Shown here piece by piece: positions 1-64,000 of a stretch of DNA of 64,000 nucleotides. The translations under genes and the position numbers were made by a program. Source of the DNA: Ilyomonas limi (GTDB lineage Bacteria > Bacteroidota > Bacteroidia > Chitinophagales > Chitinophagaceae); contig NZ_SZQL01000001.1 of assembly GCF_005233845.1 (NCBI RefSeq), positions 545,304-609,303 on the forward strand, given 5' to 3'. A model generated the notes under the pieces. The model searched no databases. It saw only the letters and a program-made list of their open reading frames with translations, and had not been told where the DNA came from. Numbering within the stretch: position 1 is the first letter of the stretch; each line of letters begins with the position of its first letter.

Positions 1-1659
1 GGCGATCCTGCCTTAACCGCTACTTACATCAATGGCATTTATAACGAGCTGCCTGCAGGGCCTGCAATGAATGCCGGGAATGTAGATGAATCAAGAAGCA
101 GGGATGCGGATGGCCTGAATTTTAATAACATGGTGATAACACAGGATGATGGAGAATACGGCGGATGGAGTGGAGCATACAGTGCTATCCGGCATTGCAA
201 TGTAGCTCTGGAAAATCTTTCTAAAGCATCATTCGACCCAACGCCGGTTGATGGGGTTTCTTTGAAAGACAGAATGCTGGGGGAAGTTCATTTCCTCCGG
301 GCTTATCTCTATTTCAGGTTAACTAATTATTATGGCGGTGTGCCTATTATTACAAATGTTTATGGCTTGGATGATGATTTTAAAATAGAACAAAGCACTT
401 ATGCAGATTGTATAAATTTTATTGTAAGTGATCTTGATTCTGCTGCCAATTTATTACCCCTTATTCAGAGTGGTGACAATGATGGCAGGGCAACCAAAGG
501 TGCTGCGCTTGCTTTAAAATCGAGGGTTTTATTATATGCAGCCAGTGATCTGCATAATCCTGAAAAAAATGGAAGTGTAATAAATGGATTTTCCCGCCCG
601 GAATTATTGGGTTATACAGAGGGCGATGCAAGAGCCCGCTGGCAGGCTGCAAAAGATGCTGCTAAAGCTGTTATAGATTTAGGCATATATGAATTATATA
701 AACCATCACCTGCATCTGCCGAAGAAGCTACCCAGAATTATAGTGATCTTTTTACATCCACCAAAAGTGTAGAAGATATTTTCGTGAAATATAGTTCGGC
801 TTCAACAGGCGGTGGTTATAATGGCTGGAATATCGCTCCTAATGGCTGGTATGGCAATGGTGGCGTTGGCGCTATTAATGAATTAGTAGATGCGTATGAA
901 ATGGCAGATGGAAGCAAGTTCAGCAGAAGCAATCCTGCACAGGCAGCACAACCATACAGTAACCGTGATCCACGTTTGGCTGCTACTGTTCTTTTTGAAG
1001 GAAATAAATACAGGCAGCGTCCGGCAGATCTAACTATCTACGATCCCGTAGGAGTGGGGCAGTTCGGTTCATGGGAAAAATGGGATAACAGTGCCAATGA
1101 AAAGTATGTTGTATATGGACTCGATACACGTAACAGTATTGCCAATTCATGGAATGGTAATGAATGCGGCGCTACAATGCTTAAATTTTTAAATAAATCA
1201 GTAGATATTCAAAAGTCTTTTCAGGATTTAACGATCCGCTGGATAAGATATGGAGAGGTGCTGCTGAATTATGCCGAAGCCTGTATTGAACTTGGTGAAG
1301 ATGCCGAAGCAAGAACGTATATCAATATGATAAGGAAAAGATCTTTTATGCCCGATGTTACCGAATCCGGAACTGCATTAATGGAGCATTACCGCAATGA
1401 AAGACGCATTGAAATGGCGTATGAAGATCAACGATTCTTTGATGTTCGCAGGTGGATGATTGGCCCCGAAGCTTATCATGATGTGCACGGGGTGCAAATT
1501 GTATATGCGTTAAATCCCGATCATACAACCGCTACTGTTCCCACTGTTACACCCATTGTTATACGTCCCGGAAAATGGGATAACAAGGCTTATTTCTTTC
1601 CTATAACAAGGAGTGAAATGAATAAGAATGATAAATTGGTGCAACTGCCGGGATATTAA
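1..1659 (+). CDS. SusD/RagB-family outer-membrane nutrient-binding lipoprotein, 5' end missing
   Basis: The reading frame is open from the first base (it enters with GDPALTATYINGIYNELPAG), so the visible first ATG at 67 is internal and the true start lies outside the window. SusD proteins are surface lipoproteins that cap a SusC TonB-dependent transporter and bind the glycan. Seen here: the TPR-type helices (GEVHFLRAYLYFRLTNYYGG), the RYGEVLLNYAEACIELG segment, the ERRIEMAYEDQRFFDVRRW segment and a C-terminal FFPITRSEMNKN...Q-L-P-G-Y end, all typical of the family C-terminal half. Its SusC partner is presumably just upstream, off the window. It heads the block of catabolic genes that follows on the same strand, but a 241-bp spacer with a terminal-inverted-repeat element separates it from the next gene. 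Confidence 0.93.
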   Translation, partial: GDPALTATYINGIYNELPAGPAMNAGNVDESRSRDADGLNFNNMVITQDDGEYGGWSGAYSAIRHCNVALENLSKASFDPTPVDGVSLKDRMLGEVHFLRAYLYFRLTNYYGGVPIITNVYGLDDDFKIEQSTYADCINFIVSDLDSAANLLPLIQSGDNDGRATKGAALALKSRVLLYAASDLHNPEKNGSVINGFSRPELLGYTEGDARARWQAAKDAAKAVIDLGIYELYKPSPASAEEATQNYSDLFTSTKSVEDIFVKYSSASTGGGYNGWNIAPNGWYGNGGVGAINELVDAYEMADGSKFSRSNPAQAAQPYSNRDPRLAATVLFEGNKYRQRPADLTIYDPVGVGQFGSWEKWDNSANEKYVVYGLDTRNSIANSWNGNECGATMLKFLNKSVDIQKSFQDLTIRWIRYGEVLLNYAEACIELGEDAEARTYINMIRKRSFMPDVTESGTALMEHYRNERRIEMAYEDQRFFDVRRWMIGPEAYHDVHGVQIVYALNPDHTTATVPTVTPIVIRPGKWDNKAYFFPITRSEMNKNDKLVQLPGY

Positions 1660-1660
1660 G

Positions 1661-1782
1661 TACATTGTCAAACTAAATAGCTGAAGTGTTCGGCGGGTGC
1701 GGGCACCCGCCGATAGCCCGCTGATGGATAGGTCTCATCATCCGAAAAGATAGCGGTTAAATTATATTTAATTGACAATGTA
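1661..1782. repeat. 122-bp element with inverted termini and a GC-rich internal hairpin
   Basis: The ends are a perfect 11-bp inverted repeat (tacattgtcaa at 1661-1671, ttgacaatgta at 1772-1782), and the similarity extends to about 20 bp with few mismatches. Inside, at 1691-1712, cggcgggtgc and gcacccgccg form a 10-bp stem with a 2-base loop, very GC-rich against AT-rich surroundings. It starts directly after the SusD stop codon. It could be a small non-autonomous mobile element (MITE) or an elaborate terminator. There is no T-run after the inner hairpin and I could not see a clear target-site duplication. Confidence 0.6.
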
Positions 1783-1900
1783 GTAAGTTCTGTTGCCTAA
1801 AAAAATGTTGATGAAACCCGGCATAATACTGCTTAAAACACACAGAGGAATGAAAATGCGAGGTTCCATCTGACATTGATATAACATAAGAAATTTTCAG

Positions 1901-3040
1901 ATGAATAAATATTTATTATTCTTTTTTAGTTTGTTGGTTTTTAGTAAAGGAATGGCTCAAATAAGCTTTCGGAAGCAGATGATTGCTGCTGAGAGCTTTG
2001 AGTCTGTTAATGTGTTTGATGTAAATAATGATGGGAAAACGGATATTGTATCCGGCGCATTTTGGTATGAAGGTCCGAATTTCATAACAAGACATTTTAT
2101 TGGTAATATTGAAAGGACTGGCCCAACGGGAGAATACTGGGCTGATTTTGCTACAATTCCATTGGATGTAAATGGCGATGGAAAAATGGATTTTGTAAGT
2201 GGCGACTGGTTTAGCAAATGCATGTGGTGGTGGGAAAATCCCGGTAATAATGAACAATGGAAAAAACATATTATTGATACTACCGGTAATGTTGAGTGTA
2301 TAAGAGCCTGGGATGTGGATGGAGATGGAACAGTAGAAATTGTTCCAAATAATCCCGGAAGTTCTTTAAAGTTCTATAAACTGCAAAAAGACAAACAGGA
2401 TAAATCCACCGGAAAGTTTTTAAAAGTAGAGGTAACTCAAAAACAGGATCACGGAGTAGGATTTGGCGATATTAATGGTGATGGTCGCGGCGATTTTGTA
2501 ATAAGCGATGGATGGATAGAGGCACCGGCTGATAGAATAAATGGCAAATGGATTTTGCATAAAGAGTTTACCTTAGGAACGGTTAGCGTACCGGTATTGA
2601 TTGAAGATGTGAATAAGGATAGCAAGATGGATCTTATCGTTGGTCAGGGGCATGATTACGGTCTTGACTGGTATGAACAAAAAACAGATCAGTCTGCAAA
2701 AAGAATTTGGGTAAAACATCCTATTGATCCCTTTCATTCGCAATATCATACGATGGAATGGGCAGATATTGATAACGATGGGCAAATGGAATTAATTACA
2801 GGAAAACGTTATCGTGCTCATAATGGCGCAGATCCGGGCGGCAATGATTTGTCCGGATTGTACTATTTTAAATGGAATGGCGAATCCTTTACAAAAAATA
2901 TTATCAGTTATGGCCCGCTGGGCGAAGGAAAGGGAACCGGGCTTTTCTTCGCCATTGCAGATTTGCATCATACCGGGCGTAAGGATATTATTGTAGCAGG
3001 TAAGGACGGATTGTATGTTTTTTATAATGAAGGCTTGTAA
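1901..3040 (+). CDS. secreted FG-GAP/VCBS repeat beta-propeller protein
   Basis: 379 residues with an N-terminal signal peptide (MNKYLLFFFSLLVFSKGMAQ). The body is built from repeated calcium-binding loops of the D-x-N/D-x-D-G-x-x-D type: DVNNDGKTD, DVNGDGKMD, DVDGDGTVE, DINGDGRGD, DVNKDSKMD and DIDNDGQME. This is the hallmark of FG-GAP/VCBS beta-propellers. Tryptophan-rich stretches (FWYEGPNF, MWWWENPGNN) recur between the blades. Such proteins are exported and often accompany SusCD loci, where they are assumed to bind or act on glycans; no catalytic residues can be assigned here. The best guess is a carbohydrate-binding or auxiliary protein of this locus. Confidence 0.8.
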   Translation: MNKYLLFFFSLLVFSKGMAQISFRKQMIAAESFESVNVFDVNNDGKTDIVSGAFWYEGPNFITRHFIGNIERTGPTGEYWADFATIPLDVNGDGKMDFVSGDWFSKCMWWWENPGNNEQWKKHIIDTTGNVECIRAWDVDGDGTVEIVPNNPGSSLKFYKLQKDKQDKSTGKFLKVEVTQKQDHGVGFGDINGDGRGDFVISDGWIEAPADRINGKWILHKEFTLGTVSVPVLIEDVNKDSKMDLIVGQGHDYGLDWYEQKTDQSAKRIWVKHPIDPFHSQYHTMEWADIDNDGQMELITGKRYRAHNGADPGGNDLSGLYYFKWNGESFTKNIISYGPLGEGKGTGLFFAIADLHHTGRKDIIVAGKDGLYVFYNEGL

Positions 3041-3148
3041 TTTGGCTTTTAAAAGATAGGATAAACGATTGCAATTTTTCCGATAAAAAAGAAATTTGAG
3101 TCAGGCGTATAGGTATCATTTGCATCCCACAGAGGCACAAAGCTCACG

Positions 3149-3189
3149 AAATTTCTTCTTTGTACTCTTAGGCGCTTTGCAAGAAATTT
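3149..3189. repeat. small inverted repeat in spacer
   Basis: aaatttctt (3149-3157) pairs with aagaaattt (3181-3189) around a 23-base loop. It sits beside 'cacagaggcacaaag' at about 3129-3143, a sequence style that recurs in another spacer of this window (about 32334-32362). It is probably intergenic repeat material. Function is unknown. Confidence 0.35.
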
Positions 3190-3283
3190 TTACCAGTTAT
3201 CGTGAGATTTAAAACGCTTTATTCTAAAAAAGAAATATAATATTTAGCTTCAAATTGTTTAACCTTAAAATTAGCATCTGTAC

Positions 3284-5989
3284 ATGACTATTTCGAAGAT
3301 GAGATTAGAAAGAACACTGATAGGATTTTTAATTCTTATTATTTCAGCAACTGCCTGTAGTCCATCTGGCTCAGAATCAGAAAATAAAAATGTTGACCCA
3401 AAAGTGGCAAACCTCAAACTACCTGAAGGTTTTCACGCCGATCATCTATATTCTCCCGGCGAGAATGAACAGGGTTCCTGGGTTGCCATGACTTTCGACG
3501 ATAAAGGCAGAATGATCACCTCCGATCAATATGGAAACCTTTATCGTACTACTATTCCGCCTATCGGCTCCGATACAACGCAAAAAGTAAACGTTGAAAA
3601 ACTGCAGATAAAAGTTGAAGGCGATACAACGATGCACAAGATGGGCTTTGCCCAGGGGTTATTATACGCTTTCAACAGCCTGTATGTAATGGTGAATGAT
3701 GAAGGCGATACTGCTCTCTCAAAACCAAGTGGCCTGTATCGTTTGCAGGATACAAACGGAGATGATCAGTTTGATAAAGTGTCTTTATTAAAAAGGTTGT
3801 ATGGCAACGGTGAGCACGGCCCGCACAGCGTTGTTTTGTCACCCGATAAAAAATCTATTTATGTGATTGCAGGAAATTTTACAAAGATGCCTGAAATGGA
3901 CGTGTATAAATCTCCTCCTGCAAAAAGGGAAATTGATAACCTGCTGCCTTTGATAAGAGATCCTAATGGTCACGACAATACCGTAAACACGCATGGCGGC
4001 TGGATAGCGCATGTGGATTCAACAGGTTCTCATTGGGAATTGATAAGCTCCGGCTTTAGAAATCCTTTCGACCTCACTTTCAACGAAGCAGGAGAAATGT
4101 TTGCCTACGATTCGGATATGGAGTGGGATTTTGGTCTTCCCTGGTATCGCCCTACCCGTATTTGCCATGTAACCAGTGGCAGCGAATTTGGCTGGCGCCC
4201 CGGCACCGATAAATGGTCGCCTTCTTTTCCCGATAATTTACCACCGGTGTTAAATGTAGGTCAAGGTTCTCCTACCAGTTTCTTTAGTGGTCACAATGCA
4301 CATTTTCCTGAAAAATACCGCAAATCTTTATTTGCTTTCGACTGGAGTTTTGGAATTATTTACGCTGTTCAGCTTGAGCCGAATGGTGCGTCCTACAATG
4401 CAAAAGGGGAAGAGTTTGTTTCCGGTTCTCCTTTGCCTTTAACAGATGGTATGATTGGTCCTGATGGTGCATTGTACTTTCTTACAGGCGGCCGCAGGCT
4501 TGAATCAGATTTGTACCGCGTTTATTATGGCGATAACTCAGGCAATACTGAAAAACTCGCTGAGGTAAAACCAAGTGAAGAGCTGAATATCCGCAGAAAA
4601 CTGGAAGAATATCATGGTCAGCCAAAAGCTGGTGCTATAGATTTTGCCTGGCCCTATTTAAAACACAATGACCGATTTGTTCGGTTTGCTGCAAGAATTG
4701 CTGTAGAGAATCAACCGGTTAGCGAATGGCAGGATAAAGCGCTGAACGAAAAAGACCCTGTTATTTTAACGCAGGCTATCATTGCATTGGCTCGCCAGGG
4801 CAATCCGGCTGTAAGAGACCAGGCGTTGAAGTCGCTGATGAGTGCTGATTATACAAAACTTTCCGAGCCACAACAAATAGATTTTGTAAGAGCATTTGAA
4901 TTGGTTATGTCCCGCCTGGGATTGCCGGGAGCAGATGTAAAAGCACAGATAGCTGCTTATCTTAATCCGCAATATCCCGCCAAAACAAACGAATTAAACC
5001 GGGAACTGAGCAAGGTGTTGGTTTATGTAGATGCGCCTCAGTCTGTAGAAAAAACAATGGATTTGCTCGCTACTGCCAAAGACGATAAGTCTAACCAAAA
5101 TACGCTTACCCAATCTTCCGACCTTATTCTTCGTAACCCGCAATACGGGTTGGATATTGCTAATACCCTGTCAAAATTGCCGCCGGCGCAACAAACGTTT
5201 TACGCTACTGTGCTAAGCCAGGCTAAAACAGGATGGACACCTGAGCTGCGGGAAAAATATTTTAAGTGGTTTTACGATGCTTTTAAATACAAGGGTGGTC
5301 ACAGCTTTATTGGGTTTATTAATCTTGCCCGTAAAGATGCCCTCAGCCATGTTCCCAAAGAGCAGTTTGCTTATTATAATACCTTGTCGGGAGATTCTTT
5401 GGTTGCCAAAGGTGGCATTTATGTAGTGAATGCCGTTCAGCAACCAAAAGGACCAGGAAGAGACTGGACGGTAGAAGAAGCAACGCTGGTTGCTGATAGT
5501 GGTATTACCAATCGCGATTTTGAACATGGAAAAGCGATGTTCACTGCTTCGCTTTGCAGTTCCTGCCATACCATGAAAGGCGAAGGCGGCGTAGCTGGCC
5601 CTGATCTTACACAACTGGGCACCCGCTTCTCTTACAAAGACATGCTGGAGGCGATCATAGAGCCAAGCAAAACAATTTCCGATCAATATGGCGCTACGGT
5701 TTTTTATCTTAAAGAAGGAGGCTCCGTGTTAGGAAGATTGATCAGCCAGGATGATGAAAAATATATTATTTCTCAAAACCCGTTTGATCCTCAAATAACA
5801 AGAGAAGTACTTAAAAAAGATGTGGCCCGTACGCGGCTTTCAGATGTTTCGCCCATGCTTCCCGGACTGATCAATCGCTTAAACCCGGAAGAGTTGAAAG
5901 ATCTGCTGGCTTACCTGAAATCCGGCGGTAACGCACAGGACACCATCTTTTCAAACAAAAAACAGGTAGCAGAACAAAAAAGCAAATAA
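3284..5989 (+). CDS. lipoprotein dehydrogenase-like propeller with HEAT-like helices and C-terminal c-type heme domain
   Basis: 901 residues. The signal peptide ends in a lipobox (ISATAC, Cys25), so it is probably anchored in a membrane facing the periplasm or surface. Residues about 45-430 look like the PQQ-type sugar dehydrogenase (sorbosone dehydrogenase-like) propeller found in membrane-bound dehydrogenase-domain proteins (LPEGF, HGPHSVVLSPD, GMIGPDGALYFLTGG). Residues about 440-700 are helical repeats. The C-terminus is a single-heme cytochrome c domain: CSSCH at 758-762, then GPDLTQLG, and a likely axial Met858 (SPMLPGL) before LNPEELKDLLAYLKSG. The family is common in Planctomycetes and Bacteroidota and is expected to oxidise a sugar or alcohol and pass electrons to the heme. 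Substrate is unknown; the neighbours suggest a glycoside. An alternative start is Met6. Confidence 0.85.
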   Translation: MTISKMRLERTLIGFLILIISATACSPSGSESENKNVDPKVANLKLPEGFHADHLYSPGENEQGSWVAMTFDDKGRMITSDQYGNLYRTTIPPIGSDTTQKVNVEKLQIKVEGDTTMHKMGFAQGLLYAFNSLYVMVNDEGDTALSKPSGLYRLQDTNGDDQFDKVSLLKRLYGNGEHGPHSVVLSPDKKSIYVIAGNFTKMPEMDVYKSPPAKREIDNLLPLIRDPNGHDNTVNTHGGWIAHVDSTGSHWELISSGFRNPFDLTFNEAGEMFAYDSDMEWDFGLPWYRPTRICHVTSGSEFGWRPGTDKWSPSFPDNLPPVLNVGQGSPTSFFSGHNAHFPEKYRKSLFAFDWSFGIIYAVQLEPNGASYNAKGEEFVSGSPLPLTDGMIGPDGALYFLTGGRRLESDLYRVYYGDNSGNTEKLAEVKPSEELNIRRKLEEYHGQPKAGAIDFAWPYLKHNDRFVRFAARIAVENQPVSEWQDKALNEKDPVILTQAIIALARQGNPAVRDQALKSLMSADYTKLSEPQQIDFVRAFELVMSRLGLPGADVKAQIAAYLNPQYPAKTNELNRELSKVLVYVDAPQSVEKTMDLLATAKDDKSNQNTLTQSSDLILRNPQYGLDIANTLSKLPPAQQTFYATVLSQAKTGWTPELREKYFKWFYDAFKYKGGHSFIGFINLARKDALSHVPKEQFAYYNTLSGDSLVAKGGIYVVNAVQQPKGPGRDWTVEEATLVADSGITNRDFEHGKAMFTASLCSSCHTMKGEGGVAGPDLTQLGTRFSYKDMLEAIIEPSKTISDQYGATVFYLKEGGSVLGRLISQDDEKYIISQNPFDPQITREVLKKDVARTRLSDVSPMLPGLINRLNPEELKDLLAYLKSGGNAQDTIFSNKKQVAEQKSK

Positions 5990-6012
5990 TAAAAAGAATT
6001 ATTATAGTTTCC

Positions 6013-6041
6013 AACCCCCCTCTCCGCCGGAGAGGGGGGTT
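6013..6041. repeat. perfect 14-bp stem, 1-base loop hairpin
   Basis: aacccccctctccg at 6013-6026 is followed after one base by its exact complement at 6028-6041. This C/G-run hairpin sits 23 bp after the cytochrome gene stop. There is no T-run, so it resembles a REP-like dispersed hairpin more than a classical terminator, although it could still stabilise or end the transcript. Confidence 0.75.
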
Positions 6042-6117
6042 GAGGTGAGGTTTGAACAAGCAGTGAAGGGTTTCATTTTACATAATCATTAAAAGGTAAT
6101 AAAAGGAGAAAATAAAT

Positions 6118-7185
6118 TTGAAACCAGGCTGGGCTGATAAAATAACTAATCCTACACAATTGGGCGGAATTGAAACTGCTGTATTGGATAACGGTGCTGG
6201 CCGCGGAACCCGTATTGCCTGGATAAATACAGGAACCGGCTTTCGTTACAAAGTGGTTATTGACCGTGCAATGGATATTGCTGATGCTTTTTATAATCAG
6301 TATAACCTGGCGTGGTTAAATAATCCCGGTGTTACACCACCTCAGCCCTTTTCGCATAGAGGAACAGACTGGTTAAGAACATTTGGCGGCGGTTTGGTTA
6401 CAACCTGTGGACTTGATCATGTTGGTGGCCCCGAAACGGATGCTTTTGGCGAACGTGGTTTGCATGGACAAATCAGCAATATTCCGGCAGCAATAGAGTC
6501 CATCATACAGCCGGACCCTGTGGCGGGTAAAATGGAAATGCGTATCACCGGCGTTACAAATCAAACACAGATATTTGGCCCAAGCCTCGAATTAAGACGA
6601 ACCATATCAGGAACACTTGGAAAAGCAGCTATTTATATTCATGATGAAGTGCGCAACCGCGGTAACAAACCTGCGCCGCACATGCTGTTATACCACTGCA
6701 ATTTCGGTTGGCCGCTGGTAAACGAAGGAACAGATATTATATGGGAGGGCAGTTGCGATCTGCATAAAGCAGCAGATAAAGATAAAATATTCAGGGAAGG
6801 TAATAATTTCCGTAAATGCCCTGCGCCGCTGGATGCGCATAATGGAACCGGTGAAGAAGTAGCATTTATTAATATAAAAGCAGATGATGCTGGCCAATGT
6901 GTATGCGGGTTGTATAATGAAACATTGCAGATTGCTGTGACCTTGCGGTTTCCTAAAAAACAATTGCCGTGGCTAACCAACTGGCAGCATTGGGGAAAAG
7001 GAGAATATGTAACCGGCCTGGAGCCGGGAACACACCCGCCTATAGGACAAGCAAAAGCAAGAGGACAAAATAATTTGATCTATATTGAGCCGGGTGAAAG
7101 CAGGAATTACGATCTCGCGATCGAAGTGTTATATCAGCAAGAAAAAATTCAGGATTTTTTACAACATTCAACGAAAGCAAATTAA
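6118..7185 (+). CDS. DUF4432 family protein (aldose-1-epimerase-like fold)
   Basis: 355 residues, cytoplasmic (no signal peptide). The start is TTG; a good Shine-Dalgarno (aaaaggag, about 6099-6106) about a dozen bases upstream supports it and no better ATG is available. The N-terminal pattern (GGIETAVLDNGAGRGTRIAWI, then VVIDRAMDIADAFY) and the TTCGLDHVGG ... ERGLHGQISN ... LLYHCNFGWPLVNEG blocks are typical of the DUF4432/galactose-mutarotase-like superfamily. The His residues of HGQ and YHCNFG lie where mutarotases carry catalytic histidines. The likely role is epimerisation or isomerisation of a sugar intermediate. It is 22 bp upstream of the cupin gene and probably co-transcribed with it. 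Confidence 0.82.
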   Translation: MKPGWADKITNPTQLGGIETAVLDNGAGRGTRIAWINTGTGFRYKVVIDRAMDIADAFYNQYNLAWLNNPGVTPPQPFSHRGTDWLRTFGGGLVTTCGLDHVGGPETDAFGERGLHGQISNIPAAIESIIQPDPVAGKMEMRITGVTNQTQIFGPSLELRRTISGTLGKAAIYIHDEVRNRGNKPAPHMLLYHCNFGWPLVNEGTDIIWEGSCDLHKAADKDKIFREGNNFRKCPAPLDAHNGTGEEVAFINIKADDAGQCVCGLYNETLQIAVTLRFPKKQLPWLTNWQHWGKGEYVTGLEPGTHPPIGQAKARGQNNLIYIEPGESRNYDLAIEVLYQQEKIQDFLQHSTKAN

Positions 7186-7207
7186 GAATCACTATTAATT
7201 AAAGCCA

Positions 7208-8422
7208 ATGGAAAAACTAAGTTTAGCTGCAAAAGCATTAGACCAGGGAAAAGGCATACTTCGGCTGGCGCCTACCTGGGTGCCAAGATCATTTTGTGTA
7301 CCGGGCAGACGCATTAAGCTTCACCCCGATGATTACTACGTTTTGGGTGGTCAGCGGGGCGGTATTGACGAACGCTGGCTCTCTTCAACAACACCTGCAA
7401 AAAACGGTCCTTTGACCGGTGAAAATGAAGGATTAAGCGCCGTAGTTTTTAAAGATGGAACAAAAGACGGGCAGATCCTGCTAAAAGATGTAATAGATGA
7501 ACTAAAAGGCGCATTAATTGGTGACAGGTTATGGAATGAGCATCAATCCTGGCCTATGTATTCCAAGTTTTTTGATAATATGGGCCCTTTGCCGCATCAT
7601 GTGCATCACAACGATGAAAAGGCAGCTTTGATTGGCCAGAGAGGTAAACCGGAAGCTTATTATTTTCCACCACAGTTAAACAATCATGGCGGTGATTTCC
7701 CTTATACTTTTATGGGACTTTCACCGGGAACAACAAGAGCGCAAATCCGTGAATGTCTCGTAAATTTTACAAAAGGCGATAATAAAATCACCAATTATTC
7801 GCAGGCATTCCGGCTTGAACCGGGTACCGGTTGGGATGTGCCACCAGGACTGCTTCATGCACCGGGCAGTATGTGTACTTACGAGCCGCAAAAAGCTTCC
7901 GATGTATTTGCTATGTATCAGTCGCTGGTTAATGAAGCGATCATTCCTGAAGAATTGTTATGGAATGGCACCCCAAAAGAAAGCATCGGCGATTTTGAAC
8001 AACTGTTGGATGTGATTGACTGGGAACTGAATCTTGATCCTTATATTCATCAAAACCGTTACATGCAGCCAAAGCCTGTATGGTCTTTGGAAGAAATGAA
8101 AGCAGCAGGATATATCGAAAACTGGATATGTTACAAATCGGATGCCTTTAGCGCAAAAGAACTGACCGTTTTTCCCGGCGCAACAGTTACTATTAAGGAT
8201 AGTGCAGCTTATGGCATGATCCTGATGCAGGGGCACGGCAAAATGGGCGTTTGGGATATTGAAACCCCGTCGCTTATTCGCTACGGACAGCTAACCAATG
8301 ATGAATTTTTTGTGAGCGAACAAGCGGCAATGGAAGGTGTTACCATCGTTAATGCATCTGCAAACGATCCTATTGTTATGCTGAAACACTTTGGCCCCGG
8401 AAATCCCGACCTTGTTTTATGA
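7208..8422 (+). CDS. two-domain cupin, mannose-6-phosphate-isomerase-like
   Basis: 404 residues, cytoplasmic. The first cupin core has a metal-site pattern with His130-131 and His133-134 (LPHHVHHNDEK), Glu149 (GKPEAYYF) and His217 (PPGLLHAPGSM), as in metal-dependent sugar isomerases of the class I mannose-6-phosphate isomerase type. The C-terminal part (FPGATVTIKDSAAYGMILMQGHGKMGVW) is a second, metal-free jelly roll. The reaction cannot be fixed from sequence; ketose-aldose isomerisation of a sugar released by this locus is the natural guess. It is flanked by DUF4432 and a TIM-barrel isomerase on the same strand with short spacers. Confidence 0.75.
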   Translation: MEKLSLAAKALDQGKGILRLAPTWVPRSFCVPGRRIKLHPDDYYVLGGQRGGIDERWLSSTTPAKNGPLTGENEGLSAVVFKDGTKDGQILLKDVIDELKGALIGDRLWNEHQSWPMYSKFFDNMGPLPHHVHHNDEKAALIGQRGKPEAYYFPPQLNNHGGDFPYTFMGLSPGTTRAQIRECLVNFTKGDNKITNYSQAFRLEPGTGWDVPPGLLHAPGSMCTYEPQKASDVFAMYQSLVNEAIIPEELLWNGTPKESIGDFEQLLDVIDWELNLDPYIHQNRYMQPKPVWSLEEMKAAGYIENWICYKSDAFSAKELTVFPGATVTIKDSAAYGMILMQGHGKMGVWDIETPSLIRYGQLTNDEFFVSEQAAMEGVTIVNASANDPIVMLKHFGPGNPDLVL

Positions 8423-8460
8423 TCTTTATCTTTTTTAATTTTCTAATTTAAGCTAACGAT

Positions 8461-9519
8461 ATGCAAGAAAACAATTATCCAAAACTGCATAATGCCACCT
8501 GGCCCGGCATTGTTGGAAAAGGGCCTGATTCGGAGCCAGTCATTCCATTTGATACCATGCTTGAAATGACTGCCGCAGCGGAAGTAAATGGTATTAAATT
8601 CGACGGTATTGACATCGGCCTTCTTGATCCGCATTTTAATATTGATATGACGGATGATGATATTAAAAGGCTGGCCGAAAAAGTTGCTTCCTATAATCTT
8701 ACAATCGGCAGCCTCGTAGCGCCTATATGGGGCGGACCTGCCATGGGAAGCAAGGAAGAACGGGAAATGTTTGTGAATATGGTTCGCAAAGCCTGTAATA
8801 TCGGGTATAAACTTCGCGAACTCGGTGTCCGTCCTTACGGTGTTGTCCGGATTGATTCCGCCAGTAAACCTGAAAGCTGGGCTGCCGATCCCGCAAATAA
8901 TACCAAATTGATTGCCGATACTTTTCGCCAGGCCTGTGATGTTGCTGCGGAATACGATGAAAAGCTTGCTGCCGAAGGCGAGATCTGCTGGGGCGGTATG
9001 CACAGCTGGAAAACGATGATAGAAACGCTGGAAGCCGTTGGCCGTCCTAATATTGGTTTCCAGGCAGATATGTCGCATACACTATTATATCTGCTCGGTT
9101 ATAATCGTCCCGAAGACCGTATTTTACCAGTTGATTTTGAATGGGGAGACAGAAAAGCTTTGGATGAAGCATTGAGAACCTTAACCAATGCGCTTCGCCC
9201 CTGGACGATTGATTTTCATGTTGCTCAAAATGATGGTACGGTGCATGGTACCGGCTCCCACGATAAAACAGGTCGTCATTGCCTTGCAACCGATCCTAAT
9301 GGCAAATTGGATATTGTTCACGATGCAGGTTATTGGCTGCGCGATGAAAACGGTGAACTCACCAAAGCATTTAAACACATTTGCTGGGATGGCTGTATGT
9401 TCCCTAACGAAGTGATGACGCAGCAGAAAACCTGGAATGATATACTGGCAACCCTGATAAAAGTGCGCCATGCACATGGTTGGTATCAGCCTGAAAAAAA
9501 AGAAGAACCAGTATTATAA
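8461..9519 (+). CDS. sugar phosphate isomerase/epimerase (TIM barrel, AP endonuclease 2-like family)
   Basis: 352 residues, no signal peptide. The barrel shows the acidic and histidine positions expected for divalent metal binding: [13 protein letters not shown], a Glu in [23 protein letters not shown], and a later FHVAQNDG. Family members interconvert keto sugars (C2/C3 or C4 epimerisation, or isomerisation). In known 3-keto-glycoside pathways, members of this family sit beside Gfo/Idh/MocA dehydrogenases and process the 3-keto sugar, which matches the neighbours here. The start is the ATG 38 bp after the cupin stop. A 562-bp spacer follows, so the oxidoreductase downstream may have its own promoter. 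Confidence 0.82.
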
Positions 9520-10081
9520 ACTTGTTTTCCGGTGTTATAGGAGCAAGTAATAGTTCGTTGCATTATTCCTGTTGCGACAGGATGCATAAGTGCTCGAAAG
9601 CTGCTGAAGTGCAATCTTACGCTACATCATTGCGAGCGGAGTGAAGGGCTCTGTGGATGATAGTACAATCAGGCTGAGCCATCAATATTAATGCACTAAT
9701 CAATGATAAACTTTATTATAAACATCAATTAACCTATTAATAATGATTTACGGCTATCCACAGACTGCTTCACTTAAGCTCACAGTGACGATGTTGCTTT
9801 ACTTTCAAGCATAAAACGCAGGTTTCAAACACTGGTGCTTTAAATCCTGCCATCGTTTATGCCCTACAAAAGGGTGGTTTTTTTGAACAGAATAGCTGGT
9901 TGTAATACCAGCTTCTTTTAAAAGAACAGATAATTACGGGCAGGAAAACTAAAGCTCCAAAGATTTGCTGGTGAACGAAATGCAATGCAAGGCCGATGCT
10001 ATAAAAACTTATACTGGCATTATAAAATCTATAATTGATTATTACGGAAAAACTTTTTTCAAGCAATATAAAATTTGAAAA
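9520..10081. other. 562-bp spacer without a convincing gene
   Basis: The left part carries a large imperfect palindrome (listed separately). From about 9800 to 10081 I see nothing supportable: a 69-codon minus-strand ORF (9857-10066) is AT-driven and hydrophobic, without a recognisable family. The end of the spacer presumably holds the promoter of the oxidoreductase gene, but no clear Bacteroidota -33/-7 pair could be picked. Confidence 0.6.
9625..9793. repeat. long imperfect inverted repeat (REP-like)
   Basis: The left arm 9625-9660 (catcattgcgagcggagtga, then ...ctctgtggatga) and the right arm 9754-9793 are inverted copies: the complement of the right arm reads catcgtcactgtgagc, then aagtgaagcagtctgtggat. 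The shared core is gtgag/gcgag - agtgaag - ctgtggat. About 93 bases separate the arms. The arms resemble the common bacterial intergenic repeat beginning 'cgtcattgcgagcgaagcgaag'. Confidence 0.65.
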
Positions 10082-11236
10082 ATGGCAAAAAAGAAAGAAC
10101 TGAGAATTGGATTAATAGGAACAGGATTTATGGGAAGAACACATTCCAACGGTTATAACCGGGTTGGCAATTTTTTTCCTAAACTTGAGTATAAGCCTGT
10201 TTTAAAAACCGTGTGTTCCCGAACGGAAGATAAAGTACGGGCTTTTGCAGAACAATGGGGATATGAATCGGTGGAAACAGACTGGAAAGCAGTAATTGCA
10301 CGGAATGATATTGATGCAGTGGACATTTGTACGCCCAACGATATGCATGCCGAAATTGCAATAGCGGCGGCAGAGGCAGGAAAAATGGTGCTGTGCGAAA
10401 AACCGCTTGCCCGTACGTTGGATGAAGCAAAAGCTATGGTAGAAGCTGTTGAGAAAGCAGGCGTTAGTAATACGGTTTGGTATAACTATCGCAGGATTCC
10501 GGCTGTTACTTTAGCAAAACAGATTGTTGCTTCGGGTAAGCTTGGAAAAATATTTCATTATCGCGCTAATTTTCTGCAGGACTGGACAATTAATGCAAAC
10601 CTTCCGCAAGGAGGCGAAGGATTATGGCGAATGGATGCAGATGTTGCGGGTTCCGGCGTTACCGGTGATCTGCTTGCCCATTGTATAGATACAGCTATGT
10701 GGATGAATGGTGCTATTAAAGATGTAGCTGCTGTTACAGAAACATTTGTAAAAGAGCGGGTACATCAGTTAACAGGAAAGGTGCAAAAAGTAAGCATTGA
10801 TGATGCCTGTATTTTTCATTGTCATTTTGAAAATGGTTCGCTGGGGTTGTTTGAATCTACCCGTTATGCCCGTGGCCACAAAGCTTTATATACGTTTGAA
10901 ATAAATGGCGAAAACGCTTCTATCCGCTGGGATCTGCACGATTTAAACCGCCTCGAATTTTTTGATAATGCGGATGCTTCCAATGTAAAAGGATGGCGCT
11001 CTATTCATGTTACAGATGGCGATCAGCCGTATATGGATAAATGGTGGGTACCTGGTCTTGGTATTGGTTATGAACATTCATTTATTCACCAGGTGGCAGA
11101 TTTTCTCAAAAGCTTAGAAACAGGAGAACCTTGCGAACCCACTTTTAAAACGGCACTGGAAACGCAAAAGGTTTGCGAGGCGGTGCTTGAGGCAGCAGCT
11201 TCCGGTTGCTGGAAGGATACCGGTGTGGATCTCTAA
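10082..11236 (+). CDS. Gfo/Idh/MocA-family NAD(P)-dependent oxidoreductase
   Basis: 384 residues, cytoplasmic. The Rossmann glycine motif is GLIGTGFMG (residues 10-18). CEKPLA carries the usual catalytic-site Lys107, and [13 protein letters not shown] gives Asp196, His200 and Asp203 in the family G-D-x-x-x-H-x-x-D pattern. Known relatives oxidise a sugar or cyclitol hydroxyl, including C3 of glucosides (YcjS-type enzymes). The DUF1080 gene 44 bp downstream belongs to the 3-keto-disaccharide hydrolase family, so the likely job here is reversible oxidation/reduction at C3 of a glycoside or of the released sugar. There is no Tat or Sec signal, unlike some secreted Gfo/Idh proteins of Bacteroidota. 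Confidence 0.87.
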
Positions 11237-11280
11237 AATGATTTTTTACAGGAATATTTATCATTCATAAAAAACAAAAA

Positions 11281-12078
11281 ATGCTACAAAAAATCAATTT
11301 CAAACTCACTTTGTTGTGGGTTATAACGGGCCTTTTTATAGCTACAGGATGCAATAATTCTGAAGGTGCCAGTTCTGATTCCAATAAAGAGAGTGCTGAT
11401 AGCAGTTCTAATAGCGATGGTTTTGTGCAGCTATTTGATGGCAAAACGCTGGCAGGCTGGAAAGGAGATACCGCTGTATGGCGTGTTGAGGATGGCACGA
11501 TCATAGGCGAAATTACACCTGCATCAACACCCCTTAAGACCAATACTTTTCTTATTTGGGAGGGCGGTACACCGTCTGATTTTGAACTTACCTGGGAGTA
11601 TAGAATTTCCCCAAAAGGAAACAGTGGCGTTCAGTATAGGAGCGAAGAAGTACAGGATGTGCCATACGCGCTAAGAGGCTATCAGTTTGACATTGACGGA
11701 GCTAATACTTATACAGGTCAAAATTATGAAGAGCGGGCAAGGGCTATTATAGCATTCCGTGGGCAAAAAGTAACACTCCCGGCGGTAACAGAACCTGTAA
11801 ATGTACTTGCAAAAAATAATGTATGGTCGCCTTCCGTAGTAACAGATTCTTTAGGTAGCCAGGATTCTTTAAAAGCACAAATTCATGATGGATGGAATAG
11901 TTGCCGCATTGTGGCAAAAGGTAATCATCTGCAGCACTATGTGAATGACGTGTTGATGTGCGACGTAACAGACAATGATACTACCAATAGGAAAATGAAA
12001 GGTCTATTAGGATTACAAGTGCATGTTATGCCTACTATGAAAGTAGAGTACAGAAATATACGGTTGAAGGAGGAGTAA
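11281..12078 (+). CDS. DUF1080 lipoprotein, 3-keto-disaccharide hydrolase family
   Basis: 265 residues. Signal peptide with lipobox (FIATGC, Cys24), then a Ser/Asp-rich linker. The domain opens with the typical FVQLFDGKTLAGWKGD and continues with VWRVEDGTI, FELTWEYRISPKGNSGVQYRS, YALRGYQFDIDGA, WNSCRIVAKGNHLQHYVND and a closing GLLGLQVH...MKVEYRNIRLKE. This concanavalin-like fold family (PF06439) includes enzymes that cleave 3-keto-O-glycosides by elimination/hydration. As a lipoprotein it must act outside the cytoplasm, unlike the oxidoreductase 44 bp upstream. Confidence 0.88.
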   Translation: MLQKINFKLTLLWVITGLFIATGCNNSEGASSDSNKESADSSSNSDGFVQLFDGKTLAGWKGDTAVWRVEDGTIIGEITPASTPLKTNTFLIWEGGTPSDFELTWEYRISPKGNSGVQYRSEEVQDVPYALRGYQFDIDGANTYTGQNYEERARAIIAFRGQKVTLPAVTEPVNVLAKNNVWSPSVVTDSLGSQDSLKAQIHDGWNSCRIVAKGNHLQHYVNDVLMCDVTDNDTTNRKMKGLLGLQVHVMPTMKVEYRNIRLKEE

Positions 12079-12228
12079 AAGGTTATAAAATGCCCAATGC
12101 AAAGCTGTTGTATTCGGGGTTTATTGAGGCGGATGCAGTTGGTTGCTGAGACTATTAATAAAGATAAACAATTGCTGCTACAACTCCGCAGGAGCAACAC
12201 ATTAATAGAAAGAAATAGTTATACATAA

Positions 12229-12288
12229 ACAAGCTCCATCGGGAACGGTACGTTAGTAATAAAAATGTATCGCTCCGATGGGGCTTGT
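12229..12288 (+). terminator. hairpin terminator-like element after the DUF1080 gene
   Basis: acaagctccatcgggaacg (12229-12247) pairs imperfectly with cgctccgatggggcttgt (12271-12288), and a T-rich run (tttattttg) follows. It is about 150 bp after the DUF1080 stop. Just upstream, at about 12184-12195, there is a small palindrome ctccgcaggagc. It is a plausible terminator for the block before it; it could equally be a dispersed repeat. Confidence 0.55.
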
Positions 12289-12335
12289 TTTATTTTGATG
12301 TGTTTGGCGGCTGCTAATATATTGCTCTTACAGAG

Positions 12336-12984
12336 TTGCATTTCATTCACAAATCGGCGAGTTGGGAAAAATATTTTAAGAGCAAACATATTTTGTGTAG
12401 AGAGATACTTGGAGAAAATTTTGTTTGCACTTATATAGAGGAGAACTTCAAAATTGACAGAAGTTTGTACATCGCTCTACATTGCAACTCAGACTTCGAT
12501 TGCAAATATGTTTCAGCAATACTTGCCTTTTATTTTCGATATACGAATAATGAGTTTGATACTTTATTCTCTAAAATGAGAGTTGCTGAATTTAAAAGAT
12601 TACCAATAAAATTATTGCATCTTAAAGATCAACGACCATTTATTCAGAAAGCAGATATAATACTTGGCAAGAATAAAGAACTCAATCAACTATCTCAACA
12701 ATTCACTCATTTACTTCAAACCAAATTTTCCGCACTCAACATCAACAATAAATTGCAATCCTGATATTCCTTGTTACCTAATGAATTTTTAAAAGAACCT
12801 GACAAATAAAAAATAAAACTTTCCTTATCCGAACAGCAGGAATAGCTGCAATACTTTGAAGAACAAAAAAGCTGCCGATATTCAACACCTCATTGAAGAA
12901 ACTGACACCACAATTAATGCAATGGTGTACCAATGGTACGGCTTAACAGAGAAAGAAATCAAATTGGTAAAAGGGGTGAAGTAA
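12336..12984 (+). pseudogene. decayed C-terminus of a type IIG (Eco57I/TaqI-like) restriction-modification enzyme
   Basis: Codons 12336-12764 read like the target-recognition/C-terminal part of Eco57I-type fused methylase-endonucleases: CREILGENFVCTYIEE, then AILAFYFRYTNNEFDTLF, MRVAEFKRLPIKLL, and RPFIQKADIILGKNKELNQL. After the stop the homology resumes at about 12818 with KLSLSEQQE, an in-frame TAG where the family has Trp, LQYFEEQK, then a frameshift in an A-run (about 12863-12870) into KAADIQHLIEETDTTINAMV and YQWYGLTEKEIKLVKGVK with a proper stop at 12984. The N-terminal methyltransferase and nuclease domains are absent. So this is a relic with at least two stops and one frameshift, unrelated to the sugar genes on either side. 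The family assignment is from memory of the family motifs. Confidence 0.72.
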
Positions 12985-13020
12985 CGGCGAAGAACCTTTG
13001 CACAGTATCTTCCAATGGTC

Positions 13021-13206
13021 TCACGACTGCGTTGTACCATGTCCTTTCTTTATGGCTGACTGGCTCTGCTGCTTTAGTCGCTCTACTTGTGCACTGGCTT
13101 CTTGCAGCGATACCGGCGGCTCTTCTTGTTGTTTCATCAATGGGTTCAAAACTGCATGTTCGTTCTTCACCCAGGAATCGTCTAAATATTCGCGAATAGT
13201 ATTCAT
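13021..13206 (-). CDS. small hypothetical protein or gene fragment
   Basis: 61 codons on the minus strand (MNTIREYLDDSWVKNEHAVL at the N-terminus). Its composition is that of a soluble, helix-forming protein (Glu/Gln/Lys-rich, amphipathic), far more protein-like than the overlapping plus-strand frames, which are rich in Cys, Trp and Phe. I do not recognise a family. It lies tail to tail with the restriction-modification relic, 36 bp away, so it may be another leftover of the same inserted DNA. The next 234 bp up to the rhamnosidase start hold no gene I can support; on the minus strand there are short protein-like stretches broken by stops (for example a stretch ending at 13361 with NELKRTLNKLFIALN), suggesting further decayed coding DNA. 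Confidence 0.4.
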   Translation of the reverse strand: MNTIREYLDDSWVKNEHAVLNPLMKQQEEPPVSLQEASAQVERLKQQSQSAIKKGHGTTQS

Positions 13207-13440
13207 CTATTCTATACTTAATTTTTTTATTTTTCTACCTCCATATTGAATATTAAAACTGCAGCTTTTTTGCAGCAAACCCAAAACGTGCAATTCCATT
13301 GCGTATTTTATACGCCATCATACCAGTTCATAACAGTTGGCAATTTGCATACTCTAATTTAGAGCGATAAACAGTTTATTGAGCGTACGCTTAAGCTCAT
13401 TGCTTACACCCAACACAACAAAATTAAATTGCTTGTTATA

Positions 13441-16400
13441 ATGAAGAAAATTACCATTCTTTCAGCGGCATTATTAGCATCCACTGCTTTATTTGCCCAG
13501 CCGCAACAGCCTGCACCAAACGACAGCTTGTATCAACATTTTACCACGCCACCCAGCTCTGCCAAGCCGCGTGTATGGTGGCACTGGATGCAGGGAAATA
13601 TTACCAAAGACGGCATCCGTAAAGATTTGATGTGGATGCATCACTCCGGTATTGGCGGCTTTCAAAACTTTGATGCCAACCTGGCAACACCACAAGTAGT
13701 TGAAAAACGATTGGTATACATGACGCCGGAATGGAAAGATGCCTACCGTTTTATGGCCAAGATTACCGACTCTTTGCATTTGGAAATGGGCATTGCCGGA
13801 TCGCCTGGCTGGAGCGAAAGTGGCGGCCCATGGGTGCAACCACAAGATGGTATGAAGAAAGTGGTATGGACAGAAACCCGTGTACGAGGCGGTGCTACCA
13901 ACATTACTGTACCAAAGCCGTCGGGTATAACCGGCCCTTTTCAAAACATACCGAAGCAGCCGGAATTTGGAATGAGTAATGCAACAGAAGAAGTGCCCGG
14001 TTTTTACAAAGACATCGCTGTAATTGCTTATAAATTGCCGGATGCAGATAAAGCCTTAAGCGAATTAGGTGCGGTGGTTACTTCCAGTGGCGGTAACTTC
14101 AATGTGCAGCAATTAACCGATGGAGATTTGGCAAAAACAACGTTGTTACCAACTGATACTGTTAAAGGTTTTGCCTGGATACAATTCGCCTTTCCGCAGC
14201 CGCAAACTATCCAATCTATAACAATGGTAGGCGGTGGCAATGCCGGCAATTTTGGTTTTGGTGGTGATGCTAAAGATGCCCGCACATTAGAAGCGAGTGA
14301 TGATGGTACTAATTTCAAAGCCATTTGCACAATTCCCATCGGCGCCATATTGCAGCAAACCATCAATATTCCGGTAACAACTGCAAAATATTTCAGGGTT
14401 ACGGTAAAAAATCCACCACCAATCATAGACTTAACGGCTATGTTTATGGGCACTAAACCTGCGCCGCCCAAGCCTTCTCCCGGAACGGAGATAGCAGAAA
14501 TAGTGCTGCACCCGATAGCACGTGTAAATATGTTTGAAGAAAAAGATGCGTTTGCACCTGCCACAGCATTATACCAAAAAGCAACTGCACCTGCCAACGA
14601 TGTGGTGAATACAACAGATGTTGTTGATCTTGCTAATAAGCTAAACGCAGATGGTACACTCAACTGGTCGGCTCCTGCAGGCAACTGGAATATTGTACGT
14701 TTTGGATATTCATTAACCGGTATTACTAACCATCCTGCTACACCAGAGGCAACCGGTTTGGAAGTAGATAAATTAGACCCGGTGGCAGTTAAAAATTATT
14801 TTACTACTTACTTAGATAGTTATAAAGATGCTACCGGTGGTTTGATGGGCAGCAAAGGTGGATTGCAATACCTGGTAACAGATAGCTGGGAAGCTGGTGC
14901 ACAAAACTGGACGCCCAACATGCTACAGGAATTTCAAAAGCGTCGCGGTTATAGTATGCTGCCCTGGATGCCCGTACTCACAGGACATGTAGTAAAAAGT
15001 GCAGAAGCCAGCGAGCAATTTTTATGGGATTTTAGAAAAACATTGAGTGATTTGGTTGCCGAATATCATTACGATGCACTAACCAATATATTAGCACAGT
15101 ATGGCATGAAGCGTTATACCGAATCGCACGAAAGTGGTCGTGCCCTCATTGCCGATGGTATGGAAGTAAAGCGAAAAGCCGCTGTACCAATGTCTGCCAT
15201 GTGGACGCCTAACTTAATGATGAACGGCGGCGACCAAACTGGTTATCAGGCAGATGACCGCGAATCGGCATCGGTAGCGCATATCTACGGACAAAACCTC
15301 GCAGCCGCTGAATCCATGACTGCTTTTGGATTAGGTGGCGCTGCTTATTCTTATGCCCCTGAAAACCTAAAGCCTACAGCAGATTTGGAATTTGCCAGCG
15401 GTATCAACCGCTTTATGATTCACTCTACGGTGCATCAGCCGGTAGATGATAAAATTCCCGGCTTGAGCCTTGGGCCATTCGGTCAGTGGTTTAACAGGCA
15501 TGAAACCTGGGCAGATAATGCAAAAACATGGACTACCTATCTTGCACGTACATCTTATATGCTGCAGCAAGGTAAGTTTGCGGCTGATATTGTGTATTAT
15601 TATGGTGAGGATAATAATATCACTGCTTTATTTGGCAAAAAATTACCGGATATTCCCGAAGGTTATAATTACGATTTTATTAATGCCGATGCATTGGTGA
15701 ATTTATTATCGGTTAAAGACGGTAAACTGGTTACACCCAGCGGAATGAGTTATCAGGTGTTGGTGTTGGATAGTAATGCACGCAAAATGTCGTTACCGGT
15801 TTTGCGTAAGATAAGAGACCTCGTAAAAGCAGGTGCAGCCATTGCCGGTATGAAGCCGGAAAGTGATCCTAGCCTTGCAGATGATTCAACCGAATTTCAC
15901 AACATTGTAAATGAAATCTGGAATAGCAACAATGCAAAAGTGCTTACCGGCAAAATGTTGAGTGAAGTAATGCCTGCATTGAATGTTCAACCTGATTTTG
16001 TTTATACTAAGCCAGATCAAAATATCAAACTATTGTATGTACATCGTAAGCTAAATGATGGTGATTTGTACTGGGTAAACAACCGCAGTAATAATGCAAC
16101 AACTATTGAAGCCTCCTTCCGCGTAACAGGTAAGGCACCTCAAATATGGCATCCGGAAACGGGTGAAACTGAAGATGCTTCTTACACGATTGCCAATGGT
16201 ATTACCAAAGTGGCATTGCCATTAACGCCCAACGATGCAGTGTTTGTGGTATTTAGAAATAATACTACCAATACTTCCTTTACAGTGCCACCCACGACAG
16301 AAAAAGAATTAGCTACTGTGGAAGGTAGTTGGAATGTTGCCTTTCAACCTAATCGTGGTGCACCTGGCAATGCAACATTCGATAAGCTAATTTCATACAC

Positions 16401-16794
16401 GGATAACACGGATGCAGGCATCAAATATTTCTCCGGTATAGCTACTTATACCAAAACCATTGATGCGCCCGCAAGCTGGTTTAGCAACAAGGAGCAACTA
16501 TGGCTGGATTTGGGCGATGTAAAAAATCTGGCAGAAGTAATTGTGAACGGAAAGTCACTAGGTGTTATCTGGAAACATCCTTTTAAAGCAGATATAACAA
16601 GTGCCTTGAAACAGGGTGCAAATAAAGTAGAGATAAAAGTCACCAATCTATGGGTCAACCGTATTATTGGTGATGCACAACCAGGTGTTACTAACAAGAT
16701 TACTTATACTTCCATGCCGTTTTATCAGGCTAATTCACCTTTGTTGCCCTCAGGGTTGTTGGGACCGGTGAAGATTGTATCGGTAACCAGATAA
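13441..16794 (+). CDS. GH106 alpha-L-rhamnosidase-like glycoside hydrolase
   Basis: 1117 residues from the ATG at 13441; the in-frame TTG four codons earlier is rejected because the ATG directly begins a signal peptide (MKKITILSAALLASTALFAQ). The N-terminus has the family block PRVWWHWMQGNITKDGI followed by DLMWMHHSGIGGFQNFDA, and AGSPGWSESGGPWV, diagnostic for GH106. A discoidin-like insert (residues about 215-330) and a C-terminal beta-sandwich with LWLDLGDVKNLAEVIVNGKS and IWKHPF follow. GH106 enzymes remove terminal alpha-L-rhamnose from pectic rhamnogalacturonans and other plant or algal glycans in the periplasm. A sulfatase gene follows 390 bp downstream on the same strand. Confidence 0.87.
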   Translation: MKKITILSAALLASTALFAQPQQPAPNDSLYQHFTTPPSSAKPRVWWHWMQGNITKDGIRKDLMWMHHSGIGGFQNFDANLATPQVVEKRLVYMTPEWKDAYRFMAKITDSLHLEMGIAGSPGWSESGGPWVQPQDGMKKVVWTETRVRGGATNITVPKPSGITGPFQNIPKQPEFGMSNATEEVPGFYKDIAVIAYKLPDADKALSELGAVVTSSGGNFNVQQLTDGDLAKTTLLPTDTVKGFAWIQFAFPQPQTIQSITMVGGGNAGNFGFGGDAKDARTLEASDDGTNFKAICTIPIGAILQQTINIPVTTAKYFRVTVKNPPPIIDLTAMFMGTKPAPPKPSPGTEIAEIVLHPIARVNMFEEKDAFAPATALYQKATAPANDVVNTTDVVDLANKLNADGTLNWSAPAGNWNIVRFGYSLTGITNHPATPEATGLEVDKLDPVAVKNYFTTYLDSYKDATGGLMGSKGGLQYLVTDSWEAGAQNWTPNMLQEFQKRRGYSMLPWMPVLTGHVVKSAEASEQFLWDFRKTLSDLVAEYHYDALTNILAQYGMKRYTESHESGRALIADGMEVKRKAAVPMSAMWTPNLMMNGGDQTGYQADDRESASVAHIYGQNLAAAESMTAFGLGGAAYSYAPENLKPTADLEFASGINRFMIHSTVHQPVDDKIPGLSLGPFGQWFNRHETWADNAKTWTTYLARTSYMLQQGKFAADIVYYYGEDNNITALFGKKLPDIPEGYNYDFINADALVNLLSVKDGKLVTPSGMSYQVLVLDSNARKMSLPVLRKIRDLVKAGAAIAGMKPESDPSLADDSTEFHNIVNEIWNSNNAKVLTGKMLSEVMPALNVQPDFVYTKPDQNIKLLYVHRKLNDGDLYWVNNRSNNATTIEASFRVTGKAPQIWHPETGETEDASYTIANGITKVALPLTPNDAVFVVFRNNTTNTSFTVPPTTEKELATVEGSWNVAFQPNRGAPGNATFDKLISYTDNTDAGIKYFSGIATYTKTIDAPASWFSNKEQLWLDLGDVKNLAEVIVNGKSLGVIWKHPFKADITSALKQGANKVEIKVTNLWVNRIIGDAQPGVTNKITYTSMPFYQANSPLLPSGLLGPVKIVSVTR

Positions 16795-16820
16795 TCAGTA
16801 GCGCTTAAATTAAGTTGGTA

Positions 16821-16903
16821 CTGCTCGTCACTATGCAAATAGCGCCGCCAAGTTGTAAAGATAATTTATTTCTTAAGGGCGGTATTTGCACAGTGACGAG
16901 TAG
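16821..16903. repeat. long hairpin after the rhamnosidase gene
   Basis: ctgctcgtcactatgcaaat (16821-16840) continuing to 16848 pairs with 16878-16903, whose complement reads ctactcgtcactgtgcaaat. About 24 of 28 positions pair, around a 29-base loop. A short T-run (catttttaata) follows at about 16908, so it may terminate transcription. The rest of the spacer, 16910-17184, shows no gene; the sulfatase promoter should lie there. Confidence 0.65.
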
Positions 16904-17184
16904 TTTGCATTTTTAATATAATGGAGAAACGAAAGCTGCATTTCCGGAAAGACGGGTGTGTAATGGCGAACTAATATCACTGGAAAAAGCGGATATTTTA
17001 ATGGTAAATGCTATGTGAATAGGACATAAAGCTATTATACTTGAGTATAGAAACGGAGCAGTAATAAAAACCGGAGTAGAAAAATAAACTACTGTAACGA
17101 AATAAATTGATTGTAATAGCCGATTTCAGTATTTTGTACTTAATATAAAAGTGAATACCGGTGCAGGAATAAAACAATTGACTT

Positions 17185-18702
17185 ATGAAGAATAATATTC
17201 TGTTCAGCTTGCTTTTTTTCTCCCAGCTCTTATGTATCAGCGTACATGCTCAGCAACAGGGTAAATCTCAAATTCAGAATCTTGTTTTAAGTAAAATCGG
17301 AGGCGTACAACCCCGGAATGTCATTTTCATTTTAACCGATGATCATCGTTATGATTTTATGGGTTTTACCGGCAGGTTGCCGTGGCTTAAAACACCTAAC
17401 ATGGACCGCTTATATCATGAGGGTGCCTGGTTTAAAAACGCTTTTGTCACTACTTCTTTATGCTCACCCAGCAGGGCGTCTATTCTTACAGGCGCATACT
17501 CGCATGTGCACACCATTGTTGATAATGCAGCACCCGAACCACCCGGCAATATTTATTTTCCCCAATACCTGCAAAAAGCAGGTTATCAAACGGCTTTTTT
17601 TGGTAAATGGCACATGGGCGAAGAAACTGCATCAGACAATCCACGGCCGGGCTTCAGCCATTGGGAAAGCTTTAAAGGACAAGGCATTTACTACAATCCT
17701 ACCCTCAATATTGATGGCAGGCAGGTGCACTATAGCGATTCTACTTACATCACCTATTTGCTTACTGAGCATGCTATTGACTGGCTGAAAAATAGAGACA
17801 AATCCAAGCCTTTCTTTGTGTACTTATCGCACAAAGCCGTACATGCTCCAATGACACCTGCCAGGCGCCATGCAGGTATGTATAAAAATCAACCATATCT
17901 CAAACCACCCACCTATTACCAAACCCTTTCGGATGATTACAAAAAGCTGAATTGGCCGGAATGGGTAAAGCAGCAGCGCTATAGCTGGCATGGCGTGGAT
18001 TATATGTATCATACGCACCAGGACATTGAAGAACTGGTACAAACCTATTGCGAAACCCTCATGGGGGTAGATGAAAGCATTGGTGCAGTGATGGACTATT
18101 TAAAGAGTGAGGGACTGGATAAAAGCACACTGGTTATCTATATGGGTGATAATGGTTTTAGCTTTGGGGAGCATGGTTTAATTGATAAACGGCATTTTTA
18201 TGAAGAGTCAGTAAAAGTTCCTTTTTTAGTGTATTGTCCGGAGATTTTTAGCGGCGGCAAAACCATTACCAAAATGGTACAAAATGTTGATGTAGCACCA
18301 ACTATATTATCTGCTGCCGGCCTGCAACCACCTGCCACTATGCCCGGCAAATCGTTTATACCACTGCTAAAAGGAGACTCTACCAACTGGCGAAACAAAA
18401 TATTTTACGAGTACTATTGGGAGTACGATTTTCCGATGACACCAACGGTGTTTGGCGTGCGTACAGATAAATTCAAATACATCCGCTACTATGGTATTTG
18501 GGATACTAATGAATTGTATGATTTGGAAAACGATCCTGATGAAACCACCAATCTTATTTATAAACCTGAATATGCCGATACAGCAAAAAAAATGGCTAAT
18601 GAATTGTACGATTGGCTAGGACAAACCGGTGGAATGCAAATCCCTTTGAAACGGGTTGTAAGACCACCTTTTGGCGATTACCGGCATCGGGGAATGTATT
18701 GA
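17185..18702 (+). CDS. secreted formylglycine-dependent sulfatase (type I, S1 family)
   Basis: 505 residues with signal peptide (MKNNILFSLLFFSQLLCISVHAQ). The sulfatase signature C-S-P-S-R-A-S-I-L-T-G begins at Cys93, the residue that must be converted to formylglycine. The metal site begins with the Asp52-Asp53 pair in ILTDDHRYD. AFFGKWHMGEE and MGDNGFSFGEHGLIDKRHF supply further family active-site Lys/His/Asp/Asn positions. It should remove sulfate esters from a carbohydrate in the periplasm. The partner maturase (anSME or FGE) is not in the window. Adjacent to a GH106 rhamnosidase, a sulfated rhamnose- or uronate-bearing glycan is a reasonable but unproven substrate. Confidence 0.92.
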   Translation: MKNNILFSLLFFSQLLCISVHAQQQGKSQIQNLVLSKIGGVQPRNVIFILTDDHRYDFMGFTGRLPWLKTPNMDRLYHEGAWFKNAFVTTSLCSPSRASILTGAYSHVHTIVDNAAPEPPGNIYFPQYLQKAGYQTAFFGKWHMGEETASDNPRPGFSHWESFKGQGIYYNPTLNIDGRQVHYSDSTYITYLLTEHAIDWLKNRDKSKPFFVYLSHKAVHAPMTPARRHAGMYKNQPYLKPPTYYQTLSDDYKKLNWPEWVKQQRYSWHGVDYMYHTHQDIEELVQTYCETLMGVDESIGAVMDYLKSEGLDKSTLVIYMGDNGFSFGEHGLIDKRHFYEESVKVPFLVYCPEIFSGGKTITKMVQNVDVAPTILSAAGLQPPATMPGKSFIPLLKGDSTNWRNKIFYEYYWEYDFPMTPTVFGVRTDKFKYIRYYGIWDTNELYDLENDPDETTNLIYKPEYADTAKKMANELYDWLGQTGGMQIPLKRVVRPPFGDYRHRGMY

Positions 18703-19006
18703 GATGAATGGTAAATGGTAAGTGAAATTAAAAAGTACAGTAAAATCAAAGCTAATTGCGTTCCACTCGTCAATGGCTTATTAAGTAAAGAAAAGAAGTG
18801 TAAAAAATTATAGCCTTGTACAGGTGGCTGCTCAAGTATTGCCACGGCATATCCGGGTGTAAAAGAGCAGCTTCTTTACCTCCATTAATTACAACAATCC
18901 GGCACCGCTATTTTACAGAAAAAATATTTTGTTCAAATGTATGAACATATTGATAGAACTACTATTTTTACTGTATGTATGAACATATGTACATACTACA
19001 CTAACG
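18703..19006. other. 304-bp spacer with GntR operator region
   Basis: It contains no gene. The right end holds two copies of a likely regulator-binding motif (listed separately). The left two thirds show nothing beyond ordinary AT-rich sequence and a weak hairpin at about 18860-18880 (gtaaaagagcagcttctttac). Confidence 0.6.
18937..18996. promoter_or_regulatory. duplicated operator upstream of the GntR gene
   Basis: The 14-mer atgtatgaacatat occurs twice, at 18937-18950 and 18975-18988, start to start 38 bp. The second copy sits in a larger palindrome gtatgt...acatac (18973-18996). The last base is 10 bp before the GntR start codon. GntR/HutC regulators bind short palindromes in their own promoters, so autoregulation, with read-through into the SusCD operon, is likely (inference). 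Confidence 0.6.
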
Positions 19007-19744
19007 ATGGAAGAAGCCTTTGTAATTGACCATAGAAGTGCATTGCCATTACATTTACAGGTAGAAGAAATACTGAGAAAACTGATAGAGCAGCCTGAAT
19101 ATCAAAACGGTAAGCTGCTTCCTAATGAAGTGCATATTGCACAACGGCTTGGTATTTCAAGAAACACAGTGAGGCAGGCTACCAACAAACTGGTGTATGA
19201 GCAATTACTCGTAAGAAAGAAAGGCGTAGGTACTAAAGTGGCAAAAAACAACATTGCCACCAAGCTGAACAAATGGACAAGCTTTACGCACGAAATGGAC
19301 GAAAAAGGGGTTTCTTTTAAGAATTATGCTATTAAAGTAAGTAAAGTGTTGCCCGACAAGGAAATACGGCAACTCTTCAATATTGCAGAAGGTGTAAAAG
19401 TAGTAAAACTGGAACGATTAAGGGGATTGGAAAAAGGGCCGATCGTATATTTTATTTCTTATTTCCATCCAAGAACAGAACTTACAGAAGACGAAGATTA
19501 TACTAAGCCGCTGTATGAAAAACTGGAGCAGGAACACCATATAGCGGTTGCAATCTCAAAAGAGGGTATCAGTGCCATACTGGCTAATAAAAAGCTTGCT
19601 GACAAGCTGAATATAGCCGTTGGCGACCCAATACTGTTTCGTAAACGAGTGGTATGCGACCCCGGAGACCGGCCCATAGAATATAATTTGGGTTATTACC
19701 GGGCAGATAGTTTTACCTACACAATTGATATAGCACGGGATTGA
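19007..19744 (+). CDS. GntR-family (HutC subfamily, UTRA effector domain) transcriptional regulator
   Basis: 245 residues. The N-terminal winged helix-turn-helix begins LPLHLQVEEILRKLIEQPEY and includes LLPNEVHIAQRLGISRNTVR and LLVRKKGVGTKVA. Residues about 85-240 match the UTRA ligand-binding fold (VVKLERLRGLEKGPIVYFIS, then YNLGYYRADSFTYTIDIARD at the end). UTRA regulators typically sense a sugar phosphate or amino sugar. It precedes SusC by 156 bp on the same strand and is the only classical DNA-binding regulator in this block, so it probably controls the SusCD / kinase / isomerase / transporter genes. Confidence 0.9.
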   Translation: MEEAFVIDHRSALPLHLQVEEILRKLIEQPEYQNGKLLPNEVHIAQRLGISRNTVRQATNKLVYEQLLVRKKGVGTKVAKNNIATKLNKWTSFTHEMDEKGVSFKNYAIKVSKVLPDKEIRQLFNIAEGVKVVKLERLRGLEKGPIVYFISYFHPRTELTEDEDYTKPLYEKLEQEHHIAVAISKEGISAILANKKLADKLNIAVGDPILFRKRVVCDPGDRPIEYNLGYYRADSFTYTIDIARD

Positions 19745-19900
19745 GGAAATGCGGAGAACGTTGCTTGTGGGTGGGAATTCGAAATATTTATACGCTACAT
19801 TCACCTTTCATCAACATTCGCTACTCACCAATCATAAATGCCATTAATAAGTTGGTTTTTGCCAACAACTGATTGCTTATTAACGATTAATTTTTTGCCA

Positions 19901-22900
19901 ATGAAATACTGTACAAAACTAATTGCTGCCTGCATTTTTATTATTGCCTTATGCTACTCACAGCAATTACTGGCACAGGCTGCGGGAAGAACAATAACCG
20001 GAAAAATAACTTCCCCCTCCGGCGATATACTAACTGGTGCAAGCATTAGTATAAAAGGTACTTCCACTACTGCCATAACCAACGAAAAAGGGGAGTTTAC
20101 CATTACTGTTCCCGACAACAAAGCCGTGTTGGTTATATCGCATGTAGGCTATAAACTAAAGGAAATCCCTGTAAAAAATCAATCCTATTTAACGATTACG
20201 CTGGAAAGTGAAAGCAACGAGTTGTCGCAGGTAGTGGTAATTGGTTATGGGGCTGTAAAGAAAAGTGATCTTACTGGCTCGGTAGTATCAGTTAAAGGCG
20301 ATGAAATAAAAGCGGTGCCCGTTACTTCTTTCGACCAGGCTTTGCAGGGCAGGGCAGCCGGTGTGCAGGTAACGCAAACCAGTGGCAAGCCCGGCGCGGA
20401 ACCATCCATACGCATCCGCGGTACTACGTCTATCAATGCCGGCAACGAGCCGCTGTATGTGATTGATGGCATGCTGGTAAGCAGCGATGGCGGCGATATG
20501 ACTACCGGCGTTACGCTGGGTCCGCGTATTGGTGCGCTGGCAGCTATCAACCCAAATGATATAGAGTCTATTGAAATTTTAAAAGATGCTTCTGCTACGG
20601 CTATCTATGGATCGAGAGGTGCAAACGGCGTGGTAATTATTACTACCAAACGCGGTAAAGCGGGCACCGGCACCGTAAGTGTAGATGCTTATTACGGGCA
20701 GCAGGAAGTAGCGCACAAGCTCGATTTATTAAACGCTGCACAGTTTGCTACTCTGGTAAACGATGCCAAGCTTAATGCGGGCGCAACGCCGGTGTATGTC
20801 AATCCCAAAAACTTAGGTGCGGGCACCGATTGGCAGGGCGAATTATTCAGAACTGCGCCAATGGCAAATTATCAATTAACCTTTTCGGGCGGTGACGAAA
20901 AAACAAAATATGCTATATCCGGCGGCTACTTCAACCAGGATGGCATTATTATCAATTCGAACTTTAAAAGATATTCTTTCAGAACCAATTTCGACAGGGA
21001 AATCAATAAAAAATTAACCGTAGGTAATAGCATCAGCTATGCAAGAATTGCTTCAACAGGTGTATTGACAAATGCTGGTACGATTGTGCCCGGCGTGGTA
21101 AGTGCAGCCATATTGTTTAATCCGGTATTGCCGGTATATGATTCTACCGTAAAAGGCGGTTATACTTTTGAAAATGACAGGGGAAAAATATTAGGCAATC
21201 CTATTGCCGATGCCAAAGAATACAACTCTTACACTACCAGTTCCCGGATATTGGGCAATGTGTATGCACGGTATAAAATTTTGGAAAGTCTGGAGTTTAG
21301 AACCTCCTTTGGTATTGATGGTTTTACGCAAAAAGAGAACTCATTTGGACCTAACTTTTTAAAACGTACACAAGCCAGCCAGGGCGAGGCTTCTATTAGT
21401 ACGGTGCAGGGTTTAACATGGCTAAACGAAAACACACTTACATTCAATAAAACCATTAAAGAAAAGCATGTATTGAATGCTGTTGCAGGTTTTACCGTAC
21501 AACAATTTCACAACGAAAGTTTGTTTGCCTATGCGTTTGATTTCCCTGACGACAGAACAGGTTACCATAATATTGCAGCCGGTTTAAAGCCACAAAAACC
21601 TTCCAATAATGAATCGCAATGGAGCCTCGTTTCTTTTCTTGGCAGAGTAAATTATTCCCTCGAAGATAAGTACCTTTTTACCCTGACCGGTCGTGCAGAT
21701 GGAAGTTCCAAATTTGCCGCTGGTAATAAATATGGTTTCTTTCCATCGGGTGCATTTGCCTGGCGCGTTTCTAAAGAAGACTTCCTGAAAAATGCAAAAG
21801 CAATCTCCGATCTGAAATTCAGGATAAGCTATGGTGTTATCGGCAACCAGGCTATTCCGCCTTACCAGTCACTGGCATTGGTTGGTCCTTATGGTGAAGG
21901 GGTGTTTAATAGTTCCAATGGCAGTGAAGTATATACCGGTTTGGAGCCATTAAGCTATGTAAATAAAAACCTGAAATGGGAAAGTACAAAGCAAACAGAT
22001 GTGGGCGTGGATATTTCGCTGTTCAATGCGCGGCTGAATGCTACAGTGGATTATTACCAGAAAAAGACATTTGACCTCTTGCTTTCTACGCCTATTCCTA
22101 CTACATCAGGCTTTAGCACTACGTTGCTGAATGTGGGGAATATATCGAATAAAGGATGGGATTTTGATGTGCGTTCTATTAACACAACAGGTGCTTTGCG
22201 GTGGAGTACAGCAGTGAATGTATCGGTAAATAAAAATGTAGTTACCAACCTCAATACAGAGACCGATATATTATTGCTTGGTGGCAGTTTATTGAGAACC
22301 GGCTTGCCTATCGGAACTTTTTACGGGTATATTTTCGATGGTATTTTTCAGAGTGATGAAGAAGCCGCTAAAAGTCCGGTGCTGATTGGGCAGGAAGCCT
22401 CTTCTGCTAATCCTGCTGCACGGGCAAAAGCCGGTGATAGGAAGTACCGCGATATAAACAATGATGGAAAAATAGATGCTAATGACCGCACGATTCTGGG
22501 CAGTGCGCAGCCCAGGTTTACCTGGGGTTTCAGCAACAACTTGTCTTATAAAGGACTTGAATTGAGCTTCTTTTTTCAGGGTTCGCAGGGCAATAAAATG
22601 GCTAATTTCAACAACTACGACCTGCTGAATTTTACCGGGCAAAATAATGTATTGGCAGAAGCCGGCTTAAACAGGTGGACACCCGAAAATGGCAGCAAGC
22701 AATATCCGCGTGCATTATCATCCGGCAGCCTCGATGTAGGTATTTTCTCCTCGGCTATTGTAGAAGATGCTTCTTACATAAGATTGAAAAATGTAACGCT
22801 TGGTTACAATCTTCCATCCAAATGGCTGCGTAAAGCCGGCATCAGCAATCTCAGGATTTATGCAGGTGCCACCAACATCTGGACACTTACCGATTATACC

Positions 22901-23014
22901 GGCTTTGACCCCGAAGCCAACACGTATGGACAAAGCACTACGCTGATTGGCATTGACCAGGGTGGTTATCCACAGGCAAAAACATATACGGTGGGTGTTA
23001 GTTTGGGATTATAA
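19901..23014 (+). CDS. SusC/RagA-family TonB-dependent transporter
   Basis: 1037 residues from the ATG at 19901; an upstream in-frame ATG at 19838 is rejected because the internal Met begins a proper signal peptide (MKYCTKLIAACIFIIALCYS). After it comes a carboxypeptidase-regulatory-like domain (RTITGKITSPSGDILTGASI), the TonB-box/plug entry VVVIGYGAVKKSDLTGSV, the SusC plug signatures GRAAGVQV and IRIRGTTSINAGNEPLYVID, DASATAIYGSRGANGVVIIT, and an outer-membrane barrel ending in KTYTVGVSLGL. It imports oligosaccharides across the outer membrane with the SusD encoded 24 bp downstream. Confidence 0.95.
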   Translation: MKYCTKLIAACIFIIALCYSQQLLAQAAGRTITGKITSPSGDILTGASISIKGTSTTAITNEKGEFTITVPDNKAVLVISHVGYKLKEIPVKNQSYLTITLESESNELSQVVVIGYGAVKKSDLTGSVVSVKGDEIKAVPVTSFDQALQGRAAGVQVTQTSGKPGAEPSIRIRGTTSINAGNEPLYVIDGMLVSSDGGDMTTGVTLGPRIGALAAINPNDIESIEILKDASATAIYGSRGANGVVIITTKRGKAGTGTVSVDAYYGQQEVAHKLDLLNAAQFATLVNDAKLNAGATPVYVNPKNLGAGTDWQGELFRTAPMANYQLTFSGGDEKTKYAISGGYFNQDGIIINSNFKRYSFRTNFDREINKKLTVGNSISYARIASTGVLTNAGTIVPGVVSAAILFNPVLPVYDSTVKGGYTFENDRGKILGNPIADAKEYNSYTTSSRILGNVYARYKILESLEFRTSFGIDGFTQKENSFGPNFLKRTQASQGEASISTVQGLTWLNENTLTFNKTIKEKHVLNAVAGFTVQQFHNESLFAYAFDFPDDRTGYHNIAAGLKPQKPSNNESQWSLVSFLGRVNYSLEDKYLFTLTGRADGSSKFAAGNKYGFFPSGAFAWRVSKEDFLKNAKAISDLKFRISYGVIGNQAIPPYQSLALVGPYGEGVFNSSNGSEVYTGLEPLSYVNKNLKWESTKQTDVGVDISLFNARLNATVDYYQKKTFDLLLSTPIPTTSGFSTTLLNVGNISNKGWDFDVRSINTTGALRWSTAVNVSVNKNVVTNLNTETDILLLGGSLLRTGLPIGTFYGYIFDGIFQSDEEAAKSPVLIGQEASSANPAARAKAGDRKYRDINNDGKIDANDRTILGSAQPRFTWGFSNNLSYKGLELSFFFQGSQGNKMANFNNYDLLNFTGQNNVLAEAGLNRWTPENGSKQYPRALSSGSLDVGIFSSAIVEDASYIRLKNVTLGYNLPSKWLRKAGISNLRIYAGATNIWTLTDYTGFDPEANTYGQSTTLIGIDQGGYPQAKTYTVGVSLGL

Positions 23015-23038
23015 ATTATAACGAAAAAGCTTAGCAAT

Positions 23039-24514
23039 ATGAAAGGGTATTTCATCATTATTACAATAATTAGCTGTTGCATTTTTATGCTTTCTTCCTG
23101 TGAAAAATTCCTTACAGAAGATCCCAAAAATGTAGTAGCTGTTACCAATTTTTATCAAACAGAAAATGACGCCATTTTAGCCGTCAATGCTATTTATGCG
23201 TACTTAAATTCTACCAGCACCGGTTCAACAGCAGGTGTATATCACAGTACGTTTTGGGTGATTGCAGGTGTTGCTTCCGATGAGATGAACAATGAGTCCA
23301 TCTTTACACCGGACATTGACCAGATCAGTAAATTTTCTGAAAGTCCCATCAACAACGGGTTGCAGGAAACATGGACAATGCACTACAAAGCCATTACGCT
23401 TGCTAATATTGCCATTGCAAGAATTCCCGGTATTGACATGGATCCAACACTAAGAACAAGGCTGGTAAATGAAGCACATTTTTTACGTGGTTTATTATAC
23501 TTCGATATGGTGCGCCTGTTTGGAAACATTCCGTTGGTATTGGAAGAAGTGGAGCCTTTAACACCGCCTGTAACTACGCCAAATGCCATTTACGACCAAA
23601 TCATACAAGACCTTACCGCTGCAGAAGATTTGCCCGACAGTTATCCCCCGGGTCAAGGTCGCGGGCGTGCTACCAAAGGCGCTGCAAAAGCCATCCTTGC
23701 CAAAGTATATCTAACACAGCAGGACTGGACTGCCTGTGCAGCCAAATGCAAGGAAGTTATCAACTCCGGTCAGTACCAGTTGTGGGATGATTTTGCAGAT
23801 GTATTTAAGCTCTCCAGCCGTGGTGGCAAGGAAGCCATTTTTTCCGTAGGTTTTGGCGATGCAGGCGGCGCTATTATCTTTTGGGAAGTAGGGCAGTTTA
23901 ATGTACGCTTGTTGCCACCGCAATTGAGTGTGGAAGGCGTGCAGAATGCACAAGGCTGGCAAACACCTACTCAAAATCTGTACGATACTTATGACCCGCA
24001 GGACCGTCGCAGAGAAGTAACTTATATCACAGAAGTTCACAACCCCGATGGAACGGTTACTACGATAAAACCATACATCCAAAAATATTGGGATCGCGCT
24101 GCTGAGCCGCAAGGCAATGGTTCTGCCAATGATTATCCGGTAATACGCTATGCTGATGTACTGCTGATGTATGCAGAAGCTGAAAATGAATTAGGCAATT
24201 CGGCTGAAGCACACACCTACATCAATATGGTGCGTAAACGTGCCCGCTGGGATGGCGTTGCCGAACGCAATACCGTGCCTGATTATGTGGGTTTGAGCCA
24301 GGAAGCATTTCGTGCTGCTGTGTTGCAGGAAAGAAGGTTGGAATTTGTGGCAGAAGGACAGCGCTGGTTTGATCTGGCACGTACGCATACATTGGAAAAG
24401 TTGGTGCCTGTTGCCAAGCCGGGTATTACACCGCAACCAAAGCATTACTTATTCCCCATTCCACAAAGAGAAATTGATTTAAATCCGAATCTGAAACAGA
24501 ATGATGGATATTAA
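23039..24514 (+). CDS. SusD/RagB-family outer-membrane lipoprotein
   Basis: 491 residues, lipobox MLSSC with Cys21, followed by EKFLTEDPKN, the classic SusD N-terminus. NEAHFLRGLLYFDMVRLFGNIPL, then RGRATKGAAKAILAKVYL, YADVLLMYAEAENELG, then VLQERRLEFVAEGQRWFDLART and a C-terminal FPIPQREIDLNPNLKQNDGY are diagnostic. It partners the SusC 24 bp upstream. A spacer with a palindrome separates it from the sugar kinase gene, so SusCD may form its own transcript. Confidence 0.95.
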   Translation: MKGYFIIITIISCCIFMLSSCEKFLTEDPKNVVAVTNFYQTENDAILAVNAIYAYLNSTSTGSTAGVYHSTFWVIAGVASDEMNNESIFTPDIDQISKFSESPINNGLQETWTMHYKAITLANIAIARIPGIDMDPTLRTRLVNEAHFLRGLLYFDMVRLFGNIPLVLEEVEPLTPPVTTPNAIYDQIIQDLTAAEDLPDSYPPGQGRGRATKGAAKAILAKVYLTQQDWTACAAKCKEVINSGQYQLWDDFADVFKLSSRGGKEAIFSVGFGDAGGAIIFWEVGQFNVRLLPPQLSVEGVQNAQGWQTPTQNLYDTYDPQDRRREVTYITEVHNPDGTVTTIKPYIQKYWDRAAEPQGNGSANDYPVIRYADVLLMYAEAENELGNSAEAHTYINMVRKRARWDGVAERNTVPDYVGLSQEAFRAAVLQERRLEFVAEGQRWFDLARTHTLEKLVPVAKPGITPQPKHYLFPIPQREIDLNPNLKQNDGY

Positions 24515-24527
24515 TGTCTTACAGGTA

Positions 24528-24637
24528 ACACAGATGAGCACGGATGATAAGAGAAACTATTAATACTATTCCATAACAACATTCATCATAAAAATGATAT
24601 ACATGAAACAAATGCATTCATCTGAGCGCATCTGTAT
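24528..24637. repeat. imperfect inverted repeat between SusD and the ROK kinase
   Basis: acacagatgagcacggatga (from 24528) and attcatctgagcgcatctgt (24616-24635) are inverted copies with a few mismatches, about 67 bases apart. It is the same general design as the other spacer palindromes in this window, but its sequence is its own. It could be a terminator or a dispersed repeat; no T-run was seen. Confidence 0.55.
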
Positions 24638-24753
24638 TGCATGTAATTGTGATAAAGCAATAAACGATATAAGCATTTAGGAAGATCGAGGCAGGTAATA
24701 GGTAAAATTATTTTTTATCTGTGAGAAATAATCATTTGTGAGCAATAAAAATC

Positions 24754-25698
24754 ATGAACAACAACATAGCCATAGTAATGGACTTAGGAGGTACCAAAAT
24801 AAAATTGGGTTTAGCAGAGAATGGAAACATGCTATGCACTAAAGAAATGGATGCTTATTCTCAGCATGGTTTAAGTGTACGATTGCCTTTTATTCAGCAT
24901 TGTATTGATGAGATGCTCCGGCAACAAGGCATAGACATACATAAGGTTTTCGGAATGGGTATATCCATACCCGGTATTGTGGATAGTAAAAAAAAGAAGA
25001 TTTTATCTATTGATAATAAGTTTAATGATGCACCGCAGTTAGACCTGAGTGCATGGGCAAAGCAAAACTGGAATATACCCATACAATTAGAAAACGATGC
25101 ACGCTGCGCCCTCATTGGTGAATGGCAATATGGAAAGGGTAAAGGCTGTGATAATGTAGTAATAATGACTATTGGTACCGGCGTTGGTTCGTCGGCGGTA
25201 ATAGAAGGAAAGGTGCTACGTGGAAAACACTTTCAGGCTGGATGCCTGGGCGGGCATTTTACCATCAACATACATGGGCAACGGTGCAATTGCGGCAATT
25301 ATGGCTGCGTGGAAGTAGAGGCTTCTACCTGGAATATTGCAAGAATTGCAAAGGTATCAAAAGGCTTTGCAGAGAGCGCCTTAGCAGCGGAAGATGCAAT
25401 TGATTTCGAATCTATATTCCGGTGTGCAGCTAATGGAGATGCATTGGCAATGCAGTTGCGAGAAGAATGTATAAATGTATGGAGCGCATGTGCGGTTAAT
25501 TTAATTCATGCTTACGACCCCGAAATATTAATTGTAAGCGGAGGCGTAATGAGGAGTGCGGATTATATCATTCCACGTTTGCAACAAAAAGTAGCTGAAT
25601 ATGCGTGGACGCCGTGGGGAGAAGTAAAAGTAGAGAAAGCACAAAACATTAATACGGCGGCACTACTTGGAGCGGCTTATTTAGTATATCAATCATAA
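24754..25698 (+). CDS. ROK-family sugar kinase
   Basis: 314 residues. The phosphate-binding start is MDLGGTKIKLGL (Asp10 onward). Catalytic Asp115 lies in QLENDARCAL, GTGVG is at 141-145, and the ROK zinc site is His168 with Cys178, Cys180 and Cys185 (CNCGNYGCVE). It belongs to the glucokinase/fructokinase/N-acetylhexosamine kinase group and phosphorylates an imported sugar in the cytoplasm. The next two genes, an isomerase-like fusion and an MFS sugar porter, follow at 10 and 6 bp, so uptake, phosphorylation and isomerisation appear to be one operon. Exact sugar unknown. Confidence 0.92.
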   Translation: MNNNIAIVMDLGGTKIKLGLAENGNMLCTKEMDAYSQHGLSVRLPFIQHCIDEMLRQQGIDIHKVFGMGISIPGIVDSKKKKILSIDNKFNDAPQLDLSAWAKQNWNIPIQLENDARCALIGEWQYGKGKGCDNVVIMTIGTGVGSSAVIEGKVLRGKHFQAGCLGGHFTINIHGQRCNCGNYGCVEVEASTWNIARIAKVSKGFAESALAAEDAIDFESIFRCAANGDALAMQLREECINVWSACAVNLIHAYDPEILIVSGGVMRSADYIIPRLQQKVAEYAWTPWGEVKVEKAQNINTAALLGAAYLVYQS

Positions 25699-25708
25699 AT
25701 ACAAAGTA

Positions 25709-27487
25709 TTGAAAAAATCAAATTTTGACAAAGCACCTTATGTAGCTATTGACGGGCATCGCTGTACGGCAGGATGGGAAGATATAACGGACGAATTGAG
25801 TAATGTCATCTTTCAAAAGAATGCTCAGCAGGTGGTAGTTGCCGTTGACTGTTATCACGGCGTTTATGTGGAGGAGATTGCAGCTTGCCTGCAGGAAGGT
25901 TTTCCCGCTGCACAGTTATTTTATACATTATCTGCTATGCGCAGCAATGCGGAAACAGCAGAAATGGTGTTCCCTTTTGTAACAGACGATCCTGTGTTTG
26001 GCTACATCACTCCACTGGAGTTAAAAAGCTTTTTTAGTGAACAAAAAACAACGGTTTTACAGCAACAAATAAGCGCAGCAACAGCAACTATCATTTTTGT
26101 TATAGGTTATGGTGCTACACTCATTGCTCCTGATGCTGATTTGATTGTATATGCCGATATGCCGCGCTGGGAAATACAGTTGCGTTTTCGTAATAAAAAT
26201 ATTAGCAATCTGGGAGCAGACAATACTGATGCTGAATTTTCCTACCAGTACAAAAGAAGCTTTTTTGTTGATTGGCGTGTATTAGACCGGCATAAAAGAA
26301 CACTCCTGAACCGCTGGGATTTTGTGCTGGATACTACGATACCAGGAAGGCCAAAAATGATCACCGGCAAAGCATTACAGGAAGCTTTGGCACACACCGT
26401 AGAAAGACCGTTCAGAGTCGTTCCATTTTTTGATCCCGGTCCCTGGGGCGGGCAGTGGCTGAAAGAAGTGTGCGATTTAGATGACAATCAACCCAATTAT
26501 GCATGGGGTTTTGATTGTGTGCCCGAAGAAAATAGTTTATTGTTTCGTTTTGGAGAGGTGTTGTTCGAAACACCGGCTATTAATCTTGTATTTGCGCAGC
26601 CTGAAAAGTTACTGGGTAAAAAAGTATATCAGGCGTTTGGTGCAGAGTTCCCCATCCGCTTCGATTTTTTGGATACGATAGAAGGCGGAAACCTAAGCCT
26701 GCAGGTGCATCCTTTAAGAGAATACATCCGCGAAAAATTTGGAATGGGCTACACGCAGGATGAAAGCTATTATATACTGGATGCAAGAGAAAATGCCTTT
26801 GTGTATCTGGGTTTGAAAGAAGACATAAACAAAAACGCCATGCTGCACGAACTGCATCAGGCGCAGGAAAAAGGTGGTGATTTTGATGCAGAAAAATATG
26901 TAGCCAAATGGACTATTAAAAAGCATGATCACATACTCATACCTGCCGGAACCATCCATTGCTCCGGTGCCGATACGGTAGTGCTGGAGATAAGTGCTAC
27001 ACCTTACATCTTTACTTTTAAATTATGGGATTGGGGCCGGATGGGACTGGATGGAAAACCGCGTCCCATATCGCTGGAGCATGGTAAGAATGTAATTCAA
27101 TGGAACAGGACGTCGGCATGGACAAAGGAGCACATCATCAATCAATTTGAACGAATAGGTGAAGGCGATGGCTGGATAGAAGAAAGAACCGGGCTGGATG
27201 CTACTTCCTTTATTGAAACAAGAAGACATTGGTTTACTAAAAAAGTAGCGCACAATACAAACGGGATTGTGAATGTGCTCAACCTGATTGAAGGCAGGGA
27301 AGCCATTATAGAAAGCCCTTCCAACGCATTTGAGCCGTACATTATTCATTATGCAGAAACCTTTATAGTGCCTGCCAACGTAGGCGCATATACTATTCGT
27401 CCGTATGGCGAAAGTGATGGTCAACAATGCGCTACCATCAAAGCTTTTGTAAGAACAGATAACTTAACTGATTACCGCATTAATTAA
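25709..27487 (+). CDS. class I mannose-6-phosphate isomerase-like protein with an extra N-terminal domain
   Basis: 592 residues from a TTG start 10 bp after the kinase stop; no ATG fits the N-terminal sequence (KKSNFDKAPYVAIDGHRCTA), and the ribosome site is weak. Residues about 1-190 resemble a uridine-kinase-like P-loop fold (VVVAVDCYHGVYVEEI, ADLIVYADMPRWEIQLRFR, FFVDWRVLDRHK), but no Walker A Lys is visible, so this half is probably not a working kinase. From about 215 it is an isomerase cupin: FDPGPWGGQW, GGNLSLQVHP (Gln332, His334), ILIPAGTIHCSG (His417), then LKLWDWGRMG-like and the C-terminal jelly roll. It should interconvert an aldose- and a ketose-6-phosphate after the ROK kinase. 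Confidence 0.82.
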   Translation: MKKSNFDKAPYVAIDGHRCTAGWEDITDELSNVIFQKNAQQVVVAVDCYHGVYVEEIAACLQEGFPAAQLFYTLSAMRSNAETAEMVFPFVTDDPVFGYITPLELKSFFSEQKTTVLQQQISAATATIIFVIGYGATLIAPDADLIVYADMPRWEIQLRFRNKNISNLGADNTDAEFSYQYKRSFFVDWRVLDRHKRTLLNRWDFVLDTTIPGRPKMITGKALQEALAHTVERPFRVVPFFDPGPWGGQWLKEVCDLDDNQPNYAWGFDCVPEENSLLFRFGEVLFETPAINLVFAQPEKLLGKKVYQAFGAEFPIRFDFLDTIEGGNLSLQVHPLREYIREKFGMGYTQDESYYILDARENAFVYLGLKEDINKNAMLHELHQAQEKGGDFDAEKYVAKWTIKKHDHILIPAGTIHCSGADTVVLEISATPYIFTFKLWDWGRMGLDGKPRPISLEHGKNVIQWNRTSAWTKEHIINQFERIGEGDGWIEERTGLDATSFIETRRHWFTKKVAHNTNGIVNVLNLIEGREAIIESPSNAFEPYIIHYAETFIVPANVGAYTIRPYGESDGQQCATIKAFVRTDNLTDYRIN

Positions 27488-27493
27488 TACACT

Positions 27494-28894
27494 ATGAATA
27501 CTACCGGCAATAAAGGGTATGTATATAAAGCAACCTCCGTAGCAGCCATTGGCGGGCTTCTTTTTGGCTACGATACGGCTGTAGTGGCAGGTGCCATTGG
27601 TTTTATCCAAAAGCAATACGGCCTTTCGGCTACCATGGTTGGCTGGATTGCATCGTGTGCATTAGTAGGCTGTATCGCAGGCGCTATGTTTGCAGGCAAA
27701 TTAAGTGATGCCATTGGTCGTAAAAAAGTATTGATTTTATCTGCCATTTTATTCGCTGTTTCCTCGGCAGGTATTCTGTTGCCGATGAGTCTTACATGGT
27801 TTGTTATTTTCCGGTTTATTGGCGGTTTAGGCATTGGCGTTGCCTCCATGCTGGCGCCCATGTACATTGCCGAAATTGCGCCGGCCAACATACGCGGGCA
27901 ATTGGTGTCTATCAATCAACTGGGCATTGTTTCTGGTATTTTATTAATCTATTTTGTAAATGCAGCTATCGCCGGCTGGCACGATGAAACCTGGAATATC
28001 ACTACCGGCTGGCGTTGGATGTTTGGCTCCGGCTTAATTCCTTCTGTTATCTTTTTAATCCTCTTATTTTCTGTGCCCGAAAGTCCGCGCTGGCTGGCAC
28101 AACAACAGCGGTGGGTTGCCGCAAAATTCATTCTTACAAAAATCAATGGCGCGGCAAAAGCAGAAGAGGAAGTAAAAGACATCAAGGCAACATTAAACCT
28201 TGAAAAAAGTTCCTTTGCCGATATATGGGCACCGGCAGTTCGCAAGCCGTTGATAATAGGGGTGGTGCTGTGTATTTTTTCGCAGGTTACGGGCATCAAT
28301 GCTATTATGTATTATGCGCCGGAAATTTTCAAATCTACAGGCGATGCCACAGATTCGGCTTTGCTGCAAACCGTGCTGGTAGGTGCTATCAATTTATTAT
28401 TCACACTCGTTGCCATAAAATATGTTGATCGCTGGGGCAGAAGAACGTTGCTGCTGCTGGGCTGTGCCGGCATGGCTGTTTGCCTTGCTATTGTGGGCAG
28501 TGCCTTTTATTTTGATATGGCAAAAGGCTACCTCGTGCTTGTTGCTATCCTTGCTTACATCGCTTTCTTCGCGGTATCACTTGGCCCTTTGGCATTTGTG
28601 GTAATAGCCGAAATATTCTCTAATCGCAACAGGGGCATGGCAATGTCGGTTTGTATTTTTTTCTTATGGACTTCGGTGTATGTCGTATCGCAGTCATTCC
28701 CTATGTTGCTCGCTTCTATTGGCAGTGCTTTTACCTTTTGGATATATATGTTGATGTCGGTGCTTGCTTTCCTGTTTGTTTATAAATTAATTCCCGAAAC
28801 CAAAGGAAAATCATTAGAAGAAATAGAGCGGTTTTGGAAGGTGAAAAACGTAGAAGCAGAGCCATTGATTGTACCAAAAACAAGCAATATATAA
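27494..28894 (+). CDS. MFS sugar:H+ symporter (sugar porter family)
   Basis: 466 residues, about twelve membrane segments. Sugar-porter signatures are all present: GGLLFGYDTAVVAGA in helix 1, GKLSDAIGRKKVL (68-80), the RFIGGLGIGVASMLAPMYIAEI stretch, PESPRWL (from 195), QVTGINAIMYYAPEI in helix 7, DRWGRRTLLL and PETKGKSLEEIERFW near the end. It belongs to the XylE/GLUT-type group and imports a monosaccharide across the inner membrane. It starts 6 bp after the isomerase gene, so it is co-transcribed with it and the ROK kinase. Confidence 0.94.
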   Translation: MNTTGNKGYVYKATSVAAIGGLLFGYDTAVVAGAIGFIQKQYGLSATMVGWIASCALVGCIAGAMFAGKLSDAIGRKKVLILSAILFAVSSAGILLPMSLTWFVIFRFIGGLGIGVASMLAPMYIAEIAPANIRGQLVSINQLGIVSGILLIYFVNAAIAGWHDETWNITTGWRWMFGSGLIPSVIFLILLFSVPESPRWLAQQQRWVAAKFILTKINGAAKAEEEVKDIKATLNLEKSSFADIWAPAVRKPLIIGVVLCIFSQVTGINAIMYYAPEIFKSTGDATDSALLQTVLVGAINLLFTLVAIKYVDRWGRRTLLLLGCAGMAVCLAIVGSAFYFDMAKGYLVLVAILAYIAFFAVSLGPLAFVVIAEIFSNRNRGMAMSVCIFFLWTSVYVVSQSFPMLLASIGSAFTFWIYMLMSVLAFLFVYKLIPETKGKSLEEIERFWKVKNVEAEPLIVPKTSNI

Positions 28895-28936
28895 AATGCC
28901 GTTAGCTGTAATTATTCAACAAAAATATTCCTATTC

Positions 28937-29725
28937 ATGAAACGATACATTATACCAATCTGCTGCTTTACCTGTTGCATAATGATGCTGGCATCCTGCA
29001 AGAAAGATACAACAGACCCCAATTTGCCTGTACTAAAATTACACCCGGTAAACGTAACCGGAAAAAGCGGTCAGCAGGTGTTGGATACATTGGATATTCT
29101 TGCACCGTATGGAGCTAAAATATTAGTGCTTTCAAAGACTATCAACCTTGTACCAGACAGTGCCTTTGGTACCACGACAGTAACGCCGGAAAGTATTGGA
29201 AATAATATGTACCGGTACATTTTTGCCTACACCTATCAGCCCGAAGAAGTAGATAAGCTCGTAGGCATTAATTTTCATTTTGAGGATGAAAAAGGCAATG
29301 TGGCTGAGAAGGATTTAACGGTAAATACTACAGCATCCGGTGCACAAATTATTTACTCGCACAAGTGGAAACTGACTTCTAAACTATGGACGACCGTTGA
29401 TCCTATTGAAGAGAATGAACAGGATTGTGAAAAAGACAATTTCTTTATGTATCACCGCGATAGCACCATTGCTGTTGACTTTGGTACGCAGGGCTGTTTG
29501 TTTGATGGCTTTAATGTGTATGATAAATGGACGTTGAGCGAAGATGAAAAAACATTTACCCAAACGTATCACTCGGTATTTGATAGTACAAAAATCACTA
29601 CCGAAGTGTATAATGTACAGTCATTAACAAAAGATAAATGGGTAATGGATATAGCATTGGATTTAAGTGCATTTGGCTTAACCGATCATGAAGTATTTGT
29701 ATATACTTACGAAGCAGCAGATTGA
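28937..29725 (+). CDS. lipoprotein of unknown function
   Basis: 262 residues with a lipobox (MMLASC, Cys21) followed by KKDTTDPN. Residues about 30-130 look like an immunoglobulin-type beta domain (TLDILAPYGAKILVLSKTINL). Residues about 140-262 look like a lipocalin-type barrel (HKWKLTSKLW ... IAVDFGTQGC ... KWTLSEDEKTFTQTYHS ... DKWVMDIALDLS), a pairing common among Bacteroidota surface lipoproteins. No enzymatic residues can be named. It lies 42 bp after the transporter gene and probably belongs to the same operon; a glycan-binding role is a guess. Confidence 0.7.
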   Translation: MKRYIIPICCFTCCIMMLASCKKDTTDPNLPVLKLHPVNVTGKSGQQVLDTLDILAPYGAKILVLSKTINLVPDSAFGTTTVTPESIGNNMYRYIFAYTYQPEEVDKLVGINFHFEDEKGNVAEKDLTVNTTASGAQIIYSHKWKLTSKLWTTVDPIEENEQDCEKDNFFMYHRDSTIAVDFGTQGCLFDGFNVYDKWTLSEDEKTFTQTYHSVFDSTKITTEVYNVQSLTKDKWVMDIALDLSAFGLTDHEVFVYTYEAAD

Positions 29726-29823
29726 GAGTATAAGTGGTGAGCAATCAGTTGTGCGTATTAGCTTCTCACTCACCATCCAATACTCACAAATAGCAATGAT
29801 TTTATAACTAGCAAACATGATAC

Positions 29824-31038
29824 ATGAAACCATATAATAATCCATTAAAGCTTACCATTAGTGCCGGTATATTTATGTTACTTTCCTGCTCATCTGGCAA
29901 GCATATTTCACAATCACCGGTAAATACCGATCTTACTTCTTTGAAGTTTACGGTGGAAGCAGCAGATGACTGGAGTGATCTTTTTTATAGAAAGTCTGGC
30001 TGGTTTGGTGCCGACGGTATTTTTGCCATTGCAAAAAATGGTGTGGATACTGCAGGCGCAGGCAAAGACAGTGAAACCACACTACTGTTTAGCGATACGA
30101 TGTTTGGCGATATTGTAGATGATAGTTTGCAGCCAGGCTACACGATGGTGCATAATTCTGTTGCCATCATCAAGGGCAATGAACCGGTGAAAGATAACAT
30201 CCGTTTTTATGTAAATAAAAAAGCAGATGGTACGCCGGAATCGATGTTTATTCCTAATACGCCCAATACCAAACCCGGCGATTATTTTTGGCTGGGCGAT
30301 GGCTTTGTAAACCCCGCAAAGAACAACGCTACTTATATTTTTGGTTATCGCATACACGATACCAGCACCGCAGTATTTGGCTTTGGCGAATTTGGCAATG
30401 TGCTCATCAAAATTCCACAGGGCAGCAAGCCGCCGTATAGCGATCAACAGCAAATGGATACGCCGTTCTTTTTGGCTGGTACTACTGATATACAAGGCTC
30501 TTTCGGCGCCTGCATTTTTCCCAATATCAAAGCTGCAGGTTATAAAACCGCCGATGGTTATGTGTATGTTTATGGACTGCGCGGCAAAGAAAAAAATGTA
30601 ATGGTGGCAAGAGTGTTACCAAAGGATTTTGAAGAGTTTGACAAATGGCGTTTTTGGGATGGCAGTACATGGAATAAAGACATCAGCAAGGTAGCCAATA
30701 TTACCAACCACGCCTCCAACGAGTTGAGTGTGTGTCCATTACCGGATGGGAGATATGCAATGGTATTTCAAACAGACGGTATTGGCCGTGGTGTAGGCTT
30801 GCGGTTGAGTAATCATCCGCAAGGTCCGTTTGGTCCTATCATTAAATTATGGGAATGTAAAGAGCCGGACATTGCTAAAAATTTCATTGTATATAACGCA
30901 AAAGCACACACCAATCTTTCCAATCCAAACGAATTACTCATCAGCTATAATGTCAATTCGTTTGACTTTTGGAATGATATAAAAGTATATCCAAACTTGT
31001 ATCGCCCCCGGTTTATAAGAGTTAAACTACTGCAATAA
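29824..31038 (+). CDS. DUF4185/DUF5005-like beta-propeller lipoprotein, copy 1
   Basis: 404 residues with lipobox (FMLLSC, Cys22). The body has WFGADGIFAIAKNGVD and TTLLFSDTMFGDIVDDS near the start, HNSVAIIKGN, DYFWLGDGFVNP, YVYVYGLRG, KWRFWDGSTWNKDI and YNAKAHTNLSNPNELLISYN. The layout of a GADG block, a FSDT block and repeated propeller blades matches glycan-active five-bladed propellers such as DUF4185/DUF5005. DUF4185 includes endo-D-arabinanases, so a glycosidase is possible. It is strongly similar throughout to the next gene, 8 bp downstream, indicating tandem duplication. Confidence 0.7.
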   Translation: MKPYNNPLKLTISAGIFMLLSCSSGKHISQSPVNTDLTSLKFTVEAADDWSDLFYRKSGWFGADGIFAIAKNGVDTAGAGKDSETTLLFSDTMFGDIVDDSLQPGYTMVHNSVAIIKGNEPVKDNIRFYVNKKADGTPESMFIPNTPNTKPGDYFWLGDGFVNPAKNNATYIFGYRIHDTSTAVFGFGEFGNVLIKIPQGSKPPYSDQQQMDTPFFLAGTTDIQGSFGACIFPNIKAAGYKTADGYVYVYGLRGKEKNVMVARVLPKDFEEFDKWRFWDGSTWNKDISKVANITNHASNELSVCPLPDGRYAMVFQTDGIGRGVGLRLSNHPQGPFGPIIKLWECKEPDIAKNFIVYNAKAHTNLSNPNELLISYNVNSFDFWNDIKVYPNLYRPRFIRVKLLQ

Positions 31039-31046
31039 AATTATCC

Positions 31047-32279
31047 ATGAACGTAGTCAAAACCTATATAACCGGCTGTTTATTTTTCGTACTATTTATA
31101 AGCATATCCTGCAAGGATGCAAAACCTGTTGCAGCTACCAATGCCGTATCTCATGCGAGATGGTATGAAAAAGATACAGCCAACCAGATGATTACCACGC
31201 CCGCTCCGCAATGGGCAGAAATGTTGCGGCACAATAAAGGCTGGATTGGTGCCGATGGCATTTATAGCGTGGCCATGAATGGCGTGGAAGCACCGGGCAA
31301 AGCAGATAAAACCAATACATTCTTCTGGTTTAGTGATTGCATCATTGGCAATATTGTAGCAGACACTTTACAGTCGGATTGGGAATTATTGCACAATTCC
31401 GTTGCTTATTTGCAGGGCGATCAGCCAGACCCAAATAATATTCAGTTTTATTACAGAAAAGACAGTGCAGGACGTTCGCTTTCTATGTTTGAGCCGCATA
31501 CACCTAAGTCGGAGCCGGGCAATTATTACTGGCTGGGTGATGGCTTTTTTAATCATGCAGCAGACAGCACCGTGTATATTTTTGCTTACCTGGTGAAGAC
31601 CGTTCCCGGCGGTATTTACCCGTTTGATGATATTGGATTGTCGCTTATTGCCATACCCAAAAACAGCAAGCCACCTTACACCGACCAAAAGCAGTATGAT
31701 ACGCCGTTCTTTTTGAAGGATAGTAACGGAAAAGGTAAAGTGGTGTTTGGCATTAATGTGTTGCCCAATACCGTAGGTGCCGGTGCGCCGCATCCGGATG
31801 GCTATATTTATGTGTATGGTGTAAGAGGTGCTAAAAAAGAACTGTTGGTAGCAAGAGTAAAAGATACCGGATTTACCCAATTTGATGAATGGCGGTTTTG
31901 GGATGGCGCTGCATGGAATGCAGATATTAATGCCGCCGCCGCATTAACCGATAGGATCTCTAATGAAATGAGTGTATCTTTTATGGATGATGGACGTGTA
32001 CTTGCAACGTATGAATTGGATACTAATTCGCCTAATGTGGTAGTGCAGGTAGGTGCTTCGCCGGAAGGACCTTTTCAACCGTATAAAAAAATATGGGAAA
32101 CACCTGAAATATATGATGCCATTGATTTTTATACCTATAACGCTAAGGCGCATCCGCACCTTTCAAAACCGGGTGAATTGTTGATCAGTTATAACGTAAA
32201 CTCGTTTAACTTTATAGAGAATATCACCAGGCGTCCATATCACTTGCGACCAAGATTCATCACTTTAAAATACAAATAA
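31047..32279 (+). CDS. DUF4185/DUF5005-like beta-propeller lipoprotein, copy 2
   Basis: 410 residues with lipobox (FISISC, Cys22). It is a clear paralogue of the preceding gene: WIGADGIYSVAMNGVE, FFWFSDCIIGNIVADTLQSD, LLHNSVAYLQGDQPDPNNIQ, YYWLGDGFFNHAADSTVYIF, DTPFFLKD, YIYVYGVRG, EWRFWDGAAWNADI and YNAKAHPHLSKPGELLISYN align with copy 1 block by block. A difference is FSDC where copy 1 has FSDT. If the Asp-Thr pair matters for activity, this copy may have diverged in function. It is the last gene before a 529-bp spacer. Confidence 0.7.
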   Translation: MNVVKTYITGCLFFVLFISISCKDAKPVAATNAVSHARWYEKDTANQMITTPAPQWAEMLRHNKGWIGADGIYSVAMNGVEAPGKADKTNTFFWFSDCIIGNIVADTLQSDWELLHNSVAYLQGDQPDPNNIQFYYRKDSAGRSLSMFEPHTPKSEPGNYYWLGDGFFNHAADSTVYIFAYLVKTVPGGIYPFDDIGLSLIAIPKNSKPPYTDQKQYDTPFFLKDSNGKGKVVFGINVLPNTVGAGAPHPDGYIYVYGVRGAKKELLVARVKDTGFTQFDEWRFWDGAAWNADINAAAALTDRISNEMSVSFMDDGRVLATYELDTNSPNVVVQVGASPEGPFQPYKKIWETPEIYDAIDFYTYNAKAHPHLSKPGELLISYNVNSFNFIENITRRPYHLRPRFITLKYK

Positions 32280-32808
32280 ATGAAAGGGAAAAGCAGAGGG
32301 TATTGTAAGAATGATGACGGTTAATCTTTTGAACTACAGAGGGCGCAGAGGAGCACAAAGAGTACAGCGTGACATTGTTTTAACGCATGTCTCCGGGCGG
32401 AGAGTAACAGCAATAGTAAGTGATTGGAATGCGAACTTACCACAGGTTACATCCACATTGATATTAGCTAATACAATGGATATTTACAACAACATTATTT
32501 CACCCTTTTTGGATGTAAGGATATTGTGTTCTTTTTGTTACTACAATCCTGTTATCTATTTGAGATTTGTAAGCCTGAAAGGCTGACTAAATTATTGTAA
32601 TTATCCGGAAAAAATCGTTACAACCCCGGAGGAGTGAAATAGTAGTGCCTTAAAAATAGCCTCTTTAATCACACTCGCCTGAAACTGTGAATTAATATAA
32701 ATCAATCTATACTTTATGTACCTTCACTTCACAACATTAAGTAATTCCGCATTCTTAAAATTCCAATAACATTCATAAAATCCATTCTCTAACAAACAAA
32801 CTTCCACT
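32280..32808. other. 529-bp spacer without a gene
   Basis: A 91-codon plus-strand ORF at 32311-32586 is not credible: low-complexity start, no family, no ribosome site. The stretch at about 32334-32362 (acagagggcgcagaggagca and on) is of the 'cacagaggcacaaag' repeat type also seen near 3129. 32641-32808 is AT-rich and is probably the promoter and leader of the T9SS cargo gene. Confidence 0.6.
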
Positions 32809-33936
32809 ATGAAAAAAGTTTTACTACTCGCTGTAATGCTGATCATCGGTCATCAGCTTTTTGCATTTACCACACAGGGCGTTTGGCGCTGGCGTAAGGA
32901 TGATGGCTCTGAAACATCGGCTACCTGGATGGCTGCACAAAACACGCCCGTTACTATTTCCTCCATGGACAGCATTATACGCCTGCGTATTGAACTGTAC
33001 AACAACGGCAGCGGCGGCACTTTGGACGGTGCTTTTTTTGAAGATTCCAGCAGCGAAGCCGGCTCGCATTGGGATACTATTAAACTGGAGACTGGTTCCA
33101 GCGCCTTTGTATTGGCAGGTACCGATGCGTATGTAACCGACCTGGAGCCAACCACAGCGCAACTAAACGGGCAGGCATTTGCATTTGAGCCGGGGAAAGT
33201 AATTGTATCAACGTATAAACTACCGGCGCAAACAGTTTCAAAAGGCGCGCGAACGGAAATGGAATATACTATTAAACCATCGGCAAATATCAAGCCCGGT
33301 GTTACCTACTACTTCAGGGTAGATGCAGCCAATTATCTGGTAGATTATGAGTTTCCTTCATTAACTACTTCCGCTGTATTGCCGGTAAATATTACAGGCT
33401 TTATTGTGCAAGCAGCGGAAAAAGGTGTATTGCTCCGCTGGACGACAGTAACGGAAACAAACAATGCCCGTTTTGAGGTGGAGCGAAGCGGCGATGGCAG
33501 AACATGGAGCGTGATTGGCAGTACTAAAGGAAACGGTACTTCAGCCGAGGCACATACCTATACGCTGTATGATGACAGTCCGCTGAATGGCATGAACTTT
33601 TATCGCATCAGGCAATATGATGTAAATGGAAAAGCCAGCATAACAGACATCAAATCGCTGAATATGCTGAGGAGCCGTGCAAATGTTGTATCGGTATTTC
33701 CTAATCCTGCAAAGGGCAGCAACATTCAATTTAGCCTGCAGCATTATAGCGGTGGCGATTTGTTGGTTACTCTATCATCCGCTAATGGGAAAACTGTTCA
33801 CACAGAAGTGATTAAAGCGGCACAGCAAAACATTACCTACAAACTGCATGTAAATAATGCATTGAACGCTGGCATGTATATTTTGCATGTAAAAGGCGGC
33901 GATGTTGCTGAAAGCATCAAGGTGATTGTTCAATAA
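32809..33936 (+). CDS. secreted protein with type IX secretion C-terminal sorting domain
   Basis: 375 residues with signal peptide (MKKVLLLAVMLIIGHQLFAF). The N-terminal about 195 residues are beta-rich with no family I recognise (GVWRWRKDDGSETSATWM, then TLDGAFFEDSSSEAGSHWDT). Residues about 200-285 look like a fibronectin-type module (FEVERSGDGRTWSVIGSTKG, FYRIRQYDVNGK), frequent before sorting domains. The C-terminus has the T9SS type A signal: VVSVFPNPAKGSNIQFSL ... AGMYILHVKGGDVAESIKV. It is therefore exported to the surface or medium. The function of the N-terminal part is unknown. A strong terminator follows 17 bp after the stop. Confidence 0.8.
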   Translation: MKKVLLLAVMLIIGHQLFAFTTQGVWRWRKDDGSETSATWMAAQNTPVTISSMDSIIRLRIELYNNGSGGTLDGAFFEDSSSEAGSHWDTIKLETGSSAFVLAGTDAYVTDLEPTTAQLNGQAFAFEPGKVIVSTYKLPAQTVSKGARTEMEYTIKPSANIKPGVTYYFRVDAANYLVDYEFPSLTTSAVLPVNITGFIVQAAEKGVLLRWTTVTETNNARFEVERSGDGRTWSVIGSTKGNGTSAEAHTYTLYDDSPLNGMNFYRIRQYDVNGKASITDIKSLNMLRSRANVVSVFPNPAKGSNIQFSLQHYSGGDLLVTLSSANGKTVHTEVIKAAQQNITYKLHVNNALNAGMYILHVKGGDVAESIKVIVQ

Positions 33937-33953
33937 AAAGTGTTTGTACAGTT

Positions 33954-33994
33954 AAAAAAAGGAAAGAACACCAATAACTGTTCTTTCCTTTTTA
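33954..33994 (+). terminator. rho-independent terminator
   Basis: An A-run plus ggaaagaac (33961-33969) pairs with gttctttcc (33980-33988), followed by a T-run. The stem is about 14 bp with a 10-base loop. It ends the transcription unit of the T9SS cargo gene. Confidence 0.88.
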
Positions 33995-34005
33995 TTTTGT
34001 TTTTT

Positions 34006-34150
34006 CACTGCAGAGAACAGGAGTAAATGAAGTTCGCGCAGAGCTATTTATTACTCTCGTTGGACATGCTGCCAATCAGGAGTAAACGAAGTTTATCCAG
34101 TATTATTTATTCCTCTGCGTAAGTTCTGTAAACTCCTGTTCTCTGCGAAG
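34006..34150. repeat. inverted repeat with 38-bp arms
   Basis: The arm 34006-34043 (cactgcagagaacaggagta and on to gcgcagag) and the complement of 34113-34150 (cttcgcagagaacaggagtt and on to acgcagag) agree at roughly 30 of 38 positions. They flank a 69-base centre that itself carries partial inverted similarity. It lies between the terminator and the N-acyltransferase start. Confidence 0.7.
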
Positions 34151-34187
34151 AAAAAGCACAACATCGGTTTTATAAGCATGAATTTTT

Positions 34188-35750
34188 ATGATTCAACAAT
34201 TTCTCAAAGGCAAATGGATAGGACCACTGATTGCGGGTATTCTTACCTTCATAGCACTTAGCCGCAGCAATTTTCTTTTTGCATGGATATGCTACGTTCC
34301 ACTTTTCTTTTCTTTATTCAATAAAACACCAAAACAATGGTTTGCAAGCGGACTTATTTTTGGTGGAGTGATTGCCGTTTTCGCATTTTACTGGATGATA
34401 CCCGGAGCTGAAAGATTTACCGGCAACAGCATCTTGTATGGTATAGGTGTTTTCATCCTTTCTGCACTCTTTCTAGCGCTTTATTTTGGTGTGTTGTTGT
34501 ATTGCTTTAGCAAAATAAAAATAAGCAATGAACATTACCCAAACATATACATCAACGCCCTGCTTGCTGCTGCTGTTTTTACGGTAGCTGAAGCTTTGTT
34601 GATGAATGTATCTGCAGGCTTTCCGTGGTTCGATTTTCATTCGGCTTACTTCCTGGCAGGTAATGAATATGCCATTCAGCCAGCGGCTTTTTTTGGCATA
34701 CATATTTTAAGTTTTGTAGTGGTGTTTGTTAATTATTTAATTGCTGTTTTTCTTTTTCAAAAGAACTATAAACACTTATTTATCCCTGCAGTTGTAATTA
34801 TTGCTTATTTGTTTGCTGGCTATCTGATAGAGCAATCATTCAATCAATCTGTTTCACCCCAAAAGTCATTCACCGCAGCGATACTTGCCGAAAACATTCC
34901 GCCCGAAATGAAGTGGGATGATAATAACGGTAATATGCTTGCGGAGCGTTTATTAGACCTCAACCGCGAAGCGGCACAACTAAAACCTGACATTATTGTA
35001 TGGTCGGAATCTGCTATACCCTGGACATACCGTAAAGACGATGACCTGGTAAATGAGGTGCTGAAAATAACCGCGCCTGCACAGGTCACGCATATTATGG
35101 GCATCAATACGGGGCATGCCACCAATGAAGTATATAATTCGGCTTACTGCCTGTTGCCCAACGGAGCTGTTGCCGGCCGTTATGATAAGCAATATTTACT
35201 TTCATTAGTAGAAAGTCCAATCAACGGAATTATCATTCCTTTTTTATCCAGCAGTGGTTTTATAGAAAGAAAAGATACTGCACATGCAGCACCTTTACCT
35301 ACTGCTTATGGCAAAGCCGGCATTATGATTTGTAATGAATGTACGGTGCCGCAAGCTGCTTACAGCGCGGTACAGCAAGGTGCCAACTTTTTGTGCAACA
35401 TGAGCAATGATGGCTGGTTTAATGATACATACATTGTAGGCATGCATTTCTACAATGCAAGGCTGCGTGCGGTAGCTACAAGAAAAGATGTGGTAGTTAA
35501 TTGTAACAATGGTTATTCAGGACTGATACAGGCTTCGGGAAAAATAGCTGCACAGGAACGCAGTACAGAACCTTTTGTAAAAATGGTAACAATACAGCCT
35601 AATAATGAGCTAACGCTTACCACGCAATATCCTTTACTATTTGTGTATGTATGCGCTGTTTTTATTGTGGTTGTATTCATTCTCATAATGAAAAAGAAAG
35701 CAGGTGCATACAAAGGCAAAAACATGCAACATAGTATTACCCTAGAGTAA
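34188..35750 (+). CDS. lnt: apolipoprotein N-acyltransferase-like protein (carbon-nitrogen hydrolase domain)
   Basis: 520 residues. Residues 1-215 hold about six to seven membrane segments (WIGPLIAGILTFIALS onwards) typical of Lnt. The periplasmic nitrilase-like domain carries the Glu-Lys-Cys triad: Glu274 in IVWSESAIPW, Lys334 in RYDKQYLL and Cys382 in IMICNECT. A final membrane helix follows (LLFVYVCAVFIVVVFILIM). Lnt adds the third acyl chain to lipoproteins in the inner membrane. Length and triad positions agree with the family. Differences: ICNE in place of the more usual ICYE. It stands alone, between a terminator and a convergent gene, and may be an extra Lnt paralogue rather than the housekeeping copy. 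Confidence 0.87.
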   Translation: MIQQFLKGKWIGPLIAGILTFIALSRSNFLFAWICYVPLFFSLFNKTPKQWFASGLIFGGVIAVFAFYWMIPGAERFTGNSILYGIGVFILSALFLALYFGVLLYCFSKIKISNEHYPNIYINALLAAAVFTVAEALLMNVSAGFPWFDFHSAYFLAGNEYAIQPAAFFGIHILSFVVVFVNYLIAVFLFQKNYKHLFIPAVVIIAYLFAGYLIEQSFNQSVSPQKSFTAAILAENIPPEMKWDDNNGNMLAERLLDLNREAAQLKPDIIVWSESAIPWTYRKDDDLVNEVLKITAPAQVTHIMGINTGHATNEVYNSAYCLLPNGAVAGRYDKQYLLSLVESPINGIIIPFLSSSGFIERKDTAHAAPLPTAYGKAGIMICNECTVPQAAYSAVQQGANFLCNMSNDGWFNDTYIVGMHFYNARLRAVATRKDVVVNCNNGYSGLIQASGKIAAQERSTEPFVKMVTIQPNNELTLTTQYPLLFVYVCAVFIVVVFILIMKKKAGAYKGKNMQHSITLE

Positions 35751-36298
35751 AAGAAAATTGTGTAACAGTCTTCTTATTAATAAAACAGCATTTTGGTGTT
35801 TCAGAAAATTGAAAGATTATGTAGCCACTCATTGCGCAATTGCTGCCAATTATTACCAGGAATTAGCGACGACTTTGTGGGAACCTGTTTACCGGATCAA
35901 TCAATCTTAATGCACTATTACTTAAATTCTTAAAGCTTTCAGTAAACCATACAGTACAGTTGCAAATAACACCTTTGTTAGCCTAATCAACAGCTACAAT
36001 ACTAAATCCATCTTAGAGTAAGTGGAGGCGCAGACATGGACAGATGCGTGAAGTGATCGTGCCGTCCTTGATTTCCTGTCTGCCGTCAGGCAGGTTTGGT
36101 TACTTTTGATCGGGCAAAAAGTAACCAAACAACAACTACACGTAAGAAATTATACTTAAAAACACTTACAATCTCAACAGTATCCAAAACCAATTTATCC
36201 TATGTTAAACTTATTTATGGTACCATGCACCTAATTCTGACGCCGTATTAAAAATAAAACGGGTTACGCATACAATTGTTATTATCTGGTGGATATAG
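35751..36298. other. 548-bp spacer between convergent genes, with two hairpins
   Basis: There is no gene. cctgtctgccgtcaggcagg (36075-36094) is a near-perfect palindrome. Right after it, gtttggttactttt (36094-36107) pairs perfectly with aaaagtaaccaaac (36117-36130) across a 9-base loop. The second is a 14-bp stem that could terminate transcription on either strand between the converging N-acyltransferase and GH116 genes. 35751-36060 shows nothing I can name. Confidence 0.65.
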
Positions 36299-39200
36299 CT
36301 ATCCGATTTTTACTACTATTTCCTGTTCGGGTAATAATGTAATTTCCTCAAAATTGATAGTTATCATATCGCCATCTGTTGTGTAAGTGCATGGTAGTTT
36401 TGTGCCATTGCTATACATGCTTAACTGTGTAGGTTTTCTGTTGGTTGTCAATTGCAGTTGCCTTAAACTTAAGGTGCCATATTTTACTTTGATGGTATTG
36501 CTTTGCGAAGCAGCCGTTTGCTGTTGCGCAATATTGCCCCACGCCTTTGCCGATGTAAAAAAGCTTTTAAAGTTATCCTTCGAAACCTTTGGATGAAAAC
36601 CCATTATTTTTTCAGGTCCGTTGTAATAAAAGTCCTGCAACGCCAGCATTACGCCCCACGATGCCATAGCGCGGGCATAATGATCGCCACACTCCACTTC
36701 ATTCCAGGGATTATGCTTTTCGGGGCTGTATCGCTCGTGTACTGCTTTTACAATAGATAAGCCTTCATCAATCATGTTTTCATAAATCATATTGGTGGCT
36801 ACCTGGTATTCTATGCCGGTCCATACTTCATCGCGGTAGCGCACCCCTTTCTCGCCCATGTGCTCACTTTTTGGCCAAGTGCAAACCAGTAAACCAGGCT
36901 CGCCAAAACTGGCGTAAGTTCTTTCGGGCGGATGTATTTTGTTTTGCACAGCTACATCGGGCGCCCAGTTGTATTTCCATATAGATTGAAGCGTTTGCTT
37001 CACCTGCTCCTTTGGATAAATATACCCAAGATGGTTAAGGTGATTCCATGTTTGTCCAAATAACTGATCACTTAAACAACCAGTGGCATACTGGTATTCG
37101 GGATGTGCCTTAAGGTTTACATCCTGAATAAAATATTCACCATTCCACAATCTTTTCACCGTATTTGCTTCACCGGCAGCAGCTATTTGTTTGCATCGTG
37201 CAGCAAAGGCGGTATCATTCATTATTTCAGCCATTTTACCTGCTGCTTTAAGTGCCGCCAGATAAAGCGAACCCACGTATGTATTAGCGCCATAAAACGC
37301 AATATCATATGTGTTTGCCTGCACCTTTTCTATTAAACCATCCTCGTTTTCATCTTCATTAATGATGAATGTTGTGGCGCGTTTAATACGATCCCAGTTG
37401 CGTGTTAAAAAGAGATCATTATCCGAATTAAGGTATTCGCGATACGCTTTTAAAATAGCACCTGCATGTCCATCAATCAATACGCCGCCCCAGCCGTTGC
37501 GCGCCAGTATGCTGCCATCTTTTTGAAAGGAAGCATCAAAGTCTGTTCGCTCTCTAATGTTTCTTTCCAGCTCAGGGAAAAAGCGTGCGAGTGCCTGCTC
37601 GTAATTCCATACATGCGTGCAGGTACCTACACAGGAACCTACTCCCTCCCATGCCCAAAATTTACCATTTGCCCACCACTGGCAGGTTTCGGTAGCAAGT
37701 GTGGATAAAGGCATCAGCAACCGTTGTGCCAGCCAATAAGGAAGTGTAGTATTGTTGTAATAGGTATCGTGAAAGGTATGTGTTTCGGCAGACAGGCGCG
37801 GGAGATTGTTTTGTAAATAATAAGCTACCTCCTGCGAGTTGCCGAACCAGTTGCTGTACATATTGCCAATAATAGTTGCACCATCTGTTGGCAGTGCCGT
37901 ATTCCAATCGTTGCCAATGATATCTGTTACATCGCTACCGTAATAATACGATGGCCGGTTAGGGAAATACCAGGTTAGCAGGAAGGTAAGGTCTTTACTT
38001 TCGCCGGGCTTTAAGCTGATTGTACTGCCTACCGAGCCGGCAAATTTTTCGCCTGTTTTTCTTTTGGCAGAATCGCTGTTATTATTGTCTGATAAACCGC
38101 TATAATCTGCATCACCATTGGCGTTGGCAGTTAATACGCTCAGCGAAAGATTGCCATAATATGGATGATTGGCAGGAAAGTATTTATCCTTTGTAACCCA
38201 TTTATCACTAAACACAATATCATCAATATTAATGTGTCCCCAGCCGCCGGTTTCTGCATCCACAATTTCAAAATGCGCCTGCTGACCTTTTACATCTTTT
38301 ACATCCCAGCATTGTATATCCAGCCCTTCGGTATTCTTGCCGGTTGCGGTGCGAACTATCTTGCCATTTACAACAAGATTGATGCAGGTAGTGCCCGGAT
38401 GATTGCCGCCGCCTATTTTAAAAGCGATATAATCATCAGCTATGGTAAAATTGTTCGACACCATTTTGCCGGTAGTACCATCGCCATTTAAAAATGAGTT
38501 GACAACACCCTTTCCACCAAAGTTCACTAACCTGCTTTGGTCGCCGCCAAAGCTGCCCGCCGCCGGCGATTTACCAAATGCATCGCCACTGATTGTCCAT
38601 TTGCCATAACCGTTTTCAAAATCTTCATACACTTTTAGTACCGGCTTATCTGTTGCAGTTAGCGGCTTGCCAGGAACGAGGTCCATCACCAATGAAGTAA
38701 TACCATTTTTCCTGATAATCCGGTTGCGGCTATCGGCATTTATTTCATTCGCAATTTCGAGGCACACCAGGTTTTGCAGCCAGCCATTGAGCGTTGCCGT
38801 TACGGGTTGCGAAGAAGTGTTTTTAATCGTGTATTTTAAAATAGTAGCCGGCGTTGCAGATTCACGTGCATTCATTGGGATAAATGGTGAAAATACTTCT
38901 GCACTTACCTGTACAGGCAATGTATTTTTCTTATTGGCATAATCAATTGTAGCAATCGGATATTCACCGGTAAAAGCAATATCATCAAAACCGTTTTTGT
39001 TGAGTTGAACGGTTTGTTTTTTGCCATTTTGATTAATGGTAATGGCAAAGCCCTGGTCTATATAACTGGCAGGGCGAAAGGTTTTATAGCATACAGCCCA
39101 TGGTCCTAATGCAGTATTGAAATGCGTAAGTGAATCAACGCCATAGCCGGTATTATAAGCATTATTGGCAATCCACCAGTTTGCAAGCGTACCGTCGCCG

Positions 39201-39418
39201 CGCACATACAACTGACCGGCAGCAATACCACCGCACGGCATTCCTATCGTTAATAGCTCATCACCTTTATATGCCTTTCTTTCATTACTCCATAAGCTTT
39301 TTGCCCACGCTTCAGAAAGATTTTTTTCTATAGGCACATGATGGGATGGATCTATATTTTGGCAATAAACAAGAGAGATAAATGCAGTAGTTGTTAATAG
39401 AAAAAAGAACTTTTTCAT
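36299..39418 (-). CDS. GH116 (GBA2-like) beta-glucosidase/glucosylceramidase with an inserted beta-sandwich module
   Basis: 1039 residues from the Met at 39418, which starts a signal peptide (MKKFFFLLTTTAFISLVYCQ); an in-frame Met 22 codons earlier is rejected. The GBA2-type N-terminal domain shows TIGMPCGGIAAGQLYVRGDG. The catalytic (alpha/alpha)6 domain shows WAWEGVGSCVGTCTHVWNYE, GWGGVLIDGHAG, DENEDGLIEK, YATGCLSDQLFGQTW, and EVWTGIEYQVATNMI ... WNEVECGDHYARAMASWGVM. An extra module at residues about 264-406 (DFENGYGKWTISGDAFG ... IGGGNHPG ... GGWGHINIDDIVFSD) is the beta-sandwich better known from GH32 levanases and related enzymes. The enzyme is exported and hydrolyses beta-glucosides or similar glycosides. 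It is divergent from the ASPIC/SusCD genes. Confidence 0.9.
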   Translation of the reverse strand: MKKFFFLLTTTAFISLVYCQNIDPSHHVPIEKNLSEAWAKSLWSNERKAYKGDELLTIGMPCGGIAAGQLYVRGDGTLANWWIANNAYNTGYGVDSLTHFNTALGPWAVCYKTFRPASYIDQGFAITINQNGKKQTVQLNKNGFDDIAFTGEYPIATIDYANKKNTLPVQVSAEVFSPFIPMNARESATPATILKYTIKNTSSQPVTATLNGWLQNLVCLEIANEINADSRNRIIRKNGITSLVMDLVPGKPLTATDKPVLKVYEDFENGYGKWTISGDAFGKSPAAGSFGGDQSRLVNFGGKGVVNSFLNGDGTTGKMVSNNFTIADDYIAFKIGGGNHPGTTCINLVVNGKIVRTATGKNTEGLDIQCWDVKDVKGQQAHFEIVDAETGGWGHINIDDIVFSDKWVTKDKYFPANHPYYGNLSLSVLTANANGDADYSGLSDNNNSDSAKRKTGEKFAGSVGSTISLKPGESKDLTFLLTWYFPNRPSYYYGSDVTDIIGNDWNTALPTDGATIIGNMYSNWFGNSQEVAYYLQNNLPRLSAETHTFHDTYYNNTTLPYWLAQRLLMPLSTLATETCQWWANGKFWAWEGVGSCVGTCTHVWNYEQALARFFPELERNIRERTDFDASFQKDGSILARNGWGGVLIDGHAGAILKAYREYLNSDNDLFLTRNWDRIKRATTFIINEDENEDGLIEKVQANTYDIAFYGANTYVGSLYLAALKAAGKMAEIMNDTAFAARCKQIAAAGEANTVKRLWNGEYFIQDVNLKAHPEYQYATGCLSDQLFGQTWNHLNHLGYIYPKEQVKQTLQSIWKYNWAPDVAVQNKIHPPERTYASFGEPGLLVCTWPKSEHMGEKGVRYRDEVWTGIEYQVATNMIYENMIDEGLSIVKAVHERYSPEKHNPWNEVECGDHYARAMASWGVMLALQDFYYNGPEKIMGFHPKVSKDNFKSFFTSAKAWGNIAQQQTAASQSNTIKVKYGTLSLRQLQLTTNRKPTQLSMYSNGTKLPCTYTTDGDMITINFEEITLLPEQEIVVKIG

Positions 39419-39503
39419 GTATATGCTTTCGTTAGATGTAAAATGATTATGACAGCTAAAATATGCACCGGCAAGGAAGTGCAATGGAATAACTCAAAAA
39501 TAG

Positions 39504-39597
39504 CTTAAACGTTTAAGTAAAAAAACTTTTCCTGTAAAAAATTTTATTTTCAATAAAGCTTATCTATATTTACATTAGCTTGCTTAATCGTATAAGC
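39504..39597. promoter_or_regulatory. two LacI-type operator-like palindromes in a divergent promoter region
   Basis: cttaaacgtttaag (39504-39517) is a perfect 14-bp palindrome with the central CG typical of LacI-family operators. gcttaatcgtataagc (39582-39597) is a related, imperfect one with the same CG centre, 78 bp away. They lie between the start of GH116 (minus) and the start of the ASPIC/UnbV gene (plus), so one regulator could control both directions. No LacI-type gene is in the window. Confidence 0.55.
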
Positions 39598-39672
39598 AGG
39601 CAATTGCTGCTATTTTATGTTGGATGAGTTGCCAGGTGTTTGCTTAAATTGCACGGCAAGTACTAGCTGTTT

Positions 39673-42600
39673 ATGAAACTTAACTTAAATGTAATCCTGC
39701 TGCTGATAGTAATAATGTGGAGCAACTGCAAACAGGCGGGAGATACATTGTTTACACCAGTTCCATCATCACAATCGCATATAACGTTTGTAAATCACAT
39801 TGAAGAAGATACCAGCTTCAATATACTTACTTACGAATACCTGTACAATGGCGGCGGTGTAGCTACCGGTGATTTGAATGGCGACGGACTTGCCGATATG
39901 GTACTTACGGGCAACATGGTGAATGATAAGGTGTATTTGAACGAAGGCGATATGCGGTTTAAGGATATAACCGATGCGGTTGGCTTTACCAAAAGAAAGC
40001 GATGGAAAACAGGAGTGGTGATGGCAGATGTAAATGGGGATGGGCTGCTGGACATTTATGTTTGCTATAGTGGTCCCGGAACAGATGCCGAAAGAAGTAA
40101 TGAGTTGTACATCAACAACGGTGCGAAGAATGGCATCCCTACGTTTACAGAAAGTGCCAAAGCGTATGGACTGGATGCGCCCGGCACTTACTCTACCACC
40201 GCTACTTTTTTTGATATGGATAATGATGGTGATGTAGATATGTTTCTGGTCAATCATGCCGATATGTTTTACAATCCATTTTACAATACTGAAAAGCTGC
40301 GTGCAACCAGACATCCAAAGTTTGGCAACAGGTTGTACCGTAATGATAATGGGGTGTTTAAAGACATCAGCGAAGCGGCACACATTACCGGCAGCGGTTT
40401 GAATTTTGGGTTGAGCGTGGCTACGAGTGATATTAATAACGATGGCTGGACAGATATTTATGTTACCAACGATTATGATGAGCGTGATTTTTTGTACCTC
40501 AATAATCATGATGGTACTTTTAGAGAAGTGCTGGATAAAGCGGCAGGGCATATTTCGGAGTTTGCAATGGGCGCTGATATAGCTGATTATAACAACGATG
40601 CAAAGCCCGATGTGATGGTGCTGGATATGCTGCCCGAAGACAATCATCGTCAGAAATTATTGAAAGGGGCAGACACGTACGATAAATATACTACGCGTGT
40701 GGAGCATCATTTTCATCACCAGCAAATGCGCAATACGTTGCAGTTAAACAATGGTACAGATACCAGTGGCACGCCCATTTTCAGCGAAGTGGGACAGCTT
40801 GCCGGCATCTCTAATACCGATTGGAGCTGGGCGCCTTTATTTGCCGATTTTGACAATGATGGCTGGAAAGATTTATTTATATCCAACGGCATTTTCAAAG
40901 ACATTACCAACCTGGATTTTGTGAAATACACATCGGGCTACAGCAACAATTTTACTAATGAGAAGGGCGATAAAGTGGAAATGTGGCAGTTAATACAGGA
41001 AATGCCTTCTACCAAACTCAGCAACTACTTTTACCGCAACAATCATGACCTTACTTTTTCTAATGTTTCGCAGAGTTGGGGATTGAATAAAAAAGCCATC
41101 AGCAATGGCAGTGCGTATGCCGATCTGGATAATGATGGTGATTTGGATCTTATCATCAGTTGCATCAACGATGAACCAACGCTTTTAAAAAATAATACTG
41201 TTGAAAAAAAAGCAGGCTATTTTTTAAAAATAAAACTAAAAGGTGCAGGAAAAAATACACAAGGCATTGGTGCAAAAGTGTATGTAACTACCCCGCATAA
41301 CAAGCAGATGCAGGAGCAATTTATCACGCGCGGTTTTCAATCTTCTATTGACCCGGTAATGCATGTTGGCCTTGGGCAGGATAGTATTATACAAACTATA
41401 CAGGTAGAATGGCTAAGCGGAAAGAAATCGATAGTAAGCAATATAAAGGGTAATACAACTATAACAATAGCAGAGGCGGATGCAATGCCCGATACTGTAA
41501 TATTGCCACCGCCATCAATGCCATTATTTACAGATGTTACGGCAACTGCTGGCATCCATTTTACGCACAAGTCTTCTTCGTTTGTTGACTTTAAAGTGTC
41601 ACCTTTATTACCCTGCCAGCTTTCCAAAATTGGACCGGCACTTGCCAAAGGCGATGCAAACGGAGATAGATTGGAAGATGTATTTGTTGGCGGCGGTGCA
41701 GAGCAGGATAAAATATTGTTTTTGCAAACGAAAGGAGGCATGTTTATACCTGCATCCAATCAGCCCTGGAATATGGATAATAAAAGCACTACCGCAGATG
41801 CGCTTTTCTTTGATGCGGATGGTGATGGCGATGCCGATTTGTACCTTGTAAGCGGCGGTGCTGATTACTATCTGAATGCAAAAAATTACCAGGATAAATT
41901 GTATGAAAACGATGGTAAAGGCAATTACAAATTGGCTGTAAATGCGCTGCCTGCCGAAACTATTAGTGGTGCCTGTGTAAGAGCAGCAGATATGAATAAA
42001 GATGGTTTGCTGGATTTATTTGTAGGTGGTAAAATTGAACCCGGGAGGTTTCCTGAAGCGCCGGCGGGTATGCTGTTAAAAAATAAAAGCACAAAAGGAC
42101 ATATTGAATTTGTAAATGATAGTAATCAAAAAGATGCTACGCTTTTGCACCCTGGTATGGTGACCGATGCAGTATGGATAGACCTGAATAAAGACGGCTG
42201 GCAAGACCTTGTAGTAGCAGGCATGTTTATGCCGGTTACGGTATTTGAAAACCATCGCGGTGTGCTCCAAAACGAAACCAAAGCGTATGGGCTCGATAGC
42301 ACCAGGGGTTGGTGGTGTCGCCTGCTGGCAGCCGATTTTGATAACGATGGCGATACAGATTTGGTGGTAGGAAATATGGGTACCAACACGCAGTTTAAAG
42401 CATCGGCAAAAGAGCCACTGACTGTCACCTACGCCGATTTTAATGGTGATGAAGTAATTGATCCTATACTCTGCTATTACAATGGCGGCAAAAGCTATCC
42501 TTACTTTTCGCGCGATGAAATACTGGAGCAAATACCTGCTTTGCAAAAGCGCTTCGGGCGGTATAAGGACTACGCCGATGCACAACTTTCGGATATGTTT

Positions 42601-43017
42601 TCAAGCGAACAACTGGCTAAAGCTTCAACAGCATCCATACAAACATTGCATTCCATTTATATAAGCAATAATGGAAATAAGCAATTTACCATAAAGCCAT
42701 TACCTGCGTATGCCCAAATAAGCATGACGAATGGACTGGTAGCAAAAGACATAGATAATGATGGCAAAATGGACATAGTGCTTGCTGGTAATTTTTATCC
42801 CATGCGGGTGCAACTCGGCCCCATGGATGCAAGCATGGGGTTGGCGCTGAAAGGTAATGGCAGTGGTACTTTTACGCCATTGCCGTATGCGCAGACAGGC
42901 TTGTATATACCGGGCGATGTAAGAAATCTAATGGAAGTAAAAACAGGCAACAGTACCCTATTAATAGCAGCAAAAAATAATGAGCCGGTGCAAGTGATAC
43001 AATGTAATGCAAAGTGA
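39673..43017 (+). CDS. FG-GAP/VCBS and ASPIC/UnbV repeat lipoprotein (CRTAC1-like)
   Basis: 1114 residues with a lipobox-like end to the signal (MWSNC, Cys19). There are two propeller halves rich in calcium loops (DLNGDGLADM, DVNGDGLLDIY, DMDNDGDVDM, DINNDGWTDIY, DLDNDGDLDL; then DANGDRLEDVF, DADGDGDADLY, DMNKDGLLDLF, DFDNDGDTDLV, DIDNDGKMDI). Between them is an ASPIC/UnbV domain (about residues 515-600: FLKIKLKGAGKNTQGIGAKV, HVGLG, VEWLSGKKS). The family is surface-exposed and typically encoded beside SusCD pairs, as here (367 bp before SusC). Its molecular role is unproven; binding of the imported ligand or accessory surface function is assumed. Confidence 0.88.
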   Translation: MKLNLNVILLLIVIMWSNCKQAGDTLFTPVPSSQSHITFVNHIEEDTSFNILTYEYLYNGGGVATGDLNGDGLADMVLTGNMVNDKVYLNEGDMRFKDITDAVGFTKRKRWKTGVVMADVNGDGLLDIYVCYSGPGTDAERSNELYINNGAKNGIPTFTESAKAYGLDAPGTYSTTATFFDMDNDGDVDMFLVNHADMFYNPFYNTEKLRATRHPKFGNRLYRNDNGVFKDISEAAHITGSGLNFGLSVATSDINNDGWTDIYVTNDYDERDFLYLNNHDGTFREVLDKAAGHISEFAMGADIADYNNDAKPDVMVLDMLPEDNHRQKLLKGADTYDKYTTRVEHHFHHQQMRNTLQLNNGTDTSGTPIFSEVGQLAGISNTDWSWAPLFADFDNDGWKDLFISNGIFKDITNLDFVKYTSGYSNNFTNEKGDKVEMWQLIQEMPSTKLSNYFYRNNHDLTFSNVSQSWGLNKKAISNGSAYADLDNDGDLDLIISCINDEPTLLKNNTVEKKAGYFLKIKLKGAGKNTQGIGAKVYVTTPHNKQMQEQFITRGFQSSIDPVMHVGLGQDSIIQTIQVEWLSGKKSIVSNIKGNTTITIAEADAMPDTVILPPPSMPLFTDVTATAGIHFTHKSSSFVDFKVSPLLPCQLSKIGPALAKGDANGDRLEDVFVGGGAEQDKILFLQTKGGMFIPASNQPWNMDNKSTTADALFFDADGDGDADLYLVSGGADYYLNAKNYQDKLYENDGKGNYKLAVNALPAETISGACVRAADMNKDGLLDLFVGGKIEPGRFPEAPAGMLLKNKSTKGHIEFVNDSNQKDATLLHPGMVTDAVWIDLNKDGWQDLVVAGMFMPVTVFENHRGVLQNETKAYGLDSTRGWWCRLLAADFDNDGDTDLVVGNMGTNTQFKASAKEPLTVTYADFNGDEVIDPILCYYNGGKSYPYFSRDEILEQIPALQKRFGRYKDYADAQLSDMFSSEQLAKASTASIQTLHSIYISNNGNKQFTIKPLPAYAQISMTNGLVAKDIDNDGKMDIVLAGNFYPMRVQLGPMDASMGLALKGNGSGTFTPLPYAQTGLYIPGDVRNLMEVKTGNSTLLIAAKNNEPVQVIQCNAK

Positions 43018-43038
43018 GGATTTATAGAACTCGCCGCT

Positions 43039-43129
43039 GTTGTTGTTCTTCACCAACTGCTATTTATTAGTTGATGAAGAATGCAGGTTTACTATTTAGC
43101 TCACTTTGTTGTTGGTGAAGAACACCAAC
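43039..43129. repeat. nested inverted repeat before SusC
   Basis: gttgttgttcttcaccaac (43039-43057) pairs with gttggtgaagaacaccaac (43111-43129) with one mismatch in 19. Inside, cttcaccaact (43048-43058) can instead pair with agttgatgaag (43069-43079), so two alternative hairpins exclude each other. It lies 22 bp after the ASPIC gene stop. The remaining 255 bp to SusC show no gene. Confidence 0.65.
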
Positions 43130-43384
43130 AATGGCTAAAAAGTGAAGCCGCTGCAAGTAGCAACTATAAAGAATTGGTTTGTGTTGAACAACAGTACCGG
43201 ATAATGATACCCGCTACTATACCAGAACCGCAGAATATTTTTTAATAACAAAAACGGAGCAATAAATGACAATTATAAACACATCGGCATGAAACAAAAG
43301 TGGTAAACTTACATTATGAAAACCTAAAACTAACGACATGCATTTCCTTACTTATTCTTTCACCTTCATAAACTAAACAATTGT

Positions 43385-46300
43385 ATGAAACAGCAAAAAA
43401 CTTTGTTTCTTACACTTATCCTGCTGCTTTGTACAAGCTGGCTGTTGGCGCAACAGTCCATTACAGGAACCGTTACCGACTCTATTGGTAACCGGCTGCA
43501 AAGTGTAAGTGTATTAGTCCCCGGCACTTCGGTAGGCACTACTACCAACGAAAATGGAAACTTCAGTATTACCGTACCTCAAGGTACCACGCAACTCGAT
43601 TTCTCGCTGGTGGGCTACAAAAAACAAACAGTAGCTATTGGTACCAAAACCGATTTGATTGTTACTATGTTGCCAGTACCCAATGGTCTTGCCGACGTAG
43701 TGGTTGTAGGATATGGTGTACAGCGCAAGCGCGATGTAACCGGAACTATCAGCAGTGTATCGGGCGATGCGCTTAAAAACATCCCGGTGTCCAACAGTGC
43801 ACAGGCATTGCAGGGGCGCGCTGCGGGTGTAAACATTGTACGCACCGATGGCGCGCCCGGCTCGGTGCCCACCATTCGCATACGCGGCACCGGTACCATC
43901 AACAGTGCAGACCCGCTGGTGGTGATTGATGGTGTTCCTGCGGGCAGTTTAAATGATGTAAACCCCAATGATATTGCTTCGATAGAAATATTGAAAGATG
44001 CTTCTTCGTCAGCTATTTATGGTACCCGTGCGGCTAATGGCGTGGTGTTGGTAACCACCAAAAAAGGCAATTTTGGGGAGCAATTAAAAGCATCCGTTAA
44101 CCTGTACACCGGCACTTCCAAAGCTATTAAATATTTAGACCTGCTAACTGCGCCAGACCTTGCCATGCTGAAGAAAGAAGCATACACCAATGACGGTTTA
44201 ACAGTACCCGGCATCTGGAGCGATCCGTACTACGCAACACAAAGAACCGATTGGCAGCGTGCCCTGCTGGGTACCGGCAAAACCAATAATGCCGATGTTG
44301 CTTTGAGAGGCGGCAGCAGCAATTCTACCTATAGTTTTTCCGGAAATTATTATGACGAACAAGGCTTGATTCCCAACTCGTATTTCAAGCGGTACAGTGC
44401 CCGCATCAACTCGGAGCATCGCCTGTTTAAGATAATAAGAGTAGGCGAAAACTTTTTGTATTCCAATACCCAAGGCAATGCACCGGATACCAGATCAACG
44501 CAAACGGGTACTGTATGGAGTGCTTTGCGCTTTAACCCTGCTATTCCTGTTAAGAATGAGGATGGCTCATGGGGTACTTCTAAAGCAGATAACGAACTGG
44601 GCGACATTAACAACCCGGTAATGACGGCAGTAGATCCGGATATTAAGAATACCAACAATAATATTCTTACCAACGCTTACATAGAAATAGATATAGTAAA
44701 AGGGCTGCGTGCAAGAGCCAATTTTGGTTATAGTCAAAACCAGTATGTAGGCTACAACTTTACACCGGCAGAGCCTGAGCAAACCCGCTCCATTACGCTG
44801 GCAACGCTTAGCCAGGGCGAGGCACACTCCAGCTCGTTGCTGGAAGAATATACTATTACTTACAACAATACATTTGCGAAAGACCATAGTGTAAACTTTA
44901 CCGGTGGTTATTCAGCCCAAACATTCAAGTCGAGCAATTTTGGTGCATCCAGAAATGGATTCGATGATCCTTCCGACCCGTTGCGTAACTTAAATAATGG
45001 CAATCCCGCTTACCAATACAACTATGGCAGTAAGGGTGTAAAATCCGGGCTTGCCTCTTATTTTGGCCGCCTGAATTATAGTTATAAAAGCAAATATTTG
45101 CTCACGCTTACGATGCGTGCAGATGGTTCTTCCAAGTTCCCGGTTAATGAGCAATGGGGCTACTTTCCTGCTTTCTCCGCAGGCTGGCGCATTTCGGATG
45201 AAGCGTTTTTCAAAAACAACATTCATTTTATCAACGATTTAAAGCTTACCGGCGGCTGGGGTGAACTGGGCAATCAGGCGGTACCCGACCTGCAATACCT
45301 TGCCATTATTGGCACCAACCAAAACTACAATTTTGATAATACACCGGTGAATGGTGTGGCAGTAACCAGCCTTGCCAATCCCAATATTACGTGGGAGCGT
45401 GCGCAGATGACCAACATCAGCCTCGAGTTTGGATTGCTTCAAAACAAAATAATCGGTACGCTTACTTATTTCGATAAGAATACAAAGGACATGCTCATAC
45501 CATATCCTTTAACCGAAACGTATGGCATTGCTGCTATTCCAAACCAAAACATAGGCACACTCAACAATCGTGGTATAGAAGTAGAGCTCAATTATCAAAA
45601 TAAAGTGGGTGATTTTACTTATTCCATTGGTGCCAACGCTTCATTTATTAAGAATAAAGTAACCTTCCTATATGGCGATAAGGACAATTACATTGGTTCT
45701 GTGTTGTATGGCAGGCAGGCACTCGAAACCTCACGCACGTATGAAGGTCAGCCTATTGCATCCTTCTACGGATTTAAAACGGCCGGGTTATATCAAAACC
45801 AAAAAGAAATAGATGAGGACGCGAATATTGCTAATGATGATAAGACTAACATCAAGCCAGGTGATGTTCGTTTTGTTGACCAGAATAACGATGGAAAAAT
45901 AGATGACCAGGACAGGATATACCTTGGCAATCCCAATCCTAAAGCGGTGTTTGGCATTAATGGTAATGCAGGCTACAAAAACTTTGATCTCAGCTTTTCG
46001 TTTGCCGGTGTAAGTGGTGTAAGCTTGTATAATGCCGATCGTGTAGCAGGCTTAGATGCAACCGGCGTGTTTAACTGGTATGCCGATCAACTGAACCGCT
46101 GGCATGGCGAAGGTACCAGCAATACGGTGCCGCGCTTGACCAAGGAAAACCTGCATAACAATTATCGCTCTTCCGACCTGTGGGTAGAAGACGGCAGCTA
46201 TATTGCACTTAAAAACATAGCGCTCGGGTACACATTCAACCAGTTGCACGCCGGCGCTACCAAGCTGCCGGATGTAAGGTTGTATGTAAGCTGCTACAAT

Positions 46301-46435
46301 GCTTTTTACATTACCAAATACACCGGCTTTACCCCCGAACTGGGCTATACCGATGGTAACCGCCAGCGTGGCGTGGATGTAGCGCAATATCCATCTGCCC
46401 GCACGTTTACGGTAGGTGCTTCTATTAATTTTTAA
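43385..46435 (+). CDS. SusC/RagA-family TonB-dependent transporter
   Basis: 1016 residues with signal peptide (MKQQKTLFLTLILLLCTSWL, LAQ). Order of parts: regulatory-like domain (SITGTVTDSIGNRLQSVSVL ... VGYKKQTV), plug entry VVVVGYGVQRKRDVTGTI, plug signatures GRAAGVNI and IRIRGTGTINSADPLVVID, IEILKDASSSAIYGTRAANG, then the barrel ending in ARTFTVGASINF. It imports a glycan ligand with the SusD encoded 11 bp downstream. The divergent GH116 and the preceding ASPIC protein suggest a beta-glucoside-containing substrate. Confidence 0.95.
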   Translation: MKQQKTLFLTLILLLCTSWLLAQQSITGTVTDSIGNRLQSVSVLVPGTSVGTTTNENGNFSITVPQGTTQLDFSLVGYKKQTVAIGTKTDLIVTMLPVPNGLADVVVVGYGVQRKRDVTGTISSVSGDALKNIPVSNSAQALQGRAAGVNIVRTDGAPGSVPTIRIRGTGTINSADPLVVIDGVPAGSLNDVNPNDIASIEILKDASSSAIYGTRAANGVVLVTTKKGNFGEQLKASVNLYTGTSKAIKYLDLLTAPDLAMLKKEAYTNDGLTVPGIWSDPYYATQRTDWQRALLGTGKTNNADVALRGGSSNSTYSFSGNYYDEQGLIPNSYFKRYSARINSEHRLFKIIRVGENFLYSNTQGNAPDTRSTQTGTVWSALRFNPAIPVKNEDGSWGTSKADNELGDINNPVMTAVDPDIKNTNNNILTNAYIEIDIVKGLRARANFGYSQNQYVGYNFTPAEPEQTRSITLATLSQGEAHSSSLLEEYTITYNNTFAKDHSVNFTGGYSAQTFKSSNFGASRNGFDDPSDPLRNLNNGNPAYQYNYGSKGVKSGLASYFGRLNYSYKSKYLLTLTMRADGSSKFPVNEQWGYFPAFSAGWRISDEAFFKNNIHFINDLKLTGGWGELGNQAVPDLQYLAIIGTNQNYNFDNTPVNGVAVTSLANPNITWERAQMTNISLEFGLLQNKIIGTLTYFDKNTKDMLIPYPLTETYGIAAIPNQNIGTLNNRGIEVELNYQNKVGDFTYSIGANASFIKNKVTFLYGDKDNYIGSVLYGRQALETSRTYEGQPIASFYGFKTAGLYQNQKEIDEDANIANDDKTNIKPGDVRFVDQNNDGKIDDQDRIYLGNPNPKAVFGINGNAGYKNFDLSFSFAGVSGVSLYNADRVAGLDATGVFNWYADQLNRWHGEGTSNTVPRLTKENLHNNYRSSDLWVEDGSYIALKNIALGYTFNQLHAGATKLPDVRLYVSCYNAFYITKYTGFTPELGYTDGNRQRGVDVAQYPSARTFTVGASINF

Positions 46436-46446
46436 AATTGAAACTA

Positions 46447-47997
46447 ATGAAACGAAATCATTTAATAATAGCAACCAGTGTACTGGTATTTGCCACGGCG
46501 ATTGCTGGCTGTATTAAACATCCGCTGGAAACAGAACCGGCAGGAAATTATACTACCCAAAACTACTGGCGCAACCAAACCGATGTACTGGCAGGTGTGG
46601 CAGGCATTTACAACATCCTGTTTCAGGAAGATGGTGCGGGACATGGCAACTATATTTTTGAAGACCAGAGCGATGATATTTCGGTGGATGGCGACCATGA
46701 CGACTACAAAGCCATCGAACGCTTTAATGCCAATCCCACACTTTATCAGATACGCACTACGTGGATATTTTCGTACGAGCAAATAGCCCGTGCCAATAAT
46801 GCCATTATTTACATACCTAAAGTGCCGGTGATGGACGAAGACATCCGCACCCGCTCGATGGGTGAGGCGTATTTCCTGCGGGCGTATGCTTACTGGACAT
46901 TGAATAACATTTATGGCGAAGTGCCTATTGTACTGGAAGACAATGTACTAAATGGCAATTATAATGTACCAAAAAACACCAGCGAAGAAGTGCGTGCACA
47001 AATAGAAGCCGACCTCCTAAAAGCAGCAGACATGCTGCCCGAAACGTATGGTGAAGCAGATAGAGGACGGGTAAGCAAAGGCGCTGCCTGGGGCATGCTT
47101 TGTAAACTGTACATGACATGGGAAAAACTGGATAAAGCCATTGAATACGGGCAAAAAGTAATTAGCAATGCCAACTATAGTCTGGCACCGAAATATGCCG
47201 ACAACTTTACGGTAGGTACACAAATTGATAATTCCGAAATCTTGTTTGCTATCTGGAATAAAGACCAGTTTAATGCTGCTCCGGCAAACATTTATTTTAC
47301 AGCACGTGCCTGGAATGGCTGGGGCTTTCATCATCCTACCGAGAACTTTGCGGAGGCATTTGAACCGGGTGATACTGCGCGCAAGAAAGCGACATTGGTA
47401 GCAGTGGGCGACTCGGTACCCAACCAATCATCCCTCATAACCATCGGACCTGCAGATGCTTACCAGATGTTTGCAGGTAAAGAAGGGCAGGAAACCGGCC
47501 GCATGTTGCCCAGCCAGTCTACTACCGGTTATAACCTGAGAAAATACACCGCCTTCAAGCCCGATGGCAGCGGACTAAACAACGATCTTAAGCAGCCGCT
47601 CCTGCGCACAGCAGATATTTACCTGCTGGTAGCCGAAGCTAAAGTAAGAACCAGCGGCGCTGGAGCCGGCGACAACGAAATAAATGTAGTGCGCAAAAGA
47701 GCAGGCTTGGGCGAAGTGCATGGTGCTGCCTTCAATGATGTGGTGCATGAGCGCCGCGTAGAACTGGGTGGCGAAAATGTTCGCTACTTCGATTTACTGC
47801 GTTGGGATAAAGTACAGCTTATTAATATGGACACGATTGTAGGCAAGCCCAAACTGGCATCGCCATTGCCGCCTTACAACAGCAGCGTAGTGGTGCCTGC
47901 ACGTACCTTTACGCGTCCTAAGGATTATTACATGCCCATACCGCAGAATGTAATTGATGAAAGTAAGGGAATAATAACGCAAAATCCTAATTATTAG
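46447..47997 (+). CDS. SusD/RagB-family outer-membrane lipoprotein
   Basis: 516 residues from the ATG at 46447; the TTG three codons earlier is less likely. Lipobox AIAGC with Cys22. Diagnostic segments: MGEAYFLRAYAYWTLNNIYG, then RGRVSKGAAWGMLCKLYMTW, LLRTADIYLLVAEAKVR, VVHERRVELGGENVRYFDLL and a C-terminal YYMPIPQNVIDESKG...NPNY. It is the glycan-binding partner of the SusC 11 bp upstream. A very strong terminator follows 11 bp after the stop, closing this operon. Confidence 0.95.
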   Translation: MKRNHLIIATSVLVFATAIAGCIKHPLETEPAGNYTTQNYWRNQTDVLAGVAGIYNILFQEDGAGHGNYIFEDQSDDISVDGDHDDYKAIERFNANPTLYQIRTTWIFSYEQIARANNAIIYIPKVPVMDEDIRTRSMGEAYFLRAYAYWTLNNIYGEVPIVLEDNVLNGNYNVPKNTSEEVRAQIEADLLKAADMLPETYGEADRGRVSKGAAWGMLCKLYMTWEKLDKAIEYGQKVISNANYSLAPKYADNFTVGTQIDNSEILFAIWNKDQFNAAPANIYFTARAWNGWGFHHPTENFAEAFEPGDTARKKATLVAVGDSVPNQSSLITIGPADAYQMFAGKEGQETGRMLPSQSTTGYNLRKYTAFKPDGSGLNNDLKQPLLRTADIYLLVAEAKVRTSGAGAGDNEINVVRKRAGLGEVHGAAFNDVVHERRVELGGENVRYFDLLRWDKVQLINMDTIVGKPKLASPLPPYNSSVVVPARTFTRPKDYYMPIPQNVIDESKGIITQNPNY

Positions 47998-48008
47998 GAC
48001 GGACTTTC

Positions 48009-48056
48009 ATTATCAAAACAAAAGCCCCGCATTTGCGGGGCTTTTGTTTTGATAAT
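48009..48056. terminator. strong hairpin terminator
   Basis: 48009-48030 and 48035-48056 form a perfect 22-bp stem with the loop attt; the GC core gccccgc/gcggggc is flanked by an A-run on one side and a T-run on the other, so it can work in both directions. It ends the ASPIC/SusC/SusD unit. Confidence 0.93.
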
Positions 48057-48378
48057 AGCTCTTGATAAATTATAAACTCTTGATTACCGTCTATATTAAT
48101 AATTCAACAAGTATAATTGCTGGCAAACAGCATATAAATTGTTTGATCTAACAAGAAGCCTTTCATAATGGAATGTAGTCTTATTGAATAAACGTCGGAC
48201 TGTTTTTAGAAGATTTGAAAAAGCAAGCTAATACAATGGCAGGCACATTCATTTTGCCGATATCAAATGATAACGTATTATTATCTTTATTTCAGGGCAA
48301 CCGTATCCCTTTGTAACAGCATTTTTATGGCAGATAACCAGTTTATAAGTTGGAAGTGATTTGTACTAAATCTTTACA
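48057..48378. other. 322-bp spacer upstream of the ECF sigma gene
   Basis: AT-rich, with no ORF worth calling. It must hold the promoter of the sigma factor gene; a TATCTTTA near 48286 resembles the Bacteroidota -7 element (TAnnTTTG), but no well-spaced -33 element was found. Confidence 0.45.
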
Positions 48379-48948
48379 ATGCAGAACGAGTATAACATAC
48401 ATAATAAAGGCTCTGATGAAGAGGTATTCGCTTCTTTACTACTGTTGTATTATGAAGATCTGTATAAGTATGCATTGAAATATATAAAAGATGCAGAAGA
48501 ATCAAAAGATAGTGTCAACCAGTTCTTTATTTATGTGTGGGAAAAACGTACTTTTTTTCAGTTAGCCTCCCATACCAAAAGCTATGTTATCACATCATTT
48601 AAAAATTTCCTGATCAGATCTGGCAGTTCCCTTCGCCAGAATGAGAAAAAACAGCAGCTTTATTCGCTAACGTTAGAAGATAAAGAACTGCCTTATGAAG
48701 CGTATATTTTAGCCAATCAAAAAGAAACGGAGCTTAAACAACATCTGCAAAAAGCCATTAGTAATTTATCTCCCCGCCAGAAGCAGTTGGTGCAATTAAA
48801 ATTTTACGAGCATCTCAGTTATGAGGAAATCGCGGAAAAAACTTCTCTTGAACTGCGCACTGTTTACAACAAGCTGCATGAAGCTATAAAACAACTACGC
48901 CAATCCGATATTATACAACACTTGAAAAAGAACATTTTCATTTTTTAA
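48379..48948 (+). CDS. ECF RNA polymerase sigma factor (FecI-like)
   Basis: 189 residues. Region 2 is visible in LLLLYYEDLYKYALKYIKDA, ESKDSVNQFFIYVWEKR, and region 4 in AISNLSPRQKQLVQLKFYEH and LSYEEIAEKTSLELRTVYNK followed by LHEAIKQLR. It should direct polymerase to the downstream SusCD operon when released from the FecR-type anti-sigma factor encoded 78 bp downstream. This sigma/anti-sigma/STN-SusC arrangement is the standard trans-envelope signalling cascade of Bacteroidota. Confidence 0.94.
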   Translation: MQNEYNIHNKGSDEEVFASLLLLYYEDLYKYALKYIKDAEESKDSVNQFFIYVWEKRTFFQLASHTKSYVITSFKNFLIRSGSSLRQNEKKQQLYSLTLEDKELPYEAYILANQKETELKQHLQKAISNLSPRQKQLVQLKFYEHLSYEEIAEKTSLELRTVYNKLHEAIKQLRQSDIIQHLKKNIFIF

Positions 48949-49026
48949 AGTTTTTTTGAAAAAGTGTAAAAAAAACGGGTAAAAAATTGCGGCGCTTGTA
49001 TTTATATAGGTATACACTGCTACGGC

Positions 49027-50067
49027 ATGACAAATAATCGCTTTACTGTTGAAGAATTAATGCTCGATGATAGCTTTATTGGCTACTGCCTGGGAAAGGA
49101 TGCTACTGATATAGAAAAATGGGAAGCAATTATTAATGTACATGCAGATTATCAGAACGTTTTTGCCGAAGCTAAGCAGTTGATTATCCTTCTGAACAGC
49201 GGACTTACACAAAACGAAATAGATAAGGAGCGGCAATGGATAATGAATGAAATCCTGAAGCGGAAAACCTTTATTATAGGCGATGAACATGAAAATCAAA
49301 AGGTTAAAAAAGTCTGGTATTTAAAGGCATCTTCCTGGGCTTATATAAGTGCTGCTGCCTGCATCTTATTCATTGTATTTATGGTTGTTCCAAAGGTGGA
49401 TAACAACACTGCTGCACCTCAGCAAAAGGAGGTATTTTCTTCAATCAGTTCTTTTGGCGAACATAAAAAAGTATTGCTTCCGGATAGTACCACTGTTATG
49501 CTCAACAGCAATAGCAGTATAAGCTGGAACAGCGATTACAACAGTACAAACAGGCTCCTTTCTTTAAGAGGAACTGCTTTCTTTAAAGTGGCTAAAAATC
49601 CCCACAAACCTTTTATAGTTCAGTCGGGTACTTTGTTTACAACAGCTTTAGGAACTGCTTTTTATGTACAGCAATCCGCTGCTGATAATACGGTAGCGGT
49701 TTCGCTGCTGGAAGGGAAAATCAGCGTTGAAGCATCCAAAAATACTGATAAAAGTATTGTGTATCCAGGCCAGCAAATAATATACAGCAAGGCAAGTGCA
49801 AACTTGCAAAAGCAATCTTTTGATACCCTTTTTCTTCATCAATTGCTTACCGATGAGATTTCTTTTACTCAGGTAAGACTGAAAGAAGTAATGGCCCAAC
49901 TGGCAAAATGGTACAATGTAAATATTGAAGTACAGAACCCTGCATTGAAGGATAAATTAGTAACGGGTGTTTATAAGGATATATCTCTTGAAGATCTGCT
50001 GAAGGTGCTCAGCTTCAGTATGCATTTTACTTATACAAAGATTGGTAACACTATTATTATTCAATAG
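49027..50067 (+). CDS. FecR-family anti-sigma factor with DUF4974 C-terminal domain
   Basis: 346 residues. The cytoplasmic N-terminus (about 95 residues) binds the sigma factor. One membrane helix lies at about 104-122 (WAYISAAACILFIVFMVV). The periplasmic FecR domain shows VLLPDSTTVMLNSNSSISW, LRGTAFFKVAKNPHKPF and TTALGTAFYV. The C-terminal DUF4974 part (FTQVRLKEVMAQLAKWYNVN, LEDLLKVLSFSMHFTYTKIG) contacts the STN domain of its SusC partner. It directly precedes that SusC, 34 bp away. Confidence 0.93.
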   Translation: MTNNRFTVEELMLDDSFIGYCLGKDATDIEKWEAIINVHADYQNVFAEAKQLIILLNSGLTQNEIDKERQWIMNEILKRKTFIIGDEHENQKVKKVWYLKASSWAYISAAACILFIVFMVVPKVDNNTAAPQQKEVFSSISSFGEHKKVLLPDSTTVMLNSNSSISWNSDYNSTNRLLSLRGTAFFKVAKNPHKPFIVQSGTLFTTALGTAFYVQQSAADNTVAVSLLEGKISVEASKNTDKSIVYPGQQIIYSKASANLQKQSFDTLFLHQLLTDEISFTQVRLKEVMAQLAKWYNVNIEVQNPALKDKLVTGVYKDISLEDLLKVLSFSMHFTYTKIGNTIIIQ

Positions 50068-50101
50068 AAATTCAATTACATCAAGACTCCAATTTTATCT
50101 T

Positions 50102-53100
50102 ATGAGAACAAGTCAGAAGTATCTAAAACTTTTTCCTAAAGGTTTACCAACTGTTATCGCAGTAGTGAGTTGCCTGTTGCTGATAATGCCTGCCAAAGCA
50201 CATGCTGAACAGAAAAAGAAAATTGGCCTGAACAATGCAACTTTTGAAACGGTGATTAAAGAAATTGAGAAAGTATTCTCGGTAAATTTTACTTACGACG
50301 CAGCCATGAAACAGCTGCAACAAAAGGTGTCACTGCAGCAAAAGGAAAGAACACTTGCGGAGGTGCTGTCTGAATTGGCAAAACAAGTGAATGTAAAGTT
50401 CATCAGGGCCGGAAACTTAATTGGCATACAGGAAAAGACTGCTCTTTACCAGTTAAGTGCTTATGAAAGTCCTGCGGTTGCAGGCGCACCGCCTTTCCTG
50501 CTGAAAGGAAGGATTATAGATGAAAAGAAAAACATTGCTGTTGCCAATGCAACCATACACGTGAAAGACTCGAAGACCTATACAACATCGGATGAAGATG
50601 GTAATTTTTCGATTGAAGTATTACAGGGCGATGTATTGGAGATCACTTCTGTGGGGTATGCTGCTAAGGAAGTAACTATTGGTAATAGTAATGAAATAAT
50701 AATTAACCTGAGCAGCAGTGAAAACCAGTTGAATGAGGTGGTAGTTACTGCCTTAGGCATTAAAAAAGAAAGAGCTAAAATAAACTATGCAACACAGGAA
50801 GTAAAAGGCGAAAGCCTGCAAAAAGCAAAAGAGGCAAACGTTATTTCCAGCTTAACCGGAAAAGTAGCAGGATTAACGGTTGTTAATAAATCTACGCTGT
50901 ATGAAAACCAGGATGTAAGGGTTCGCGGGGAGGCAACATTAGTAGTAATTGATGGGGTGCCTACCAATACCAATTTCTGGAATATTAATGCAGATGACAT
51001 AGAAAGTGTAACCGTATTGAAAGGCACTGCTGCTGCCGCTTTATACGGCTCTCTTGGGGTGAACGGTGCCATTATGATTACTACAAAGAAAGGTAAAGGT
51101 GGCAGCAATGGCTTAGAGGTAAGTTTTAGCAGTACCAACCAGTTTCAGGCGGGATATATAGCTATACCAAAAACACAACAGGAGTACGGTATGGGCTGGA
51201 GTGGTTATTATGCTTATATAGATGGCCAGGGTGGTGGCGGCTGGTACGATAACTACGGTTATGTGTGGGGGCCTAAACTGAATGTAAAAGACCCGAATAC
51301 TGCAAGTGGCTATGCAGAGTATCCGCAGTATAATAGTCCCTACAATCCTGATTCATTATACACATTTACACAAGCAGGCTATACCGGTCAAAGCCATTAC
51401 AAACCAATGCCCTGGGTAAGCCGCGGTACCAATAATCTGAAAAATTTTTTACGTAATGAGTTTTTAACAACAGATAACATAAGCGTAGCAGGTAAAACAG
51501 ATAGAACTGATTATAGAATATCAGCATCGCATGTATATCAAAAAGGCCAGGTGCCGAATACGCATCTTAACTCTACCACATTAACGGTAGCCGGCGGCTT
51601 AAAAATTTCAGACAAATTAAGGGCGGAAGCTACGATATCTTACAATAAACAGTATACACCTAATTATCCCTCGAGTGGTTATGGTCCCAGCAATTTCTTT
51701 TACAATATTCTTTTATGGATGGGACCAGATGTGGACATCCGTGATATGAAGAACTACTGGCAACCGGGCAAAGAAGGCATACAACAGTTAACCTACAATT
51801 ACTCGTGGTACAATAATCCCTATTTCATGGCAAATGAATACCTGAACAGTTACAATACAGATGTAATAACTGCACAGGCAAATGCTACTTATTCTTTTTC
51901 AAAAAATCTGAACTTATTGGTACGTACCGGTGCTACTGTAAATAATGTATCAGAAGATACTAAAACGCCTTATAGCTTTATCAATTACGGAACTTCAAAA
52001 GCGCCGTTTGGCCAATATGCAATTGACCGTCGTGGAACAGTGCGTATTGTGTCTGACGCATTGCTTACTTATCAGAACAAGTTTGGCGACTTTGATGTAA
52101 CTGTTTCCGCAGGTGCCAGTTCCCGGTTCGACCAGGCAAACGGATTATATTCCAATACGGTAGGCGGCCTGGCAGTGCCCAACAATTACACACTCGCTAA
52201 TACGCGCGATCCTTTAAACTCCACCAACTATCTTAATGAAAAGCAGTACATGAGCTTATTTGGCTATTCAGATATATCCTATAAAAACATTGTATATCTA
52301 AGTCTTACCGGTCGTAACGACTGGACTACTGCCTTGCAAAAGCCGAATAACTCGTTCTTCTATCCGTCGGCAGGTTTGGGGTTGATGGTTTCTCAATTGG
52401 TGAAATTGCCCAGTGCAATCTCCTGGCTAAAATTGCGTAGTGCATGGGCAAATGTCTCATCAGATGTGAATCCTTATTATACACTGCAAACTTACAATAG
52501 AGGCATACGCTGGAATGGCGTGCCATCGCTCGATGTGCCATCTACTTTAATCAATCCGGATATACGGCCGCAAACAACCATTTCACAGGAATATGGTGGA
52601 GAAATCAAGTTCTTAAAAAATCGTATTGGTCTGGATGTTACTTATTATCGCTACCTGAATAAAAACTTTGTTGTGGATGTTCCGCTTTCGCAGGCATCCG
52701 GTTATAGTTATCGCAGGGTAAATGCAGATGAAATACTTAAAAAAGGTATTGAAATAGTGCTTTCAGGAACAGCAATAAAAACAAAAAATTTTCAGTGGAA
52801 TATAGTTGCCAATTACAGCCGCATACGTAATACAGCAAAATCTTATTATGGCGGCGACAGTATAAGAAACGGGGTGAAAATAGGCGAGCGCAACGATGTG
52901 TACAGAGGTTATGCCTGGGAACGTTCTCCGGATGGCCGGCAGGTATTCAGTAATGGCTTGCCGCAATACATTAACCAGATTGTAAATCTTGGCTATTTAA
53001 ACCCTGATTGGGAGTTTGGTATCATCAACAGTATTTCTTACAAAAACTTCAGCCTTAGCTTTACATTCGACGGACAAATTGGTGGTTACATGTTCAATGG

Positions 53101-53572
53101 AGTAGAAGCCAAAATGTATGAAGGTGGTATGCACCCGGTTACTGCTAATCATTACCGCGATGAAGCTTACAACGGTGAAAAAACATATTTAGTACCGGGC
53201 GTTGTGGTAACAGAAGGGGAAGTTACTTACGATCAGCAGGGCAACATTACGAGCGATACCAGAAAGTTTGCTGCAAATGAAACCAACGTCAATTACATTG
53301 ACTACATATTTGCGCAGTACACGAATGGCGTAGATGAGTCTGTGTTATACAAACGCACATTTGTAAAGCTGCGTGAGGTTGTTTTTAGTTACAATATACC
53401 GGCTACTTTATTCAAAAAAGCGCCTTTTAAAGCTGCAAGTATCGCTCTTACAGGGCGCAACCTTGCATTGTTTACCAAGGTACCTTTTATGGATCCTGAA
53501 TCATACACCGGTACTACACTCGCAGAGCCTACCTACCGGAATATTGGCGTTAGTGTAAACTTTACTTTCTAA
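50102..53572 (+). CDS. SusC/RagA-family TonB-dependent transducer with STN signalling domain
   Basis: 1156 residues from the ATG at 50102; the in-frame ATG at 50042 overlaps the FecR gene and does not begin a signal peptide. After the signal (about 1-36) an STN domain spans about 38-110 (GLNNATFETVIKEIEKVFSV, VSLQQKERTLAEVLSELAKQ). Then come the regulatory-like domain (FLLKGRIIDEKKNIAVANAT), the plug (GKVAGLTVV, EATLVVIDGVPTN, VLKGTAAAALYGSLGVNGAI) and the barrel ending NIGVSVNFTF. The STN domain lets substrate binding signal to FecR and the ECF sigma factor. Partner SusD-like gene is 20 bp downstream. Confidence 0.95.
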   Translation: MRTSQKYLKLFPKGLPTVIAVVSCLLLIMPAKAHAEQKKKIGLNNATFETVIKEIEKVFSVNFTYDAAMKQLQQKVSLQQKERTLAEVLSELAKQVNVKFIRAGNLIGIQEKTALYQLSAYESPAVAGAPPFLLKGRIIDEKKNIAVANATIHVKDSKTYTTSDEDGNFSIEVLQGDVLEITSVGYAAKEVTIGNSNEIIINLSSSENQLNEVVVTALGIKKERAKINYATQEVKGESLQKAKEANVISSLTGKVAGLTVVNKSTLYENQDVRVRGEATLVVIDGVPTNTNFWNINADDIESVTVLKGTAAAALYGSLGVNGAIMITTKKGKGGSNGLEVSFSSTNQFQAGYIAIPKTQQEYGMGWSGYYAYIDGQGGGGWYDNYGYVWGPKLNVKDPNTASGYAEYPQYNSPYNPDSLYTFTQAGYTGQSHYKPMPWVSRGTNNLKNFLRNEFLTTDNISVAGKTDRTDYRISASHVYQKGQVPNTHLNSTTLTVAGGLKISDKLRAEATISYNKQYTPNYPSSGYGPSNFFYNILLWMGPDVDIRDMKNYWQPGKEGIQQLTYNYSWYNNPYFMANEYLNSYNTDVITAQANATYSFSKNLNLLVRTGATVNNVSEDTKTPYSFINYGTSKAPFGQYAIDRRGTVRIVSDALLTYQNKFGDFDVTVSAGASSRFDQANGLYSNTVGGLAVPNNYTLANTRDPLNSTNYLNEKQYMSLFGYSDISYKNIVYLSLTGRNDWTTALQKPNNSFFYPSAGLGLMVSQLVKLPSAISWLKLRSAWANVSSDVNPYYTLQTYNRGIRWNGVPSLDVPSTLINPDIRPQTTISQEYGGEIKFLKNRIGLDVTYYRYLNKNFVVDVPLSQASGYSYRRVNADEILKKGIEIVLSGTAIKTKNFQWNIVANYSRIRNTAKSYYGGDSIRNGVKIGERNDVYRGYAWERSPDGRQVFSNGLPQYINQIVNLGYLNPDWEFGIINSISYKNFSLSFTFDGQIGGYMFNGVEAKMYEGGMHPVTANHYRDEAYNGEKTYLVPGVVVTEGEVTYDQQGNITSDTRKFAANETNVNYIDYIFAQYTNGVDESVLYKRTFVKLREVVFSYNIPATLFKKAPFKAASIALTGRNLALFTKVPFMDPESYTGTTLAEPTYRNIGVSVNFTF

Positions 53573-53592
53573 CCTTCTTAAACAAATTCTTC

Positions 53593-55050
53593 ATGAAGAA
53601 CTATAAACTATTTATATACATTTTTGCTGTTGCTGTAGCGTTGCAGCTTACCACTTCCTGTAATAAATATGATTATTACCAAACCAATCCCAACAATCCT
53701 TCGCAGGCTACGCCGGCTTTATTATTAACCGATATATGCGTGCGTGTTTTTGTGCACGATGGTTTGCCCATGGCTTATGCCAGCAGGTACCTGGCGTATT
53801 ATGAAAGACCGGATGTGAATGCCAATTATGGATGGGGGGCTGCCAGTTTTGATAACTACGATATTCTGCGACAGGTAGAACAAATGAATACACTTGCCAT
53901 AGCCAGTAATGAAGTGAACTACCAGGCAATTGCAAAACTGTTCAGAGCTGTTTTATTTTCGCAGCTTACAGAAACTTTCGGGGATATTCCTTACGCCGAA
54001 GCGTTGAAAGTAGATGAAGGCAATAACACTCCTGTATACGATGCACAGGAAAGTATATATGTAGGAATTTTGAAGGAATTGGATGAAGCCAACAGCCTGT
54101 TTGATGCAACGCAAAACACCATTTCAGGAGATATAATTTTTGATGGCGATATCAGCAAGTGGAAGAAGTTTACCAATGCATTCCGCTTACGGTTACTGAT
54201 TCACTTAAGTAAAAAAGAAGATAATACGAACCTGAATATCAAACAGCAGTTTCAATCTATTATCAGCAATCCGGCAATGTATCCGCTAATGGAAAGCAAC
54301 GATGATAATGCCCAGATTGTATTTAATAAAACAGCTGCTAACAATTCTTATCCTGGTTTTCAAAGCAACTCTTTACAAACCTCTATTTCGATGGAGCAAG
54401 GCTTTGTTGATAGTTTGAAAGTTTTTGCAGATCCAAGACTGTTTAAAGTAGCTGCCCCTGTTTCCGGATTACCAGCAGGTAATTTTAGCAGTTATGAAGG
54501 TGTGAATGAAGGGCTTACCGTAGGTGAAATGCAAACGGCTTCTGCCGATGCTTCCCGCATTGCGCCGCGGTATTGGCAAGATCAGATAAACGAACCCATG
54601 ATGCTGCTCGGCTACCAGGAGCAGGAGTTTTTGATAGCAGAAGCCATTAGCAGAAACTGGATTTCAGGTGCAGGCACGGCAGAGGAACATTATAAAAATG
54701 GCATTGTTGCTTCCATGCAGTTTTATGGTGTGCCCGATGCTGATATACAAAACTATCTTGCAACGCCCAAAGTAAAGCTTGCAGCAGCAACGGCCTTACA
54801 ACAGATAGCAGTACAAAAGTATTTCTCCATGTTCATGCAGGCTGGCTGGGAGCCTTTTTATGAGCAAAGGCGTACAGGCATTCCTGTATTTAACGTAGGC
54901 GATGGCACTTATAACGATCAAAGAGTGCCCAGGCGCTGGCTGTATCCGCAGAATGAATACAATGTAAATAAGGCAAATGTAGATGCTGCTGTTCAGCGGC
55001 AATTTAATGGTGATGACGACATTAATGGCGTAATATGGCTTTTGAAGTAG
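53593..55050 (+). CDS. SusD-like lipoprotein (SusD-like_2 type)
   Basis: 485 residues, lipobox TTSC with Cys23, followed by NKYDYYQTNPNNPSQATPAL, the characteristic N-terminus of the SusD-like_2 subgroup. Further typical segments: AIAKLFRAVLFSQLTETFGD with IPYAEALK, KWKKFTNAFRLRLLIHLS, YQEQEFLIAEAISRNW and the C-terminal EPFYEQRRTGIPVF ... RRWLYPQNEYNVNKANVDAA. It is the binding lid of the STN-type SusC. Proteins of this subgroup are not restricted to glycans, so the ligand is open. Confidence 0.92.
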   Translation: MKNYKLFIYIFAVAVALQLTTSCNKYDYYQTNPNNPSQATPALLLTDICVRVFVHDGLPMAYASRYLAYYERPDVNANYGWGAASFDNYDILRQVEQMNTLAIASNEVNYQAIAKLFRAVLFSQLTETFGDIPYAEALKVDEGNNTPVYDAQESIYVGILKELDEANSLFDATQNTISGDIIFDGDISKWKKFTNAFRLRLLIHLSKKEDNTNLNIKQQFQSIISNPAMYPLMESNDDNAQIVFNKTAANNSYPGFQSNSLQTSISMEQGFVDSLKVFADPRLFKVAAPVSGLPAGNFSSYEGVNEGLTVGEMQTASADASRIAPRYWQDQINEPMMLLGYQEQEFLIAEAISRNWISGAGTAEEHYKNGIVASMQFYGVPDADIQNYLATPKVKLAAATALQQIAVQKYFSMFMQAGWEPFYEQRRTGIPVFNVGDGTYNDQRVPRRWLYPQNEYNVNKANVDAAVQRQFNGDDDINGVIWLLK

Positions 55051-55105
55051 CTGTGCTTTTTATATTTTTCTATAGCAAGATTTTGTAAATTAATATCAGA
55101 TTATA

Positions 55106-56338
55106 ATGATTAAAAAAACTTTGTTCCAGATGCTGATGTTTTGTGTCATCAGCACAACGGCTTTATTTGCACAAAAAGTAAAAAAAACCGTATTTATTAT
55201 TGTGGATGGTATTCCGGCTGATGTAGTAGAAAAGCAACCAACGCCTAATCTTCATGCCATAGCAAAAGAAGGTGGTTATACACGTTCTTATGTAGGCGGT
55301 GTTAAAGGTGCTTATTCCGAAACACCAACTATTTCGGCTGTAGGCTACAACAGCCTGCTTACCGGCACATGGGTTAACAAACATAATGTTTGGGACAATG
55401 ATATAGCCGAACCTAATTATCATTATCCAACGGTATTCAGACTTCTAAAAGAAAGCTATCCGCAAAAGAAAACTGCTATTTTCAGTAGTTGGCTGGATAA
55501 CCGTACCAAACTGGTTGGCGATGAATTGGCAGCTACAGGCAATATAAAAATAGACTATCATTTTGATGGGCTGGAACTGGATACTATCCAATATCCGCAT
55601 GATCAAGCCAGGGACTTTATGAGCAATATTGATGAAGCGGTTTCGCAGCAGGCAGCTACTACGATCAAACAGGACGCACCGGATCTCTCGTGGGTATATC
55701 TTGAATATACAGATGATATGGGGCACATGCATGGCGACAGCCCTGAATTTTATAAAGCAATAGCGCTGGCAGATAAACGGGTAGGATATATTTGGGACGC
55801 TATACAGTATCGTCAGAAGAACTTTAATGAAGACTGGTTGATTATTGTAACCACAGATCATGGGCGTACAGCAGAAACAGGTAAGGGCCACGGCGGACAA
55901 AGCGACCGGGAAAGAGATGGCTGGATATTTACCAACGCCAAAAACCTGAATGAACAGTTTGGTACACCACAAAGTTCTATAGTAGATATCCTGCCTGCCA
56001 TCATCAGGTTTATGGACATTCACCCTTCGCAAAAACAAGCATTTGAGATGGATGGCTTGCCCTTTATTGGTAAGTTATTATTTGCAAAACCCCGGATAAA
56101 AATGGAAAATGGCAGTCTTCATGTTGACTGGAAAAACCTGGCTAAAGGTGAGATGACGATTCTTGCATCTACAACCAACGAGGTAAAAACAGGCGGAGAA
56201 GACCATTATAAAGTATTGGCAACAGTACCGCTTGCACAACAATCTGCCACTATAAAATTAGATAATCTGCCTTCTGATTTTTATAAGGTTGTTTTACAAT
56301 CCGGTAATGAAAATTTCAATTATTGGATTAAAAAGTAA
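55106..56338 (+). CDS. secreted alkaline-phosphatase-superfamily protein (nucleotide pyrophosphatase/phosphodiesterase type)
   Basis: 410 residues, signal peptide to about residue 22 (TTALFAQ). Metal-site motifs: Asp34 in VFIIVDGIPAD, a His-containing YLEYTDDMGHMHGDS, TTDHGRTAETGKGHGG. The nucleophile region SETPTISAVGYNSLLTG aligns with the family Thr/Ser position, most likely at Ser77. The C-terminal about 70 residues are a beta domain. It hydrolyses a phosphomono- or diester outside the cytoplasm. Lying 55 bp after the SusD-like gene in an ECF/FecR-controlled unit, it suggests the unit collects a phosphorylated organic compound. Confidence 0.87.
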   Translation: MIKKTLFQMLMFCVISTTALFAQKVKKTVFIIVDGIPADVVEKQPTPNLHAIAKEGGYTRSYVGGVKGAYSETPTISAVGYNSLLTGTWVNKHNVWDNDIAEPNYHYPTVFRLLKESYPQKKTAIFSSWLDNRTKLVGDELAATGNIKIDYHFDGLELDTIQYPHDQARDFMSNIDEAVSQQAATTIKQDAPDLSWVYLEYTDDMGHMHGDSPEFYKAIALADKRVGYIWDAIQYRQKNFNEDWLIIVTTDHGRTAETGKGHGGQSDRERDGWIFTNAKNLNEQFGTPQSSIVDILPAIIRFMDIHPSQKQAFEMDGLPFIGKLLFAKPRIKMENGSLHVDWKNLAKGEMTILASTTNEVKTGGEDHYKVLATVPLAQQSATIKLDNLPSDFYKVVLQSGNENFNYWIKK

Positions 56339-56640
56339 TACTGACTTTAGTTACAACTGCGTGCAATTCTATCAATAATATTGCTATTACTGTTTACGGG
56401 CCTGGTTATGCTCTCTGCTGATCAGAAAGCTTATGCTGTTGCCCTAAATCAAATAATGATTACGTTTATATAGCTATTATTAATAAATATAAATTTCAAA
56501 AAAAGTGAACTGCAAAAAGCAATACAGCGAACAAGCAATGCCATAAGGTAAACATCGAATCGCAAAAATGCTCTTACTTTGTTGCTATTGATTATTTTTA
56601 ATTTTTACAAATACAAATAGCGGGATACTTTTTGCTTGCC
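56339..56640. other. 302-bp spacer upstream of the broken sigma gene
   Basis: AT-rich. No gene seen. It probably held the promoter of the now broken ECF sigma gene that starts at 56641. Confidence 0.5.
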
Positions 56641-56754
56641 ATGGATTGCTACTCTTCAATAGACGACCAGGAACTGCTGCACCGTTTGAAAGCAGAAGAA
56701 AATGCTTTTACGGAAATGTATAACCGCTATTGAAAGCCTTTATTTGCTGTTGCT
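56641..56754 (+). pseudogene. N-terminal remnant of an ECF sigma factor gene
   Basis: The frame from the ATG reads MDCYSSIDDQELLHRLKAEE then NAFTEMYNRY, a stop (TGA where the family has Trp), then KPLFAVA. This is the usual beginning of a Bacteroidota ECF sigma factor (region 2.1). The sequence then meets the left end of an IS6-type element, and the rest of the sigma gene is not found beyond it. So the gene is both truncated and carries a stop. Confidence 0.75.
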
Positions 56755-57474
56755 GGTTCTGTTGCACCTGTAATTGAATTGTAAGGGTAAGGATTACATT
56801 TGTAAGATGTTCAGAGGGTATTGTTTTCCTAAAGAGGTTATCCTGCAAGCGGTATATTGTAAATTAAGGTTTAGTTTGAGTTACCGGGATGTGGAGGAAC
56901 TATTTTCTATTCGGGAGAGTAACAGTTGACCATGCTAGTATTCAAAGATGGGTATATAAATATTTTCTCCCCTGATGAAAAAGATTTTTCAAAAAAGAAA
57001 GAAGACAGTCGGGGATAGCTGGTGAATGGATGAAACCTATATCAATGTAAAGGGCGCGTGGATGTATCTGTACCGGGCAGTAGATAAGGAAGGCAATTAC
57101 AGTGGAATTCCTACTCACTAAAAGAAGAAATAAAAAGGGCTGCTCATCTATTCTTGCTTAAAGCCATTACATAACAACGGTAAACCTTAAACCATCAATT
57201 TGATAAGAGTAGTGCTAATAAGCAAGCCATACGAACTTACCACAAAAGAACATGGTCCAGAATAAAGATCAGGCAATGTAAGTATTTAAATAACCGGATA
57301 GAAGGGAACCATCGGTTTGCCAAATGGCGAATGCGTAACGTGCCTGGATTTAAAAACTTTGAGCCTGCTTCACGAACATTAACAGGCATCGAAATAGTAC
57401 GAATGATTAAGAAGGAACAAGTAGCCTCTCCTATGGCTACTTATTTCAAAATGTTCTGTTCTCTGGGTGTATAA
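56755..57474 (+). mobile_element. decayed IS6-family insertion sequence with transposase pseudogene
   Basis: The left end begins ggttctgttgcacc (56755-56768), the usual IS6-family terminal sequence. The transposase can be followed from the ATG at 56807 through several frames: FRGYCFPKEVILQAVYCKLR, FSLSYRDVEELFSI; VTVDHASIQRWVYK; FSPLMKKIFQKRKKTVGDSW, a stop, MDETYINVKGAWMYLYRAVD (first catalytic Asp in this DET block); VEFLLTKRRN; DKSSANKQAI (second Asp region); and KYLNNRIEGNHRFAKWRMRN (catalytic Glu in RIEGN) to ASRTLTGIEIVRMIKKEQ, ending at 57474. At least three frameshifts and several stops make it inactive. No matching right terminal repeat was found by eye, so the right end appears lost. 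Confidence 0.85.
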
Positions 57475-57563
57475 AATGTAATAGTCAGAACTTAATACAA
57501 TCTTTTGGGATCTATACCAACAGATGCAGCAGTGCCATTAATGAATTCAATATCATAATAACA

Positions 57564-57623
57564 TATCGGAATAAAATACTTTCTTCTCTGATATATCAGA
57601 GAAGAAAGTATTTTATTCCGATA
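57564..57623. repeat. 60-bp perfect palindrome
   Basis: 57564-57593 is exactly complementary to 57594-57623; the centre is tgatatatca. It lies 10 bp beyond the stop of the minus-strand PepSY-like gene, so it may serve as its terminator, but it lacks a clear T-run on that strand. It can extrude as a cruciform. It also borders the IS6 relic side of the spacer. Confidence 0.9.
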
Positions 57624-57633
57624 ATATCCCTCC

Positions 57634-57933
57634 CTATTTTTCACCTAGGAAAGTGCCATCAGCAAGCCATTCTGCTTTTGCTTTTTGTCCATTCGCCTTT
57701 CTGAATTCTGCCTGGTACACCTTCATACCGTGCTCGCTCTCCAGTTCCCAACGGGTATTCGTTGCATTAGGATAACGGGCGCGATAATCCTGCTTTACCG
57801 GTCTTGGCACTTCGGAGGCGGGAATGTGCTGACCATCTCCACTTTTTACTGCATAAGCACTAAGACTTTCTTTGGGTGTGGCAAAGGAACCCACGGTGGC
57901 TAGCATACATGCTGCCAGAATAATTGTTTTCAT
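57634..57933 (-). CDS. small secreted PepSY-like protein
   Basis: 99 residues with signal peptide (MKTIILAACMLATVGSFA). The mature part has VPRPVKQDYRARYPNATNTR with WELE, then KVYQAEFRKANGQKAKAEWL and ADGTFLGEK, matching the PepSY-like (putative beta-lactamase-inhibitor-like) domain common in Bacteroidota periplasm. Function is unknown; the domain may bind peptides or inhibit enzymes. It is preceded by the lipoprotein gene 84 bp upstream on the same strand and may be co-transcribed. Confidence 0.78.
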   Translation of the reverse strand: MKTIILAACMLATVGSFATPKESLSAYAVKSGDGQHIPASEVPRPVKQDYRARYPNATNTRWELESEHGMKVYQAEFRKANGQKAKAEWLADGTFLGEK

Positions 57934-58017
57934 AACTGTTTGCTTGTTTTAAAGATTAAATGAAAAAAATATTGTACACTGATAGTTAGATAGCTTTTGC
58001 GAAGCAGGCATTAGCTG

Positions 58018-58458
58018 TTACGCTCTTTCAAATTCGAGACGGCTATGTGTGGAAGGATGATCATCGTCGTTATCGTCAGCTTCGCTGCTATCCTTAAGAT
58101 ACAGGTGATCGTCTGTAAGGTCTTCCACATACCAGCTACCATTTAACTGGCTAAGGGGAAAGGCAGAAAAATTTATTTTTATTTCTGTGTTATTGCCATC
58201 ATCAAATTTCCAGGTACCATCAAAAGTATCGCTGCCCTTTGTTGCAACAATGGTTCCGTCTTCTTTAAATGTGAACAGGAAACTACTGAAGGTTGAAGTT
58301 TCACTTCCGGTACTTACAAATGAGCCTACTGTAAAGTTGCCTGCAACGGAAGCAGCAGTAACCAGCAGTGGAGTGGAAGGATTAGTAGTTTCTTTTTTAC
58401 ATGCAATAAACTGTGTAGCAATCAGGCAAAGAATAAAGAAGGGAATAACCGATTTCAT
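58018..58458 (-). CDS. small lipocalin-like lipoprotein
   Basis: 146 residues from the Met at 58458; a Met two codons earlier is equally possible. Lipobox FIAC followed by KKETTNPSTP. The body (VAGNFTVGSFVSTGSETS, FLFTFKEDGTIVATKGSDTF, DGTWKFDDGNNTEIKINFSA, GSWYVEDLTDDHLYLKD) has the beta-barrel rhythm of lipocalin-like Bacteroidota lipoproteins. It ends with an acidic, His-containing tail (DDNDDDHPSTHS). Function unknown; it lies downstream of the export genes on the same strand, separated by 184 bp. Confidence 0.7.
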   Translation of the reverse strand: MKSVIPFFILCLIATQFIACKKETTNPSTPLLVTAASVAGNFTVGSFVSTGSETSTFSSFLFTFKEDGTIVATKGSDTFDGTWKFDDGNNTEIKINFSAFPLSQLNGSWYVEDLTDDHLYLKDSSEADDNDDDHPSTHSRLEFERA

Positions 58459-58641
58459 GAGCATCTGTATTTGTATTGTGGTATGAATATTTGGTATTTA
58501 AAAGTGCTTTGAATAATACCTTTATTCTTAGCACATATATAGGTTGTACCTGCAAATGAAAATGTAACCACTACAATAAGGTTTTTTAATAAATATCTTT
58601 GCTGCCGCTCTGGCTTATGTGTAGTTGCGGAGAGAGAAGAA

Positions 58642-59964
58642 TCAGCTATTCAGCAACAACTCAATGAGTTTATACTTAAAATACAAATCATATTTTACCG
58701 TGGTTGCTTTTACCTGTTGTGCATACAACTGGTCTTTTGCAAGCATTAGTTCCAGCGAAGAAATATATCCTAATTTGTGTCTTTCTTCAAAAGCATTGTA
58801 TGCTAACTCGCCTTGCTGTAAGGATTCAGCCTGCAATAAATATTTCTGTTTCGCAGCTATAAAATCACTCAGTAACTGCTGCGTGTTTTTTACAATTTCA
58901 TTTTCAACCTCCTGCATCGTTAGCTTTGCATTGGCAAGGTTTATTTTTTCTTTCTCTACTGCCGCCCTGTTCTGGTATTTATTAAACAAAGGCACCTGCA
59001 GCAATACACCAACCGTTTTGCCAAAATTGTTATTTAATTGTTCATTCAAACGAATGTGGCTGCCACTGAGGTTTCTATCATTTAAGTTATAATTTGAAAA
59101 CACATTTCCGGTAAGCGACATAGTAGGAATGAGGCTTCCTTTGGCAGTCTTTACCTTCATTGCTGCTGCGCTTGCATTATACATGCTCTCCAGCAATGCA
59201 GGATGATGCTTTAAAACTTTTTCTAATACCTCAGCAACATCAAATGCTGTATGCGCAATAGTACTTATCTCGTTCGAATCAATGTCTTTAACAGTAAATG
59301 ATACATTGTTGTTGATACCGATTAAGTATTTCAATTCATTTATTGTAGCAAGCAAGTTATTTTGTGCTTCCACTATATCGGCCTGCTCACTTTTGCAACG
59401 CGTATTAATAGTATAATAGTCACTCTTGCTAAGTTTTCCAACATTTATTTTCTCCTGTACAACATCCAGTTCGTTTTGTGTATGTTGATAGTTATTTTCG
59501 ATAGTAGCAATCTGCTCTCTGCTATACAATACCTTCGCATAGGCAACACTAATGGCAGCAAAGGTTTCCAGCTCTGCTTCCTTATAAGCTTGCTCATCTG
59601 CCCGTATTTTATATAAGCTACTCTTTATTGCATGGAATGCACTAAAGCCTGAAAAAATATTAAGTTGTAAAGTCACATCAAATTCGCCACCACTAAAATT
59701 TTCGCGAACAAAATTGTTTGTTACCGGATCAATATTTTTACCGGAAGAAAAAATATGTTCTGCATTGGCATATACAGCCGGCAGCAGGTTGTAAGTTGCC
59801 GCTTTCTTATCTATGTAACTGTTTTGAATATCGTTTTTACTTTTTTGAAGCGCAATATTATTGCTCTGTGCAGCAGCAAAACAATCTTCTAAAGAATATG
59901 ATTGCTGTGCAATTCCCTTCAGGCAGAAAAGGCTAATTAATATAAATGGAGCACAAAACTTCAT
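58642..59964 (-). CDS. TolC-family outer-membrane channel protein
   Basis: 440 residues with signal peptide (MKFCAPFILISLFCLKGIAQ). YSLEDCFAAAQSNNIALQKS is the usual TolC-type N-terminal helix, repeated in the second half by DVAEVLEKVLKHHPALLESM and VGVLLQVPLFNKYQNRAAVE. Long helices with few prolines and short beta hairpins fit the two-repeat TolC architecture. It overlaps the stop of the HlyD gene by 4 bases (ATGA), indicating translational coupling. It forms the outer-membrane exit of the export system encoded upstream. Confidence 0.92.
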   Translation of the reverse strand: MKFCAPFILISLFCLKGIAQQSYSLEDCFAAAQSNNIALQKSKNDIQNSYIDKKAATYNLLPAVYANAEHIFSSGKNIDPVTNNFVRENFSGGEFDVTLQLNIFSGFSAFHAIKSSLYKIRADEQAYKEAELETFAAISVAYAKVLYSREQIATIENNYQHTQNELDVVQEKINVGKLSKSDYYTINTRCKSEQADIVEAQNNLLATINELKYLIGINNNVSFTVKDIDSNEISTIAHTAFDVAEVLEKVLKHHPALLESMYNASAAAMKVKTAKGSLIPTMSLTGNVFSNYNLNDRNLSGSHIRLNEQLNNNFGKTVGVLLQVPLFNKYQNRAAVEKEKINLANAKLTMQEVENEIVKNTQQLLSDFIAAKQKYLLQAESLQQGELAYNAFEERHKLGYISSLELMLAKDQLYAQQVKATTVKYDLYFKYKLIELLLNS

Positions 59965-61205
59965 GATGGCTTCTTGTCAAAATCTTTGAATATTTTTTTA
60001 ATAAAGTATCGGAATAACACAAGCTTGTCTGTAATGATTTCACCAGATACGTTATACCCTGATTTTAATTGAAAGTTTTTTGCATTGTTTAATTTGATGA
60101 AAGCATAGAACTTATCATTTTCTTTTCTAGCGGAGATATAGGTAACATTGCCTTGTATAATTCCGTATTCGAGGTGATAATAGGCATCTAACTGGAGATG
60201 GGCGCGCATTGTTGTTTTTACATATTGCATATCATTTTCTGGCAATACTACTTTTGCATAAAAGTCATTCTTGTCGGGCGAAATACTCAGCAATAAATCA
60301 TTCTTATTGATGAGGTTGGTGGTTTGTTTGGAAGTAAAAATAAAATTTACAGTGCCATTTGTATTGGCAATCAGATACTGTTTAGCTAATTCGTGACTTA
60401 ATAACTCCAGGTTCTCGTTTGCCTTGATTAATTCATTTTCTAAATCAATCTGTAACTGACGCAAGCTTTGGTTATTTTCTTCCAATGCTATATTTTTTAA
60501 TGCCAATTGGTGTTGTTTCGACGCAAACTCATTGGCACTTAATTGTTGTTGAACCTTTTGTTTTTGTAGTTCGCTTTTTATTATATTTACCGATTCCCGT
60601 ATATCATTCACCAAATCCTTACTAGCATTGTATTCTATTTTACTCAACATATCTTTCTGATATAAAATGGAATCAGCCCTGTTTCTTTCTAAAGCATTAT
60701 TAAGCTTTTGTTGCTGCAGCTTGTATTGTGCATCTAAAGTAAGTATGTTGTTTTGTATATTTTGTACATCTACATTTCTATCCGAACTATTAATACTATT
60801 TTCAACACCGGTCTCGCTTTTCTTTTTGCTTAATGCAGCAAGTAATGATTGTACAGATGCCAGCTTCTTTTCCAGGTATTCTCTTTCTGCCTTTTGTGCT
60901 GTGTAAGCTCTTGAATTGGCTTCGTTATAAATCACCATCAAAGTATCACCTGTCCTAACTTTTTGCCCTTCACGTACATACATCTTTGAAAGCTGTGCTT
61001 CAAAAGGTGCCTTTAAATTGAGTTGCGGGCTCTGCGAGATAATTTCACCTTGTGCGAAGGAAACGGTATCATTGATGCGAACAGTAAACAATAAACTCAT
61101 ACTTATTAACACAAACAGCAACAATAACCGGAAGAACCAAAGTATAAATCTTTGTGTCTTTACCGGGTAATCTTCACCATATAATATTGCGTAATCAGTG
61201 ATCAT
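59961..61205 (-). CDS. HlyD-family membrane fusion protein
   Basis: 414 residues. One N-terminal membrane helix lies at about 21-45 (FILWFFRLLLLFVLISMSLL). A first half lipoyl-type motif is LKAPFEAQLSKMYVREGQKV RTGD-like, followed by a long coiled coil (about residues 95-280, KLASVQSLLAALSKKK ... QQKLNNALERNRADSILYQK) and a second beta region (NTNGTVNFIFTSKQTTNLIN). The C-terminal KLNNAKNFQLKSGYNVSGE is typical. It links an inner-membrane ABC exporter to TolC. It overlaps the ABC gene end by 11 bases and the TolC start by 4, so the three are one operon. Confidence 0.92.
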   Translation of the reverse strand: MITDYAILYGEDYPVKTQRFILWFFRLLLLFVLISMSLLFTVRINDTVSFAQGEIISQSPQLNLKAPFEAQLSKMYVREGQKVRTGDTLMVIYNEANSRAYTAQKAEREYLEKKLASVQSLLAALSKKKSETGVENSINSSDRNVDVQNIQNNILTLDAQYKLQQQKLNNALERNRADSILYQKDMLSKIEYNASKDLVNDIRESVNIIKSELQKQKVQQQLSANEFASKQHQLALKNIALEENNQSLRQLQIDLENELIKANENLELLSHELAKQYLIANTNGTVNFIFTSKQTTNLINKNDLLLSISPDKNDFYAKVVLPENDMQYVKTTMRAHLQLDAYYHLEYGIIQGNVTYISARKENDKFYAFIKLNNAKNFQLKSGYNVSGEIITDKLVLFRYFIKKIFKDFDKKPS

Positions 61206-63654
61206 TTTTCATAAATCTTTTGTTTGTGATATAAATGTTTTCAACAACGCTCCCGTTTGTTAACATGATTGCTTTATCGAAACGTATATTATCAACCGGC
61301 TCGTGAGAAATAATAATGAAAGCACGCGTACTATCCTGGTTAATAAAAGCTTCTATTTTTTCCTTCGATTCTTTGTCAATACCTGATAGCACTTCATCAA
61401 TGATAATGAGTTCTGCATCTGATAACAATGCACGCAGCAATAAAACTTTTTTGCGCTGACCTGTTGAAAGATTTCTCCCGCCTTCTGTAATTACATAATC
61501 AAAACCTTCTGCATTCTTGGATATAAAATCATGAAAACCTATTTGCCTAGAGAGCATTAGAATCTTTAAAACATCAACAGATCTGTTGAATTTGATATTG
61601 AATGACAGCGTATCATTAAATAAGATATCATCGTTACTAATCAATAAAATTTTCTTTCTCAGCGCAGCCTGGTTGTAAAAAATTGCTTTCTCATTATTGA
61701 TATACACATTGCCTGCAGTGGGCGTATAAAGCATGGAGAGTATTTTGCAAAACGTGCTTTTACCTGCGCCGTTGCTGCCTTCCAATCTTATCTTTTCTCC
61801 GTCTGTAATACGAAGATTAAAGTTCTTTAAAACCGGCTTCTGAGGAACATATTCAAAGCCTACATTTTTAAACTGAATATTCTTTAGCCGAAAGTCTTTT
61901 ATTTTATCTTCCTGTTCCATATTTATTTCATTGTTTACATCGGCTTTGGTTGCATCAAAATCAAGATATCTCTTTAAAATAATTTCATTTTCCTGCAGGT
62001 CAAGATTCTCATCCATGATGCTGGTAAGTGAATTAAAAATTCTGCCAGACAACGCGATGAACGTAATGATTTGCCCAACTGAAACAGATTGATTATTTAC
62101 AGAACTAACAGAAAGGAAAGCAAGGATTAATACACTTGCAATAATGATGAGCAAATCTATTACTGAAGAATTTAAAAGACTGATATAGCGAACTTTTTTC
62201 TGCACCTTCATCATGCCTGCAATAGCGGGTTGCATGCGTTGTTGAAAAAGGTATTCGATGTTGAACGATTTTATCACCTGAAGTCCATCAATGTTTTCCA
62301 ACACATTCGAAAACAGCCCCGACTTCTGCATAAAACGACGCTTTTCATTCTCTCTTATCCTAGGTGTAATTACCTTAAACCATATGATAAACAGAATTAT
62401 AATGGCGAGAATAATCAAGCTGATCTGCCAGTTGATGATGAATAAAATAATAAGCGAATACACCGAGATGATACTATCGGTCAATATACTTGTAAAGAAG
62501 CGGGTAAAAAAGGTTTTAAGCATAAGGCTGTCTTTCATACGTTCTGTCAAATCACCCCGATTAAACGCGTGAATATACCTTATCGGATAACTGTTCAGTT
62601 TTCTTACAAATGAAGTAAGAAAATGGCTATCGAAAATATTAGAGAGTTGGATAGAAATAAAACTTTTATATACACGTATTGTCAGCTCGAAAAGTTTGAA
62701 TAAACCTAACCCAACAGCAAATAAAATAACCAGGCTGGTATCATAGCTGGGTAGAATATTATCTATTAATAACTGACTGCTGAAGACAAGCATTTGTGTC
62801 ATAAAAGCAGCAAACAACGCAGCAAAGATATAAATGTACCAAAGCTTCTTGTGCTGTTTCATTTCTCGAAACAATTGTATGTAAGCATTATTGTTTTCGG
62901 ATGCTTTTTTGGAGGTGAATTGTTGTTTATATGTTTTATTATCAATCAATTTTACTGTTAATACCACCGGCGTTCTAACGCTTATTTTATCATCTGCTGC
63001 TTGTAAGGATTTGAATTCGTTTGGAAGCGTATTCAGTTGCAGATTATATAACAAATCCTTCAAAAAACTTACTTCAGCGTCCTTTGAAGCAAAACCAAAA
63101 TTCTCTTTCAGATAAGAAAAATAAGTAAGCTTGTTAGCGACAATTGTTTCGTCCTGTTGTGTAATACTATTGGGTTGAAGATCATACAGGTCCAATTCAT
63201 CTTTAATGAGTTGCTGTAATACTTCTTTGCTGCTCAGCTTATCGTAATAAGCAGTATTGGTATAGGCACGTTGCATAAATTCTGCAACGCTCCACTTCAT
63301 GCGGTTGGCTTCAGCCGGATCAAGCACCAGCAACTTTTTTTCTTCGGTGCCATATATCACTACGTAGTGCAAACCACGTGCATTTTTAACAGGAAGAATA
63401 CAAGGCAAAAAGGCTTCTATCTTTTTTGTATTAAACTTCAATGCATTTAAGTCTAAGAAGTTATAATCCGCTTTAAAGCAATGTTGTTCAAAAAAACTTT
63501 TAATATCCTGCAGCCATGCTCCATTTGCATCCAGTGGAACAGTAGCAGCAATATAATCCCGATCAATATTTACATGATAATAGTTAAATATTGATTTAAT
63601 AACGCTGATTCCGCAATCGTTATATTTTAATTGCTGATCTGATTTTACTGGCAT
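61195..63654 (-). CDS. peptidase-containing ABC exporter (C39 peptidase, membrane domain, ATPase)
   Basis: 819 residues from the Met at 63654 (MPVKSDQQLKYNDCG); earlier in-frame Met codons at 63699 and 63741 are possible but would put the catalytic Cys too far from the N-terminus. The C39 domain has all expected residues: Gln8, Cys14 (QLKYNDCG), His96 (GLHYVVIYG) and Asp112 (LLVLDPAE). About six membrane segments follow (LWYIYIFAALFAAFMTQMLV onwards). The ATPase domain has Walker A EGSNGAGKST, signature LSTGQRKK, Walker B ELIIIDE and the H-loop IIISHE. Such exporters cleave a double-glycine leader and export a peptide. No leader-type precursor is visible inside the window. The 5' end overlaps the kinase gene. 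Confidence 0.9.
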   Translation of the reverse strand: MPVKSDQQLKYNDCGISVIKSIFNYYHVNIDRDYIAATVPLDANGAWLQDIKSFFEQHCFKADYNFLDLNALKFNTKKIEAFLPCILPVKNARGLHYVVIYGTEEKKLLVLDPAEANRMKWSVAEFMQRAYTNTAYYDKLSSKEVLQQLIKDELDLYDLQPNSITQQDETIVANKLTYFSYLKENFGFASKDAEVSFLKDLLYNLQLNTLPNEFKSLQAADDKISVRTPVVLTVKLIDNKTYKQQFTSKKASENNNAYIQLFREMKQHKKLWYIYIFAALFAAFMTQMLVFSSQLLIDNILPSYDTSLVILFAVGLGLFKLFELTIRVYKSFISIQLSNIFDSHFLTSFVRKLNSYPIRYIHAFNRGDLTERMKDSLMLKTFFTRFFTSILTDSIISVYSLIILFIINWQISLIILAIIILFIIWFKVITPRIRENEKRRFMQKSGLFSNVLENIDGLQVIKSFNIEYLFQQRMQPAIAGMMKVQKKVRYISLLNSSVIDLLIIIASVLILAFLSVSSVNNQSVSVGQIITFIALSGRIFNSLTSIMDENLDLQENEIILKRYLDFDATKADVNNEINMEQEDKIKDFRLKNIQFKNVGFEYVPQKPVLKNFNLRITDGEKIRLEGSNGAGKSTFCKILSMLYTPTAGNVYINNEKAIFYNQAALRKKILLISNDDILFNDTLSFNIKFNRSVDVLKILMLSRQIGFHDFISKNAEGFDYVITEGGRNLSTGQRKKVLLLRALLSDAELIIIDEVLSGIDKESKEKIEAFINQDSTRAFIIISHEPVDNIRFDKAIMLTNGSVVENIYITNKRFMKNDH

Positions 63655-64000
63655 TATCCATTCGTTTTTTTGAGATTGCGTTATATAGTTCATGAGCATT
63701 GGCAAACCTTGCTGATGGCTTTTTAGCGACACACATTGCAATGCTATTTTTTAGCCATTCCGGAACTAAGAAACCATATTGTGACTTTGGAGGAAATTCA
63801 ATTGGCTTTTCTTTTATTGCTGTTGCCAGTTCCTCCCACGTTATTCCATTAAAGGGATACGCATCATACAAAAAGGTATACAGCACAACGCCTAACTGAA
63901 AAACATCAGAGGAGAAGTCTGGCTTGCGGGTAAATTTTTTATAGGTTGTTTTTTTTATTCTTTCAGGTGGCATAAAAAAATAAGCACCACCAAAATTTAT
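63620..64000 (-). CDS. serine/threonine protein kinase, C-terminal part only
   Basis: The frame is open to the window edge; the 5' part lies beyond 64000. The visible 126 residues are the end of a Hanks-type kinase: NFGGAYFFMPPER (activation-segment end, the APE-equivalent), then DVFQLGVVLYTFLYDAYPF (subdomain IX), and CVAKKPSARFANAHELYNAI (subdomain XI with its Arg). The protein stops about 15 residues after the kinase fold, so there is no LanC-like or sensor domain behind it. Its 3' end overlaps the start of the C39 exporter, so the two are translated together. Substrate is unknown. Confidence 0.85.
   Translation of the reverse strand: MNFGGAYFFMPPERIKKTTYKKFTRKPDFSSDVFQLGVVLYTFLYDAYPFNGITWEELATAIKEKPIEFPPKSQYGFLVPEWLKNSIAMCVAKKPSARFANAHELYNAISKKRMDNASKIRSAIKI

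What the first reader, a model, noticed from the sequence alone, without database searches (positions are those of the whole stretch)
58642..64000. Kinase-coupled C39 peptide exporter operon
A Ser/Thr kinase gene overlaps a complete C39-peptidase ABC exporter (all four peptidase residues present), which overlaps an HlyD-type protein, which overlaps a TolC-type channel by ATGA. The tight overlaps imply a fixed stoichiometric unit in which a kinase acts on the exported peptide, the exporter or its regulator. The kinase ends right after its fold, so it is not a visible LanL-type lanthipeptide synthetase. No precursor is in the window, so it should be encoded upstream of the kinase. This is the best candidate here for an undescribed peptide modification/export system.
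Basis: partly seen in the sequence, partly recalled or inferred. Interest (0 to 1): 0.65.

Follow-up and report, generated by a model that had tools for sequence, protein, structure and literature searches.

The report
Kinase-modified secreted peptide gene cluster
A bacterium of the Bacteroidota carries a small gene set that appears to make a short threonine- and lysine-rich peptide, add phosphates to it with a kinase that has its own peptide-grabbing domain, then cut it and export it; related sets with very different peptides occur in other Bacteroidota, and I found no description of this kind of set in the papers I could search.

Summary
The kinase is a 400-residue protein. Its N-terminal ~110 residues, modelled on a relative (55% identical), have the fold of a RiPP recognition element (RRE): best solved matches are leader-bound lasso-peptide B1 proteins, PqqD, MccB and TigE. 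The rest is a Hanks-type Ser/Thr kinase with intact catalytic residues. Just upstream, outside the window, lies a 51-residue precursor: double-glycine leader, then alternating Thr and Lys/Arg.

Sixteen such kinase loci were found. A leader-type precursor stands upstream in 15 of 15 testable; C39 directly follows in 13 of 15 testable. Cores differ greatly; 13 of 19 are unusually Ser/Thr-rich and 16 of 19 unusually poor in hydrophobic residues. No HopA1-type lyase or LanC cyclase was detected in the genome.

Best reading: a RiPP pathway in which the RRE holds the leader, the kinase phosphorylates core Ser/Thr, and C39-HlyD-TolC cuts and exports a phosphopeptide. Phosphorylated RiPPs are known (phospeptin, LPP, paeninodin); in eight paper searches I found none with a fused RRE-Hanks kinase. 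Phosphorylation itself is inferred, not shown.

The parts
63620..64000 (-). C-terminal part of the RRE-kinase; the gene runs on beyond the window to position 64822 in window numbering (GTG start; G000:C1:608923-610125, 400 aa: RRE-like domain about residues 1-115, kinase about 118-385)
61195..63654 (-). C39 peptidase-ABC exporter (mechanical ORF runs to 63741 with a TTG start; the ATG at 63654 aligns with the starts of its relatives)
59961..61205 (-). HlyD-type membrane fusion protein
58642..59964 (-). TolC-type outer-membrane channel. The fifth part, the precursor (51 aa), lies outside the window at 64905-65060 in window numbering (L002:10209-10364 -, G000:C1:610208-610363)
   Evidence: precursor:

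Best explanation
This is the enzyme and export part of a RiPP gene cluster whose precursor gene lies just beyond the window. The precursor (leader MLTLEKIMTELKVNAVNEVVGG, core KHGKTKTRTKTKTKTRTRTRTRKHGTKYY) is held by its leader in the RRE domain that is fused to the kinase; the kinase phosphorylates Ser/Thr of the core, probably at several sites; the C39 domain cuts after the GG and the ABC-HlyD-TolC conduit releases the phosphopeptide outside the cell. Shown by sequence or model: gene order, conserved precursor, RRE fold, intact kinase and peptidase residues. Inferred: leader binding, phosphorylation of the core, that the phosphate stays on the final product, and the cleavage site.
For: A GG/AG-leader precursor lies upstream of the kinase in 15 of 15 testable loci. 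Independent leader test: an HMM made without the clade in question finds the precursor at E<0.01 (Z=1000) in 10 of 12 loci (window precursor 2.5e-6), and an HMM made before G811, G912 and G1012 were known gives 3 hits among 444 ORFs, each the ORF just upstream of the kinase. The full HMM hits 0 of 10,438 ORFs in 69 loci of other kinases at E<=0.1. Within the window clade leader codons change mostly synonymously (same/synonymous/non-synonymous: G000 v L053 10/9/3, G000 v L055 9/10/3, L051 v L053 16/6/0). The Thr-Lys/Arg alternation uses all four Thr codons and five Lys/Arg codons, so it is not DNA slippage. RRE fold: Foldseek's first five rows are TbiB1-leader complexes, PqqD and a lasso B1-leader complex, prob 1.00; VIA Z 10.4 TigE (rmsd 3.0, 96 aligned), 9.2 TbiB1 (3.1, 87), 9.1 MccB (2.6, 79). 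Kinase Lys150, Glu166, His-Gly-Asp242, Asn247, Asp260 invariant in 11 of 11 aligned. C39 directly downstream in 13 of 15 testable loci, HlyD after it in 13 of 13, TolC in 9 of 11 testable. Median Ser+Thr of 19 cores 0.28 against 0.12 in long ORFs of the same loci. Kinase-domain tree: 14 RRE-kinases on one side of a branch (98/93), next to kinase-LanC fusions.
Against: No product has been measured. The window protein has no Pfam PqqD match; Foldseek's best E is only 1.0e-3; the RRE call rests on a model of a relative (L051). Leave-clade-out HMMs find the G129 precursors only weakly (0.025, 0.14) and miss the G400 precursor, so these two rest on position and a visible GG. L049 and G400 have kinase and precursor but no C39 within the locus. 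Six of 19 cores are not clearly Ser/Thr-rich, L047_c and G400 (0.10) being below background. G400 has DFD for DFG, and the Gly-rich loop is degenerate in the aligned kinases. Several cores of other loci hold Cys, which would suit further modification there. L050's N-terminal domain was not seen (contig end).
Confidence: 0.7

Rival explanations
1. Phosphorylation is only a step: a lyase encoded elsewhere eliminates phosphate to give dehydro-residues or, with Cys, thioether rings, making this an unusual lanthipeptide system.
For: The nearest kinases in the tree are kinase-LanC fusions; LanL and LanKC models match the kinase part; cores of L047, L052, G400, G912, G1012 and G044 hold Cys.
Against: HopA1 (PF17914) and LanC (PF05147) give 0 matches at E<=1 in G000; no lyase-like gene stands in the conserved unit; the window-clade cores have no Cys. 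A LanKC/LanL-type or OspF-type lyase was not searched for in the genome.
Confidence: 0.12
2. The kinase is a self-protection or storage step: it masks a cationic antimicrobial peptide with phosphate inside the cell and the phosphate is lost during or after export.
For: The window-clade core is strongly cationic (13 Lys/Arg among 29 residues); kinase and exporter are coupled.
Against: The poly-Ser cores of G394 and L048 have no Lys/Arg/His, so masking of charge cannot be general; I did not search for a phosphatase or an immunity gene as such.
Confidence: 0.09
3. The RRE is a sensor: leader binding switches on the kinase, which phosphorylates the exporter or a regulator, and the peptide is exported unmodified.
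For: Genes are adjacent and often overlapping; nothing here excludes it; a sigma/anti-sigma pair lies nearby in the window clade.
Against: RREs in the solved matches serve peptide-modifying enzymes (general knowledge of those proteins); two loci keep kinase and precursor without the exporter; the sigma/anti-sigma genes were detected only in the window clade.
Confidence: 0.06

Closest known systems
Linear polyphosphorylated peptides (LPP), Bacillota (PMC13381572; passages read)
   Same: RiPP clusters with an RRE, a kinase and an exporter that give a linear phosphorylated peptide.
   Different: LPP has an HprK-like kinase, a separate RRE protein, a signal-peptidase-like leader peptidase and an MsbA-like pump, and the kinase puts several phosphates on one Ser. 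Here: Hanks-type kinase with fused RRE, GG leader, C39 exporter with HlyD and TolC, many Ser/Thr in the core.
Phospeptin, Ca. Eudoremicrobium malaspinii (PMC9259500; passages read)
   Same: A single maturase gives a linear poly-phosphorylated peptide (Thr by NMR) without elimination.
   Different: The maturase is a lanthipeptide-synthetase dehydration domain with mutated elimination residues, compared with CylM in the paper; not a Hanks-type kinase with an RRE.
Class III, IV and V lanthipeptide kinases (LanKC, LanL, LanK; PMC10604976 and PMC9486802; passages read)
   Same: A kinase acts on Ser/Thr of a leader-bearing peptide; NCBIfam LanL and LanKC models match the kinase part.
   Different: No lyase or cyclase seen here, and an RRE is present; PMC10604976 states that the class II-V enzymes contain no identifiable RRE.
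Paeninodin-type phosphorylated lasso peptides (as described in PMC13381572; the original paper was not read)
   Same: A kinase decorates a RiPP whose pathway uses an RRE.
   Different: HprK-like kinase, lasso cyclase, separate RRE.
Salivaricin 10, a phosphorylated lantibiotic (PMC13219514; passages read)
   Same: Stable phosphothreonine on a secreted peptide.
   Different: A lantibiotic; the passages I saw do not name a separate kinase.
GG-leader peptides exported by C39-ABC/HlyD/TolC (class II microcins and the like; recalled)
   Same: Same leader type and same export machinery.
   Different: A dedicated RRE-kinase stands between precursor and exporter.

Membership tests
RiPP biosynthetic cluster (general) | Encoded precursor with conserved leader and variable core next to the enzyme gene | tested here: met
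   weak for G129 and by position only for G400
RiPP biosynthetic cluster (general) | Enzyme modifies the core | not testable with these tools
   Only intact catalytic residues shown
RiPP recognition element (RRE) | PqqD-like fold, strands followed by three helices | tested here: met
   Model of L051 residues 1-114, pLDDT 81.8, 8-row alignment; top matches are RREs and PqqD
RiPP recognition element (RRE) | Pfam PF05402 above its curated cut-off | tested here: not met
   Matches at E<=1 in 6 of 11 members; the one N-terminal domain scored alone with a match has 22.0 bits against 23.4; none for the window protein. A sequence criterion, weaker than the fold
RiPP recognition element (RRE) | Binds the leader | not testable with these tools
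   No complex was modelled
Class III/IV lanthipeptide synthetase (LanKC, LanL) | Lyase, kinase and cyclase in one protein | tested here: not met
   400 aa; LanL 87.9 of 650 bits and LanKC 79.3 of 575 bits, both on the kinase region only
Class V lanthipeptide system | HopA1-type lyase partner (LanY) | tested here: not met
   PF17914: 0 matches in G000 at E<=1
Linear polyphosphorylated peptides (LPP) | HprK-like kinase and discrete RRE | tested here: not met
   The kinase is PF00069 with a fused N-terminal domain
Phospeptin | Lanthipeptide-synthetase-type dehydration domain as sole maturase | tested here: not met
   No such domain among the Pfam matches of the kinase
C39 double-glycine peptide exporter | C39 domain with Gln, Cys, His, Asp fused to an ABC exporter, and a GG-type leader in the substrate | tested here: met

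The most novel reading that the evidence does not exclude
A separate RiPP class in which an RRE-guided Hanks-type kinase turns low-complexity Thr-Lys, Gly-Lys-Ser or poly-Ser peptides into secreted, densely phosphorylated polyelectrolytes. With alternating phospho-Thr and Lys/Arg the window product would be a zwitterionic strand with all phosphates on one face, closer in kind to extracellular mineral- or matrix-binding phosphopeptides (silaffins; a recalled comparison) than to a folded bacteriocin.
Probability: 0.25. Interest if true: 0.87.

Novelty: new variant of a known kind. Interest (0 to 1): 0.72.

Why it matters
If true, the protein-kinase fold, known in RiPP pathways as the first half of lanthionine formation, also serves as a stand-alone peptide decorator that brings its own leader-binding domain. 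The unit is minimal (one precursor, one enzyme, one exporter), so kinase specificity, leader dependence and the role of phosphate can be tested by expressing two genes. The leader is conserved while the core ranges from Thr-Lys repeats to poly-Ser, which makes the enzyme a candidate tool for putting phosphates on chosen peptides, and asks what secreted phosphopeptides do for Bacteroidota.

Tried and rejected
Rejected: kinase as part of an unrelated sensor system (N-terminal domain is RRE-like). LanL/LanKC membership. Class V-like system in this genome. DNA slippage as the origin of the Thr-Lys repeat (codons). The CHAT/TPR protein, the 330-aa protein and the anti-sigma/sigma pair upstream as part of the unit: detected by tblastn at E<=1e-5 only in L051, L053 and L055 among 15 loci searched. 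Viral contigs: 7 stretches matched a pattern, none a relative. Plasmids: 215 records with a match, all under 60% identity, one covering 80% or more, a kinase-LanC fusion. Rfam: no family at gathering score in L002; one tRNA and nothing else in ten loci.

Surveys and their limits. Order: 396 genomes, 6 matches at E<=1e-20, 5 of them with the N-terminal part. Family: 394 genomes, 10 at E<=1e-22, 7 with the N-terminal part, one of these (G974) in two pieces. Class: 395 genomes, 5 at E<=1e-45, only G000 with the N-terminal part. Phylum: 395 genomes, 128 at E<=1e-25; in the rows listed (the list was cut) only G000 aligns from before profile position 50. My simple terminator detector also fires on up to 83 of 200 shuffled sequences and missed L048, so I rely on the folding energies.

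Dropped or partial rows: L050 has no N-terminal domain or upstream sequence (contig end) and is counted only for C39, HlyD and TolC. G129 ends 108 nt after the kinase and is not counted for C39. L053 and L047 end within or just after HlyD and are not counted for TolC. L055 has a kinase in two frames and was left out of A3 and of the tree. The fifth L047 precursor is not among the 19 cores. Core start differs by one residue between for G394, L048 and L052. In one search I folded 121-nt parts of the L048, L052 and L047 gaps, chosen by eye; G129, G400 and G811 were not folded.

Literature claim: searches (PMC open-licence text only). The words 'kinase' and 'phospho' do not occur in the main texts of PMC7470986 and PMC12710340 (passages read); the latter reports 1,158 Pfam domains fused to RREs in data that I could not open, so an RRE-kinase may be listed there unremarked.
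Full report
WHAT IS THERE. The window ends inside the kinase gene. The window is G000:C1:545304-609303, so the contig could be read on. On the - strand, in order of transcription: precursor (51 aa, G000:C1:610208-610363), kinase (400 aa, GTG start, 608923-610125), C39/ABC exporter, HlyD, TolC. Pfam confirms each protein. The gap between precursor and kinase is 82 nt. The longest reading frame of the precursor has 73 codons; its relatives start at the internal Met of MLTLEK, which gives 51 aa.

THE KINASE. Residues 134-377 match Pkinase with 115.8 bits. In 11 aligned relatives Lys150, Glu166, His240-Gly241-Asp242, Asn247 and Asp260 are invariant, the residues that a working protein kinase needs (recalled); the Gly-rich loop is degenerate. 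The N-terminal part has no Pfam match in the window protein, but PF05402 (PqqD) matches 6 of 11 relatives weakly, E<=1, best 0.00088, and reaches 22.0 bits against a cut-off of 23.4 in the isolated G044 domain. AlphaFold models of the relative L051, as a whole (pLDDT 80.9) and of its residues 1-114 (pLDDT 81.8), show strands followed by three helices. Against the PDB the best Foldseek rows are TbiB1 with its leader, PqqD, and a lasso B1 protein with its leader (prob 1.00, best E 1.0e-3), and VIA-align gives Z 10.4 for TigE, 9.2 for TbiB1 and 9.1 for MccB, with many other RiPP enzymes below them. That those matches are RRE domains is partly in their titles and partly recalled. I read this as a fused RRE.

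THE PRECURSOR FAMILY. Sixteen kinase loci of this family were found: G000, L051, L053, L055, L034 (G044), L043/L046 (G394), L047, L048, L049, L050, L052, L044 (G129), L045/L054 (G400), L168 (G912), L169 (G1012) and L170 (G811). L050 is cut by its contig end. In the other 15 a short ORF with a leader of the type M-[LIV]-[TN]-L-x-x-I-[LIM]-x-[ED]-L...[VI]-V-x-[GA]-G stands upstream of the kinase; G129 and G400 diverge most. L047 has five such ORFs, G129 two. HMM tests: with the clade left out, the precursors of the window clade (4 loci), L034, L043, L048, L049, L047 and L052 are found at E<0.01 (Z=1000), those of G129 only at 0.025 and 0.14, that of G400 not at all. The HMM built from the first 16 leaders then found G811, G912 and G1012 as its only 3 hits among 444 ORFs at E<=1. 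In 69 loci around other kinases it hit none of 10,438 ORFs at E<=0.1; in the two kinase-LanC loci it gave one weak hit, E 0.081.

THE CORES. Window clade: Thr-Lys/Arg repeats with no or almost no hydrophobic residue. G394 and L048: Ser-rich with Glu. G044: Lys then Ser. G400, G129 and G1012: Gly-Lys-Ser. L052 and G400 end in Cys-Pro-rich tails. Of 19 cores, 13 have a Ser+Thr share that at most 5% of equally long background windows reach, 6 do not (L053, G1012, L047_a, L047_b, L047_c, G400); 16 of 19 are as poor in Ala/Val/Ile/Leu/Met/Phe/Trp as at most 5% of windows. The background was long mechanical ORFs of the same loci. The window core codes its 10 Thr with ACA 4, ACC 3, ACG 2, ACT 1, and its Lys/Arg with five codons, so the pattern is kept at protein level. 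Leader codons differ mostly synonymously inside the window clade; between the clade and G811, G912 or G1012 non-synonymous differences are the more numerous.

THE EXPORT SIDE. C39/ABC follows the kinase in 13 of 15 testable loci (not in L049 and G400; G129 cannot be tested), HlyD follows in 13 of 13, and TolC in 9 of 11 testable, not detected in L034 and L050. L049 shares its genome with L048, which has an exporter (titles). Gln, Cys, His and Asp of the peptidase are invariant in 12 of 12 domains aligned. Kinase-C39 spacing varies from overlap (35 nt here, 8 nt in G912) to gaps of 26 and 33 nt.

A HAIRPIN BETWEEN PRECURSOR AND ENZYME. In 11 of 12 gaps folded, a hairpin of unrelated sequence is followed by a T-rich stretch; in 10 of 12 none of 200 shuffles folds as well (L051 3 of 200; L049, which has no visible hairpin-T element, 18 of 200). 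For three long gaps only a part, chosen by eye, was folded. This looks like a leaky terminator that would give more precursor than enzyme, an inference.

RELATIVES AND DISTRIBUTION. In a kinase-domain tree the 14 complete RRE-kinases lie on one side of a branch (98/93), beside two kinase-LanC fusions, from Cytophaga sp. FL35 and Paenibacillus peoriae, and apart from 16 other kinases (100/99); the root is by midpoint and some branches are long. Named carriers: Saprospiraceae, Chitinophagales, Hymenobacter sp. BT770 and unnamed Bacteroidetes. The system is rare: 7 of 394 genomes of the same family, 5 of 396 of the order, G000 alone in 395 of the class.

HOW IT MOST LIKELY WORKS. Leader held by the RRE, core Ser/Thr phosphorylated by the fused kinase, leader cut at GG by C39, phosphopeptide exported through HlyD and TolC. 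No HopA1 or LanC homologue was detected in the genome, which speaks against dehydration or rings, although other lyase types were not searched. Each enzymatic step is inferred from family knowledge.

COMPARISON. Phosphorylated linear RiPPs exist: phospeptin, made by a lanthipeptide-synthetase-type dehydration domain (PMC9259500), and LPPs, made by an HprK-like kinase with a separate RRE (PMC13381572). The class II-V lanthipeptide enzymes are stated to lack an RRE (PMC10604976). The two large RRE surveys do not use the word kinase in their main texts. So the product type would be known, while the enzyme type, precursor family and export set-up appear new: a new variant of a known kind.

Noticed in passing
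L002:10393-10430 (-), upstream of the precursor; also L051, L053, L055, L161, L162, L163: A conserved 5' element (GAA[AC]ACCC, a few bases, then AAARAGTAG) precedes the precursor in 7 of 7 loci aligned. Two of its 3 predicted pairs change on both sides. One match in the own genome, none for the reversed control. Rfam's DUF805b model overlaps it weakly (12.3 bits, cut-off 35.6). Possibly a cis-regulatory RNA.
   Followed up: partly
L002:10805-16279: A 330-aa protein, a CHAT/TPR protein, and an anti-sigma-like and a sigma-factor gene lie beyond the precursor and are detected near it also in L051, L053 and L055, not in the other loci searched.
   Followed up: partly
L047:7753-9810: Five successive precursors with like leaders and different cores, four of them ending in a Trp/Tyr-Cys-rich tail; a diversified peptide array before one kinase.
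   Followed up: no
   Followed up: no
L055:7172-8927: Kinase and C39 of this locus are split over two or more frames: decay or assembly errors; not mended.
   Followed up: no
L044:722-2923: A different C39-type exporter lies about 6 kb upstream of the G129 kinase, 23% identical to the window exporter over its ABC part.
   Followed up: no
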